NCBI GenBank assembly: GCA_037974665.1
Contig: CM075771.1
Span: 34,456,425 to 34,520,424 of the forward strand
Source of the DNA: Ehretia macrophylla
Lineage: Eukaryota; Streptophyta; Magnoliopsida; Boraginales; Ehretiaceae
Direction of reading: 5' to 3'
Length of the DNA: 64,000 nt
Shown here: piece by piece, positions 1-64,000 of the stretch
How the letters are laid out: the number at the start of each line of letters is the position of its first letter
Position numbering within the stretch: position 1 is the stretch's first letter
The notes under the pieces: generated by a model
The model's database searches: none
The model's input: the letters and a program-made list of their open reading frames with translations, nothing else
Told to the model about the DNA's origin: nothing
Program-made: the position numbers and the translations under genes

Positions 1-873
1 AAACTAGAACGTCTGAAATCTACATATAAGTCAAGAATTCAAATCCTTCAGTTACACTCTTCAAAACTAAACCTCAATATATTCAATACTTAAATTCATT
101 ACAAAAACTTCATAAAGCAAAATCTAAACTTCTTTGTCAAAATCTTGAATTTACCCCAAGAAACTTAAGGCTCAAAGAACAATAAAAGATATAAGGCAGT
201 CATCTATAACTTTACAATAATCAATATGATAAAGCATGACAATTATATCCGCACATACATAACAATAGCAAGCAGTGGTTGCTTAATAGCATGCTCACAA
301 TTTATATAGCTCATAAGGTTCAACATCGTGTCTTGAGTTAATTAATATTATCAAGAGGACCGGAAAACAAGATTCAATAAAAATAAAAAATAAATATCAG
401 AGTAGACAATGAATTGAATAAAGCTTGTTGATCAACAATGAGTAGCTAAAGAACGATAAATCTAATTTACCTTAATAATCTTGACATCATAACAAAAATT
501 AAAGCCTTTAAAGCACTAAACTTCAAGCAAATCTCTCTCTTTTTTTCCCCTCTTCTCCTAGATTTCTTGATTGCGTCCAAACATCATGAGAGTCTAAGGC
601 TTTATGACTTGTTCATATAGAAGTTTAATCTTAATCCCAAAACAATATATTAAAAAATTTAACTCAATAGTAAATAATATTTTGTTTTCTAAAGTTCTAT
701 TCCTGTAGGATTTCCAACTACCCCCAAGTCTCGAAATCTTATTTTCTTCAAGGCATCGAAATTCCATTGCAGACTAAAATTTAGTACATTTTTGTTTTTC
801 TTTTGGTACTCTTAAAAAATTAGGTCATTCAATATACAAATGCAAGGAACGTGATTGGGTGATATTCAAAATG
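1..873. other. AT-rich intergenic DNA
   Basis: No open frame, RNA gene or convincing repeat boundary was seen here. Composition is strongly A+T rich with short pyrimidine runs near 540. Confidence 0.6.
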
Positions 874-1642
874 ATTTGAAAAAATGGTAATTTGAGGGCC
901 TGAATTTGGTCTAATATGGAATTAATCTGAACTTCAAAACCGTTAAAAGAAGGGCTCAAACTTTCAAAAAAGGGGTATTTTACACACCCATTAATCAAAA
1001 AATATTAGACTAATATCACTTTACCCCCGCAATATATATAATACAAATTTTGCTCCTATATGTTTATTTTATATTACTTAACCTTCTTACTAGATTTAGT
1101 TAACTTTCTCGAAGTCATTAATAAGATACAAATGTACAAAAATACTAATATTTATATTTAATTTTTAATTTTTTTTAAATAAATTTAAAACTTCATACAA
1201 TAAATAAAACAACAAGAAATAAAATTTTGAGCAAAATGTTACACTGTATAAACAGTAAGCATTTCTTAGCCTAATATTTATATTCTTTTTTAGGTTAATA
1301 TATATCATTCTAATTTCTCAATGTATACACAGTGTAGCATTTTTTCCTTTCATAGTTATTTTGTCTATATCGCTTTGTCCATTGTATGTCATTTGGTAAA
1401 ATAAGAGGCACTTTTTGTTACATTCATATAGTTTAAAACGACAACAATGAACAATTCTATGATATTGAGCAATATAAAATAAACATTGGAGCAAAATGTT
1501 GCATTGTGTATACATTGAAAGGGTAAAATAATATTAACATAACATTAATAACAATTTATCCTTTAATGTAAATACCATAATATTTTTGTCCCCTAATATT
1601 TATTTTGTGTTACTTAGTACTTTCGAATTATTAGTAAAAAAA

Positions 1643-1677
<35 letters not shown>

Positions 1678-1946
1678 CATTGTTAATGACTTCAAGCGAT
1701 ATTTTTGTTGACTAAATCATGGAAGGAGGTTAATTGATATAAGACAAACATTAGGGGCAAAATATTATACTATATAGATATTGTAGGGATAGTGATATTA
1801 ACTCGATATTTTCTAACTGATGATGTGTAAAATACCTTTTTGTTTTTTTCAAAAGTTTGAGCCATTCTTTAAAGGTTTTCAAGTTTATACCCTTAATTCC
1901 ATATTGGACCCAATTTAGGCCTTAAAATTATCTCTTTCAAAAGAAT
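874..1946. repeat. Long foldback (inverted-repeat) element, about 1.07 kb
   Basis: The left arm (about 874-1140) and the reverse complement of the right arm (about 1690-1946) share long stretches. Both carry a 'ggctcaaactt' segment, a 'ggtattttacac' segment, 'ttaatatcact'-like text and an 'agtcattaa' segment, in the same order. The centre holds AT-rich unique sequence and an (AT)n tract. I found no transposase frame and no clear target-site duplication. It is most likely a non-autonomous terminal-inverted-repeat element (MULE or foldback type). Confidence 0.6.
1645..1674. repeat. (AT)n microsatellite
   Basis: About 15 perfect AT dinucleotides lie inside the foldback element. Confidence 0.9.
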
Positions 1947-4900
1947 TTATGGAGATATGAATATGATTTTGTATGACAGAGTTGGAAACAAGCTAGCTCT
2001 ATGACTTCTATTTTTTGGTCATTACCTAGCTCTATGACTTCCGTTAGCAAGTTGATATGCTTTTTGTTCTAAATAAAATAAAAGCTAAGACTAACTTATG
2101 AAAAGGTATATATGATCCTTAAAATTTTGGTAATTATTGTCATAATTTGGGCGCTCAAATTACAAAACTGATTATTGTAAACCCACTTGCATAGTGTGCT
2201 AGTTAGATAGATATTTAATATCAAAATGTTGTCTTCAAATTTTCTATTAGCTTATTGACTTAATATCTTTTTTCATAATATGTTGCAATATCATAGAAAT
2301 AAAAAAATGTTCTGAAATAGTTATTGTTGCCTTAATCTTTCAACAAAACTTCTTATGCATGGTATTTAGCATGACAACTGTTACGTAATTGATAAACTTC
2401 ATGTAATTAAATAACTAAATTTTGTTTAGTGAAGCAATTTTAATTAGAACTTTTTGTAAAGTGATCACATCATTTAAAAACTTAAACTATTAGAGAAAGA
2501 TTTATTATATTATCTTATTATCTTTAACATGTCCTTATAAATGTAGGCGCAGTTAGTTTCTGAGTCTTGTTGACTGTAAGTTCAATGGTTTTGGGTGGTT
2601 GCGTGTTTTGAACCCAAGACATTTAAATACTTCATTTAAAAGTTTAGAAATTTATATGAGATTCTTCTTCTTGTAAGAATGTCGACACACTAAGAACAAA
2701 AGCAATAATCTATAAGGGAGGACATTGGCCTACTTTCCCAGATAGGAAGCCAAATCAAATAAACTTTTCAGAAATCAAATTGCATGAAAATGTTCCAAAA
2801 GGCTGCTTGGAAGTGAAACAAGAATCTGTTGTTTCTGACAAAGTATAATTTATGGAATGGAAAGCACAAAAGTATAAAACCAGTACAATGCATGGAAATT
2901 TGTTTCCTCAGCTTGTCTTGCCATGATTTTTTTTTTTTTTTTTGGTCAAAGTCTTACCATGATTCGAATAACGTTCTTCTGAGTTCTACTTTGTAATCAT
3001 AATGCCTTATCTATATATCTCATTTACATATATGGGCAGTATGTATACTAGCAGGGACGGTTCTACCCGTGAAGTTATAAAGACTACAATTTTCACTAAT
3101 TTTATAAAATATTTTAATATTTTTTAATCTTCACAACCATTAATTAACCTCTCCTGATCAAATATCCTAATTCCGGCCCTGTAAGTTCAAATAAATATCA
3201 CATGTACCGCCTCAACATATCAGAGTCAATTTGCATATGCCTAATGTTTACTATCCAATCATCAAGACCAGAGTACTTCAAATCAAACTGAGATAAAATT
3301 AATTGGTTTATTTTCAAAATTAATATTTAATTTCTTTCACAAAACTATAGCAAAACAAAATGAAGATAAGAAATTCGCCCAAAAAATTGGTTTTGAGAGC
3401 TATATTCCAAAAGCAGGGTTGAAAGAATTTTGTTTCCAAATAATATCAGAATGAATCTTTTCAGATACTAATTTGCTATTGTTTTTCAGGCACAAATATT
3501 ACGTAAAAAAATTACAACATGTTCCATTTTTTTTTTTTAATTCCTTTTTCGAAAACCCATGATCCATGAATTGGCAATGGGACTCAATCATCAATTTGAG
3601 AGAACGTAAGAAAAATAAACGAAAATTAATGAACCATAAGATTGATTATTGTGTTGATGTAAGAAAAAAGGTACTCTAATAGTATATGATAATTTGACAA
3701 ACTTGTATTTATTTTTATTTAATCTTTGAACTTCTGATTTATGGTGCTTTGTTTCAATTTATTTATTTATTTTTTTAAGATTCAGTAGATTAATCTAATG
3801 AAAATAACGTTATCTACCGAACATGTCGGGTCGGTTTTTTTATTTATTTATTTATTTTTTTTTGTGGTAAATAAGATATCGTATGTAGCTTTGAGTCAAT
3901 TACTCAATATGTTATACACTATCATTTCATTCATTATATTGGACAAGTTTGAGAATGTTATTCACATGATTCTTGTGGCTTGAAGGATCCAATGCTGATT
4001 CTCGGGTTCGTTTGGTTGATGATGATATGCATCAATCTATATCATTGATATTTTGTTTTACGTAGATTATATATCTCTTTATGCTTTTCAGTTTTTATCA
4101 GGAGTATTTGAAATTCTACTATATCAGATAATCGAGCTTTTATAAGAAGCACATAGTTATTGGATTGCGACGTGACACGCACAATGTAAAACTAATAAAA
4201 GGAGACTGGAAAAAGAGGAAGACAATGATCCTATATGAAATGAACTCATACTTCTTTTTAATAATGAAAAACTCACACTACGTAAGATTAAATTACAAAT
4301 CTCGTGTCTATTGAACTCAAAAAGTTTTTTCTAGCCCCAAAAAATATATAAATAAGTCCAAAAAGAAAGGAATACAAACACTCAAACTTTTTTTTTGGTA
4401 GTAACAGTCCACTTTAATTTGGGCATTTGCATTTGAATCAATTGTAGTATTTGATTTTAATGCGGTTGAGCCTGATATTCCTCAAAGTTAAAAGCAACAC
4501 TGAACATGTGAAAAGAATAAAAGAATTTCATTTAGATCCATTCATCGAGATGGCTTTCTTCTCCGTAGGCTAGGGTTGTGTGGTAAATTAGCACTCTTTC
4601 TAAGTGAAAGATTCCCACATAATTTGTCCACAATGATAAGCAGGCATAATACTAAATTAAAGTGGAATCTCGTAATTATCTTTCTGCACTATTATTCCGA
4701 TTTTACAGTTTGAAGTGCAACGGTACAATTTACACATGCATCAGGTTTGTAAAAAAATTAATCCTAATAGGGGCCAACGAATTTTAAACCCATGTTTTGA
4801 TGAATTTTACATTTCTTTGTTGCCGACCAGGCTACCCCTAGGTGTTTGCTTTTTTCTCTCTTTCTTTGTCGATTCTTGTAAAGTTTGGTTTCAAATTGCA

Positions 4901-7703
4901 GATATTGGCTTCAACATCTTTATTAGTCAGCAAATCACTTTATTTTTCTTTTTTTTTTTTTTCCTTTAAATTTGTAAAGTTCATGGCAGGGTTGAACATC
5001 ATATCCATGATGGCTTGCCTTTTCACGTTCTCCGTTGGGCAGAAATTCAACTTTTGATCACCTAAAAAGCTTCTTTCGTCTTTTGGCTCACAAAATATCA
5101 GCTCAAACAAAGCTTAGTGCAAGATCAACAATTTTCTCATTAACTCTGTACCGTCAATTATATACTTAACAATAAAATACTCTAAAAAAGCCCACATACG
5201 ACGAAGATTTTTTGTTGATGTCAAAAAAGTCCCACTCCTATTAACATAGGAAATGTAAGTGGAAGCAAAGGATGATTCATGCATATTGATATGTCTGTTC
5301 CATTAATTTTTTTTTGAATTCTTACTTAATTAATTGTTTTCGATTCACCGGATCTTACCTTTTTTGAAAGGAGTCAATAATCTCATGAGTAATTATTAGT
5401 AAAAAGATTTAACTGTTACAGTTTAACAAAACCATTGCAAAAAAGTTTTAGTTTATACAAAAGTTTTTAAACCCATTGTAATAAGACACCTATTAATTGG
5501 ATTTTTATTATTTTTTTATTTTTTATTTTCTCAACAGGGTTGTAAAAGAGTTAAAATGTTGTAGTGATTATACATAATAGACTACCAAAAACATCTAGCT
5601 AAGAAAATTGTCGTTTGTATAATCATAAGCTAAATGGCTTCGATCTATATGAGACTTAAGAATCATGTGTCTAATCCTAAAATTAATTGGTATAAGATAA
5701 AATAGATTAGAATTTTAAATGTATATATTCTAGCAATAAGAAGTCTAGATGTACTTATACTGATCATTATACCGAAATTCAATTTTAATTGACGTATTGT
5801 AGATCGTTCCTGAACCAACTTCTTTGGCAACTCAATATCGAGGCTGGTATCACTCACACATATATGTGTATATATATAACTTTTACACCAATTGGTTAGT
5901 CGTAAGGCTTACAATGGGTAAGTGACACCTAAAATCAGTTACGTACCTTAACAAATGCCTCATGGAAATCGAGAAAAACAGCGATACGTTACAATAAAGG
6001 ACAAATCGGTGTACGAATAATTATTATACAGAATCAGCTTTGCATTTTTATAAAAGAATGGTACCATGACTTGAATGTGTCACCTCTAAGTCCTCTCTCT
6101 GCTACTCACCCTCTTTTTGAATGAATAAGGATAAGGGTCCCTTTTCTTTAACCATGTCTCGAAAGAAAGTAGTCAGGCTTCCTGCTCGGATGGATGGGAC
6201 AATAACTTCAAGCTGGCGGAATAAATTAAGGAGATCTGCCAACGAGTGTAAGCAACGCTTTCTATTGTCCCATTGGCTCTATCCATTCATTGAATTTACA
6301 TTGGACTAAAATAATCTGTACATGATCAGTAGCTTTTGTTGAATATAATAAATAATATAATAAATCCCTCTCTAACAACTTAACCTTTTAGATGAGTTAG
6401 TCACTTAACAGCTTTGTCTTCATGATGATATTCTAGGGAATTATCTGCAGCATTTTTATCACTCTTATACTCTTAGGGTCTTGATGATATTCTTCTTGCC
6501 TTTGCATACCAGATATGCAATTTTCATAGTCAGATACGAACTCCACAAAGCAACTAACTTCAGAATATCTTTTTTCTTTTGGAAATTCATTTCTTAGAAC
6601 AATACAATCCTCTTACATGGATAAATTATGACTTCAAATATTAGTATATATGTATATGATTATGAGCTATTCTGCGTAATACATCTTTTCTCGGATTTAT
6701 TAGTAGTTACAAAAAATAATTAGACGCGAAAGCATTGAATGCCCAGTGACGAAGTAATTGTACTAGAGGTGAGCAAAGTGCAACAATCGATTCGTACCTA
6801 AGATTCTTCATCGAAGAATACCATCATTATCATCACCGGACCATGGCTAGATACTATGCTGGACATTCCCCATAATCCGAGGAATATCTCGATCAGAATC
6901 TGCTGTCTGATTAAAACTCTAGTCATCTAACCTACGGAGCTGCTCTTAAAAACGTATCGTGGGCCCCACAATTATTTGTGGAGTATGCATCACACACGCT
7001 GGTGGACTCACGCTGTGTGAGAGGGACATCAAAAACATCCGCACATTTTTTTTTTAGCAAAATCCATAACTTATGTTTGTTGGCATCTGATTTTTTTATT
7101 TTTAATTGTTGTAATGTATATACTACACGTCAATATGCAATACTACCCAGAAAATATTTTCAAATTTGCTTTATCTTTCTCATATGTATGAAATTTCACA
7201 AGAAAGACTTCAAGGTGTTAATTAAATAGTAATGGGTCTCCCCCATGTTTACCAAGCCTATAATTGAAGATTGCAAAAAAAAAATCTGCTTGATAACCCA
7301 AGATTATTTCGTCTCTACCATGTCTACCTTGATGTCAATAGGTGTCCGAATTGGACAATTTTAGTCTGTCGCAACGTCTTGATAGTACTAGCATGAATGA
7401 TCCCCCATGGCTCTCCTAATTCTGTTAAAACAAGTTCATAGGAAGGGTGCAACATCCCTAAGAATGATTGTAGAGTAACCTTTTGAGCTATTCGTACTGC
7501 TGTATCAGGGTATATCAAATTTTGATTATGCTTCCTTTCAAATTAAAAAAAAAATCAGTAATGGGTCTAGTGATCTTGTTGAATATTGAAACGTGCTATT
7601 TTCATTGTTTGATTTGTTGGTTCACACGGACGTGGTAACTAGGTAACTTCAACCAAATGATTGCTTTGAGAGTTTAATTCATATCATGAAAATATTTGTA
7701 TCT
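1947..7703. other. Gene-free intergenic stretch
   Basis: Only short open frames without recognisable domains were seen (for example 6121-6309 + and 7324-7518 -). Poly-T runs occur near 2928 and 3841. Codon use and splice context give no support for a gene, and I do not recognise either open frame. A small inverted repeat at 3052-3181 is listed separately. Confidence 0.5.
3052..3181. repeat. Small possible MITE, 130 bp
   Basis: The left end 'cagggacgg' mirrors the right end 'ccggccctg' with one mismatch, and the interior is AT-rich. No target-site duplication was found, so this is tentative. Confidence 0.3.
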
Positions 7704-7713
7704 AATAAAATAT

Positions 7714-8223
7714 GAGTAAATTGCTTGCCGCCCCCCTGTGTTTTGTTTGAAATACTCATTCACCCCCTGTGTTTTTAAAATAGGCTCATTATCCCCCTGT
7801 GATTTTCAGAATGTAGCTGACCCCCCGCTCCGTTAGAAAAATCGTCTAATTTAACGGCAATTGTAACACACGCGCTTAAAATGCGATTTTTTTATGCTTT
7901 TGGTTAAAATAAATTCTTTGTTGGACAAAAATACCCTTTTAGTAAATTGCTTGCCGCCTCCTGTGTTTTTCCTGAAATACTCATTCACCCCCTGTGTTTT
8001 TAAAATAGGCTCATTACCCTCCTGTATTTTTTCGATTTTAACTTTATGTAAGGGTATAACAATCAATTAACTAATTTTGTAACGTTTGCTAACGGAATAA
8101 GCGATTTTGGGTGCGTCAGCTTAATCGATAAAAACACAGGGGGGTAATGAGCCTATTTTAAAAACACAGGGGGTGAATGAGTATTTCGGGCAAAACACAG
8201 AGGGGGCAGCAAGCAATTTACTC
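7714..8223. mobile_element. MULE-like MITE with reiterated terminal repeats
   Basis: The ends are near-perfect inverted repeats of about 90 bp (left 'gagtaaattgcttgc', right its complement). The element is flanked by a perfect 10-bp direct repeat, 'aataaaatat', at 7704-7713 and 8224-8233. A third copy of the terminal sequence sits inside the element in direct orientation at about 7941-8035. Each arm is built from short units containing 'ccccctgtgtttt'. A TSD of 9-10 bp is typical of Mutator-like elements. There is no transposase frame, so it is non-autonomous. Confidence 0.85.
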
Positions 8224-8233
8224 AATAAAATAT

Positions 8234-8777
8234 AGTAATACGACCCCTAACAAAATAAGAAAATGTTTTTTGTTTTTGATACAACGGAAGTCTAATCGAA
8301 TTTGCGTCGAACTCGTAAACCTTTTGCATAATTATCATGCATTTAGACAAAAGAATCTTTAGCAAACAAGAAGAGGTTGCATATATATATGTATGACTAT
8401 CATATATGAGAATAGGATACTTATCGATGTTGATTAAAATACATTATTTAGGGTATTAAATTTAACAGGAAAAGTTTCATTTGCTCATTCTGAATAATAA
8501 TAATCACTCTAGCCAACGTTAAAGCGTTTGGAAATTGTATGGGAACATTGAAACTTCTGCTTAAACATTCAAGCAAAAAAAGTGGTTTTGGAAATAAATC
8601 AAATTAGTGGAGAAATCGAAAGGGACCTCTCCAAATTACAAAAGTGAATGAATAAATCCATTTTTCACATAATTTTGCTTCGTGAGTACACACTTTGAAG
8701 TGTGTAATAATTGACCCAGAGCACAAATTCGACACTATATATCCAATAATAACTTCTTGGGAAATGTTACCAACGAG
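8234..8777. other. Intergenic, nothing recognised
   Basis: AT-rich, with no coding potential or repeat boundary seen. Confidence 0.5.
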
Positions 8778-9617
8778 TTAAGATCTGTTTGACCTAGTTT
8801 TTAAATATTTAAAAGTAATTTTTGTGAATTTAGAAGTTAAAATTAACTTGTTTGGTCTATTTCTGAAAGAAAGCTAAAATAGAGAAAAACTAATAAAATA
8901 ATAACTCCGATTTGGAGCTTTTTAAAAAAGACTTTTACAAAACTGTTTTTACATAGTGCTAAAAATTATTATTTTTTCTTTTTTAAATATACTCCTCCAT
9001 ATTTTTTAAAGTCCAATATTGAACTCATAATTTCTAAAAACCCAACATTGATAACATAAGTCAAACAATTAATGATTTTTGTTTAATATACTTCTAACCA
9101 AAACTTTACTGCTGAAAGTTCTACAACTCAAAAGTAAAAATTTCACAATTAGGCCAAACAATTAAGTTAGTGATTTAAAAATTAAACAATGGAAGCCTTG
9201 AAAAACAGTGGCAAACAATCTTTAGGCTCAGTTTGGTCTAGTTGTGAAATTTTAAATTTTGAGTTGTAAAGTATTTAGCAGTAGAGCTTTAGTTAGAAGT
9301 GCTATTGAATAAAAAATCATTGATTGTTTGGCCTATGTTGAGCAATGTTGACCCTTTAGAAAATTGAAGGGTAATGTTAGAATTTAAAAAATATAAAAGA
9401 GTATATTTGAGAAAGAACAAGAAAATAACTTTCCGATTATGTAAAAACAGTTTCGCAAAAATTTATTTTTAAAAACTCCAATTTAGAGTTTTTTATTTTT
9501 CACCTTTAATTTTTACCTAAAAATACTTTCAAAAATGAGTCAAATAGATTAGTCTCAATTTTTTAACGCACAAAACATACTTTTAAATGACAAAAGTTAG
9601 ATTAAACAGACGCTTAA
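8778..9617. mobile_element. Foldback non-autonomous DNA element, 840 bp
   Basis: The left arm (8778 to about 9155) and the right arm (about 9220-9617) are inverted copies. Recurrent pieces include 'aaactgtttttacata', 'aaacaatcaatgattttt'-like text and 'tttcacaa.ta.gccaaac'. The termini read 'ctgtttga' and 'aaacag', and TTAA occurs at both edges (8778-8781 and 9614-9617). No coding frame is present. TTAA at both edges could be a short target-site duplication or part of the ends, so I do not assign a superfamily. Confidence 0.65.
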
Positions 9618-11282
9618 TAGGATAATCTCATACGTGGATATGTTATTCATTTTCATTATGTTTGGGCGCAACTTTTAACGATCTCCTCCTCGAAAATTAG
9701 CACCCTCTATTTCCCCAAAGCAAAAATTGTACCCTCAATTATTAAATAAAATAAGATCTGACCGCCTGAAAAAGTCCAGATTTAATAAATATCGCGAAAA
9801 GAAAAGGGGAAAAAAAGGACTAACTACGCTTTGAAAAATTGGGACTTTTTCTTGTTCTCATCTATATAGTGTGCGGATAGACAAGTCTATGTTCTTTCAT
9901 TACATATATTACTTATCTTTTTACTATCCAATAATATACGTTGAGAGGTACTAATAGTTACACAATATGATTTATAACATTGAAATAGATATAAATTAAT
10001 CATGTTTAAAATAAATTACTCGTCATTAAAAAAAAAAAGAGCGGATGGACAGGAAATTAGTTTAGACTAAGCAAATCCTTTCGCCTCCTTCCTTGCTGGC
10101 TAAATGGACAATGCTCTTTGTATGTGAACGTGAAAATATTCACGCCAAATGGCAGATACGTACAATGATACTTTCCAAAATGCATTCCCAAGTTTTTTCA
10201 AGTAGATATTAACCAGATGATCAGATCAGGAAATGCATTACAGTGGTGGAATCAATAATAAAGGTTGGGGACACACTAAGAAGTACTTGTTTAACTTCTT
10301 TTCATATATTATTTCCCGAATTATCTTCTCAGATGTAATTTACAAACTTTAAATTTTGACTCTCTATAATTGTAACATTCGTTACGGATTTTTAACATGA
10401 GATAAAGTTTTAATTTGTGTTGTTGTTGTAAAATATATCACCCGAAAAGAAATTAAACAAATTTTTGGTGTGGCTACAATGATCAACCTTTGAAATATGT
10501 GATGAATATCTTAATTATTCTGTTGTGACCCACATCTTATTTTGGAATTCTTACTTGTGGTTTTCTATTTTGCTCACCACTTTAGCAATAAAGTGCAGTT
10601 GGTAAAATGAAATTAACACGATTTGCCTTTCTTACAGAAAGTGCAGTTGGTAGGCCGGGGGTGCACAATTTGTTTAACAATATTAGCAATACTACATTTA
10701 ATTAGACTTCTTTCTGTAAAAAGTAATAATTCTAAAGCAATTTAAGTCATTATCACACATGCGATAGAAAAGAGCGATTAATTTTTAGTCATTTCTCCAT
10801 GAGGATAAACAAGCAATAAATATCCTTCGGAGATGTCAAAATTTTATTTTATTTTATTTTATTTTTTGATTCAGAAAAAATCTAAGATCGTATAATGTAA
10901 CTAGTTTTTTTTATTTTATTCTCTATAAGTCTCTTTCAGGCTGAGGATCTCACGTAGATGCTTATAAAATCACTAGCACTTGTGGTGCCATCACATGTGG
11001 ATTCCAATTTTTATTAATTCTTCAATTGATTCTCGACTATTTGTTCCTCATCCAAGACATGAGAAAGGTGAAGCAATTATTCTCTCAAAGAAAAATTTTA
11101 GTGAATTCATTTGAAAATCTTTTAATTTTTAATATAATAGGGGACGAAATTGTATTTCAAACTCATAATTTTTAATTACAATAAATTATTACGTGATAGT
11201 TCCACCCAACTCTTGAGTCATCAATTGGAGTATCTTTCTTTCCATGAATTTGTCCTTTTCAATGGAATTGCTCCCCTCCCAT
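9618..11282. other. Upstream region of the HMA-type gene
   Basis: This gene-free stretch ends at the HMA TATA box and would contain its promoter-proximal region. I see short T- and A-rich runs (for example an 'attttatttt' run at about 10845-10870) but no motif I would assign to a regulator. Confidence 0.5.
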
Positions 11283-11290
11283 TTATAAAA
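11283..11290 (+). promoter_or_regulatory. TATA box of the HMA-type gene
   Basis: TTATAAAA is followed by CCCC-rich DNA and lies about 30 bp before the likely start of transcription (about 11315-11320). The next recognisable transcript feature is a 5' UTR splice donor at 11418. Confidence 0.6.
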
Positions 11291-11314
11291 CCCCGCCCCA
11301 TATATGCATGCCTT

Positions 11315-11535
11315 ATTAAAATCCAAGTGATCTTCAACACTCTTCTTGCCAATATAGTTATCACCTCCTTCCCAAAGCCTACCCTCAAGATATTCAGAAT
11401 CTTTCACTGATCAAAAGGTTTTCTTTTCTTTTATCATGCATAATCTCTTATATTCTCAGTGATGGTGATTAACTAAGTATAATTAAACACTATTTGTGAT
11501 TGTCTGCAGGAATTGTTCAATCTACAAAGGAAGAC
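11315..11535 (+). other. 5' UTR of the HMA-type gene with a small intron
   Basis: The leader appears to start about 25-30 bp after the TATA box. A donor at 11418 (aaag|gttttc) and an acceptor at 11508-11509 (tctgcag|gaat) with a pyrimidine-rich approach remove an intron of 92 bp. The exon then runs 'gaattgttcaatc...' to the ATG at 11536. The intron is inferred from splice consensus only. Confidence 0.55.
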
Positions 11536-12003
11536 ATGGCTGCTATTGACAACAATGCAGCTATGAAGTTGCAGAAAAGCTACTTTGATGTGTTGGGGCT
11601 TTGCTGTTCATCTGAAGTTCCTCTTGTTGAGAGGATTCTCAAGTCTCTCGATGGTGTCAAAGATGTGTCAGTCATCGTCCCAACCAAAACTGTCATTGTC
11701 ATCCATGATAGCAGCCTCATTTCTCAGCTCCAAATTGGTAACAACACAACTAACTTTCACTACGTACAATTAATTTATACCAATCCTTTATTTACTTTAA
11801 TTTTCTTTCTATTTTAGCAACCATTAGGAGGTTTTATCATTGCATGCACCCTTATCATTTATTAAAATCCCCAAAAAATTATCTCGTTTTGGTTTTGTTA
11901 AAGACAGGGTGGATTCAGACACCCAAATTTAGGGTGTGCATTTATATAGTGAAAGAGATTAAGATGTGTACTTATACAAAGAAAGTATTCAATATAATGA
12001 TTT

Positions 12004-12046
<43 letters not shown>

Positions 12047-15000
12047 TCAAATTGAGGGTATGCACAAGCACACATTCTTTACAACATAGGTCTATCCCTA
12101 GTTGAAGATAAAATATAAATATAACAAACCCCCTTAATTTCTAGCAACTTATACTTTTAGATAAGCCGACAAGATAGTGATTTGATATGGTATCATAGTC
12201 AAGTTACTGAACGACCTTACATTCAAACCTCATCTACCCATTTAAAAATATATTAAAATTATCTATGTACAAAGCTACACAAGCAAAAACGTGTTGAAAA
12301 CAATAAAGTAATAATATAACACACACTCTTTCTTTTAACTTAGTAATTTGATAGTTTTCTTTATTTATTTCTGTTGTTTCTCTTAGTCTTTTTGTTTCCT
12401 TTTCTGTTATGTATTTTCCTCATGCAGTATTCACTTACCATTTATTGAGGAGAAACGTTTAGGTTAACATTTCCAGGGAAAAAAACAGTGGGGAAAAGAA
12501 AAAGTATTACAAAGCAGATATAACGTGTGACTGTTTCCAACTCGAAGAAAACGTACGCCTCATACACATGATTTGTGCATCGTTTGGTGTCAACTTTTTC
12601 TATGTTGTCTGAGCGGATTGTGATGATATAATGCATAATACAATAATAGGATTTTGGGGCATGGCCAAATAAAATTGTGCAACATTCGTGACTAAAGGTG
12701 GGCTAAGAAGAGCCTAGTGGTAAGCAGGGATTCTCGTACACTGTGAATAATTAAAGAAGAAAAATTATTTATATATTTTTTTATATAAAATCAAAAAGGC
12801 AAATAACCATAAACTTAGGTTTGAATCCTTCATTCTAACTGTTATTGGGATCATACTCTTGATTGAATTTATAAATGTTTTGTGTCGAGATGTTGTACTC
12901 CCCGAGTTTTAGTTCACATTTAACCGTTAGGTCAAGCGGTGGAATGCTAGTATACCCATTGTAAGTGGCGGAGCCAGGTACCCGGGGTTAGGGGGTGCAC
13001 TATAGCGATAAGTCAATAATAAAAATTTGATGACGCCCATCTATGCATAAAACAAAACTTAATTTAAGCATATTATAACATAAATGAGATTTTCAAGTAA
13101 CTCCCTCTCATTAAGAAATTATTTTCTAGAATAGAAAAGATAGAAAAACAACATAACTCTATATTTAAATTAAAGATAAAATCATGTTTCTACAAAGTGG
13201 CTAAAAATAATTATTAATATCCTTACAAGTTGGAATAATTTATTGGTGCTTTCATTATTCACTTTTCTAATAGAACAATACAAATATTAAGTAAGTTTTG
13301 CTTTTGGAGTTTTGCACTTAGTTTGTTCGTTTGTATTAAGTTTTTGTTTTTTTTTAAAAAGCAATGTTAAATTACTAATATACCCTCTCAATTTTACAAA
13401 CAATGAAGGTGAAACGAAACCTTCTTTTGGGGTGCAGTGGGGGAAAAGTCACGTGCACCCCTTGGGACAAATGTCTCTCCGCCCCCTGCCCACCGTTGGA
13501 GTATTTACCCTATAGTGGAATTTAATTCGATTTTTGTATTACAAATTGATTGAACGAGAATGTTTTTTTTAAAAAAAAATTTTAATTAAAAAAAAACAGA
13601 AAGGTGGGCTAAGAAAAGCAAAAAAGAAAGATTGATTACGTGGTCCACTTTGTTTTTGGTGCCAGCTAGTAGTGATTGATGATTCGTCATGGCTTTTTTC
13701 TGCCATGAAAATGCGCATGTCTGTTAATCATGTTGATAATGCACCTTTGCTCTTCAATAATGCTGCCTTTTATTAAACCATCTCCATATTTTTGCTTCTT
13801 TTTTTTTTCTGTGTGGATGTCCCTATTAAAAGACCGAAAATAGTACTGGTATATATAAAAGGAAAGAAATGATGCACTCATATCTTCATTACATTGGACG
13901 TTAACTCTAGCTAATAAAAATGTTAATAAAGTCTCCATTGGTTAGCTAGAAAGATTCGTTGTAACTTTTTCCCGTTCAATTGGCTCTTTAAAACTCCTAT
14001 TGAGTTTTAACACCTCCTTTCTCATGGTATTTATGTGAATTTAGCTAATCTACAATTCTTTTATCTACAATTATATATAGGGTAAATAGCATATTATTCC
14101 CATGTATTTTTTTAAAAATACACAATATCCTCTTGTGTTTTAAAAATTAGCTGATTACCCTCCTATGATTTGTTAAAAATAGCTGATTACCCCCTTATGT
14201 TTTAACAATTAGCTGATTACCCCCCTATATTTTATAAAATTAGCTAATTACCCCTTTGTGCTTTTTAAAAATTAGTACTTTTGTTAGAAAATGAAATGGG
14301 ACAATCAGTTACTTTTATAAAATACAAGAAAGTAATCAGCTACTTTTAGCAAATCACAGGGAGACAATCAGTTAATTTTTAAAACACAGAGGGTATTGTG
14401 CACTTTTAGCAAAACACAAGGGGATAATTAACTAATTTTTAAAACACAGGGGAGTATTGTGCATTTTTAGCAAAACACAGGGAGGTAATACGCTATTTAC
14501 CCTTATATATAATATTCATCCCGATTAATACCACGTGTCCAAATATTACATACGAACTATATTAATCTTGCTAATGTAAATCTTTACTGTTTAATGATAT
14601 TCAATATTTCAGATTAGAAAGAATATATATATTAACTATTGGTTTACTAGAAACCAGGTCTATATCAGATTTTTTTTTTTCCTGAAATATATGTGACTGA
14701 GTTAATAAGAACATTGTTACTAATTATTCAACTTTGGACTTAGTAATTCATTTTTTTTTCTTTGGTATTATTGACGTCGAAACCTTGGTTCGAATTTTGA
14801 TTGAAATAAGTCGTTATTCGACCATTTCACCTAATTTTTAGATATAATTTATAATTTCTTTTTTTTTTTGGCGAAATTGTGCTAATCTTTTGTTGGTTTT
14901 TTATTGGATACTTAATTTACAGTTAAGGCACTGAACCAAGCTAGGTTGGAAGCAAATATAAGAGCAAGCGGGGACAAAAGTTACAAGAAAAAATGGCCTA

Positions 15001-18000
15001 GCCCATATGCAGTTGCTTGTGGTGTACTACTTTCGCTTTCATTTCTCAAGTACTTTTACCCCCCAATAAAATGGCTGGCAATTGGAGCTGTCGCCATTGG
15101 AATCATCCCCATTTTTCTCAGAGGTGTAGCAGCAGTGCGCAATTGCAGACTTGATATCAACATTCTTGTTCTCATTGCAGGTATCTATATATATCTGAAA
15201 AATTATTATATTAGTTTGAATTGATGAGTTAGTTTTTCACATTGTTAGTGAAATCTACACGGATGAGTTTTACTAATATATAAGAGATTGATATCAGTAC
15301 GTCCTGATTGAAATTAATTTTTCTTATATATTTTATTATCACTTGATAATATTCTGTAGCTAACTAATTAAGACTATGATGATAAGGTTGTATTTTCAAG
15401 ATGGATGATGAAGACATTAAAAAATAAAATAAGTTGTAAGAATAAAAGATAACATCAAAAGACGTGAAGTATATCTCCCGGCAGCATATTTTGAGAATCA
15501 AGAATCAGGTTTGGGTTAAAATGGTGCGTACTGAAAAAGTCAAAAAGCTAGAAGATTTGGTCAGTTGGTCGACCCCACTCAATTCCAAGGAATATGATAA
15601 AGTAAAATTTAATAATTATAAATTGTTTATTTAATTATTACGATATGATAATATAAAAAAATTATTATTTTTTAATTTCATTTATAGGGATCAAAATTTC
15701 TATGTGAGACCGAAGAGGAAGAATAATTAGTCTTTCTTAATACTTTTTGTTTCAAATGTTCGTTTTCCAAAACTTTGCCTTTCTATTATATGAATTCAGG
15801 TGATGATCAGCATCAACATCACTTAATTAGAATTGGTTTCTATCTATCCCAAGTGAGACCGGAGGGAAAGAAGCCGTCCTAAGTAGTACTGTAATTACTA
15901 TTTTTGTATATTCACGCAAGAAAGATACAAAAGAGAAAAGGGAGAAAAAAGACTCCATAAAATATCTATAATACAAATAGAGTAATGTTAGATGTTATTT
16001 TATTTTTAACACTCAAATATTTTTTCTTACGTGTATGTCTAGAACTTAAGAAATATTTTTATTATCTCTCTTTTTTTAACATGCCAACTAAGTATATCAT
16101 AAGAGATCATTTTTAGTAATAAAAATAAGATGATGTTTAACATTACTCGTAGAGATTATAGGTTTGCATCTGCTAGGCAAAAGCCGTTCTTAAAAGCCGA
16201 TACAAAGGACCAAAACCCAAAAAAAAAAAAAAAAAAATTATCACATGAGTTTTGTTAAATAATATGCTTTTCTCATTAGACCCTCAATATGTTATACTTT
16301 TTCGAATTTGCGTTTTCTCATATCTTATAACATTATAAAATGATAGTATAGACAATTTACTATCATTAAATTTTTCTGTTTAACGTTATATCATTATTCT
16401 CCTTCATTTCTCAATTCTTGTTGCTTGAATGCGAAGTGATCCAAACCTTTTCCTTAAAGAGGGCAGAGGAAATAAATAACTTCCAACCTTAGTTGCCAAT
16501 TCCTTTAAGTATGTTAAGCTACTTTATTTCTGTCATCCACTACATTTCTTAACATTCTACTATTCTTTTTGTCTTTTTATTCAAGAGTACATGAACAAAG
16601 TAATTTAGTGCCCAAAAAGCTTCCAATTACTCAGATTTTCCTCATGCGGTATATAAAATAACTTAGGTATCTTTCGTATTTAAAAAAAAAGAAAAAGAAA
16701 CAAATATGTTAGAACAAGCAAAAGATTGTGCATCTTTATTCTTTGTTCAGATACCTTTGTTTGGTAGAGGTTCTTTTGCTTGTTTCAAAGAAATATATAT
16801 ATAAAAACAAGCAAAAAAAAAAAAAACCGATACCAATTAAATATATTTAAACAAAGACTAAAGACGCACAATATTCAGTCAATTCGATAAAACCTATATT
16901 TATGGGCGAAGATGAAGAATTCACTATAATTAAGACTTAAGAGATTAAAAAAAATTAATATCTCTTAACCCCAAATCCAAAATAAACCTAATTTTTGCAC
17001 ACTTAAATATAGGGCCTCAAAGATAGGCCCATATCTTCTAGTTGACGAATTAGAGCTCACAAAATAAACCGTTCAAAATCGTGACGGTTGATGAAATTTT
17101 TAGGATATTTTAGGGTTTAGGCACGTAGGGGCGTTTGGTTCATGAATTAATTTTTTATTATTGAATATTCTCTGGAATGTCATTCTCAAAAATGTGATTA
17201 AAACTGTTTGGTACGTCAAAAATATTCCTAGAAATATTTTGTCAAATTTTTATAAATAATTTTTTGTTATGTTTGGTTAGACTCAATATTCTTAGGAATC
17301 TTAAGCAATTTTCCAACAATATTCCTAACTCAAAAAAAAACTAATAATTTTAATTTAATTTAATTTATTTTTATTTTTATTTTTTTATTTTCTAAATATT
17401 TTTTATTTTTTTCTTTTATTCTTATTAATTTATTTTATTCTTATTCTTATTTATTTTATTTGTTTACTTCATCTTATTTTATTTTATTTTTATTTTTATT
17501 TTATGTTATTTAATTTTTTATTTAAATTATCAAATGTTAGTTTAGCTTAATATTTTATTTTTTCTAAATATTTTAATTTTTTACTTTTATTTTATTTTAT
17601 TCTTATTAATTTTTTATTATATCTTATTTTAATTACTAATTCAATTTTATTATTTATTTTTAATTTTTAATTTAATTTATCTTATTTTTATTTTATTTTA
17701 TATTTTTTTCTTTCTTTTTTTTTTTTTTTTTTTTCTTTTATTTTATCTTATTTTTATTTTATTATTTTTAATTTTTATGTTTTATTTTTAATTTATTTTT
17801 TGAATTATGTTATGTTATTTGTTTTAATTTTGCATTTTTTAAGATGTGTATTTCTGTCTTTTACTTTCTCCAAAACATTCTACTACTTGGGAATGTAATA
17901 TTCTCACCCCTTCACATGGGAATAGAAATTAAGTAAATTATGAGAGTATTACATTATCAAGAATATGATATTCTCGAAAATATTTTTTTATTCCGTAAAT

Positions 18001-21000
18001 CAAATATGAGAATAACATATTCTAAACTTCATATCCCTGAAAATCCTATATGATTCCACGAACCAAACGCCCCCGTATAAAAATTGATACTGTTGGAAGC
18101 TGGAGAAGCGTGTACTTCAAATTGATTGGTATACTTATATATGGAAAGGACAAAATATCGCGCTAAATAAAGAATTACCCCTTATGGATTACCGAAATTT
18201 ATTTGTATCTCATTCTGGTCATTTTAATATTTAGAATTAAAAAAGAATGATCAAATGATGGAAACAAGATTGTGAACTTGGAATTTATTTATTTTTATAG
18301 ATTTTAATATTCTTTTAGATGGAAAATATTAGATTTGTTAACTTATAAGATGAGTTAGAACTGTATGTTTTTCTTGTCCAAGACTTCAAACATTGTTGCT
18401 AATGCATTGGTATATTGTACAGTTGCTGGATCCATTGCCTTGAAAGATTATTGGGAAGCTGGCACTATTGTTTTCCTATTTACAATAGCTGAATGGCTAG
18501 AGTCAAGAGCAAGCCATAAGGTACTCTCAACTCGGACTTTTTTTTTAGATTAAATGAGCAAGTGATTTTATACAGTTACTTCCAATAACTTTCAATATAT
18601 AATATTCAAGGTCTATCCCATAACACAATTTGTAAAACATACTAGACGCTTGCCCTTGACTTAATATGAAGTGTTAAATCATTCCCCTTGAGGACGTTAT
18701 ATTTATTGTAAACCCTCGAATTTACAATCAAGATTATGAGAAGAAGCCCTAAGATTCATTTATTTTTTAGGTAGATCATTAGTAACTTATTCTATCTTGA
18801 AGACTCAAAGGATAAAGAGAGTGGTGGAAGAACTAATGGTTTTTATTAGCGGAGATTAGCATGGTGAGGGAGAAGAGGATAGAGGTGATGGTGTTTTCAG
18901 AATAGATAGGGTTGAGCCCCCCTTAGGTTTTTCTTAATATGATTATTTACATGAGTACTCTAATTTGTGGCCCAAGCTAGGTCTACTTTTACATTGGCTC
19001 AAGCTGATCCGGACCTAATTAGATATATGAAAAATAAGGCCTAGATCGAGGCCAAATTTTGGCAACTACATTTATATGAATATTGATGTGCTACTTAACA
19101 TAAAGAAGATTACAAAATCATACATTATAAGTGGATTTCTTGGTAATGTTATAATGTTAGTAGGGAGATCTAAGAACATTGAACTGTTCTTGTTATAAGG
19201 TTATGAGGGGATTCAAATCCAATCTTTAAGCATTTTTTCTTCCCCCATGGTATGGGCTCCTTCAATCTAATTAATTTATTTCCATACTTACGTAGGCCAC
19301 TGCTGTGATGTCATCATTGGTAAATGTAGTACCTCAACGAGCAGTCTTAGCAGAAACTGGTGAAGAAGTGGATGCTGATGAAGTGAAGTTGAACACCATT
19401 CTTGCAGTTAAGGCTGGTGAAATAATACCAATTGATGGGGTTGTTGTTGATGGGAATTGTGAAGTAGATGAGAAAACTTTAACAGGAGAATCTTTTCCAG
19501 TAGCCAAAGAGAAAGACTCCACTGTATGGGCGGGAACACTCAACCTCAATGGTAAAATTGCTCTCGTTCGTAATAAATTCCGAGCATTGCTACATGTCAT
19601 CCCTTCATCCAATCTTATTTAATAGGATTTTTATCATAATACACTAGAGCTTTGAAATTCAGAATTCATTATAAGGATGAACAGGGTGATATAAAATATT
19701 ACTCATCGATTCATGATCTAATCAATGACATGTCTAGTTTGTGCTGACTCATTCTATTCTTCTTCAGGGTATATTAGCATAAAAACTGCAGCTGTGGCTG
19801 AGGATTGTGTTGTGGCTAGAATGGCAAAGCTTGTAGAAGATGCACAAAATAACAAGTCTAGTACCCAAAGATTCATAGACAAGTGTGCCAAATATTACAC
19901 ACCAGGTTGGTAAATTCTAAAGCTAGTTTGAGGTAGCACCAGAAATGTTTGTCTACAACGTCTGCTTATTTCTTGGCTAAAGTAGCTTTTCCCATGGCCA
20001 AACATACTCCATTATCAATTGTTACTGAGTTGTGTTGGCTTCTTTAGCAATGATAGTTACGTGGTCATCTCATCTAAAAGCTTATGTTGGTTTAATGTCT
20101 TTAACATGCCCCCTTACGTGGAAGCAAGGTTTTGTTGAGCTATACATGTAGTAAACAGGATGATAGTGGCGAGTTATATCTTTTGTGCTTCTTGAAAAAG
20201 TGATAGCTTGATTGTGAAAGTTATCTTTCTGCTTATTGTTTACCAGAATAATTTCTGTTACTTCAATTTTTGTGGTTAATTTATCATTCAGGCATATGAA
20301 AATTCTGTATCTAGATTGATCTATAACATTTTGCAGTTGTCGTGGCTATGTCTGCTTCATTTGTGATAATCCCTGCTGCACTGAGAGTTCCTAATGAGAA
20401 AGAGTGGTATCGCTTGGCTTTGGTTGTGTTGGTGAGTGCATGTCCATGTGCACTTATCCTCTCTACACCTGTTGCAATGTTCTGTGCACTTTCAAAGGCA
20501 GCAACATCGGGTCTTCTGTTTAAAGGAGCAGAATATCTCGAAACTCTTGCTAAAATAAAGATCATGGCTTTCGACAAAACAGGGACGATCACTAGAGGAG
20601 AGTTTGTAGTGACAGATTTCAAACCTCTACTGGATGATGTTGGCTTGAATACCTTGATTTACTGGTAAACTTTATTCTACATTGTTTTTCCCTTTCCTGT
20701 TGAATCATCGTTTACACTGTGCGCCATTGTATTTACATATCTAAGAATCAACACTATTCTACTACCTTGGATTCGTGATTTAATGAAGTTGAGTACATTC
20801 ACAGAGACAAAGCTGCCAATTACGTATTTAAAGCAAGTAGACAGCATGAGCTAGCCGTTCAAATTACAACGGTTCTAGTGACATTACAGTATGCTGATTG
20901 ATGAAGTCCCAGAAATTATGCCTACTTGTTGAATGCTAACAGAAACAAAGATAATATAGTGGAAATGTTTCATCGATGGAATGAACTGATATGGTGTGAA

Positions 21001-23137
21001 TGGCATGCACACTAATGATGCTATTAGTTCAACAGGATTAACCTAGACTAAAATCTAATATCTTGAGTGGATATTTCAGGGTTTCAAGCATTGAAAGTAA
21101 GTCAAGTCATCCAATGGCATCAGCATTGGTCGACTATGCACAATCACATTCAGTCATTCCAAAGCCGGATAAAGTCGAGCAATTTCAAAATTTTCCAGGT
21201 GAAGGGATTTATGGAAAGATTGAAGGGAAAGAGGTATATGTCGGGAATAAAAAAATGTCCTTGAGAGCAGGGTGTGCCACAGGTGAATAACCTAACCTCT
21301 AAATCTCATATTTAATTCGGCAACAAAGGTCAAGATGGTCAGAATGAACTGACATGGAAAGTATTGTCTGAGTTGAACAAGTCTCTTTGTCAAAAGTTAG
21401 TGTCTGTCTCTCTGAATCGCTATAACAGAGAAGCAATTATTTACAAGTTTTTTTTTTAGTTCTCCAATTATCTATTTCGATTGAATTTGCAGTTCCAACG
21501 TTAGAAGATGATACTAGAGATGGAAAGTCGATTGGATTCGTATTCTTGGGATCATGTCCAGCTGGAATTTTCAGTTTATCTGATATTTGCAGAACTGGAG
21601 TGAAGGATGCACTCAAAGAGCTGAAAACGATGGGCATCAGAACCGCCATGCTTACTGGAGATTCTGATGGAGCTGCCAAACATGCACAAAATCAGGTATT
21701 TGAGAAACCCAAAAATTATAATAGCTTTGGAATTTTTTGGCTCAAAATCAATGCTCATATTGAGTATTGAATTGCTCGGATTATAGTCAAATTTCAAATA
21801 CCAAGTGGAAGTTTAAACAAAATTTGGTGATAGACGGATGAATATGTTTGCAGTTAGGGGGCGCTTTGGATATTATACATGCAGAACTTTTACCAGAAGA
21901 CAAGGCAAGAATCATTCAAGAATTTCAGAAGGAAGCACCAACTGGTATGATTGGTGATGGCCTCAATGATGCTCCAGCACTGGCTGCAGCTGATATTGGC
22001 ATCTCAATGGGTATTTCGGGCTCAGCACTCGCAACAGAAACAGGAAATGTGATCCTCATGTCAGATGATATTAGGAGGATCCCAAAAGCTACACGTCTTG
22101 CAAGAAGGGTTCGAAGGAAAATAGTTGAGAATGTGATCTTGTCCATATCTACCAAGACTGCCATATTGGCATTGGCCATAGCAGGTCATCCACTCGTTTG
22201 GGCTGCAGTGCTTTCAGATGTTGGTACGTGTTTGCTGGTGATCTTCAACAGCATGCTACTTCTACAAGGAACACATAGACATGGAAGAAAATGTTGCAAA
22301 ACTGTTGTTGCCTCACATGTCCACAAAAGTGAATGCACAACTAGTTGTCACTCCTCTCATACTCATCAACCTTGTCCTGATATTGATAGTCATGAGAAGC
22401 ATGAGCTAAAAACATGCTCTTATGATATGCGCGATGAAGAGTGCCAGTTGGGCCCTCTAACTTCAAACTCCTGTGGGAACAACACGTGCTCGGGATCCAT
22501 TGACAAGCATGGTTGTCATTCGCATAATAATCAACTAAACGAGGCAAAAGGCATGGATCACGGAAGTTGCAACATTGTTGTTCAAGACAGAGGATCATGT
22601 GGTGGACATGATCATGGTTGTCTAGATCACTCAGCTCCCCAAGAGGAAAATGAATCTGCAAACTCAATTCAAAGGCACAGTGGCTGTGCAGCAGATGGTG
22701 AAATCCATGACACAGAAAATTGCAACCATATCAGCCATAGTTTGACTGCTCATGACGATTCTACTTGTTCTTTAAAAGTAGGCCAACTCAATACTTCTAA
22801 CAATAACTGCAAGGCAAACTGCTGTACAAGCGAATCCAGTAATCAACTCAGGGACGAAGAGATAGGGAACCTAGTTAGAAAATGCTGCAAGTCTAAACCG
22901 TCAAATCAAGAAGTTCTTTCCAGGTGCAAGAAGCATGGTACAGAATGCGGCGTACCAGTTCGTTCAACCATTAATATCTTACGAGGTAATAGCCACGTAA
23001 ACTGCAACGCTGTTAAGGCCTGTTCCACCTTAGAGAAGAGACAGATTGGTGGATGCTGCAGGAAGGAATGTTGTGCTAAGAGCGCACATTTAGGATCTAG
23101 TTTCAGAGGAGGCCTATCTGAAATTGTGATTGAGTAG
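11536..23137 (+). CDS. HMA2: P1B-type Zn/Cd-transporting ATPase, HMA2/HMA4 type (9 exons, 989 aa)
   Basis: ATP-driven export of Zn2+ and Cd2+ across a membrane; in Arabidopsis this clade works at the plasma membrane in root-to-shoot loading. Exons: 11536-11737, 14923-15180, 18423-18520, 19296-19551, 19768-19905, 20337-20664, 21080-21282, 21493-21695, 21854-23137. All introns are GT-AG and all phases agree. Motifs: N-terminal metal-binding GLCCSSE at residues 21-27 (the Zn-type GxCCxxE), actuator TGES 249-252, transmembrane CPCA 353-356, phosphorylation site DKTGT with D397, HP at 437-438, TGDS 549-552, GDGLND 596-601. After the last membrane segment a tail of about 290 residues (700-989) carries about 29 Cys and 24 His, with CC pairs, and ends in EIVIE. 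AtHMA2 is 951 aa, so this is full length. The long metal-binding tail argues for HMA2/HMA4 rather than the shorter HMA3; HMA2 versus HMA4 needs a tree. Confidence 0.93.
11909..12100. repeat. Dispersed repeat in HMA intron 1 (copy of 38655-38845)
   Basis: This shares 'cagacacccaaa', 'agggtgtgca', 'gaaagagat' and 'caatataatgattt' with 38655-38845, in the same order and orientation. An (AT)n tract at 12007-12038 has expanded in its middle. It is probably a small TIR or retroposed element; its superfamily is unknown. Confidence 0.55.
12007..12038. repeat. (AT)n microsatellite in HMA intron 1
   Basis: About 16 AT units followed by a poly-T run. Confidence 0.9.
12694..13615 (+). mobile_element. 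Retroposon-like insertion flanked by a 16-bp direct repeat (HMA intron 1)
   Basis: A perfect 16-bp repeat, 'aaaggtgggctaagaa', lies at 12694-12709 and 13600-13615. The insert between them begins 'gagcctagtggtaagc', resembling a tRNA A box. It has a B-box-like 'ggtttgaatcc' near 12818 and ends in an A-rich run at about 13586-13599. Long TSDs plus an A-rich 3' end are typical of LINE/SINE-type retroposition. A second repeat, beginning 'ggcggagccagg' near 12966 and ending in a GC-rich stretch around 13485, may be nested in it. The insert is long for a SINE (890 bp), so it is probably composite. Confidence 0.6.
14080..14502. mobile_element. MULE-like MITE in HMA intron 1
   Basis: The ends are inverted (left 'gggtaaatagc', right 'gctatttaccc'), with a perfect 9-bp TSD 'ttatatata' at 14071-14079 and 14503-14511. 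The interior is a ladder of short units of the type 'agctgattacccccctat', in direct orientation in the left half and inverted in the right half. No coding capacity. Confidence 0.85.
15981..16150. mobile_element. Small MITE in HMA intron 2, about 170 bp
   Basis: The left end 'gagtaatgttagatgt' mirrors the right end (reverse complement 'cgagtaatgttaaacatc'), with a T/A-rich centre. TSD unclear. Confidence 0.55.
17128..18073. mobile_element. AT-core TIR element, family A copy 1 (HMA intron 2)
   Basis: The termini are 'ggggcgtttggttc' and 'gaaccaaacgccc', and 'cgta' occurs just outside both ends. The outer 200-240 bp on each side are ordinary sequence. The core of about 500 bp is a long low-complexity run of TTTTA/TTATT units. 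It is clearly homologous to 60687-61717, in the same orientation, sharing for example 'atgtttggttagactcaat' and 'acatgggaatagaaatt'. No transposase frame. Confidence 0.8.
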
Positions 23138-24369
23138 ATATGCATTTAGCTGTAAGAATCTTACAAACTTAATCTTCTTGATCTCCCTCTAGCTGAGCTA
23201 GAAAAATTCTGTAGAAATTTTCTCTGGTCGATTATTTATCGAAAGAAATCAACCAATGATAAGTCAGCAGGCTAAGGGGTGATTTCATAGTTTACAGTTC
23301 ACAAAATTGTTTCATATGGAAATCTTGTTGTACCATCTACCTAAATGTAAAAATTAAAAAAAAAGAAAAAAAGAAAAAAAAAAATCAATTTCAAGAAACA
23401 ACAATTTTGTTCTTGAGTTTCATTTTTCCAAGTTTTTCACCTTCTCTCTATTTATTCATTTTTCTTGTATCACATCCAACTTTTGACTAGCATTATCCAG
23501 CTAGTTAATACATGAATGATACATTGACAAAAAAAAATACATGAATGATACTTTGTATTGCTTTATGACAACATATAAAATTGTGAACTATATTCTCCAC
23601 AAAGATATCTTGTCTGGATGAATAAATATAGGCATAATGGAGTTAAGCATTTGACAATTATTGAAAATCCAATCACTACAAATCACCCATTTTCACCCTA
23701 ATTACAATCACCCACATAAATAATTTTAAAACCCCTTCCTAATCAATCTTTCCCTTATACCCCTCCCAATCCAAACAAGAGGATGGATTTGAAAATCCCT
23801 CCCCTACAAATCCTTTCCTCCCAAAACCTCCAATCCAAACAAGCCTCAAGATTATAAATTATGTGGTGTAACGGTACGCTCTAACACATGTTTCAAGACA
23901 ATTTTAAAGAGCGTGAATTCAAACTTAAAATATTTAACTACAAAAAATTGCTATCCGACTAATCCATCTAACTCTTAAGAGCTATTCATTTGTCAAGTTG
24001 GTCCAATCCATTATTTTTTTTCCCTTTTTTCTTTCTTGGGTAGGCACTCAAAATCCATTGCACTTGCAAATCATCTCTGACAAGAGACATGTATGTTTGA
24101 CAGAAATTATTCTTATGTCTTGGTATGTATGACCAATCTATCCCATCGAGGAGAGAACAATTCGCATCATTATATGAATTCAGGCATTGGTTAGATTCGC
24201 ATTCCACATTCCAAGTAATCTTCTGGAGAATACAGTCTTTATCTAAACAAATGCCTTGAGCGTTTGAATTTTTGTCAGAATCTTTTACTTTTTTTTTTTA
24301 CAGAATCTTTTACTTAATATGATGCTTTTTCAACCCTTTTGCATACGTGCCTCTCGAACAAGAGGGTGC
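23138..24369. other. 3' end of the HMA-type gene and intergenic DNA
   Basis: The 3' UTR starts at 23138; its end is not clear, as possible A-rich sites lie near 23350 and 23620. At about 23640-23850 a segment rich in 'ccaatccaaacaag' resembles the end of a TIR element, but no matching second end was found. No gene was seen. Confidence 0.5.
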
Positions 24370-24378
24370 TTTCTAAAA

Positions 24379-25068
24379 GGGTCAAAATCATTTTAGTTCC
24401 TGAGATTTATTTTAAAGATCAAATTGGTCTTTCAGATTTGTAAAAAAATCAAAAAGATCCCTCTAATTAACTTTTGTTAGCCAAATATTAATAGTCCAAT
24501 GGTTGACTGAGTTAAAAGACCATTATATCCTTAGGCAACATATATTATAAAAGAAAATTACAATAAAAGTCTAAATCAGTCTAAAAAAAATATCATTCAC
24601 ATACTTCGGGTAGGAAAAAAAAACAAAAACTAAAAAATATCAGTTCAAACATAAATAAATTAAAGTTAGTAATATATCGTTAAAAAATGAACAATTATGA
24701 TTCATTCTCTTTTCTGGGCGGTACCTTCATTGTTAATTATGTCAATGATAATTGTTCATTTTTTAACGATATATTACTGAATTTAATTTGTTTATGTTTG
24801 AATTGATATTTTTTAGTTTTAGTTTTTTTTTTCCTGCACAAATGTTGTGAATTATGTTTTTTTAGACTGATTTAAACTTTTATCGTAATTTTCTTTTATA
24901 ATATATGTTGTCTAAGGATATAATGGTCTTTTAACTCGGTCAACCCTTTGACTATTAACATTTGGCTAACAAAAGTTAATTGGAGGGACCAATTTAATCT
25001 TTTTACAAATCTGAGGGACCAATTTAATTTTTAGAGCAAACCTCAGGGACTAAAATGATTTTTGCCCC
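24379..25068. mobile_element. Near-perfect palindromic MULE-like element, 690 bp
   Basis: The two halves (24379 to about 24700 and about 24745-25068) are inverted copies over almost their whole length. Matching stretches include 'taatatatcgttaaaaaatg' and 'cattttttaacgatatatta'. The element is flanked by a perfect 9-bp TSD 'tttctaaaa' at 24370-24378 and 25069-25077. The ends read 'gggtcaaaa' and 'ttttgcccc'. A transcript would fold into a stem of about 300 bp. No coding frame. Confidence 0.88.
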
Positions 25069-25077
25069 TTTCTAAAA

Positions 25078-26079
25078 GGTGTTATAGTACAAGTGGTACA
25101 GTGTTGATCAAATACAAGAAAATTATTCAAAACGATTGGTTGTTTATTGATGTGCGTAAAAGAATAAATATGGACCTCACTTGTGTTTGAAGAATAAATG
25201 ATTCATTTAACTGATGTTGATCAGTTCTAATATGATATTCAATCAATATAAGTTGATTTATCAATATAAATAGAAAACTTTACAACGTCACAAGCATCTT
25301 TTATGGGGCATATGCATAAAATGAATTGGAAAATCCAAAAAATTATCATATTGTATAAGACGAATATTTATTTTATTCGTTTCTTTAATTTGACATTGTA
25401 AATATATTTACACAACTTACCATTAAAAAATATTAAAATATTATTTAATCATTGGTGTAATGCCCCTCGAATTTTTGTTTTGGACCTTGGGTAAAATTTG
25501 ACTAAATTAAATTAGTGTGGTCCTAGGATGTGATTATAGAATTGATGGCTAAAATATTTTGGCAAGAAAGAATAGAATTATGTTATAATGAGACTTTTCT
25601 AATCTGAAAATTTGATCTCTATCATAGATTATTCAATATCTCTTTCAGTCTAAGACTAGGGTTTAACGGATTTGAATTCCCTAATAACGTTATTATAAAA
25701 ATTGATAGTAGTGGAATAATAAGGCGGTTATTTGACCTTTACACTCAATGTTTAGATCATTTCATCTTAATCATATCATTACTCTACTATCATTAATTTT
25801 CATAATAACCTTATTATGATATTAAGGAATCTAAATCCTGGGTTAACACCTTAAAATTTTCAATAGCCCCCACGCAAGAAAGAAAGAAAAATTCCTGCGA
25901 AAACCAATGGCCGCATGTGTTAGCTTTGAATCCTTGAGTGCCCAGATCGACATCAAACGTGTAAGTAATTTTGTGTTTTTTATTTGTTTTGTGTTAATGG
26001 AAATTTATTAATCGTCTGGGATTGGAATATTGCACAAGAATCGAGTGTGAACGAATTTTAGTAATTGCGTGATTATGGG
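25078..26079. other. Intergenic DNA between foldback element and LINE
   Basis: AT-rich. It contains only the short exon-like segment at 25907-25960, listed separately. Confidence 0.5.
25907..25960 (+). pseudogene. Possible orphan first exon (18 codons plus splice donor)
   Basis: An ATG in good context ('aaaccaATGGCC') opens 18 codons reading MAACVSFESLSAQIDIKR. They end exactly at a consensus donor, 'cgt|gtaagtaatt'. GC content is higher than in the surroundings. No downstream coding exon could be linked, and a LINE remnant begins about 120 bp further on. It could be a broken gene start cut off by the LINE, or chance. I do not recognise the protein. Confidence 0.3.
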
Positions 26080-27125
26080 TTTTTTTTGTTCGACAAAAGT
26101 AAATTATTTCATTCCACAATCATAACAACTTTACAGCAAATGTCCGTTACGGGAAAGTCAAAATATACAAATGTTCTATTTTTTACAAAAAAACAAAAGA
26201 AGGTATTTTCTAATGTATTTGAATATTTACGTTATAAGCTAACTTTGCTCCTAACATCCGAAAGAATTTTTGCAATAATTTGCTCTTCAGATTGGGGAGT
26301 GGCTCTAAAGACTCAACCATTGCGCTCAAGCCAGATATTATAAATACAAGAATTGAATGCATTTCTAATAATCACAGCCTTCAAGCTCCGTCCTTTGCTG
26401 AATGCGCTAAGCTTATCAACTATAGTATTCTAACGAACAATCAGATTTCCACATCGAAGTTTCTTGGCACACCATTTCCAGATGCGGCAAGTGAAATAGC
26501 ATTCAAAGAAAATATGATCACGACATTTTAACCCCAAACCACAAAAAACACAATTAACATCAGTGATAACACCCTCATTAAGATAGCCTTACTTTAGTAG
26601 TAAGCCTGTCAAACAAAGTGAGTCATGTACAAAAACTTTGTCTAGAAATAATAATTTTATCCCAGATGAGTTTATCCCAAGTAACCTCCTCACTCCTTTC
26701 ACGAATTGACTCCCAGGTGGCATGAAAGTTGAATTCCCCAGAAGAACCCATCGACCAAATCACCTTGTCCTCCAAATCAGCTCAAGGAGAGAAGTTAATA
26801 AAGGCCTCGGATCCACCGTAATTGGTTCGGCCAATTCCAGTGGTTCGCAAAAATAAAGTCTGGCACTTTCGAAGAGATAAATTCAGCCAGCACCTCAATG
26901 TTGAGGGATCTAGCAACATCCCACAGTCTCCCACACGACAGTCAAGGGTCCCAAAACAGGGACGTATGACGACCATTAATAACACAATGGCGAATGAACT
27001 TACTAGCTAAATGTCTAATTTGAAGGAGATTGCGCCAAGACCAAGAAGCATTGTTTGAAATGTCAACACTCCAAATGTTTTGGCCGTCAAGTTGGACACG
27101 ATTCACCCAATAACCCCAAAGGAGA
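26080..27125 (-). mobile_element. Decayed LINE (non-LTR retrotransposon) 3' fragment
   Basis: Conceptual translation of the minus strand gives a reverse-transcriptase zinc-binding (zf-RVT) module. Around 26460-26560 it reads NCVFCGLGLKCRDHIFFEC, followed by CRIWKWCAKKLRCGN, with the Cys/His spacing of plant LINE C-termini. Closer to the 3' end a fragment IWLERN is seen (about 26320-26340), also typical of this region. Frame breaks and stops occur throughout, so it is dead. A T-run at about 26078-26088 on the plus strand would be the remnant of the poly-A tail. The 5' part is missing. Confidence 0.75.
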
Positions 27126-28257
27126 TTATGGGTATTTATATAGACTATAATAATGCATAGATTATATGTGTTATGAACATAATAGGTTCGTGAAAGATAG
27201 TAAAATCTTGATATTTTGAAGTTTAGATGTTAATTTATCAAAGAGGTAAGCAATCTAATCTTTACCTTTGAAAATTCCCCAATATTGTCCCTTTTTTTTA
27301 TATTATTTTTGAAGTTATAAAGATTATTTAACATTAAAACTATATTGCGAATATTTTGGAATTTTTAGCATAAACACGTCTGGCATGAGAAGCTTTATAA
27401 TTGGTTTTGCCTTCAGCTGTATATGAATTTTTTATTTTTTATTTTTTATTTTTCTATCCTCTTTACAATTGATTTAGATGTTCTTTTTACTTGCCGCTTA
27501 TTAATATGATGTGGACTGATACTTAGTGTCTTATATGCTTAGGATCTTGTTTATTCTTAGTCCATTACATGTTACGTATGTACGACTTTGACAATATCTT
27601 GTGAGATCCGAATCCTATCCTATAAGTAGGAGGGATGATATTAACCATCCACATGAAATTTTAGTTTAAAATGTTAATCTTGAAATTAAAACATTGAAAA
27701 TCATTAGATGAATTAATGAAATTAATCTTTACCGTTCATCTCAAAATCCAAAATCTTCCCCAAATATTTCTCCTTCCTTATTTCTTCTCTTTCCCCTCTC
27801 TCACAGAACTCAACTCAGAGTGAAATGGTGAGAACCACATAAGTTTTGAAACTCGACTCTAATTCAGTGTAGTTGCATCTATTCTTTTATGTGGGAACAG
27901 AACCCTAAAATATAATCCAGTAGGCAAAAAGTATGGTCCCCCTCGTAGTTGCATACATAGGCGGCGAAGAATTATCAATTGAAAGGTTCTCATGCTCAAT
28001 CAATAAGCAACACCTCCTGAAAGAGAAAAAGATTCTAGGTCAAACCATGGCCTCATTCTATATCGCCATATAATTGCTCTTTGAGTTGAACAAAACTCAT
28101 ATACCACCCGAAAAGAAAAAATACCAAATGCTCTATATTATTTCATAAAAACTGTATTATCATATCACCACTATTGATAAAATTATTAGGGAATTTAAAT
28201 CCATTGTTTTACAAGCAGAACACCAATTTTGAGTTCAATTTACTGCTGTCAAAATAC
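27126..28257. other. Intergenic, nothing recognised
   Basis: AT-rich. It includes a pyrimidine-rich patch with an ATG near 27834 that is soon followed by a stop. No gene support. Confidence 0.5.
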
Positions 28258-28260
28258 TAA

Positions 28261-29209
28261 GATAGCGATTGGTATCATTGAATAATTTTAGACAGGAATG
28301 GAATGAGTTAAATTTTTAGATGATATAGTCACTTAATAGGAATGAATTTGGAAAATGATATGTCATATTTGGTATGCTCTAGAAATGAAGATAAAAATAG
28401 ATATATTGATTTCAAATCCATGTTTGGTAGTCATTATAACAGAACAGTAATAGAAATGACTTACATAAAATGACAAGAATTTCTTGTCATTTTATTGATA
28501 TAGATATATTATTATTTTTAAAATAAAAATAAGCATCATATTAATAATAATGGTTAGTTTGAGGCATATTATTATTATTATTATATTCATTTTATATTTA
28601 TTTTTATTATTACTTATTTTATACTATTATTGTATAGTATTTTCTATTAAATTTTACATGACTTATTATTTATTATTTTATATTTATATCTATAGTATAT
28701 GGCACTATTATTTTTATTTCATTATTTTATACATATTATTTATAATAATAATAATTATTATTGTTATTATTATTATTCTTGTATTATTAATTTTTTTATA
28801 TTTATTATTATTAGATTATATAGTAGTATTATTATTGTTATTTTTTTAATTATATTATTTATTTAATAATAATAAATGATACTAATAAATTAAAATAATA
28901 ATAATTATATCAATAATAATGTTATTTGTATAATGTGTAATATATATTTTTTAAGGGTATTTTGGCCACTTCCAAAACACATGAGAATAGCAGTAAAAGT
29001 TCATTCCAAAGCACATGAGAATGGGCTATTTCCATATTTTTTGTCAAAAATGGGTATTCCCATATTCATGGGAATGAGATTACAAAAGGAATGAGATTCC
29101 CAAATTTATTCCTTTATATCAAGCGTGGGAATTGAGATAAAATTACGCTTGATATAAAATTAAGAATACCATTCTATTTTCAATTCATTCTCACATACCA
29201 ATCGCTATC
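28261..29209. mobile_element. AT-core TIR element, family B copy 1
   Basis: The termini are inverted: 'gatagcgattggtat' at the left and 'ataccaatcgctatc' at the right. TAA flanks both sides (28258-28260 and 29210-29212), consistent with the 3-bp TSD of PIF/Harbinger elements. The core (about 28505-28950) is a long (ATT)n-like low-complexity run. A related element lies at 58894-59790. An open frame through the ATT run (28550-28849) is a by-product of the repeat. Confidence 0.8.
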
Positions 29210-29212
29210 TAA

Positions 29213-30954
29213 GAATTAAATATCATCGTTTTGATGCAACAATGAGGTGTTAGGATTTCCCATGTGGACTAAGGAGATAAAGAACAAGTCGATCTATTAT
29301 CCCCCATTGAAATATTAGGAGAAGGCTCAAGACTTTAAAAGTTTATATTTTTAGATCAAGATTAAGTTCTACACGTATATGTATATATTAAGGCTCATTA
29401 TCTCTTCTAGAAACTCCCAAGACTTGCCATAACATGAGGATAATTAAATCGAAAGCCAGGAATGAGATTCGGCTAATTGCTAGATCAATAAAGTGGCTAT
29501 GTACACTATTGCCTAATTAATCATTTGCATACTTATGGAAACTCAACGGCATCAGATAATTTATTTCAAGGCTATCGGAAGGGTTTGTAGTCGTCAGTAG
29601 GCTGCTAACCATCTTAAATTATGTAGTATATTATATTAACATTATCTGAAGGCTCTCGAATCATTCGTGTAACTTGATTAAAAGTGTTGAAGATAATAAA
29701 TGTTATAATAAATCAATTTTTAACGATTTAAACTTTTAAATGAGATGATCATTTAATTAAAAGTCCTCTAAACAAGCTATGATTTAATTTCCCTGCCTTA
29801 AAATAGTTCTAGATTAGACAAGAGTAACAAAATATATGTGATGGAAGAAGATAGGTTTGAATTTGAAATCAGTTTTGACTATAATAAGTTATTATCCAAC
29901 CACTCTATCCAACTCTTAAGACATAAAGAAAGTATTAGATATCATACTTTATTACGAATAAATATACTAAGATGCAAAATAAAAATAAACAGAAAAGACA
30001 AAGTTTAGACCATCTTCAAATTAATTAATATACGTGATAATTGTAGTGGCTAGAAATGGATCTGGGCATGTGCAATGGGCAAGATCGTGGTGTGAGTCCA
30101 ACATAAGAGGGCCGAGGTCTAGGAGAGTGCCCATCGTAATAAAAAAAAAAAAGAAAAAAAAGGGTTGTGTGGTTTAAAGCCGAGCAATGTTAATTGTGAA
30201 TTCTTAAGGTCTACAATAATGTTATTGATGGACACTTTACATGTAGAAGTAGCGTGTGATAAGGTGAAAAACGCAATAGATAAGAAGAAAATCAATGGAC
30301 AAGGTGAACTACATAGAATAATAGAAAATAAACCATTGAGGAGGGGGGACTGGGCGGGGGGGACAAAGATAAGTGTAGATATGCACATGTTGACTTTCTC
30401 AATTCCAAAGAAACCAAATCTTGTTGATGGCCCCAAGCAACATTGCGAATGAAACCACTTGCTTATAATATAATTCAAAAGAAAACCATGCCACTTTTTT
30501 TTTTTTTAAGAGAAATTCAAGACCGTTCAACACATATTAAAGATGTAACCAGAAATATTCAAATTCATAATTTTTCTCATATACAACAAATAACATACCA
30601 CTTGATCAAAGCCTAGTGACAGACCATGCCACTTTCCCATTCTCATATTTTATTAATATGATTCTATTCCCACTTTTTTCAGAATTCAAGCATTTCAACC
30701 ACCAAGACCCTCTTACCTCCATCACTGAGGGACCCCCAAAATATCTATGTATTGGGCCAAAAATTGCTCATTACCATAATTGGAAAGTTTTGGATATGCT
30801 TTGAAGATATTGGGTTGTGTGTTGTCATTTGCTCTGGGGTGGCATGGGAACCATTTGCTTCTTTTAGAAAGTTGGCCAGACAGAGAGTATTTGTGGTCAC
30901 ATGCATTCAATTCCCAAGCCTCTCCCATAACCGTTCATCTCACCATTTTTTTGC
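29213..30954. other. Intergenic DNA upstream of the first MIR169 locus
   Basis: No protein gene was recognised. Short overlapping open frames at 30119-30480 on both strands have no recognisable domain. The last few hundred bases probably hold the MIR169 promoter. Confidence 0.5.
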
Positions 30955-30963
30955 CTATAAATA
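30955..30963 (+). promoter_or_regulatory. TATA box of the first MIR169 locus
   Basis: CTATAAATA lies 81 bp upstream of the base of the hairpin, which places transcription start near 30990. Plant MIR genes are Pol II genes with TATA boxes, and the spacing fits. Confidence 0.6.
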
Positions 30964-31043
30964 CACACACAATAGCTTGGTAAGGTGTCAAGGCACATAG
31001 AAATGTGGATGAAAATGGCAATGCTAATGTTGTTATGGTCTAT

Positions 31044-31186
31044 GAGCTTTGCATGAAGAGGTAGAGAGTGGGTTGCAGCCAAGGATGACTTGCCGGCATT
31101 TTGCAATGCATGCACTCTACAATTGTAGACAGGCCGGCAAGTTTGTCCTTGGCTACAGTTTGCTTTCTTCTTCTCATGTGAGGCTC
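31044..31186 (+). ncRNA. MIR169: MIR169 precursor, copy 1
   Basis: The mature 21-nt miR169 sequence lies on the 5' arm at 31076-31096, starting CAGCCAAGGATGACTTGCC and ending GG (the miR169b/c-type end). The star sequence is on the 3' arm at about 31136-31156 (GGCAAGTTTGTCCTTGGCTA). The pairing has one small internal loop, of two against three bases. The lower stem extends from 31044 (gagctttgcatgaaga) to 31186 (tctcatgtgaggctc), and the terminal loop is short. miR169 guides cleavage of NF-YA transcripts and responds to drought and nitrogen or phosphate status. A second copy in the same orientation lies 5.5 kb downstream. The star has one extra T compared with the second copy. Confidence 0.93.
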
Positions 31187-33584
31187 TATTGACCTATTTG
31201 TTATCATTAAAAGCATTGGCTTGATCTGCATATAGCCACAACAAATTTGCAAGTTGAAGGCATGATCATCATGTAGTTGAGTATGAGGATTAATCATAGA
31301 GTTGACAAGCAAGTGGCAACTCTTTATGATTGCCCTCTTCATTATGTATCCTCTTTCTTTGAAATCCATACCTACCGTTTTCAAAATGTGTACGAAATGT
31401 TTTGGTCCACTTGAGAAGAATCTTATTTTAGAAATGTTATAAAACGGAATCGTAACTTTATCGAACTAAAAACTTATTTACTTTGTTGTTACTGCTTTCG
31501 CAACTTCCACTTCTTCTTTATCTATTGAACTCTTTCTTTTATTTTTTTTAATGGTAGACTATTTGAGCATTCTAATCTTATTATACAACACGACCTATAA
31601 CTATTATACTCTCACTCTAGGAAGTGAATACCTGAGAATAAATCGACATGGAAGCCAAGAGAGCCATTGGGGGTATTTATAGATGATGGAATTTTGTAGA
31701 GAGTTGTTTTTTTCATGTCCCTTAATTCAAATTAACACTACTCTTGAGACAAAACATTATTTGAAAGAAAAACTGCAATTATTAATAGAAAATTAATGTG
31801 GGTGCTTATTTATTTTCCAACAAGAAATGAAGACCCATGGAATGAATAAAGTACGAGTCGCGCTGTCATATATTCAAATTTTTTAAGGAATAACATTCGA
31901 TTGTTACTCTATAGGATAATAGTCATTATTAAATTGAATGAGGTAACACAAAGGTAAGTCAAGAGACATTGATATTTATGATGAATATTAATATTAACAT
32001 ATTCTCCTCGTACTCCCTAGATAAGTTGCTCTCCAAATTATATAGAATTGATCTTACCAAGTTCCCATTTTTCAAGTCTTTTTTTTAATTTTATTTATTT
32101 TCTTTTTAATTTTTTTCGTGTGTGTGCGCGTGTGCGTAAGCGCATTGTGGATGACTGACGGTTGAAGAATCTAGCTCAGCTAGCTCTTTCTATGTGTTTC
32201 ATCTATCCAAAGGTTTTTTTTTATATTTATTTTTGTACATTTAGCAAATTTAATTATTGGATAAATCTTTTGGCATAATATATATATACCTTCCTTCACC
32301 AATCAATCATGCATGCATAGTTTTAGATTTCTTATCGCTGGAACTATTGGCAGTATCTATGAGCAACACATAAAGAAGATTAGCTTTTTCGCATATACAA
32401 AATGATGAAGATATATAAAAAGGTAGGCGTTGAGATCTCAGATCTATTGCACGAGACGATATAGATTTATAAGATGTGTATAATCAAATATAGTTGAATA
32501 GATTTGCTATATATTCAAATGCAAAAACCAAAGTTCTTGGTCAGATCCACTTAATTTGGAGCATCGAAAACTAATTACATGTTCAAGAAAATAAAAATAA
32601 AAGAAAAACAAACAAAGAGTTGAAAATAAACAAGTTTCATTCTCCCCTTCTATCAACTAAAATGTGAAGAAAAAATTAAAAATAAAACAATGCCTGAAAA
32701 TCGTTTGAAATGTACGAAATGACATCAAACTTAATTAATTATGTTAAACAACTTTAAAGGTTCTTTAATTTGCCCAATTAATAATATATTTCATATTTTT
32801 TATAAATTAATCTTGAAAGGAGAAAAAACTTATGGTATACTGCAGTTAGTCAATCCTATGCCTTTGACATAGAGTTGTCAGCATGAGCTATATATCAGCA
32901 GTTCATAAATTTTTTATACGTAATTTACACTTGTCTTGCCATGTTAAATTTAACCGAACCCGAGATTCAGAAGTAGCCTAGTAGTGGGTTACTCCCCCTA
33001 ACAGTTAAGAAACTAAGATTCGAATTTCATGAAGATGAGGAGTAAAAGAAGAAAAAAAAAATATATATATATATATCCGAACTCATCTAAAGAAAATAAT
33101 TGAACGAATTTTATTCTCATTGAAGCAAAATACACTTACATTAATTCAAGACGGACACGTTCTTTAGCATAAAAGATGAGCACGACAATCTAAAACATTA
33201 ATAAGACCTAGGAATTGAAACCTTAACTTCAATTTCACCACTTACAATTTTAATTATATAGAATTGTAATAAAATGATTTATTTTCATGTATTGATTTGA
33301 ATGTGGCCTTTTTTTTCCCCTCATTTATATTCAAAATGGGGAGAGATCGATTTCATTTGAATATCTTAAACTTGCACCATCTAATTGCATGTTGAATTTC
33401 AACCACTTTATAAAGTTGGCGTTATGTCTCTAACTAATTGAGCTTGAGTCTTTACGTCACTAAATTTAAGCCAGAACATCGATCACAAACGAAGGAATAA
33501 CTAAAATATAATTGAGCAAATAAGTTGTAGAAATGACCCCATTAATTATTGAAAAAAGAAGAAGAAGTATCTAAGACCACAATT
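31187..33584. other. Intergenic DNA between MIR169 copies
   Basis: AT-rich, with a short GT-rich patch at about 32115-32145 and an (AT)n at about 33059-33076. A segment at about 32975-33045 ('agcctagtagtgg', then 'gattcgaattt', then an A-rich end) may be another decayed SINE. No protein gene seen. Confidence 0.45.
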
Positions 33585-34405
33585 AGGCGTTTGGGCATCA
33601 CTTTTTTAATAAAATAGTTTGATACTACCAGATTTTTTAGAACAAATGAATTTCATAAAATTTTGTAGAATTCATTTGCAAATCCAATTTTTGGCGTTTG
33701 AAAACACCCTTTTAAAAAATGAGAAATTCAAGATTTGTAAATTCTGAATTTTCTTATACTTTGCCTAAATATTTGCTCAAGAGGTGAAATTTTCAAATCC
33801 ATGTTTTCTAAATCTGTTGCTCATCTTCTGAGGACAACATTGCCCCCAGGTTTAAGAGATTGACTTTGGCTAAAGTACAAAGATAAATAAAATAAAATAA
33901 AATTATTACTTCTTTCCCTGTTTCTCTTTCATTAAAAAAAAAAACCTCTCTCATGGTTTTACCCTTTCTCTTAAGATTATTTTTTCATATTCAACATATG
34001 GTTAAATTTAAAGTTATTTTATCTCGTGGAATGTAGGTTTATTTTATAATCTTGAACTAATGGTTGAAATTATGATTATTTTGTATTGTTTAACTTTATT
34101 GAAAATTTTTCTTTGTTGCTTTTTTTGGATAAATTTATGATAATAGCGCAATAATCAATAATAAAATGAGATAATAACCTATGACAAGCCTAATTTCAAA
34201 ATAATAAAAGGGCATTTAAGTAAAATTGAAGTATTAATTCTAATTTCACATGTATTTTAAATGCAATTTGTATTTGCAAATAGCAGAATTGATTTAATAA
34301 TATTTTACAATTCTAAACAAGGGAATTTATTTGTAAATACTAATCATCGCGGAATTCATTTATAAATCAAATGAATTCTACAACTCAAGTACTTCCAAAC
34401 ACTAT
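33585..34405. repeat. Possible TIR element with weak ends
   Basis: The left end 'ggcgtttggg' and the right end 'ccaaacactat' are roughly inverted. Both flanks carry 'gaattcatttg'-like segments in inverted order. Degenerate, and no TSD found. Confidence 0.35.
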
Positions 34406-34420
34406 ATACAACTTCATTGT

Positions 34421-34621
34421 TATGTTTTCTTTTTTTGGATGACGTCAGAACTCAAATGGTAGAACTGGACTACCAACTTATAAACTCTCAAGTGCAATAG
34501 TGCGACCCCACACATGCACTAAATCAGTAAAGAGCGGAACTCTAGACCAATAAGAAATATCAAACCTATGATCTCATAGAAATAATTTCACCTCAATACT
34601 GATGGATTATGCCCTTGGAGG
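34421..34621 (-). mobile_element. SINE copy A
   Basis: Homologous to 35974-36188 in the same orientation; both contain 'ccacacatgcacta' followed by 'aagagcg'. On the minus strand the 5' part holds an A-box-like and a B-box-like segment ('ataggtttgata'), and the 3' end is an oligo-A tail (oligo-T at 34428-34437 on the plus strand). It is flanked by 'caacttcattgt' (34409-34420) and 'caacctcattgt' (34622-34633), a 12-bp TSD with one mismatch. tRNA-derived SINEs have this structure. Confidence 0.7.
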
Positions 34622-34717
34622 CAACCTCATTGTCAAGTTGAAAACCAGAAAAATAAGAATGACAAAAGCAACGGCTGGGCCAATTTTCTTGCAAGTTGAC
34701 ATCAATATTGGGAAGAA

Positions 34718-35095
34718 AGGAAAATTGTACATATAGTCCTTATTATTTTCTTAAATTTTAAATTTATCTCTATTATTCAAAATTAATTAATTTAATCTTT
34801 ATTATTTTTTTAAAAAATTCAAATTCGTTATTATTATTCAAAATTAGCTAATTTAGTACTTATTTTTAAAAAAAAATCAATTTACTCATTATTTTTCAAA
34901 AAAATTCTATTTAGTTCCTGCACGTGACTATTATTTAGAGATTAAATTGAAATTTTTTAACAAATAATAGAAACTATATAAGAATGAATTTAATTTTTTT
35001 TTAAAAATAATATAAACTAAATTAGTTAATTTTCAATAAGAAAAATAAATTTAAAATTTTTAAAAAATAATAGGTACCATTTACTCAATTTTCCC
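34718..35095. mobile_element. MULE-like MITE, 378 bp
   Basis: The ends 'aggaaaattg' and 'caattttccc' are inverted. They are flanked by a perfect 10-bp TSD 'ttgggaagaa' (34708-34717 and 35096-35105). The interior repeats units such as 'atttagttcttatta' with a change of direction in the middle, like the elements at 14080 and 59906. Confidence 0.82.
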
Positions 35096-35105
35096 TTGGG
35101 AAGAA

Positions 35106-35745
35106 CATCATGAGAGCTTTATTGGAATTGCAAATACTAAATCCAAAAGCACAGTACATAAATAGTAATGATTGTGGTGTGGCAAGCAGCAGCTTTTTCC
35201 GTGGAATGCACTAAAGCCAGCTAGATCTTCACAATCCTAGAAAGCAATGTAAAAGTGCAATTAATCACGTTGGTGTTACCATTTAATGTAATTTAGATAA
35301 AATCATTTGATTAATGTTTGTCTATGTTACTAGTTGCCATGTTATAATCACTCAAGAGTCAAATAGAGTAATTAGGTAGTAACTTATTGTAATTTAAAGT
35401 ATTAAGTTTAATATTGTATTCCTATCACATATAATGTTTAACTCTTGATTGACATAGAGTATGGCGTTGAAACGCATTACTAGACCACATAATATATAAC
35501 CGTAAAATAAATCAAATGTAATTTTATTTAAAATAAATTGTTCCTCATAAAAGAATAAAAGAAGTGTGGTCTATACAAACTGAACTGAGAGACATCATGC
35601 ATTATGGAGTTTTAAAAAACTATTCAATTGTTCAAGCTGTAACAGTTTCAATAACTTTGTAGGGGCCACGCAATTGTAAAGGTTGTAGAAGGTAGAGATG
35701 TGTTTGTCAAAGTTTTGAATTCGCATAAAGTATTAAACCAAGATA

Positions 35746-35785
<40 letters not shown>

Positions 35786-35956
35786 ATTTTATAACTTACC
35801 TTTTTTCTATTTTGGTAAACCATCGCACGCTTTTCATTCCAAAAAAGATTAGCCTACTTCAATCATCTGGAGCAATACATACTCTAAAATCCAATTGAAT
35901 AACCTAAAACATAACAATCAAATGTCAGCAACAAGCTAGTGTTTCAAATTTCCATT
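35106..35956. other. Intergenic with (AT)n tract at 35748-35783
   Basis: About 18 AT units. No gene recognised. Confidence 0.6.
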
Positions 35957-35973
35957 TTCTCCTACATTTGGAT

Positions 35974-36188
35974 TTTTTTTTTGAATAACGTGGGAACTTA
36001 GTTGGCGGAACTCAATCATCGAATTATTCAGTCGAACGCGATCACTAACTGGTAAACTCCCGATTACAACGGTGCGCCTCCACACATGCACTACGTTAGT
36101 TAAGAGCGAAACTTCCGAACAATAAAAAGTGTTGAACTCATAACTTCACATAAATAATTACACACCACTACTGTTAAATCATGTCGGC
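35974..36188 (-). mobile_element. SINE copy B with a 17-bp target-site duplication
   Basis: A perfect direct repeat, 'ttctcctacatttggat', flanks the element at 35957-35973 and 36189-36205. The minus strand starts at 36188. It has an A-box-like 'taacagtagtgg' and, about 35 nt later, a B-box-like 'gagttcaacac', and it ends in an oligo-A tail (oligo-T at 35974-35981 on the plus strand). Homologous to 34421-34621. The perfect TSD suggests that this copy is the younger of the two. Confidence 0.8.
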
Positions 36189-36205
36189 TTCTCCTACATT
36201 TGGAT

Positions 36206-36540
36206 AGAACCGTAGAATTGAAACATGCATTTTGGTAAACAGCAAGATTATTCTAACACAAGACTAAAGTCACAAGCCGGCATCCAAACCAATCATCATC
36301 TGCTTGTCTCCCATAAATAGCAAGTAGGACCATTTTTGTATGTTTGCTTTTTTGAAAAAAGTGGCACTAAACCAAATCATAAGACATTAACACCCTTGTA
36401 TGTTTTTCTCCTTTTTGGACATGCTGTTGCTTTCTCAAAACCGCACGTGCCTAGCCCATACCCTTTTCAAATTGATCATAATCTCTTATAAGTGGCTTCG
36501 AATTGCTACTTCAGCTTATTGCAGTTTCTGTCTTAAGAGT
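36206..36540. other. Upstream region of the second MIR169 locus
   Basis: Probably holds the promoter. The only TATA-like sequence near the hairpin is TTATAAG at 36486-36492, which is weaker than that of the first locus. Confidence 0.4.
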
Positions 36541-36819
36541 CTTGCATGAAGAAGCAGAGAGTGGATTGCAGCCAAGGATGACTTGCCGGTGTTTCATGCA
36601 TCAGAATTGGTTGCAAATGCAGCTGCATGGAACATGTCCGAAATGAAATCTCTGTTCATAACATTACGATATTACAAGCGAGATTCAGATAGTTGTGAAC
36701 CCAGCCCTGATCATATCGTTATGTTATTACAAGGGGATCCTCGCTCGCATGGAATTAATATGCCTGTCTAGCCGGCAAGTTGTTCTTGGCTACATTTTGC
36801 TCTCTTCTTCTCATGCAAG
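36541..36819 (+). ncRNA. MIR169: MIR169 precursor, copy 2 (large loop)
   Basis: The mature 21-nt sequence at 36569-36589 is identical to the one at 31076-31096. The star lies at 36774-36793 (GGCAAGTTGTTCTTGGCTAC) and pairs without a bulge. The lower stem is long: 'cttgcatgaagaagcagaga' at 36541-36560 pairs with 'tctcttcttctcatgcaag' at 36801-36819. About 184 nt separate miRNA and star, against about 39 nt in copy 1, and the loop contains possible side hairpins. Copy 1 and copy 2 share arms and lower stem but not the loop, as expected for an old tandem duplication. An open frame at 36583-36771 crosses the loop and is not considered real. Confidence 0.92.
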
Positions 36820-38324
36820 TCTATGGAGACCCGACACACGAAAAGTGGACACTTGAAATACTTCTTGGCTAATCCAGTTTGTTTCACCATTCCGTAAGTT
36901 TGTCACTACAAATTTTTCATCTTCAATTGTCAATTGATATTCATATATAATTATACATATATATAACTCTTTGAAGTTACATGCATTGAATCATCAATCG
37001 TGCATCTGAAAATATACGATTTAATGGTTTAAATTAGTTATTAAAAATCATTTTAATTGTGCATAACAAAAAGGTAAAAACATGACATGACACAATATGA
37101 TCCTACGCTAACAAAAAGACTTGGAACATATATGATTGCTTAGTTCATGTGTCATGCTAGTCACTTTATGGGCAAGACAAAACATGTCTCTATCTGAATA
37201 GGTATTTTCGAGTGATTTATGCATTCATAGTATGAGAAAAAGGAGAGAAATGAGATCATCATAAGCCTAACTTGGTTGATGGCATCTCCTATATTGCATC
37301 AACAAGCATATTTAATGAAGCAAATACTAGGTGGAAGAATGATGACCTTTAATCACAAGAGATATAACATTTCAAAAATTAGGTAGTTCGGTGCATGAAT
37401 TTTAATTATGCACAACGTTCAAAGAAGACTCGGATTCATTTTAAAATTATTGTATTGTGGAACGAATATCAACACAAAATGTGTAGGTTTCCTAAATCAA
37501 GATTTGGTAGAAGGCTAAAGTAAGAAGAAATGCAATGCTAGGTGGCCTAGTACACTTGATGTCATTAGCTTGTTTGTTGTAGCAATGAATATCTAGTAGT
37601 TAACCTTTAGGCAACTGATTGGATTGCTAACCACGAATTGGGCTAACTTTTAGGCAACTCTACAATTACGAACATTTAGGCCCCGTTGCTCTTTCTAATC
37701 GAGAAGGGTAGAAAGGATTGTTGGTTATCTCAAGCCTTTTCTTTCCCACAACTTATACCTCTCTTGTAACCAAAAAAAAAAAAAAAAAGACAATCTTATA
37801 GCATGAACAAATTTAAGAAAAATTATTACAAACAGTTAGACAAATGTTCAACTCTCTCTCTCATGTGGTGCAGGTCACACGTGTATAGAGCTCACCCCCT
37901 GTGAGAGAGATGAATGTAAGACCCACCTCTTACAGGAAAGAGGAACAGATAAAAATTTGTTGTATATAATAGTTTATCCGAATTTAAAATGATGCACAGT
38001 GAACTTTGAGCCGTAATTTTGCACCAAAAGCTATTAAAAAAGTGATGCCTAGGCCCCAGAGAGAGCAGTGAGAGATGTACTGACATATTGCAACTTGTAT
38101 TTTCTGTTCTGTGCCATGATGTAGAAACGTTTGAAAAAACACTCATCACCATTGCAGCAATTGACCTTAAGCCGAAACCTAAAGTGACTATGTTCGAAGA
38201 ACTAAGGAGCAAGAGTACCATGGTTGGGACCAAAGGCTTAAAATTGTCTGCTCATTATTTGAGGGTCTAATTTCAAAGGGGGAGCATCTATTTCAGGCTC
38301 AAGTCCCCTCATAACTTTATAATG
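36820..38324. other. Intergenic, nothing recognised
   Basis: A short open frame at 38088-38270 (+) has near-coding composition (residues such as KPKPKVTMFEELRSK), but I cannot assign it to a family. It may be a gene fragment. A small inverted repeat with 'ctctctct' arms lies at about 37852-37910. Confidence 0.4.
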
Positions 38325-38612
38325 GTTAACTCTCCATGCAATTATAATGAAACAATATAAATATTTTACTACCATTGGATCTCCTTGTATGTTATAGCCT
38401 ATGAGGGTATACAATGTTCGCATTCTCCAAGACCAAGAGAGAACTTGAATCTCTTATAATGCTATGGTAAGGAACTATCCATGTAATTATAATGAAATGA
38501 TCTGGATTGTTCACCAACACAAAATCTCCATAACGTTATCTACTATAAGGGTATACATGAGAACGATGTTTGCATTCTCCAAGACCAAGAGAGATCTTGG
38601 ATACTTGCATGG
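38325..38612. repeat. Diverged direct duplication, two copies of about 115-125 bp
   Basis: 'ccatg(c/t)aattataatgaaa' starts copy 1 (about 38334) and copy 2 (about 38479). Both continue to 'gggtataca' and then 'gcattctccaagaccaagag' (38420-38439 and 38572-38591). Copy 2 has small insertions. Confidence 0.6.
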
Positions 38613-38654
38613 AAGACAAGGAAGGAAAGAAATCGTTTAAGAACTTGTACCTGA

Positions 38655-38845
38655 TGCCAATGGCAGAGCCAGACACCCAAACTCAGGGTGTGCACTCTTG
38701 TAGCGAGAGAGGTCAAGGTGTGCACTCATATAACAAAAATGTCCAATATAATGATTTTAAAAAAAAAAATAAATAAATAACCGAAAAAAATGTTTTTTTC
38801 CAAGTTGAGAGCACCGTCTTTAACACTTACCTCCGCCACTGCCAG
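38655..38845. repeat. Dispersed repeat, copy of 11909-12100
   Basis: The left end reads 'aatggcagagccag' and the right end 'ctccgccactgccag', which are roughly inverted. The internal match to the repeat in HMA intron 1 runs in the same orientation. Confidence 0.55.
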
Positions 38846-39381
38846 ATGCACTATGGCGCGTATGCTGCTGCTAGACACGAGGCCTAGAAACAGCATATAT
38901 AAGCATATCTGAACAAGTTTATAATCTCAAAGGAAACTGCCATGGTAGTTGTAGGGAAAAATGCCTGCTTAACTTAAGAAATGCACACAGTGATCATCAA
39001 CTGATGGTATGCACAATTCATGCCTGGAGGAAGAAAAGTGAAGCATAAGCAAGGAGACAATACGGAAAAGAAAAACAAATGCAGCACGTAGAGTTTTTAA
39101 ACCAAATATCTAGAGTACATTAACATCTTGCTGGAAATTGTTCCTGCCCTTTGCAGATACTACTTCAGAAAATTCAGAAACAGAATCTAAGAAAATTGAA
39201 TGTCTTCAGAGTGGTAATCTGCAGAGAGATCAGATCATTTGTTACATAATCTAAGAAACAGTACCATGTTTTGTCATGCCATGCTTACACTTCCACTTTT
39301 ACAGACTACTGCATAGGGTCCACCCAAGGTCCTCCACAAGGATTAACACTATCATTTGTAAGCTTCGAGCTTCATTACCGT

Positions 39382-42300
39382 TTACCTGAAAATAACAAGA
39401 GAAAACGAATGACACCAAATTAAGAAAAAATATATTTTGAGTCCAGAGAAAATGTTGTTCACCGAACCTTTTATAAACAGCAGTTACATCTTCGTTTAAG
39501 CGTGGTGTTTCCAGAAACACATCATCACAATTCTTCACATCTACGGATTCCATCACAAAATCTTGATTACCAGAATATTCATTCCATTCAAACCACATCT
39601 TCGCGATGGATTCTTTTCTAAAGCAAGTTTCATGGTCCTCCTCCTCCGGTGAACCAGAGGCAACCAATCTATATGTGAACACCTTCCGCAGCTGCCCAGG
39701 CCGGAATGCACGTCCAATGGCTTGGCGAGTAACAGATGGGTTCAGATGTACATCCAATATAATGATACGGGATGCTCCTACAAGTGATATCCCTTCACCA
39801 CATGCTTTAATCGATCCAAAAAAGACTCTAGCATCTGGAGAAGTGTTAAAGCGCTCCATTGATGTCTCGCGCAAGTCGGAGTCAGAGTCACCTGTGATCA
39901 TGAAAATTTCCTTTCCAACGCTGTAGCTTTTCACCTTCATAGTTAGTCTCTCCAGGAATTTCAGTGGCAAGAGATACTGGCTGAAAACGAGCAGCTTCTC
40001 CCCACTCGATTCACACAGCTGGAGAAGATTCAAGTAGAATTTGGCCTTCACTCCTTCTCTTGCTTCCAATTTCTCCAAAAGCATATCTATTTTCTGCTCA
40101 TCAACCCTATCTTTAACTACAGTATTCTTCGAAAGAGTCTTCAACTGTGGATGTACATATAATGCACTGCCTTCAGCACTTATTTTAAATTTTCTGTTCA
40201 ATCTTCTAAGCTCTGAAACTTCTTTTGTCTGGCTAGGGCTGAGTTTGAGGAGGACGGTGAAGTCAACAAGCCCTGGTAGTTCATCCAAGAAATCACCCCT
40301 GTAATAATGAAGGATTTTGCTGGTCATCTCCCGCAGATCCTTTATCACAGTCACTTTCCTCTTTAAATTATCATCTTTCAGTAGCGTGTGCTCAACTAAT
40401 TCAAAGAATTCATTGTCTGAACTCTTTTTCAAAAGACCCCTTTTACCAGATATATGCGCTCTGCTCAAGATACGTCTTTTGATAGCTTTAGATGTCTCCA
40501 ACCTCAGGAACTTCGGACGTACAAGATTCAAAATATTGAAAACCTCCTTCACATGGTTTTGGTAAAGAGTACCCGAGAGCACAACCTTTCTGGGTGTCTG
40601 AACCTTCTCAAGAGAGGTCAACACATCAGTATCCTGATTTCTGGGAGTATGACCCTCATCCAAGATAAGAATTGAGGGGCAAGTCAGCAAGATCTCTTGA
40701 CATGCAGCAGCCACCTTGCTGGCATCATTATCACATACTATTGACGAAAACTGCTTATATCCTAAAAACAAAATACTTCGATTTTCTGCCCATTGCTTTA
40801 AAACCTCGAGCTGCTGGGATCTACCATCTGCTTTGGCCGAGTAAAAGTCATAAAGTGGAATATCTTCCACTTGCCATCTTTCAAATTCCTTCTTCCAAGT
40901 TGCCAAGATGCCTCTTGGTAGTACAACCAATGGCCTTGCAAAAGGATATTTGGCCATGAAACTCTGTAAGAAGCTGATGATCATAAATGTTTTCCCAGAT
41001 CCAGGAGCATGGGCCATGATACAACCCCCAGGGTCATCTGCCACTAAGTTGCTTACCAGAAAATTGAAGCCCTCAACTTGGTGAGGTTTCATTTGTTTCC
41101 AATGCCGAGGATGAGCAGCGATTTCAGTAACAGAGAAATCCTGCCCACCTAATTTTGACCCATCAAAAACAATTTCATCACCATCCATTTTCTTAGCTGT
41201 CCGACCTTCATATCTATAGGTCTGTGTATTCTTTGTGCCCTAAACCAAATAAAAAAATCTTATCAGGAAATGCATTACAAATCTCAACCTGAAAAAGACG
41301 TTTACTTTCCCAAGTAATTTACAGTAAAACCTCTTAACCAGCAGAATTTGGTAACATCAATACATCATCCACTAATTGGCATGACTGATCTAAAACAGCG
41401 CACAAGATTTAAATAGAAGAAATTCAAAATGAGAGAGCGGAAGGCAACAAAAAGACAAACTTTGATGCTCCAACTTCCACCCATCAGTAAACAAACCAAT
41501 TATAAACACAGGGCTAAGGATCCATTAAAAATGGCACATGATACTAGTACACAAAGGACCACTCCAAGTACAATTGATTTATCTGATGTCCCCAGTCGAA
41601 AAGTTACTGGAGAAGAAAAAGAATTGACATGTTTGGCGTGGAGCAACCGGAGGAGTCGTCCATCATAATACAGTGTGACTGTCACAATAAATAACTTAAG
41701 ATAGTAAAACAATTTGTAATAGTAATTGCAGCTATTGAAATGCATGAATAGGTCATAGAGAAGACAACTGAGTGTAAGATACAGCTACTTACACTAGGGA
41801 CGGCAATGAGGATGGCCTTTGTTGGTACCCACCCTGCCCCCACCGCAAATGGGGATTATTGGGGCAAGAAATGGGGTGTAGGGGTTGAATTTTGTTCCTC
41901 ATGTGGGGGCCAAGCAGGACGTGGGGATAGGCCTTCCTTGCCTCACATTCCTCGCCCCACATTCATGTAAAATTATTTATCTACCTGATAAGGAGAACTC
42001 AACTAACTAACTCAGACTCTATTACTATCTCTGTATTACTTAAGCAGCAAGATTAGAGTTAGTATTAGTTAGGCTTTGGACTGACAGCTGGATACAGACT
42101 GTCAGCCCAAGAGGATCATGGCACTGCAGTTAGAACTCAGTCCATTTCTCTATAAATACTTGTACAGTGTATTCACAGTTATTAAGCAATAAAATTTCAC
42201 TTTTCAGATTCTCTTATTTCTCTCTCTAGATAGGTTTCTTACATGGTATCATAGAGCCATTTTTTTTTTTTCCTGATCCGCCATTGGAGATCATCCACAA

Positions 42301-45300
42301 TTCTCCATTAAAGCTTCAATCTGCAGCTTTCTTCAGACAGACGAAGCTCAACTGTGCAGAATTCAAAGAGATCAATCTCGAATCTGCACAACTCCAAACC
42401 CTAATTTCACTTCTTCTTGTTACTCCATTGGAGAACACATCAAATCACCATTTCTGTTGCATTTTGAAGCTTGGATTACTCAATCGAAGGCTCAACAAAG
42501 CTCCTTCTTGCATCATCTGCAGAAATTAGCTTCCAATCTTCCTTCTCAAACCCTACTTCTCAATTTTGCCCTAATTCTCATCATCTTCGTACCCTAGTTC
42601 TCATCTCTGATTCAAGTCTTCATCTTCATCCATGGATGATCTCAATCTTCCTCCAAAATTGAAGCTCCTCATTCAGAGCTTCAATTCTCTGGTGCATGTT
42701 AAGCTTGACAACAACAATTACAACATTTGGAAAACCCAAATGCAAACCATTTTGCTCGCTCACCATCTGTTCGATCATTTTACTGGAAAGACTCCTTGTC
42801 CACCACAGCATCTCACAGATGATCAGGGCAAAACCTCACTGAATCCAGCTTTTTCTACCTGGCATGACATTGATTTGCATTTAAAATCGTGTCTATTTGC
42901 ATCTATTTCCCGACCAGTTCTCCCACAAGTTCTACATCTTCCTACAGCTTCAGCCATTTGGGCTTCTCTTGAGCAAAGGTTCAATTCTATGAGCAGGTCT
43001 CATATTCAGCAGCTCAAACTGCAACTTCACAATCTGCACAAAGGAACTCAAACTATGCAGGCTTACATAGACACAGTTAAAACTATCAACAGTCAGTTAG
43101 CATCTGTAGGAGAGATCATTCAAGATGAAGATCTTGTTCTCTATGTTTTGAAGGGACTTCCTCCTGATTATGAGTCCTTCAAAGCCTCTGTTAGGCTCAA
43201 GGATACTCCCATTTCTACTCCTACTCTCTTCAGTCACCTTCTCACTGAGGAACTTCATCATAATTTGGCTCACAATTTTACCCTCTCAGACAACACCTCC
43301 ACAGACCTACACTCTGCACTATATACTAACAGAGAAGGTCCAAGAGGCAATTCTCAGAGAGGCAGAGGTAGAAACTCCAATAACAGAGGGGGCAGAGGAC
43401 AAAGAGGCCAAGGCAGAAGCTATTCCAATCTCCAAGGGTCTTCTTAGTCTCTCAACCCTAACTCTACCAACTCCAATGCTCCTCTGTACTGTCAGATTTG
43501 TGGTAAAAGAAATCACTCCGCTTTGGAGTGCTGGCACCGACTTGACACCTCAAACTACTCTGCAGTTCCAGCTGACAAGCAAGTCTACTCTGCCCAAACC
43601 AACTACTCAGCTACTTCATCATCTTATCCATGGTTATTGGACTCAGGAGCTAACACTCATGTGACTAATGACCCCAGTCAGATTCTCAACCCTCAGCCTT
43701 ATACTGGTTCAGACTCTGTCTCAGTTGGTAATGGCACCTCTCTTTCTATTAACAGCATTGGTTCTGGTATACTTCACACTCCCTCTGCTTCCCTGCATCT
43801 TTCTAATGTGTTATATGTTCCTAATATCTCTTCCAATCTCTTATCTGTTTACAAACTAACCAAAGATAACAATTGTACTGTGATTTTCACTGAAAAGGAA
43901 GTGACAATCCAGGACAATTCTACTTCCCAGGTCACGTACCAAGGCCCCTGTGACAGAGGCTTGTACCCCCTACCATCTTCACTTGCTTCCACAATCAATC
44001 TAGTGCAACACACTCCAATCTGCAACCCTACTCAAGTCTGCACTCCTGCAACTTTGTGGCATTACAGACTGGGGCACCCATCCAGAAATGCATCTAATAT
44101 TCTTTCCTCACTTCTGAATGTCAAGCTCAACTTCACTTCTGCTGAATGTTCTTCTTGCTTAGCTGCTAAGTCTCACAAAATGTCTTTTCCTGTATCTCGT
44201 AGTACTACTACTTCTGCTTTTCAATTAGTGCACTCTGATGTATGGGGACCTTCCCCAGTGTCATCTTGTATGAACTTCAAGTATTATCTAGTTTTCCTAG
44301 ATGATTTTACCAACTATACATGGATTTATCCTCTCAAGCAAAAATCTGAAGTTTACTCTGTTTTTGTTCAATTTACTATTATGATTCATACTCAGTTTGA
44401 TACCAAAATCAAAATCCTAAGAACAGATAATGGGACCGAGTTTGTAAATCGTAACTTGTCTTCATATCTGCAATCTCTAGGCATAGTTCATCAAACAACA
44501 TGTCCACACACACCAGAACAAAATGGCAAGTCAGAAAGGAAAAACAGACATTTAATAGAGACTGCCATCACTCTTTTACAACAGGCTCATCTCCCACCTA
44601 AATATTGGTTAAAAGCTGTTGCTACTGCCAATCATCTCATCAATAGACTACCTACATCAACCCAACATAATCAAACACCATATGAATCTTTGTTTAATAT
44701 TCCACCTGACTATACCCTTCTAAAAGTGTTTGGATGTCTGTGCTATCCTTTGCTCAGACCCTATTCCACACACAAGTTAGAGGTCAGATCAAAACCCTGT
44801 CTTTTCTTGGGATATTGCCCTACAACCAAAGGCTATAAATGCCAAGATTTACAAACTCACAGGCTATATATCTCAAGGCATGTCAGATTTCTGGAAAATG
44901 TGTTTCCTTATCCTACTACCAACTCTCTTGATTCCTCTAATCTCTTTTCCTTATACTCTCAGTTCACCACACCTCCTCCCCCACCTGATCCAGTTCCCCA
45001 CTACACTCCATCTAATCCACCCTCTGCTCACACTGAATCATCTACTTCCTCTTATTCCCGTTTCCCACCACCTGCGCCTGAACTCATACTCTCCTCCCCT
45101 GTTCCCACTTCTCCTTTATCTCTAACTGTTTCCCCCCAGCATCCACCTTCCACTTCTCTCACAGAGAATTCTGCTGCCACTCCCACAGAAAATTCTGCAA
45201 CTACTCCCACAGCGAATTCTCCTCCTTCTGATTTTTCCCTGTCTCCTCTCCCACTTCCCACACATATCCATCCTATGCTAACCAGATCACAAACTGGCTG

Positions 45301-48300
45301 CCTTCCCCCTCCTCTATATAACCTCAACACTCTCATCACCACACCACCCTCAACTGAACCCTTAACTTACAAAGAAGCTGCATCCTATTCAACCTGGCAA
45401 CAAGCTATGGCTGAAGAATATCAGGCCCTCCAACAACAGAAAACTTGGAATCTTGTTCCCTTACCCTCCAACAGAAAATCAATAGGCTGTAAGTGGGTCT
45501 ATAGAATTAAGAAACATGCTAATGGGTCCATAGCTAGGTTCAAAGCCAGGTTAGTAGCCAAAGGCTATCACCAAGAGCATGGTCTGGACTACACTGAAAC
45601 ATTCAGTCCAGTTGTCAAACAACAAACTATTAGGATTGTTCTCACCCTGGCAGTCACTTACAACTGGCCATTAAAACAATTGGATGTCTCAAATGCATTC
45701 TTACATGGCATTCTTAATGAAGAGGTCTACATGACCCAACCTCAAGGTTTCATTGATCCCACTTATCCTTCCTATGTTTGCAAATTAAACAAGTCTCTCT
45801 ATGGCCTCAAACAGGCCCCAAGGGCCTGGTATCAAATGCTTCATTCCTTCCTTCTTAACCAAGATTTCAAATGCAGCCAAGCTGACACATCTTTGTTTGT
45901 TAAGCTTAGTACTCAGTCAATACTCATTGTCCTAGTTTATGTAGATGACATCATAGTCACAGGTAATTCTAGTCTCTCTATTTCAGATCTCATTTCTTCT
46001 ATGGGTGCTCAGTTTGCAATGAAGGACCTTGGTCCACTAACCTACTTTCTTGGTCTTCAAGTCCAAACCACTTCTCAGGGTATTCTTCTCCATCAGCAAC
46101 AATATGTCACTGAACTGCTACACAAAGCAGGTTTAACTGCTTGTAATCCCTCCCCCACTCCAACATTTTCCAAAACTAACACTATTCCCCAAGCTCATCT
46201 GCTTCCTTATTCCAATCCTACTCAGTATAGGAGTCTCGTAGGAGCCTTACAGTACCTAACTATAACCAGACCTGACTTACAATATGTTGTTAACACCCTT
46301 TGTCAACATATGCATAACCCAACTGAGGGAGATTTCTGTTCTCTGAAGAAGGCATTGAGGTATGTTAAAGCAACAATCAGTCAAGGGATCTATTTCAGAA
46401 AGGGCAGTCTTCAACTCACAGCTTTTTCAGACTCTGACTGGGCAAGTGATATCACTGACAGGAAATCTACTACTGGTTACTGTGTTTATCTAGGTCACAA
46501 CCTTATTTCCTGGTGTTCTAAGAAGCATCCCACTGTGGCTAGGTCTTCCACAGAGGCCGAATATAGGGCTATGGCTCAAACAGCCTCTGAAATCAAGTGG
46601 ATATCCTACCTCTTGGCAGATTTAAAACTCCCTTCGACACTCCCTACTTTATTTTGTGATAATCAGTCAGCACTAGCTCTAGCAGCCAATCCAGTTTTTC
46701 ATGCTAGAACTAAACACATTGAAATAGATTATCATTTTATAAGGGAGCAGGTGGTGTCTCAGCAATTGCAGATTTCTTATATTCCTACTGCAGACCAGGT
46801 TGCAGACATATTCACTAAAGTGCTCTCCAAATCACAGTTCTACACTCTCAAAAGCAAACTGCCTTTGGCTCCTGCCACCGACAGTTTGAGGGGGGATGAT
46901 AAGGAGAACTCAACTAACTAACTCAGACTCTATTACTATCTCTGTATTACTTAAGCAGCAAGATTAGAGTTAGTATTAGTTAGGCTTTGGACTGACAGCT
47001 GGATACAGACTGTCAGCCCAAGAGGATCATGGCACTGCAGTTAGAACTCAGTCAATTCCTCTATAAATACTTGTACAGTGTATTCACAGTGATTAAGAAA
47101 TAAAATTTCACTTTTCAGATTCTCTTATTTCTCTCTCTAGATAGGTTTCTTACAATACCCTTATTTATTTACATGTACTAAAATTCCAGGGTTGTAAATA
47201 TAGAGAACCACTCACAAGCCATCAACCTAGATTTCAAAACTCTACAACTATAAATATAATAAATTAATCTTGTCCCTTTAGTTAATTGTTCAATGGCGAG
47301 TGATACATCTTGTCCTACTTATCATGATGAGGAGTCCAATGTATATTGTACTACTTGACATTCCCAAGTAGCGGATACTACTGAGATCTAGAAACTAAAG
47401 ATCAGTATTATTTTTCCTAACAAAACTAAATATCTGTATTTATTTTTCTAATCTGTATTTGTTTTTCTACAAAACTAAATACATTAATTTCTCATGTAAT
47501 TAGTATTTGACCTGTAACATCATATCCTTTGCGAATTGACAGAGTGATTAAGTCAAGAAAAATATTAATTGGGAATATTTCAAGCCTTGATCTTAATCTT
47601 CAGACGACATTTTTTTGGACATCTTTACCTGTAGTTTTCATGTTCAAATGTTATGGTTGACACTTCTTTTAGATGCTTAAAACTAGGTCAATGCAAAGAC
47701 ATAGTTAATCAAAATGATATATTTACTTTTTCAATGGAGACATGAAGCTCAATTTGTAATCCATATTTCTCTTTCTAACATTTATGTTAATATTTTTAAT
47801 TTTTAGAATTTTGGTCTAAGTTTTCAAATTTTGTGCTATAAATTAATCTCAATTTTGCATAGTTTAAAAGAAAAAAGAAAAACCGTGCGGGTAGTCCCCA
47901 TCCCACATGTGGATTTGGTAACAGGGCAGGACATGAGGAGATGTCTCCCCACCCCAAACCCGTCCCATTGCCATTCCTAACTTTCACTATTTTAGAGAAT
48001 ATGAAAACATCAAGTTGGGATGACATATTTCTTTCATTTGCAGTTGATGAATATCACCCCATAATTTGATCCAATAGAATTTAAAATGTCGGAGCCTTTG
48101 GCCATAAGATTTAATTAGAGTTATTAGCACTATATGGCTGTGGGAAATTGGCCATATTGCTATGGTCATAAAGCAGTTCCATCTGTCTATACTTAATTAA
48201 ACCAAAGATGAATAAATTTGGACAAGAAAATAAATTTCTGCCTGAAACAAATAAGAAAAGCAAAAGAGACAGCACACTCAAAACATGCATAATTCCACCT

Positions 48301-51300
48301 TAGAATCCAAAGTAAAAGGATATTGCATATGATATTTCCTTGAACACAGTTGACCCACAACGATATAAACTTGGCATGCAACTACATCAATAGTGTATGT
48401 ATTCTTTGACAAATGTCCATTCAGGTGCCCCGAAGTACCGAAACAGCACAAAAGTATTCACAGTAGTAAAAATAGATTAATTGATTCTCTTCCTATTTGG
48501 TTGGAATAAAAGCCTCATTTATAAACAAACCATATTAAATTTCATCCACATAACTTCATACCTAACAAACATGTCTGAGAATACATCCACGTATAATTTA
48601 CTTTCTAAAAGCTAATTTTCAGTATTAAATCTTGATGCAGAAGTCCAAGTTTCAAAGTAATATATGGAGTAGCAACTAGAGGAAAATGAAAAGAGTGGAT
48701 ACAGAATAATGACCTTTGAGAATTGATACTCGATTATATTCTCGATTGCTTTCTGAATGATTCCACAAATTCGACATACATAGCCAATATCATCTTTAAA
48801 GATGAAAGAATGGTCACAGTCTTCTCCGTTTTCAGACTCATCTTCATCAAATGAAGCATCCGCTTCAGTATCCTGTTCAGATAACGCAACAGAGTTAAGT
48901 TAATGCCACAGGTATCTTTACATGGATCCTTCTTTACATGGATCCTTAATAGAAGCAAGGCAAAAGATCAAAGGACAGCCAACTTAATGGTCTCTTCCAT
49001 ATACAATAACACTTCTAACAATTTGAATGGTTTGGTAACTCCATGGAACAAGCAAAATCTACAAAGACCATTTTGACTGTAGAAGCAACATCAAGAAAGT
49101 ATTTTTGGTACTGAGAAAAATAGATAATTGGAGACTAAAGTATAAATAAACAAACCAAGCCTGATCCCATTGAGTGGGATGAGCTATATGGATTAGGCGA
49201 CACCATTCAATTCTGTTGATGTCATCTCCCTTTTAGCACCACAAATGCAAGATCTCATTTGGAAATTGAAGTATAAAAATACATGAAGAAAATATGAGCA
49301 AAGGTATCATAGACAAAATGAATGCATGTAAGCTTTTAGAAAACTGAATTTTGAAATACATCTAATGACACAAGTTTGACAGCCATAGGGATGACAACTT
49401 TATACCTTTTAAAGCTGAAAACACAACTCCTCTATTACAATTATAGTAGCTAGCTAACATAGGGTTTCATCACAAGTCCGTATAATGCAATGTCAATTCT
49501 TCAGTAAGAAACTTTAAACATCGATCCTTAATAAATAAACAAGACTGGGACCAATGAAAGCAGTTAACTAGTCCCTGATCTTCAATCCTGCCATTCACGA
49601 TGCTGTTAAACCATGTATGCACAAAAAACAAAAGTGTTTCAAAGGATAAATCAAGTACCAGAAGTCAAAAGGAAAGAAGAATCTTTCAGGTTATATGACA
49701 GTACTGTGGTTGATTAATAGATCAAATCTAACAATTGTGGCACTCTTGCCGTTTCTCTTATTTAAGCCTCAACTTCAACTTGTCACCAATTCCCATACAT
49801 GCTGCTTCTCAATAAAAAGGTATTTAGATTACCGTTTTCCAGTTACTTGTAACTGAGAATATCACCTAGTTACTGTATTCCACTTTAAGTACCTCTGAAC
49901 CATTACAAAGCACAGGATTGCAAGCTCTTATCATAGAGTCTACAAATGTTTCTTGTCAACAACTGGCCATCTAGGTTGCTATTCATCAGCTACTTGTAAG
50001 TTTGTATTAACCAATTAGAAAAGACTAGCAACATCACTTTATGTATCCTAACCCATTGAAGGCAAAGAGCCTCAGCATCTGATAAAGCTTAAGGCTCATT
50101 TAGTAGATTAGGTAGTTTCATGCTTCGTCGTACTCTTCTTTCTAAGGCTCGGGTACAAGATTCTTGTCCATTGTGTAGCCCTTTCCAGCTGACAGTTCAA
50201 AATCCTGCTCTTAGACCCCAGATGCAAATTTACATAGGACTAGCAATATTCCTCAGCTAACACACTCTCGGTCAGGGCCAAATCACCAAGGATACTATGT
50301 AAATACTCAGCATGATTTAAAGACTTTAGATCCTCATCTTATCCATTGAAAACCAGACCACCATTTGATAAAAAACCACAAATTTGAAAATGGTAACCTA
50401 CTTCTTTACTAGTAGTTAGGAGAAGAAAGCATACCTCATGCAGAATTTGTCCATGATACAATACTATACTCTCCTAGGTCCACATGAAAGATGGAACCTA
50501 CGCGCATGTGTCACCATGACGAAGTAGCTTCCACCTTATGTATATGTGACTAAACAATTTAAAATAAATTTTAGTTGAATGAGGAGACCCATACTTAATG
50601 TTCTGAAAAACTCCTATAAATACCGTTTGAGTTAACCCTGAACGAAATAAACTCAAGAGAATGAGGCCAAATGCAATTCTTGTAAGAAGCAAGAAAACTA
50701 AAACTTCTATGCTATGTTAAGGTGATTCTGCAAAAGCACATTGAAAACCCGGAGTGTTTACTTGATCCAGGATGTCTGGTGTATGTGCCATTCATAAGGC
50801 ACAATTAGATCATGTTTTGCGGACATATGCATAACCAGCTCCCAGCACACACGACATATACAAGGTAAAAGGGAAGGAAACAGTGATTGTTTGTTTCATA
50901 ACATCTGGGTCCGTTTTGCCTGCTACCTGTCATCTTCTAAAGATTCACTTTCACTTTCCTACTTAGGAAGAATAACGCCTTATCAAGATATTTGCTCATT
51001 AAACAAACCTTTCACAAATCAAAAATTTGTGTCACAAGGCCTAATCTGATACACCATGCAGAAAAATAATTTTCTTCTCATCTGACTTTATTGCAAAAGA
51101 TGTTTGTCCACAAAAGCTTAATTAAAGTAAGATTCGGCCTTTACTCCAAAGTTTCCTTAGATTATTTCAACAAAATAATATGTTAATAGGCCCAATATAA
51201 TTGTAGCATGAGGCAGTATAGAACCTAGACAACCCAAGGCCAACTGATAAACCTCACTACAAACTATGATGCCAAGTCATGGTCGATATGACTAAAAAAC

Positions 51301-52734
51301 ACATAAGGAATCAGTTTGCACAAGCAATTTGGTTGAGTAGCAAAAGTTAAAAATTCAGTTGCTACAATAAACCAATATCTAAAAGAATTACCTTAGCGCA
51401 CTCTATTGCGACATTCATTTCGTTCCAAATATCACCAAGTCCATCAGAATTGGCATCATCTTCATCTTCCATTTCCATATCCTCTTCACCAACATATATA
51501 CCTTTACCGCTTCCAGTTCCACCAGCTATCTTTCCATCTCCTTTTAAATTTTCATTTTGATAAGATTCCTGACCCTATTTATCATAAAGCACCAATTGTA
51601 GAAAAGAAAATTAGAAGGCAAGTCAAAAGGTCAACTTAAATGCAAGATAATTTAACATTGTTTCATCAAAAGGATTATGCAGTACTCCCAATTGGACGGG
51701 GAAAAGTGGGAAAGGGAGGCATTATTTCTTGCTAGGTCAAAATGTAAGACTATTATGTCATCAATCTCCCAAATCATAAAATAACAGATACAAGGAAAAT
51801 TGACATATATCAAAGTAATATGAAAAACCTCTAAGAAAATATTACTAGCCAAGAAAAGACCCTTCACACAAGTTCCTGTGAGATCCTATGTTGGGCCTCT
51901 GCAAAATATTCCGTACTAGAGTTAAGTGCTCCCCAGGGATTGGTATTTCTCTTTGGATAGCCATATTGGACCCACTGAATTTGAGGACCAGATAGTTTAT
52001 AGAAAAGCTTATGGAGCCAGGACTGGCTTTATGAGCTAGGCTATGGAGTCAAGGCGTGAAAGAATGTTATCAGTCCTCAGCCACCGAGAAGCATGGGAGC
52101 AAAATGTACTAATAAAGAGAGAAATTCTTAGTGAATAATTTAGCAGCAAAATATGAAAAAGAAAAATGTTATGGTTACAGGTCATTGTTAAGACTTCAAG
52201 TAATTAGGCTTCAGCAACTACAATGGAATCCTGGTAGAGCCATGAAACAGAACTAAAATTCTACATCGAACCTCCCTGTTTTGTATGGTACAAAGTGGGC
52301 ATATATGCTACAAGAAGGTTGACACTGGCATTGCACACTAAACTTCCCCTATACATGAGAAAGCAAGTGGAATCTAAGATTCACTACATAATTTCCATAA
52401 AGCTCTTATAACACCTTCGGGATCTAGGAATGCTGGCACTCAAAGATCCATTATAATAAGATAGACAAACATAAAAGCTCAGGAATGTTTTAAAAGATTA
52501 ACACAGTTCCCTAGACAGCCACGGAAAAAGGTACAATTTAAACGACAGCCAAACAAAGCCACAAAACAAGTGACAAACATGCACAAAAATCAGGTTTTAA
52601 ACCTAAGCATGCATGTTTGACGATCTAGGATATTTTCACCCTCATCTTTTTAAATTGTCTATTCTAATGTTGGTCGTATATAAGCTTGTATATTGTACGG
52701 CAACAAATTCAATTATGTATATATATATATATAG

Positions 52735-52766
<32 letters not shown>

Positions 52767-53999
52767 AATTCTGACTTAATCTTATGATATTAATAGAGAA
52801 AAGTAAGTCCATTACACAAAAATATACTGATTGCATAATTTCAAAGGTGACTGTATACAAAGTTCTCAGTAGTTTCAACCTAAAAGTAGGCCATCCATTG
52901 CACAAGGCAATATCCAAATAACCACTGCAATTTGAACTTCAACTAGGTTAAATAATTTAAAGGGTTAAGAAGTCCTGTTATATAGTTCCTGAACTCATGA
53001 CACACTCAGTTGCTTTAAGATCTGAACTTTGAAGAGAGTTAGACTTGTAATTATTCACTAAAAGCCTAGAAAGAATGGCAATTTACGAAGTCCACCGCAA
53101 CAAGTTCATCAACTAGCTATTTGACAATGAAGCAGAACGGAAACACGATTGTGTCTGTGCCAAATATTGTTTTATTAGTGTTACATGTATCAACAAGCTT
53201 CATTTTCAGATATGGGGTTGTTTTTTAAAGAACTTCAGAATATAGAACTATAATAGTGAAATCCAACATAGATACATTGGTTACATAGGAAAATGAACCA
53301 AGTCAATTCTCTTTAGATTTTGACCAAAAAAAAAAAAAAAATCTCTTTAGAGAAATTATGTCCCACCAAAAGCAGTTAAATACATGGCCAATTGCTTAAT
53401 TCCTGTTGGTGATAGATTTTAACCCTGCTTAGTTTTAAAATGTGTGGTTTTACAGGTATTGTCTCCATAAACAAAAAATGAAACATGCTTACCGCAAAAT
53501 CAACGAATGGAGAAATGCCAGCAGCCTTATTTAACAACACATCCTGATATGAAGCAAAAGGCTTCTCATTAACAAAATCTTCATCATCCGAATCAATGAT
53601 AACTACAGGCCCAACCAATGGTTTAAATTGTCCTGGTGGAACAGTGCCTGTGGCATGGTCATCCTCTAGATCAATGAGATCTGCAGTAACAAGTTCCTTT
53701 CCTTTTGAAGCGTCTTGAAAGAGGTTGTTTTCCACATCCAAGTTCTTATATAAAAGTGTAGGGTCCTTTGCATGTAAAGAGTTCACAAACTGAATTCTCC
53801 AAGTGATGAGGTCCTCCACATCTTTGGTAACACTTCCATATCTACCAGCATCCAATTCTTCCAAACACTTGACTAAAACAGATGGATTTGAGTAATCAAC
53901 AACTTTTGAAGAGATTTGGTGTTTCTTTTGCTCGAGTTCATAACGCCAGCATGCCCCATAGTTTGTGTCAGTACAACTGCTTCCTTCATTAAGTTTCAT
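39382..53999 (-). CDS. DRD1: SNF2-family remodeler DRD1/CHR35-type of RNA-directed DNA methylation (874-aa core model)
   Basis: DRD1 works with DMS3 and RDM1 (DDR complex) to allow Pol V transcription, so that siRNAs can guide DNA methylation in the nucleus. Coding exons on the minus strand: 53999-53493 (exon starts at 54012), 51574-51392, 48872-48714, 41239-39468, 39385-39382; all junctions are GT-AG and in phase. The N-terminal part has DRD1-like [17 protein letters not shown] and an acidic linker, then CDHSF...VCRICG. The helicase core is in the long exon: GSGKT 363-367, DEGH 477-480 (DExH box), LSGT about 504-507, [11 protein letters not shown] 789-799. The protein ends AVYKR, its last codon split by the final intron, as in Arabidopsis DRD1 (888 aa). 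The motif set fits DRD1 rather than the longer CLSY proteins. The true N-terminus is uncertain (see 56680-56768). Intron 41240-48713 holds nested transposons. Confidence 0.93.
41986..42243 (+). repeat. 5' LTR of the Copia element
   Basis: Begins TGATAAGG and ends TTCTTACA. It holds a TATA box (TATAAATA, 42151-42158) and a polyadenylation signal (AATAAA, 42188-42193). Differs from the 3' LTR at four positions, all in the stretch around the TATA box and the polyadenylation signal. Confidence 0.95.
42244..42258 (+). other. Primer-binding site
   Basis: TGGTATCATAGAGCC directly follows the 5' LTR. It resembles the initiator-Met tRNA complement (usual form TGGTATCAGAGC) used by plant Copia elements. 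Confidence 0.75.
42632..43447 (+). CDS. Copia gag-like protein (271 aa)
   Basis: N-terminal part of the Copia polyprotein, of the UBN2/Retrotran_gag type; it would form the capsid shell of the intracellular particle. It starts at the ATG at 42632 ([11 protein letters not shown]), 389 bp after the LTR. Near residues 25-35 it has the typical '[10 protein letters not shown]' segment, and a basic [14 protein letters not shown] tail just before the stop. The frame closes at TAG 43445-43447. The same frame then continues with a CCHC zinc knuckle and pol, so the stop lies inside what is normally one gag-pol frame. Confidence 0.85.
   Translation: MDDLNLPPKLKLLIQSFNSLVHVKLDNNNYNIWKTQMQTILLAHHLFDHFTGKTPCPPQHLTDDQGKTSLNPAFSTWHDIDLHLKSCLFASISRPVLPQVLHLPTASAIWASLEQRFNSMSRSHIQQLKLQLHNLHKGTQTMQAYIDTVKTINSQLASVGEIIQDEDLVLYVLKGLPPDYESFKASVRLKDTPISTPTLFSHLLTEELHHNLAHNFTLSDNTSTDLHSALYTNREGPRGNSQRGRGRNSNNRGGRGQRGQGRSYSNLQGSS
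43448..46921 (+). CDS. Copia pol: zinc knuckle, protease, integrase, reverse transcriptase, RNase H
   Basis: In the same frame as gag, downstream of the TAG; the first Met is at 43523. Order: CCHC knuckle ([14 protein letters not shown], 43489-43530), aspartic protease DSGA (43640), GAG-pre-integrase [10 protein letters not shown], integrase with the catalytic aspartate in HSDVWG (44237), DNGTEF and the downstream glutamate region, reverse transcriptase YVDD (45938-45949), and RNase H with DSDWASD, STEAEY and DNQSALAL. The frame ends at 46921, 25 bp inside the 3' LTR. No other stop or frameshift was seen over about 1,150 codons. With the TAG upstream, pol would need readthrough or internal initiation. 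Confidence 0.9.
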   Translation, partial: SLNPNSTNSNAPLYCQICGKRNHSALECWHRLDTSNYSAVPADKQVYSAQTNYSATSSSYPWLLDSGANTHVTNDPSQILNPQPYTGSDSVSVGNGTSLSINSIGSGILHTPSASLHLSNVLYVPNISSNLLSVYKLTKDNNCTVIFTEKEVTIQDNSTSQVTYQGPCDRGLYPLPSSLASTINLVQHTPICNPTQVCTPATLWHYRLGHPSRNASNILSSLLNVKLNFTSAECSSCLAAKSHKMSFPVSRSTTTSAFQLVHSDVWGPSPVSSCMNFKYYLVFLDDFTNYTWIYPLKQKSEVYSVFVQFTIMIHTQFDTKIKILRTDNGTEFVNRNLSSYLQSLGIVHQTTCPHTPEQNGKSERKNRHLIETAITLLQQAHLPPKYWLKAVATANHLINRLPTSTQHNQTPYESLFNIPPDYTLLKVFGCLCYPLLRPYSTHKLEVRSKPCLFLGYCPTTKGYKCQDLQTHRLYISRHVRFLENVFPYPTTNSLDSSNLFSLYSQFTTPPPPPDPVPHYTPSNPPSAHTESSTSSYSRFPPPAPELILSSPVPTSPLSLTVSPQHPPSTSLTENSAATPTENSATTPTANSPPSDFSLSPLPLPTHIHPMLTRSQTGCLPPPLYNLNTLITTPPSTEPLTYKEAASYSTWQQAMAEEYQALQQQKTWNLVPLPSNRKSIGCKWVYRIKKHANGSIARFKARLVAKGYHQEHGLDYTETFSPVVKQQTIRIVLTLAVTYNWPLKQLDVSNAFLHGILNEEVYMTQPQGFIDPTYPSYVCKLNKSLYGLKQAPRAWYQMLHSFLLNQDFKCSQADTSLFVKLSTQSILIVLVYVDDIIVTGNSSLSISDLISSMGAQFAMKDLGPLTYFLGLQVQTTSQGILLHQQQYVTELLHKAGLTACNPSPTPTFSKTNTIPQAHLLPYSNPTQYRSLVGALQYLTITRPDLQYVVNTLCQHMHNPTEGDFCSLKKALRYVKATISQGIYFRKGSLQLTAFSDSDWASDITDRKSTTGYCVYLGHNLISWCSKKHPTVARSSTEAEYRAMAQTASEIKWISYLLADLKLPSTLPTLFCDNQSALALAANPVFHARTKHIEIDYHFIREQVVSQQLQISYIPTADQVADIFTKVLSKSQFYTLKSKLPLAPATDSLRGDDKENSTN
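46885..46896 (+). other. Polypurine tract
   Basis: A G-rich run ('tttgaggggggga'-like) sits directly before the 3' LTR and would prime plus-strand DNA synthesis. Confidence 0.8.
46897..47154 (+). repeat. 3' LTR of the Copia element
   Basis: 258 bp, 254 identical to 41986-42243. It ends TTCTTACA and is followed by 'atacc'. Confidence 0.95.
49140..49255. repeat. Possible Au-type SINE remnant in a DRD1 intron
   Basis: The text 'cattgagtgggatgagcta' and 'tatggattaggcgac' resembles the conserved middle of plant Au SINEs (a 'tggggtcggctatatggat'-like stretch). Both ends are unclear. Confidence 0.35.
52717..52766. repeat. (AT)n(GT)n compound microsatellite in a DRD1 intron
   Basis: About 18 AT units with one interruption, followed by about 6 GT units. 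Confidence 0.9.
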
Positions 54000-55760
54000 C
54001 CTTTTCGGGTCTCTGGAAAAGAAATTTGCTACCAAAAAAAATGTACTAATGGTTACAAGTAATGTAGACAGTAGTTTGCACTCATTAGTAGAGAAGTCCA
54101 TAATGCTGAAGCAGTTCATAAAACTACTTTGACATGTCTATTCTGTTGATAAAAAGGATCTAATGAAGAAAGCTTTGTAACTACACTTAAAAGAGAAAAA
54201 GCAGAAGGTGAAACATGAAATTTTTTTGTAACTACATGAGGAGCGAATAAAATTTATACACAGATGTGCTATTTCAACATCTTTAACACATCTGGTGGTT
54301 TGACTTGAAAATATGGATCTTATAGCAAGAAAAATCAAATTAAAACAGTTCTTCAAAATTCCAAGAAGTATGCCTACTTTTGTAAGCATGGCATAGGCAT
54401 GCACAAGTATTTTAACCACTGGAAACTTCATACAGTATCTCAAAGGTTCAGAGTGATCTTGTTTTGCAGCATTATTTTCCTTCTCAGATCACAACCATGG
54501 AGCAGAATTCACATGTTATTTTGTATTGCTGGCCAATATCTCACTCCATATCACAGGCAGTACTTGGAATGACAAATTGCCATAGACAGAAATTGGAGGA
54601 CAATAGCATAATGGTTATCATAAATTATAAATTTTACAATCAAAAAGACATTGCAAAATTTCCTTAAAATAAGCATTTCCCACCAATCAATCAAGTACAT
54701 AAAGCTTGAAGCTTGTACTTGGCAACCACAACATTTTTCGATCACTTGGGAAATTATATCAAAAGAAAACATTATTGTCCACATCATGCTGGAAGGAGCT
54801 CAATTTTTTCAGGTGCCTAGAGAATATAACTAATACTGCTAATCGTTTACTTTTTTAAGATATTACAGCTCTCAATCTTTTTCATTTGGAAATAAGTAAC
54901 CGCTCATATAATATAGAGAAAAGAAGATTCAAATCCAATTTGAAAATGTTCCACCAAAAATCATCAAAGCGCCCTATTATAAATAAAATACAAGATGTCA
55001 TGCGTACATATTAGAAATCAAAGAGTGTCTGGACAGAAAAACATGGTAATAAACTCGCAAGCAACACCAAATAACTCACAAAAATTATGATTTTGCAGCG
55101 ACAGAGAAACATGATGAAGAATCAATACACCTTTATACGGATACATTGATGGAGAAAGATGATAAAATCATTTGGCAGAAAGGATGAGTCATTTAACCTG
55201 GGTCGAAGTGGAAACCACATCAATAACGCGGTAAATTTTGAATGTATTCACAGCACCTAGGTGAATACATAGTTGTTACAGGCGCACATGTTGGCAAAGC
55301 AGGATCATGATATATATATATATATATATAAATTTATATGGATCCATTTTGGGAAGAAAAAAAAAAAGGAATATAGTCATTTGACGTTTATGAGTCATTT
55401 AACCCCCACTTGAAGTGGAAAACGCATAAAAAAAGGTAGCAATTGGGATTCTACAGATCACAGGGTTGAATATTTCTTTGAGAAAGAGCAAAACAACATG
55501 AAGAAACGGCCTTCAAAATCTAATGACTCACTGCACCAAAAAAAAAGACCAATCCCAATAGATTATTGATAATATGAGAGCTTCTTAAACAGAAATGGTA
55601 CTAATGGAACATCCCTTTCTACCTGATGTGGCAAAGACGCTGCTTAAACATGATAAATAGCCATGCCAAATTCACTATCTTAGATGTAAAGATCGAATTG
55701 TATTTTCTTTCTTCATTTTTTCAAAGTAATCTTCATAAACATCAAGATGGAGCTACCTTG

Positions 55761-55888
55761 AAGAACATCATGACAAGAAAATAAGACAAAACGCACCATC
55801 CATAGTTGGTGAATAGGCCTCAAAAAGAACATCATGACATGAAAATAAGACAAAAGCACCATCCATAGTTGGTGAACAGGCCTCAAAA
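55761..55888. repeat. Tandem duplication, two 64-bp units, in a DRD1 intron
   Basis: The unit starts 'aagaacatcatgaca' at 55761 and 55825 and ends 'ggcctcaaa'. The copies differ at only a few positions. The intron around it (54013-56679) showed no other feature. Confidence 0.8.
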
Positions 55889-56679
55889 TCCAAATGCTAC
55901 GGTTGTTAGTCCCAGATTCATTGCTACAATAGTTTTCTATTAGTTTTGGTTCTTCTTTCAGGTTTCCAACAAATAGTTTCTCTTTTATGCAGTTGAAAGA
56001 TAGCATGTTAAACTAGGGCCACATACAGTACACCATGGATACACCTTAACTGTCCTACCTTTAATTAGCATTAAACCCTTAGTTCATTAAATGTTGTTAT
56101 CAAAAGATCAGTGATGCCTCCTCCAAAGGGTAGAAGGTTACCACCAATCAGATTCCTATAGTTCGAGTAATACTCAAAAGTTGATAGCAAATGGACATAA
56201 CGGCATAATGCTGGTAGTCCAAATGTACACAACACCCTAAGAACACACAGTCAACAACTATTTTACACATCTGGTATATGATCAAGTCAATAAAAAATAA
56301 ACACAAACATAAATCCCCTCTGAAACTGACATATCAGTGAACTTTCTTTCTCTTTGGAATAAGGGGGGGATGTATACAATCAAAGAAAGAAATCCAAAAT
56401 ACGAAATCAACTGTCAAATTATAGTAAAGATTTAACGCTAAGCTTTTACCATTGAACTATTAAAAAAAAAAAATCAAATATGCAGATACACGAATGGACT
56501 TCTTGCCTATAAACACAGACACAAATATATACTCTCCTTTATACACATATGAACAAACACACATGTATCTATGAACACCCTAACACATAAGTCCACAAGC
56601 TTATTAACACATATGCACACACGCACGTGCACAAACACACACACACACATACATATATATAGGGAGAGAGAGAGATTAC

Positions 56680-56768
56680 CAAATGGGGAAGAGGGCTGAG
56701 GCCTTTTATGAATTGGTGAGGCAGCACTCCTTTGCCAGCCTTCAAAGGCCAACCCAGAGGCCATCATG
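56680..56768 (-). other. Upstream exon of the DRD1-type gene with an out-of-frame ATG
   Basis: Minus-strand acceptor 'tttttgttag|CATGATGG' and donor 'CCATTTG|GTAATC' bound an 89-bp exon. It opens with ATG (56767) and encodes 29 codons (MMASGLAFEGWQRSAASPIH..., later KRPQPSSPF) plus one base. Joined directly to the exon starting at 54012, this frame stops after five more codons at a TGA that overlaps the ATG at 53999 (ATGA). Either this is a 34-codon upstream frame before the 874-aa protein, or a small exon of length 3n+1 between them is missing from my model and this encodes the real N-terminus. I could not find such an exon by eye. Confidence 0.6.
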
Positions 56769-57058
56769 CTAACAAAAATTCACCATTCAAAAAACATAAA
56801 ACATAAAAATTCACATCAAAGAATTTAATAATTCCAACATAACAAGAAAAAAAAAAAAAAAAAAAAAAAAAACAAAATGCAACCTCACATCAACAATATT
56901 CACAACAACATTAAACAAAACCCATGAACAAAGAATTTTCCTCTTGATCATCACCACCACCAAACCCCAAATCAACAACTATTCAAAAAATTAAATTAAA
57001 AATAAATAAATAAAGACCCAATTCAAATTTAAGGAGAAAAAATCAGAACTTTACTTAC

Positions 57059-57200
57059 ATTGTTATGAACTGCAAAGATGAATCAATTTTGGGTGTAAGT
57101 GTTTGTTTTTTGGGTCAGTGAGCTCATTACAGTCAACCAAAGTACAGAGAAATTTTCTTCATGTTTTGTACTTAGCATCTTACGGCGTTTTTTTCTTTTT
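57059..57200 (-). other. First (5' UTR) exon of the DRD1-type gene
   Basis: The start is estimated from the TATA box. The exon ends at a strong donor, 'AACAAT|GTAAGTAAAG' (57059/57058). The GA-rich leader (minus strand) includes 'gaaaaagaaaaa' tracts. Confidence 0.6.
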
Positions 57201-57227
57201 CTTTTTCTTTTTTCTTTTTCGTTTTGG

Positions 57228-57235
57228 TTTTATAA
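57228..57235 (-). promoter_or_regulatory. TATA box of the DRD1-type gene
   Basis: TTATAAAA on the minus strand, about 30 bp before the estimated start of transcription. Confidence 0.55.
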
Positions 57236-57335
57236 GGGATTGACACGAGTGTGAAATGGATTATTTTATTGGAGTTTACTTGTGTATGCACGATGGATAT
57301 ATGGTTTGGGCATTTTTGTGTAAATGATAATTATT

Positions 57336-58448
57336 GGGTAATTTTGACTGAAACCCCTTCTACAATTGGTAAATGTGACTTAGACCCTCTTATTATTAAA
57401 AAATGAGAGATAGACCCCTTCTATTAAAAATTCATCCAATTTTCTGTTAAAACATCATAAAATGTCGTTTATACACTTCACTTTTTTTTCCTCTTTCCTT
57501 TTTTGTGCGTTTTCATTTATAGTTTATACCAATATACGTAATTGAGAAATTAGAGAATGATGTTATTCCTTTGACGAAAAAATCTGAAAGTTTTCCTAGT
57601 CAAAGCTTGACACATTAAGTTCTTTTGGTATGTTTTCATATTAAAATTCCATGCAACCCCTTGTACTAAACTATAAATTATTATTACTCCATGCTGGTTT
57701 GGTTTCTCATTCCTGACAATTAACGGCAGGTTATTTTAGTGTTTTGAGAGTGTAAAAGGATGTTTAAACTCCAATCGTGAGTGTTTGGGCCTTTAAACTT
57801 GCGATTATATTTGAATTGCAAAGGCAAGAAAATTCACATTTTTTAAGAGCTAGTTACACCAAGCAAAGAGTGAGAATATGGTCCTAAAGTGGCCTACTTT
57901 GCAAGGTTGAAGACCTACGTGGAGCCACCCATCTCCGCCTTATGTTGACATGAACTTTCACCTTGCTCAACCATCATTTTGTTCGAGCTCACAAACAAAC
58001 CCATGGTTACTTTTGTAGCACTATAGCACTACCTCTTAACCAACTTCTGATAGCAAGAAATCAATTAAAAAAAAAAATTGTTTCTATTATATCACATAAA
58101 GAACTAAAATTACTCAAGTAAAGACTAAGATTCATCTCATTTTACTTTTTTATTATTGTATTAATTAGTATTTAATAAAAGACTTAACAGTAATTAAATA
58201 TGGCAAGACATTATAGAAACATTGCTGCTATTTGTCTTGGGCGAACGAGGGATTGAAAAAGCAAAGAGAAAGGGAAATAGGTAGAAAAGGAAAGTCAAAA
58301 AATGAAGGGTATAAAAGATATTTTATAATGTTGTAATGAAAATTTGGATAAATTCATAATAGAAGGGGTATGTCTCTCATTTTTTAATAATAAGGGGGTC
58401 TGGGTCACACATATCAATTGTAGAAAGGGTCTCATTCAAAATTTACTC
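57336..58448. mobile_element. TIR element directly upstream of the DRD1-type promoter
   Basis: The left arm ('gggtaattttgactga...ccccttctacaattg') and the right arm (inverted) match over about 110 bp, including 'ttattattaaaaaatgagag'. The element begins about 100 bp from the TATA box. No clear TSD and no transposase frame. The ends resemble those of the MULE-like elements elsewhere in the window ('gggtaa'). Confidence 0.75.
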
Positions 58449-58893
58449 TCAAAGGAAAAAAGAAAAAGAAAAGGAAAAAAAGAGTGATAATGCTATTTGC
58501 TCAAAAGATTTTATTCCTCGACATATATTAAGAGTAATATGATCAATATAAGGATTTTTTTTTTTCAAGAAAAAGAAAAGGACAAGTGAGAAGGAGAGTG
58601 AGTAAAGATTGATAAGAATATTTTGTATAATAGTATTAGTTTTTTCCATGGATTGTATTCCAATGTGCAAGTAAATTATGTAGTTTTTTTTCGTGATGTT
58701 GAAACATATATTAAATATTTATGTAATAGAAACTAAATAAATTCAGTAAATGAATGAAAGTAAATCAAATCAAACTTTTTCTCTCATTTGAGTTCAGTAT
58801 TGATCCATTTGATTGATTTATTACTATTTAATGATTATTCTTGTCAACTAGTTAATCCATTTATCCTTCTACTTATGCCCATTATGGCTCTTA
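58449..58893. other. Intergenic, nothing recognised
   Basis: Purine-rich then AT-rich; no gene or repeat boundary. Confidence 0.5.
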
Positions 58894-59790
58894 GATGGCG
58901 ATTGGTATTATAAAATGAGTTTGGACATAAATTGAATGAAAGTGAAAATAGAATGAACTTGAAAAAGAGTATGTCATGCTTGATAAACTACAGTAATGAA
59001 GATAGAAATGGATGTATTGGGAATGAGTTAATGACTTTTGTAAAAAGTTTGCCCTTTTGTTATATTGTCTTAAATATAAAATATAATAATAATAATAATG
59101 GAAATAGTATGAGAATAATAATATTAATAATAAATAATAATGTCATTTTGTTATTATATATATTTATGTTTTGAAATGGCATTTTGGTTATTTGACAAAT
59201 AATAATATTATTAATATTAATAAATGATAATAGTACAATTGTCTATTTGTTATTATATGCATGTTTTCTTTTGAAAGTGTATTTTTGTATTTGATAATAT
59301 TATTGTTGTTACTAATAAATAATAATATAGGTTGTATTAATAACTAATAATAATTATTATTATTATAATGACAACCAAAATAAGGATCACCTCCGTGTTA
59401 TGTTTTAAATGGACATTTTGGTCATTTAATAAATAATAAATAAAATAATGATAATAAAGTTGCCTTTTTGTTATTGTATATATGTTATAGTTCGAAAGGA
59501 CATTTTGATCATTTAACAAATGAGTTCATTCCCATGGACATATGGATGAACTATTTTCTTGTGTTTTGTCATGATTGGGAGGAATCGAATTACCTAGGGA
59601 ATAAGATTCTCATATTCATTATTCCATATCATGCATGGGAATGGAAATAAAGTTAGACATTCTATTCTATTCTTATTTTGATATATGAATCCCAGATTCA
59701 TTACTCCATACTATGTATGTGAATGGAAATAAAGTTACAAGTTAGAAATGCTATTTTATTCCTAATTAATTCCAACATACAAGTCACTAT
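58894..59790. mobile_element. AT-core TIR element, family B copy 2
   Basis: The left end 'gatggcgattggtatta' matches the 28261 element. The right end is more decayed ('cataca.gtcactat'). TTA lies at the left edge and again at 59793-59795. The core is (AAT)n-like with several repeats of 'cattttggtcatttaa'. Older-looking than copy 1. Confidence 0.6.
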
Positions 59791-59905
59791 TTTTATTTTG
59801 GATGGATGATTGTGGGGGGAAAATGGCAATGGTTGAGACATGAATGTCTATGTAAATATTGTGTTTGGTATTACAAAAAACATAAGAATATTAAGTACCT
59901 TTAAG

Positions 59906-60302
59906 GGGTAAATCTCAGAATTAGTCCCTATTATTTACCTGTTTTAGACAATTAGTCTCTATTATTTTAGAAGTTACGCGGTTAATCCCTATTGTTTGCA
60001 AAAGTCCCATCAGTAGTCCCTATTGTTTCAAAAGTCACTCATTTAGTTCTTATTATTTGTAAATGTCTCACTATTAGTTCTCATTATTTACAAATATTCC
60101 ACCATTAGTCTTTATTATTTGTAAAAGTGTCACTATTAAGGGTGAGACATTTGCAAATATTGAAGACTAATGACAAGACTTTTACAAACAATAGGAACTA
60201 AATGAGTGACTTTTGAAATAATATGAACTACTGATGGAACTTTTGCAAACAATAGGGACTGATAACTTCTAAAACAATATGGACTATTTGTCCAATTTGC
60301 CC
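59906..60302. mobile_element. MULE-like MITE built of short repeats
   Basis: Perfect 10-bp TSD 'tacctttaag' (59896-59905 and 60303-60312). The ends are 'gggtaaat' and 'atttgccc' (one mismatch). The interior is a ladder of 'attagtccctattattt'-type units running one way, then the inverted form. Confidence 0.85.
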
Positions 60303-60312
60303 TACCTTTAAG

Positions 60313-60681
60313 TATTATGCTATAGGTTTTTTTTTTTTTTGTTAAATAAACAAGTGATTCATTTATTTCAAAAACTTTAAAAAGAAATTACATGGTTAAA
60401 AGAAAAAGAATACCAAAAACCTATATGAGTATTTGTTGGCTAAAGTTCCAATCTATATAAATAAATCTGGTAATAGGGCTATTCACAAATTTCGGATTCA
60501 CAAATAGTAATTTTGTCAAAAACCTGTTCCTCCGTGAGAACTTCATCATTATAACTTATGTTGTTTATCTCACACCAGAAGTAGACAGCTCTAGTGAAAA
60601 AATACCTTTATGGGGCGTTTGTTTCAGGATATAAGTTTGTAGGGAATGTGCTTTGCTATAGTTGTTAGAAAGTATAAATAC
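60313..60681. other. Intergenic, nothing recognised
   Basis: Starts with an oligo-T run near 60329, which could be the tail of an old minus-strand retroposon. No domain seen. Confidence 0.35.
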
Positions 60682-60686
60682 CTTTA

Positions 60687-61717
60687 GGGGGCATTTGGTT
60701 CACAGATCGATTTTTCATTATTAAGAATAATATTCATGGGAATGACACTAAGAATGTTAATCCTGGGAATGTGATTAAAACTGTTTGACACATTAAAAAT
60801 ATTCCTAGTCAAATTTATAGGAATATTTTTTGGTTATGTTTGGTTAGACTCAATACTCCTAAGAATCTTGAGTAATTTTTCAATAATGCCCTTAATTAAA
60901 AAAAATTAATAAGTTTAAATTATTTCATTTCATTTTATTTTTATTTTTATTTTTAGTTTTATTTTTATTTTTATTATTTTCTAAATATTTTATTTTTTAC
61001 TTTTATTTAATTTTATTCTTATTAATTTTATTATATTATATTATATATTTTTTATTTTATTATATTATTTATTTATTTTTAGATTATAAAATGTTAGTTA
61101 AACTTAAAAAATTAATAATTTTTATTTATTATATTTTATTTTATTATTTTATTTTTTTATAAATATTGTATTTTGTTTACTTTTATTAATTTTTATTTAG
61201 TTTTCTTATTTTATTTTTATATTTTATAATTTTTATCTTATTTTAATTTTAATTTAATTTAATTTTATATATTTCTTTTATTTTTTATATTTTATTTTAT
61301 TTTATCTTATTTTATTATTATTTTAATTTTAATTTAATTTTTAATTTTTATATTTTAATATTTTAATTTTATTTTATCTTATTTTTATTTTTATGTTATT
61401 TTATTATTTATTTAATTTTAATTTATTTTTTACTTTTTTATTTTTTAATTATATTATTTTAGTTGTTTTAATTTTGTATTTTTTAAGATAGATATTTGTG
61501 TTTTTTTGTTTCTCCAAAATATTCCCACGACTTGGGAATGTAGGACTCTCACCCCCTCACATGGGAATAGAAATTGAGTAAATCATGAGAATATTGCATT
61601 CTCAACAATGTAATATTCCCAGAAATATTTTTCTATTCCGTGAACCAAATATGAGAATAACATATTCCAGACTTCACATTCTTGTGAATCCTGTAAGATT
61701 CCACGAACCAAACGCCA
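60687..61717. mobile_element. AT-core TIR element, family A copy 2
   Basis: The termini are 'gggggcatttggttc' and 'gaaccaaacgcca', with a 5-bp direct repeat 'cttta' at both edges (60682-60686 and 61718-61722). It is homologous to 17128-18073 in both flanks. The T/A-rich core (about 60900-61490) differs in detail. Confidence 0.8.
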
Positions 61718-61973
61718 CTTTAAAGCTATATATAAGAACTTGGGCCTCTTCACCATGCCTGCACATGTGTATGCATCTTTAGTGAAGTGCTCACTCGAGA
61801 AAGAACGAAGATATGAAGTATGGAGTATGAAGTGAAGCGGAGAATTTTACCCAAGAATGTCATTGAGTGGGGAAAAAGTATAGGATTCGGTTTGCCGGAC
61901 TTCGTGATCATACTCATAAATTATGTAAATTTCACCACTGTTTTTGGGTTTAATTGGTTGGACTCAATATTTT

Positions 61974-64000
61974 TGTCACGCCCCGACCCAACCCTACACT
62001 AAAGGTTAAGTCTAGATCCGACAAACGAACAGAGTCTCTCCTGTACTATGGACATTTTGAAAACCTGTAAACGCTCAATAAAGCCACAAAAGAACAAGAC
62101 AAGCTTTTATAACTAAAGTCCAAAGGTTCAAGGCAATCCGAGCCTTGAGATATACAGTAGTTCAGATTCACACAAGCATGCATTCAACTTAACTATTTTA
62201 CAAAACCGCTTATCATGCCACTCCATGATATCATTGAAACAATCTTAGAAGTTGAAAACAACATACATTAGAACATTCACTCCCAAGCATGCAAAACAGC
62301 TAAAAATAGAACATAAGTTATTACATGTCATGGTTCCGAATCTACTACTACAACATCTATCTTTCAACTTTCACCTACATAACATATACATAGCTTTTAG
62401 GCTACAAAATAGAACATAAAGTAAACAAATGAGTTCTTCATTAAACGACAAGAATATAAACCACCTTAGGCAACTAGACACAGCAACTAAGGCAATGGTT
62501 CAATCTGAACCTCCGGTTCTTCTCCTTCAAACCAAATCTAGCTGGGGATCACCCACAGCGTCTCCTGAAACATTTTAGTAAGGTATGAGCAACCACTATT
62601 GCCGAGTGAGGGATAAAGGCCAAACGAGACGTGCAATGCAACAAATATAACAGTTAACAAGAAAAACAAGTAAAGTACATTTGAAACAGTAAATAACCAC
62701 ACATATCAAAGGATATGATAGACTTAACCCCAAATTCCATGATTCTCTTATCTTTGGCCACAAACTACGATCAATGTGCCGGCGAATTCCCAATCACCTC
62801 AATGGGTGTACTCCGGATATACCCCAATAATCCTATGACCCAATATCCCCTGGCAATCTCCGGACCAGGCGAATGAGAGACTAGGGCACGGAGTTTAAAT
62901 ATCCACTAGTAAGCCCTCTGCCGCCTAGCTGATATTCAACATATCCGCCCCTGACACTATGGTTGCGCAACTACTATGCAATGCACATTAACACTTGGCA
63001 ATAAGATAATCAAATAAGAACAGCAACACTTAGGAGGGTCAACAAAAGAGGTTGCCCCCGAGACAGCTCATATGATAAGCAATAGTACAAAACTAATTAA
63101 AAGAGTATAAAGGGAAAAGTTGTACATTTTTCCAATAAACCAATACCAAAAGCTCATAAACATCTTATAATTGTAATTAAACACTTAATACACACTTACA
63201 AGGTTATAGAAGTGAAAAATCATTCATTTCTCAATTATCCCCCTTTTATCCTAAACCATTTTCCTTCCAAATCAAAGTTAATGTTTCGAATTCATGGGGG
63301 AAGCTATACCATTCTTCTAATTAACCCTTAAGGCACCCTTACAACCCTCAAACACATTCAAACACTTGCAATTACCCCAAAAGCCCCAATATCCCTCTTA
63401 TGGCTTTGAACTACATATACCTTAATTGGGATGCAAACAAGGGTTAGCAAAGCTTCTATAGTACCTAGGTAGTCTAAGAATTCCAAATATGAAGCTTGAT
63501 TCCACCCGGATTAGCTTTAACCCCGAAACCCTTTTTAAAAAGTCGGCTATTTCACATTTTATATAAGTTTAGAGCAATTTGAGGGCACGGGGCTATTGGA
63601 CTACCTTCATTAGCACCTAAGGTATCTATTAGAAGTAACAAATCAAGCTAATACGCACAATTACACAAAACCCTAAAAATTCATAATTATTCACCTCATA
63701 AAATCAAAGTAACGATTACTACCGTTTAAAATGCGAACCAATGGCTTAAATGTGTTCTCTAGCACTTATATACAATTTACAATAGCATAGATAAGCATTT
63801 CAATAGCATTTGATAGCATTTCTAACAATTCAAGAAAAGTGTAACATTTTTAATATGCAAAAAGAGTCATGAAATCCCTTACCTACAGCGCGTAGGAGCA
63901 CCTAGAAGGCTTGTACACACCCTAAACTACTTGTTCTAGGCTTGGAGAGGCTTCGATTGAAGAGTTGAATATCAAAATCTCCCTCTTATGGCTGCAAGAA
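61974..64000. mobile_element. Probable LTR-retrotransposon LTR, running off the window
   Basis: A sharp change from AT-rich to mixed composition occurs at 'TGTCACGCCCCGACCC', a typical start of plant Gypsy LTRs. The sequence that follows has no long open frame and continues to the window end. No second LTR, PBS or coding region is visible, so the class is a guess from the terminal motif. Confidence 0.4.

Follow-up and report, generated by a model that had tools for sequence, protein, structure and literature searches.

The closest described counterparts of a transposon-bearing intron in an RdDM gene are the ROS1 rheostat, the IBM1 intron, the retrotransposon ONSEN/ATCOPIA78 and ordinary intronic transposons. 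The methylation-sensing region of ROS1 is a 228-bp segment directly upstream of the gene (PMC4380477), and IBM1 is a precedent for an intron that senses heterochromatin (PMC11265718). Of 705 genes with an intron longer than 1 kb in Arabidopsis Col-0, 109 show methylation of the intron outside the CG context; in most of the 109, its reduction in suvh456 leaves the full-length transcript unaltered, IBM1 and PPD7 being the named exceptions (PMC11265718). Outside RdDM mutants, intronic TEs that lose CHG methylation tend to have transcription defects downstream of them, and in Arabidopsis the methylation of intronic TEs that depends on RdDM shows no strong correlation with transcription of the host gene (PMC4417168). 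Maintaining the silencing of an intronic T-DNA needs MET1 and DDM1, while the RdDM factors tested were not needed (PMC5364540). Among the paper titles listed, none concerns a TE in a DRD1 intron, although such a publication may still exist.

Anatomy of the nest and identity of its host gene

The window is the whole stretch of DNA that was analysed, 64,000 nucleotides from Ehretia macrophylla (contig CM075771.1). The host gene has the following features in window coordinates.

39382..54012, minus strand: DRD1/CHR35-type gene, from open frames with GT/AG junctions; 5′ end provisional
53493-54012, 51392-51574, 48714-48872 and 39468-41239, minus strand: coding exons, from open frames with GT/AG junctions
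from 39385 down, minus strand: last codons; an intron splits the terminal codons (...YKR-stop)
53721..53870, minus strand: exon 1 segment like DRD1 'peptide 7' (query residues 49-98), matching 6OIT_G (CHR35/DRD1)
41240..48713, minus strand: host intron with the nest, 7,474 bp

The gene has at least five coding exons, which are intact, as are its splice sites and its reading frame. The TE-bearing intron is bounded on the minus strand by a donor GT at 48713-48712 and an acceptor AG at 41241-41240, which places both elements inside it, as an earlier sequence-only reading had proposed. Subtracting the nest and one duplication leaves an intron of 1,281 bp, in agreement with the estimate given there of about 1.3 kb instead of 7.5 kb.

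The predicted product contains PF00176 (SNF2-rel_dom, E 1.3e-24) and PF00271 (Helicase_C, E 4.2e-14), both passing Pfam cut-offs; against NCBIfam, it matched only bacterial helicases, far under their cut-offs. The match to 6OIT_G has an E value of 0.0055 for the window protein, 6.6e-5 for its paralogue L031 and 2.4e-7 for a two-row profile. Peptide 7 of the DRD1 N terminus binds RDM1/DMS3, and it is reported to be kept in DRD1 proteins and absent from other SNF2 proteins (PMC6718625). None of three CLSY-like paralogues, each represented by its largest N-terminal open frame, matched 6OIT_G at E<=10. In a tree of six rows from the same genome, the window gene and L031 group together (100/99), apart from the remaining rows, which are provisionally taken as CLSY1/2- and CLSY3/4-like. 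The segment and the tree lead us to reject a CLSY identity and support a DRD1-type SNF2 remodeller, the type that had been read from the sequence. The exon count fits the 4-9 exons of DRD1/CHR35 genes (PMC12389316), though exon number alone does not settle the identity because CLSY1/2 genes mostly have five. DRD1 is needed for RdDM and for Pol V occupancy.

Four paralogue places were picked by frame length out of 87 PF00176 matches in the same genome. The closest of the four fetched, L031, is a second DRD1-type gene that the sequence-only reading did not mention; its intron at the equivalent place is roughly 2.1 kb, and no match to the nest sequence was found in it. Beyond these four places, the genome may contain further DRD1-type copies or an empty-site duplicate of the host intron.

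The two transposons have the following features.

41795..47979, no strand assigned: hAT-type element, from TIRs and target duplication; about 1.0 kb without the Copia
41787-41794 and 47980-47987: 8-bp hAT target duplication, ACTTACAC/ACTTTCAC, 7/8 bases equal
41986..47154, plus strand: Copia LTR retrotransposon, 5,169 bp, splitting the hAT-type element and antisense to the host gene
41986..42243, plus strand: 5′ LTR, 258 bp, no CG dinucleotide
46897..47154, plus strand: 3′ LTR, 258 bp, no CG dinucleotide
42632..43447, plus strand: gag frame, closing at an in-frame stop
43448..46921, plus strand: pol frame, with Pol_BBD, rve and RVT_2
45440..46165, plus strand: RT core, 726 bp

The TIRs of the hAT-type element agree at 12/14 positions (15/21). 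Between 41250 and 48689, 386 position pairs have TIR matches of at least 12/14 at any spacing, and the hAT pair alone adds a duplication of at least 7/8 and a spacing above 500 bp. The left arm has 11 other matches in the genome, seven of which start at the first base of the element. No open frame of 150 aa was found in the arms, and the element is taken as non-autonomous.

The inner element is Ty1/Copia by its LTR ends (TG...CA), its integrase-before-RT order and its Copia gag; the gag, integrase and RT domains pass Pfam cut-offs. Its LTRs are identical at 254 of 258 positions (one transition and three transversions differ), and its putative 5-bp target duplication, CTACC/ATACC, has 4/5 bases equal. 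The nesting of a Copia element with near-identical LTRs inside a hAT-like element, noticed in the sequence-only reading, is borne out. At assumed rates, the LTR divergence of 1.6% would place the insertion about 0.6-1.2 million years ago. The antisense orientation of the Copia had gone unmentioned, as had the stop between gag and pol. Since that stop was found in none of the five other copies examined, a programmed stop is not favoured; three of the five have different stops or a shifted frame in gag.

CG content and copies of the Copia family

CG dinucleotides are absent from 11 of the 12 LTRs of the family that were read, two of the 12 being the window's own, and the remaining LTR has one. 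The window RT core has 0 CG in 726 bp, compared with 5-21 in 30 other Copia RTs. Counts per 1.5-kb internal piece, window included, are 8-13 at the 5′ end (6 pieces) and 2-4 at the 3′ end (5 pieces). CHG sites are kept, with 15 in each window LTR and 10-15 per LTR across the family. Low CG is common to the copies read, and CG loss through decay at the window site is rejected on that ground. Because the family is nearly CG-free, a MET1-type memory would have little to hold. A narrow search for literature on CG-free LTRs found none.

Flanks were read at seven loci of the family (window, C16, C4, C13, C2, C6:66.97 and, on one side only, C6:34.41), leaving out C9, C15 and C10. Pfam- or PDB-supported exons occur in the flanks of three, namely the window, C16 and C4. 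The C16 copy, whose LTRs are 259/259 identical, lies antisense inside a SWR1-type gene, and on C4 a single LTR, antisense too, adjoins Nop14 exons. At C13 we found coiled-coil frames with no supported Pfam match, at C2 only an IQ motif under cut-off, and at C6:66.97 nothing over cut-off, while the flank of C6:34.41 has, by eye, Copia-like gag frames. Three of seven flank-read loci do not permit a claim of gene preference for the family.

Possible consequences for the host gene

The nest very probably reflects a recent insertion by a CG-poor Copia family that the host gene tolerates, with no built-in sensor. An old hAT-type element would first have landed in the third intron of the coding region in one of two DRD1-type genes, and a low-copy, CG-depleted Copia would later have integrated into that hAT copy, in antisense orientation to the gene. 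Because exons and splice sites are intact, splicing across the nest probably continues. A large effect on DRD1 output would not be expected. Non-CG methylation and H3K9me2 probably keep the Copia masked, and RdDM may contribute to this, mostly at LTR edges. Tolerance is suggested by intact sequence, its sole basis. The ATPase exon has a dN/dS of 0.138/1.68 against L031 (587 codons), a comparison with an old paralogue that says little on the last million years, and sister copies likewise lie antisense in the SWR1-type gene and beside the Nop14 exons. Counting against a tolerated insertion, the MET1 route has little to act on because the LTRs have no CG sites, and a dependence of the gene on its own product is possible because the host gene is itself an RdDM factor.

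A mild loss of expression, in which splicing is slowed or polyadenylation comes early because of the 6.2-kb insertion while L031 compensates for the lower output, would accord with Col-0, where genes with CHG-methylated long introns are generally less expressed (PMC11265718), and with ibm2 and edm2, in which transcripts terminate early in an intronic T-DNA (PMC5364540). Against it stand the intact exons and splice sites, as well as the gene-sense strand of the nest, which has no excess of four poly(A)-type motifs over 200 Markov resamples: AATAAA occurs 3 times (3.3 +/- 1.9 expected), ATTAAA 3 (3.2), TGTAA 14 (11.1 +/- 3.7) and TGTATA 1 (1.9). Early polyadenylation through added signals is rejected on these counts, which also favour a tolerated insertion, and we consider an allele of this kind unlikely.

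The sequence-only reading had gone further, proposing that methylation of the intronic Copia reports RdDM activity back to the gene. Its premise stands as to gene identity and pathway, given the RDM1/DMS3-binding segment, but the reporting itself is not supported. A homeostatic sensor like ROS1, with RdDM methylating the Copia and heterochromatin in the intron tuning DRD1 expression, would draw on the DRD1-type host, on the help that Arabidopsis RdDM gives in methylating intragenic TEs and on the IBM1 precedent. However, intron methylation and the full-length transcript of IBM1 are unaltered in drd1 (PMC11265718), host transcription in Arabidopsis does not track RdDM-dependent intronic methylation (PMC4417168), the closest paralogue fetched does without the nest, and the insertion is young, with a loop sign that could go either way; we regard such a sensor as very improbable. 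Only slightly less so, to our mind, is a destabilising positive feedback, in which weak RdDM wakes the LTRs and antisense read-out from the 3′ LTR lowers DRD1. Both window LTRs are without CG, the read-out would head toward exons 3, 2 and 1 because the Copia is on the plus strand and the gene on the minus strand, and antisense ONSEN in the GER5 3′-UTR promotes antisense GER5 transcripts (PMC10241880). Yet about 1.6 kb separates the LTR from the nearest exon, and with the ample number of 15 CHG sites in each LTR, CMT3/KYP could hold silence without RdDM. The paralogue may buffer dosage, and since L031 is without the nest it would be expected to buffer any feedback loop. It is likewise highly doubtful that a CG-shed family escapes the RdDM-to-MET1 hand-over, leaving silencing permanently non-CG-dependent, and that the antisense LTR makes the DRD1 gene a reporter or self-undermining switch of its own pathway.

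Relation to described systems

As it stands, the nest is a well-documented case in which transposons in an intron are tolerated, and its placing in the intron is real but ordinary in kind. The near-lack of CG sites in the Copia makes the self-sensing idea testable, and the DRD1-type gene with a CG-free LTR and its closest fetched paralogue without one form a clean test pair. A comparison of such alleles or paralogues in the presence and absence of RdDM would show whether a CG-free element stays silent only under continuous RdDM, and whether this can feed back on the gene of the pathway itself.

Ordinary intronic TEs (PPD7 of Arabidopsis, the heterochromatic introns of rice) resemble the nest in that a long intron contains TEs while its gene stays intact; the arrangement here differs in being nested, in lying in an RdDM gene and in having a nearly CG-free inner element. 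With ROS1 it shares TE-derived sequence at a methylation-pathway gene, but the ROS1 rheostat is an upstream region, proven by experiment, with a product that removes methylation (PMC4380477). The ROS1 loop is negative feedback because of that product, whereas a DRD1 gene requiring its own methylation would be under positive feedback. The IBM1 intron is similarly long, repeat-bearing and part of a chromatin-regulator gene, but its methylation falls in met1, cmt3 and suvh456 and not in drd1 or ddm1, and a candidate sensor of the IBM1 type is reported widely across flowering plants (PMC11265718), whereas the nest is a young insertion that the closest paralogue fetched does not share. ONSEN/ATCOPIA78 is likewise a Copia with a CG-free LTR, and its insertions within genes include an antisense one in the GER5 3′-UTR (PMC10241880); its LTR is without both CG and CHG, whereas the window family has shed CG and keeps its CHG sites.

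Identity and structure of the host gene

The window corresponds to G000:C8:34456425-34520424 in a genome of 1.58 Gb and 20 contigs. Its SNF2-type host gene, which the sequence-only reading had called DRD1/CHR35-type, has a provisional 5′ end and comprises:

53493-54012, 51392-51574, 48714-48872 and 39468-41239, minus strand: coding exons, with open frames and canonical junctions
from 39385 down, minus strand: last coding part, an intron interrupting the final codons (...YKR-stop)
41240-48713, minus strand: third coding intron, 7,474 bp

The assignment is borne out by a PDB match and by the gene tree. When exons 1-3 joined to the beginning of exon 4 were used as a PDB sequence query, the top match was 6OIT chain G (Protein CHROMATIN REMODELING 35; E 0.0055), the next two matches (E 0.051 and 0.1) being chance-like. 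The same chain was matched by the homologous exon of L031, a second DRD1-type gene of this genome, at E 6.6e-5 and by a profile of both genes at E 2.4e-7; no match to it at E≤10 was obtained from the largest N-terminal open frames of three CLSY-like genes (L029, L030, L032). Chain G is described as DRD1 peptide 7, a binder of RDM1 and DMS3, reported to be conserved in DRD1 proteins and absent from other SNF2 proteins (PMC6718625).

These four paralogue places were chosen by frame length out of 87 matches. In a tree of six rows from this genome only, the window gene and L031 group together (support 100/99); their ATPase exons share 78% identity, with dN/dS of 0.138/1.68 over 587 codons. The homologous intron of L031 is about 2.1 kb. 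Frame layout, acidic N-termini and a published three-clade picture suggest that L029, L030 and L032 are CLSY-like. The three-clade picture used is that of PMC12389316 (section 6). A SAWADEE match in L032 scores below cut-off. Among the genome places examined, window gene included, there are two DRD1-type and three CLSY-like genes.

Elsewhere in the window, two MIR169_2 microRNA precursors (31065-31168 and 36558-36805, plus strand, about 5.4 kb apart) exceed the Rfam gathering score, and a plus-strand frame at 21842-23137 resembles, by eye, the C-terminal portion of a P1B-type metal transporter ATPase that has a Cys/His-rich tail. Immediately outside exon 3, 48915-48946 is a perfect tandem of two copies of a 16-bp unit.

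The transposon nest in the third intron

A Copia element with near-identical LTRs, inside a hAT-like element, inside a DRD1-type intron, had been proposed from the sequence, and the terminal inverted repeats (TIRs), duplication, LTRs and exon junctions all agree with that structure. TIRs (12/14) adjoining an 8-bp duplication (7/8) define where the outer element begins and ends; among 386 intronic position pairs with TIRs of at least 12/14 at any spacing, this pair alone also has the duplication and a spacing >500 bp. At 64-87% identity, at least 11 other genome pieces match the element's 191-bp left arm and at least 50 its 825-bp right arm, so the family is old, and 7 of the 11 other left-arm matches begin at the first base of the element. 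The nest sequence has no match in L031. The inner element is:

41986-47154, plus strand: Copia element, inside the hAT-type element and antisense to the host gene

Its 258-bp LTRs differ at four sites (K2P 0.0157), which at assumed rates of 1.3e-8 and 7e-9 substitutions per site per year corresponds to 0.60 and 1.12 million years. The target duplication matches at 4 of 5 bases. Pfam searches found gag, an integrase core and, 3′ of the integrase, RVT_2; gag and pol are separated by a stop that is present in none of the five other copies examined. The nest is an insertion of an ordinary kind with one uncommon feature.

CG depletion and placement of the Copia family

The Copia element carries 22 CG dinucleotides in 5,169 bp (observed/expected 0.108), and none in either LTR. 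The host gene's introns are likewise CG-poor, with the Copia well under them: ratios are 0.33 for the host part of the intron, 0.28 for the other introns and 0.35 for the hAT arms, with 0.45 for the large exon and 0.47 for the whole window. CHG is not depleted (1.38 for the element, 2.2 for the LTRs). Against synonymous shuffles of their own codons, pol has 13 CG (59 ± 5 in shuffles) and gag 4 (12.5 ± 2.4); the host exon, with 35 (53 ± 4), is depleted less than the Copia. The 726-bp RT core contains no CG, whereas each of 30 other matches to Copia RT has between 5 and 21; these 30 are the best-scoring of 150 scored among 20,676 candidates and not a random sample.

Twelve LTRs, including the window's own two, were read out of 19 matches at ≥90% identity. 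Eleven lack CG and one has a single CG, and each of the 12 holds 10-15 CHG sites. Internal 1.5-kb pieces of other copies are equally CG-poor; the depletion is therefore a trait of the family, and loss by decay within this intron is ruled out. The family (41986-47154; L036, L037, L039-L046) is low-copy, nearly CG-free and retains CHG.

The 19 LTR matches resolve into seven pairs spanning 4.5-5.3 kb and five others, among them:

G000:C16:3441942-3447132 (L001, L036, L037, L047, L048), minus strand: family copy with identical LTRs
G000:C4:56044594-56044851 (L041), minus strand: single family LTR adjoining plus-strand Nop14 exons

The C16 copy is flanked by two plus-strand frames, one long with an ATPase best matching SRCAP and SWR1, the other with a Myb-like domain. 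They look like parts of a SWR1/PIE1-type gene, and both may belong to one gene, PIE1. The family is antisense to the gene in all three supported cases (window, C16, C4); at the other four of seven loci read, three further loci being outside this count, no supported gene was found. That two copies lie in SNF2-family genes is a post hoc observation. New ATCOPIA93 insertions in Arabidopsis are reported to go into H2A.Z-rich genes, with exons preferred (PMC6668482), so that Copia insertion into genes is nothing strange.

Probable silencing of the nest and the proposed loop

It had also been proposed that RdDM methylates the intronic Copia and that the resulting heterochromatin reports RdDM activity back to the gene. 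The first step, methylation added at the nest through DRD1 activity, is reasonable. DRM2 is reported to work at short TEs and the boundaries of long ones, with CMT2 at long-TE bodies (PMC7617993), and full-length elements can be targets of expression-dependent RdDM (PMC4977677). A read-out of the mark by the gene is unsupported, and published evidence stands against it. At intronic TEs, CHG loss is reported to correlate with downstream transcription defects, RdDM mutants excepted (PMC4417168). Section 6 of PMC11265718 describes IBM1 intron methylation and transcript as unaltered in drd1. It also counts 109 Col-0 genes whose long introns carry non-CG methylation, most of which retain full-length transcript when that methylation falls. 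Silencing of an intronic T-DNA is described as needing DRD1 to start, and MET1 and DDM1, not RdDM, to persist (PMC5364540); in rice, loss of OsMET1 and OsDDM1 affects methylation of intronic TEs (PMC7145194).

The interest that remains in the nest would be a possible failure of the hand-over from RdDM to MET1, if true. This hand-over requires CG sites. As the window Copia has few, and none in its LTRs, hand-over may fail, and silencing at the nest would then rest on CMT3/KYP and RdDM indefinitely. The 3′ LTR is directed antisense toward host exons 3-1. We consider it very improbable that silencing is endlessly dependent on CMT3/KYP and RdDM with this LTR aimed at exons 3-1. CMT3 could maintain silencing of the element, since CHG sites are plentiful.

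The analogy with ROS1 that accompanied the proposed loop holds imperfectly. As described in PMC4380477, the ROS1 sensor is a 228-bp region directly upstream of the gene, and the ROS1 product opposes methylation.
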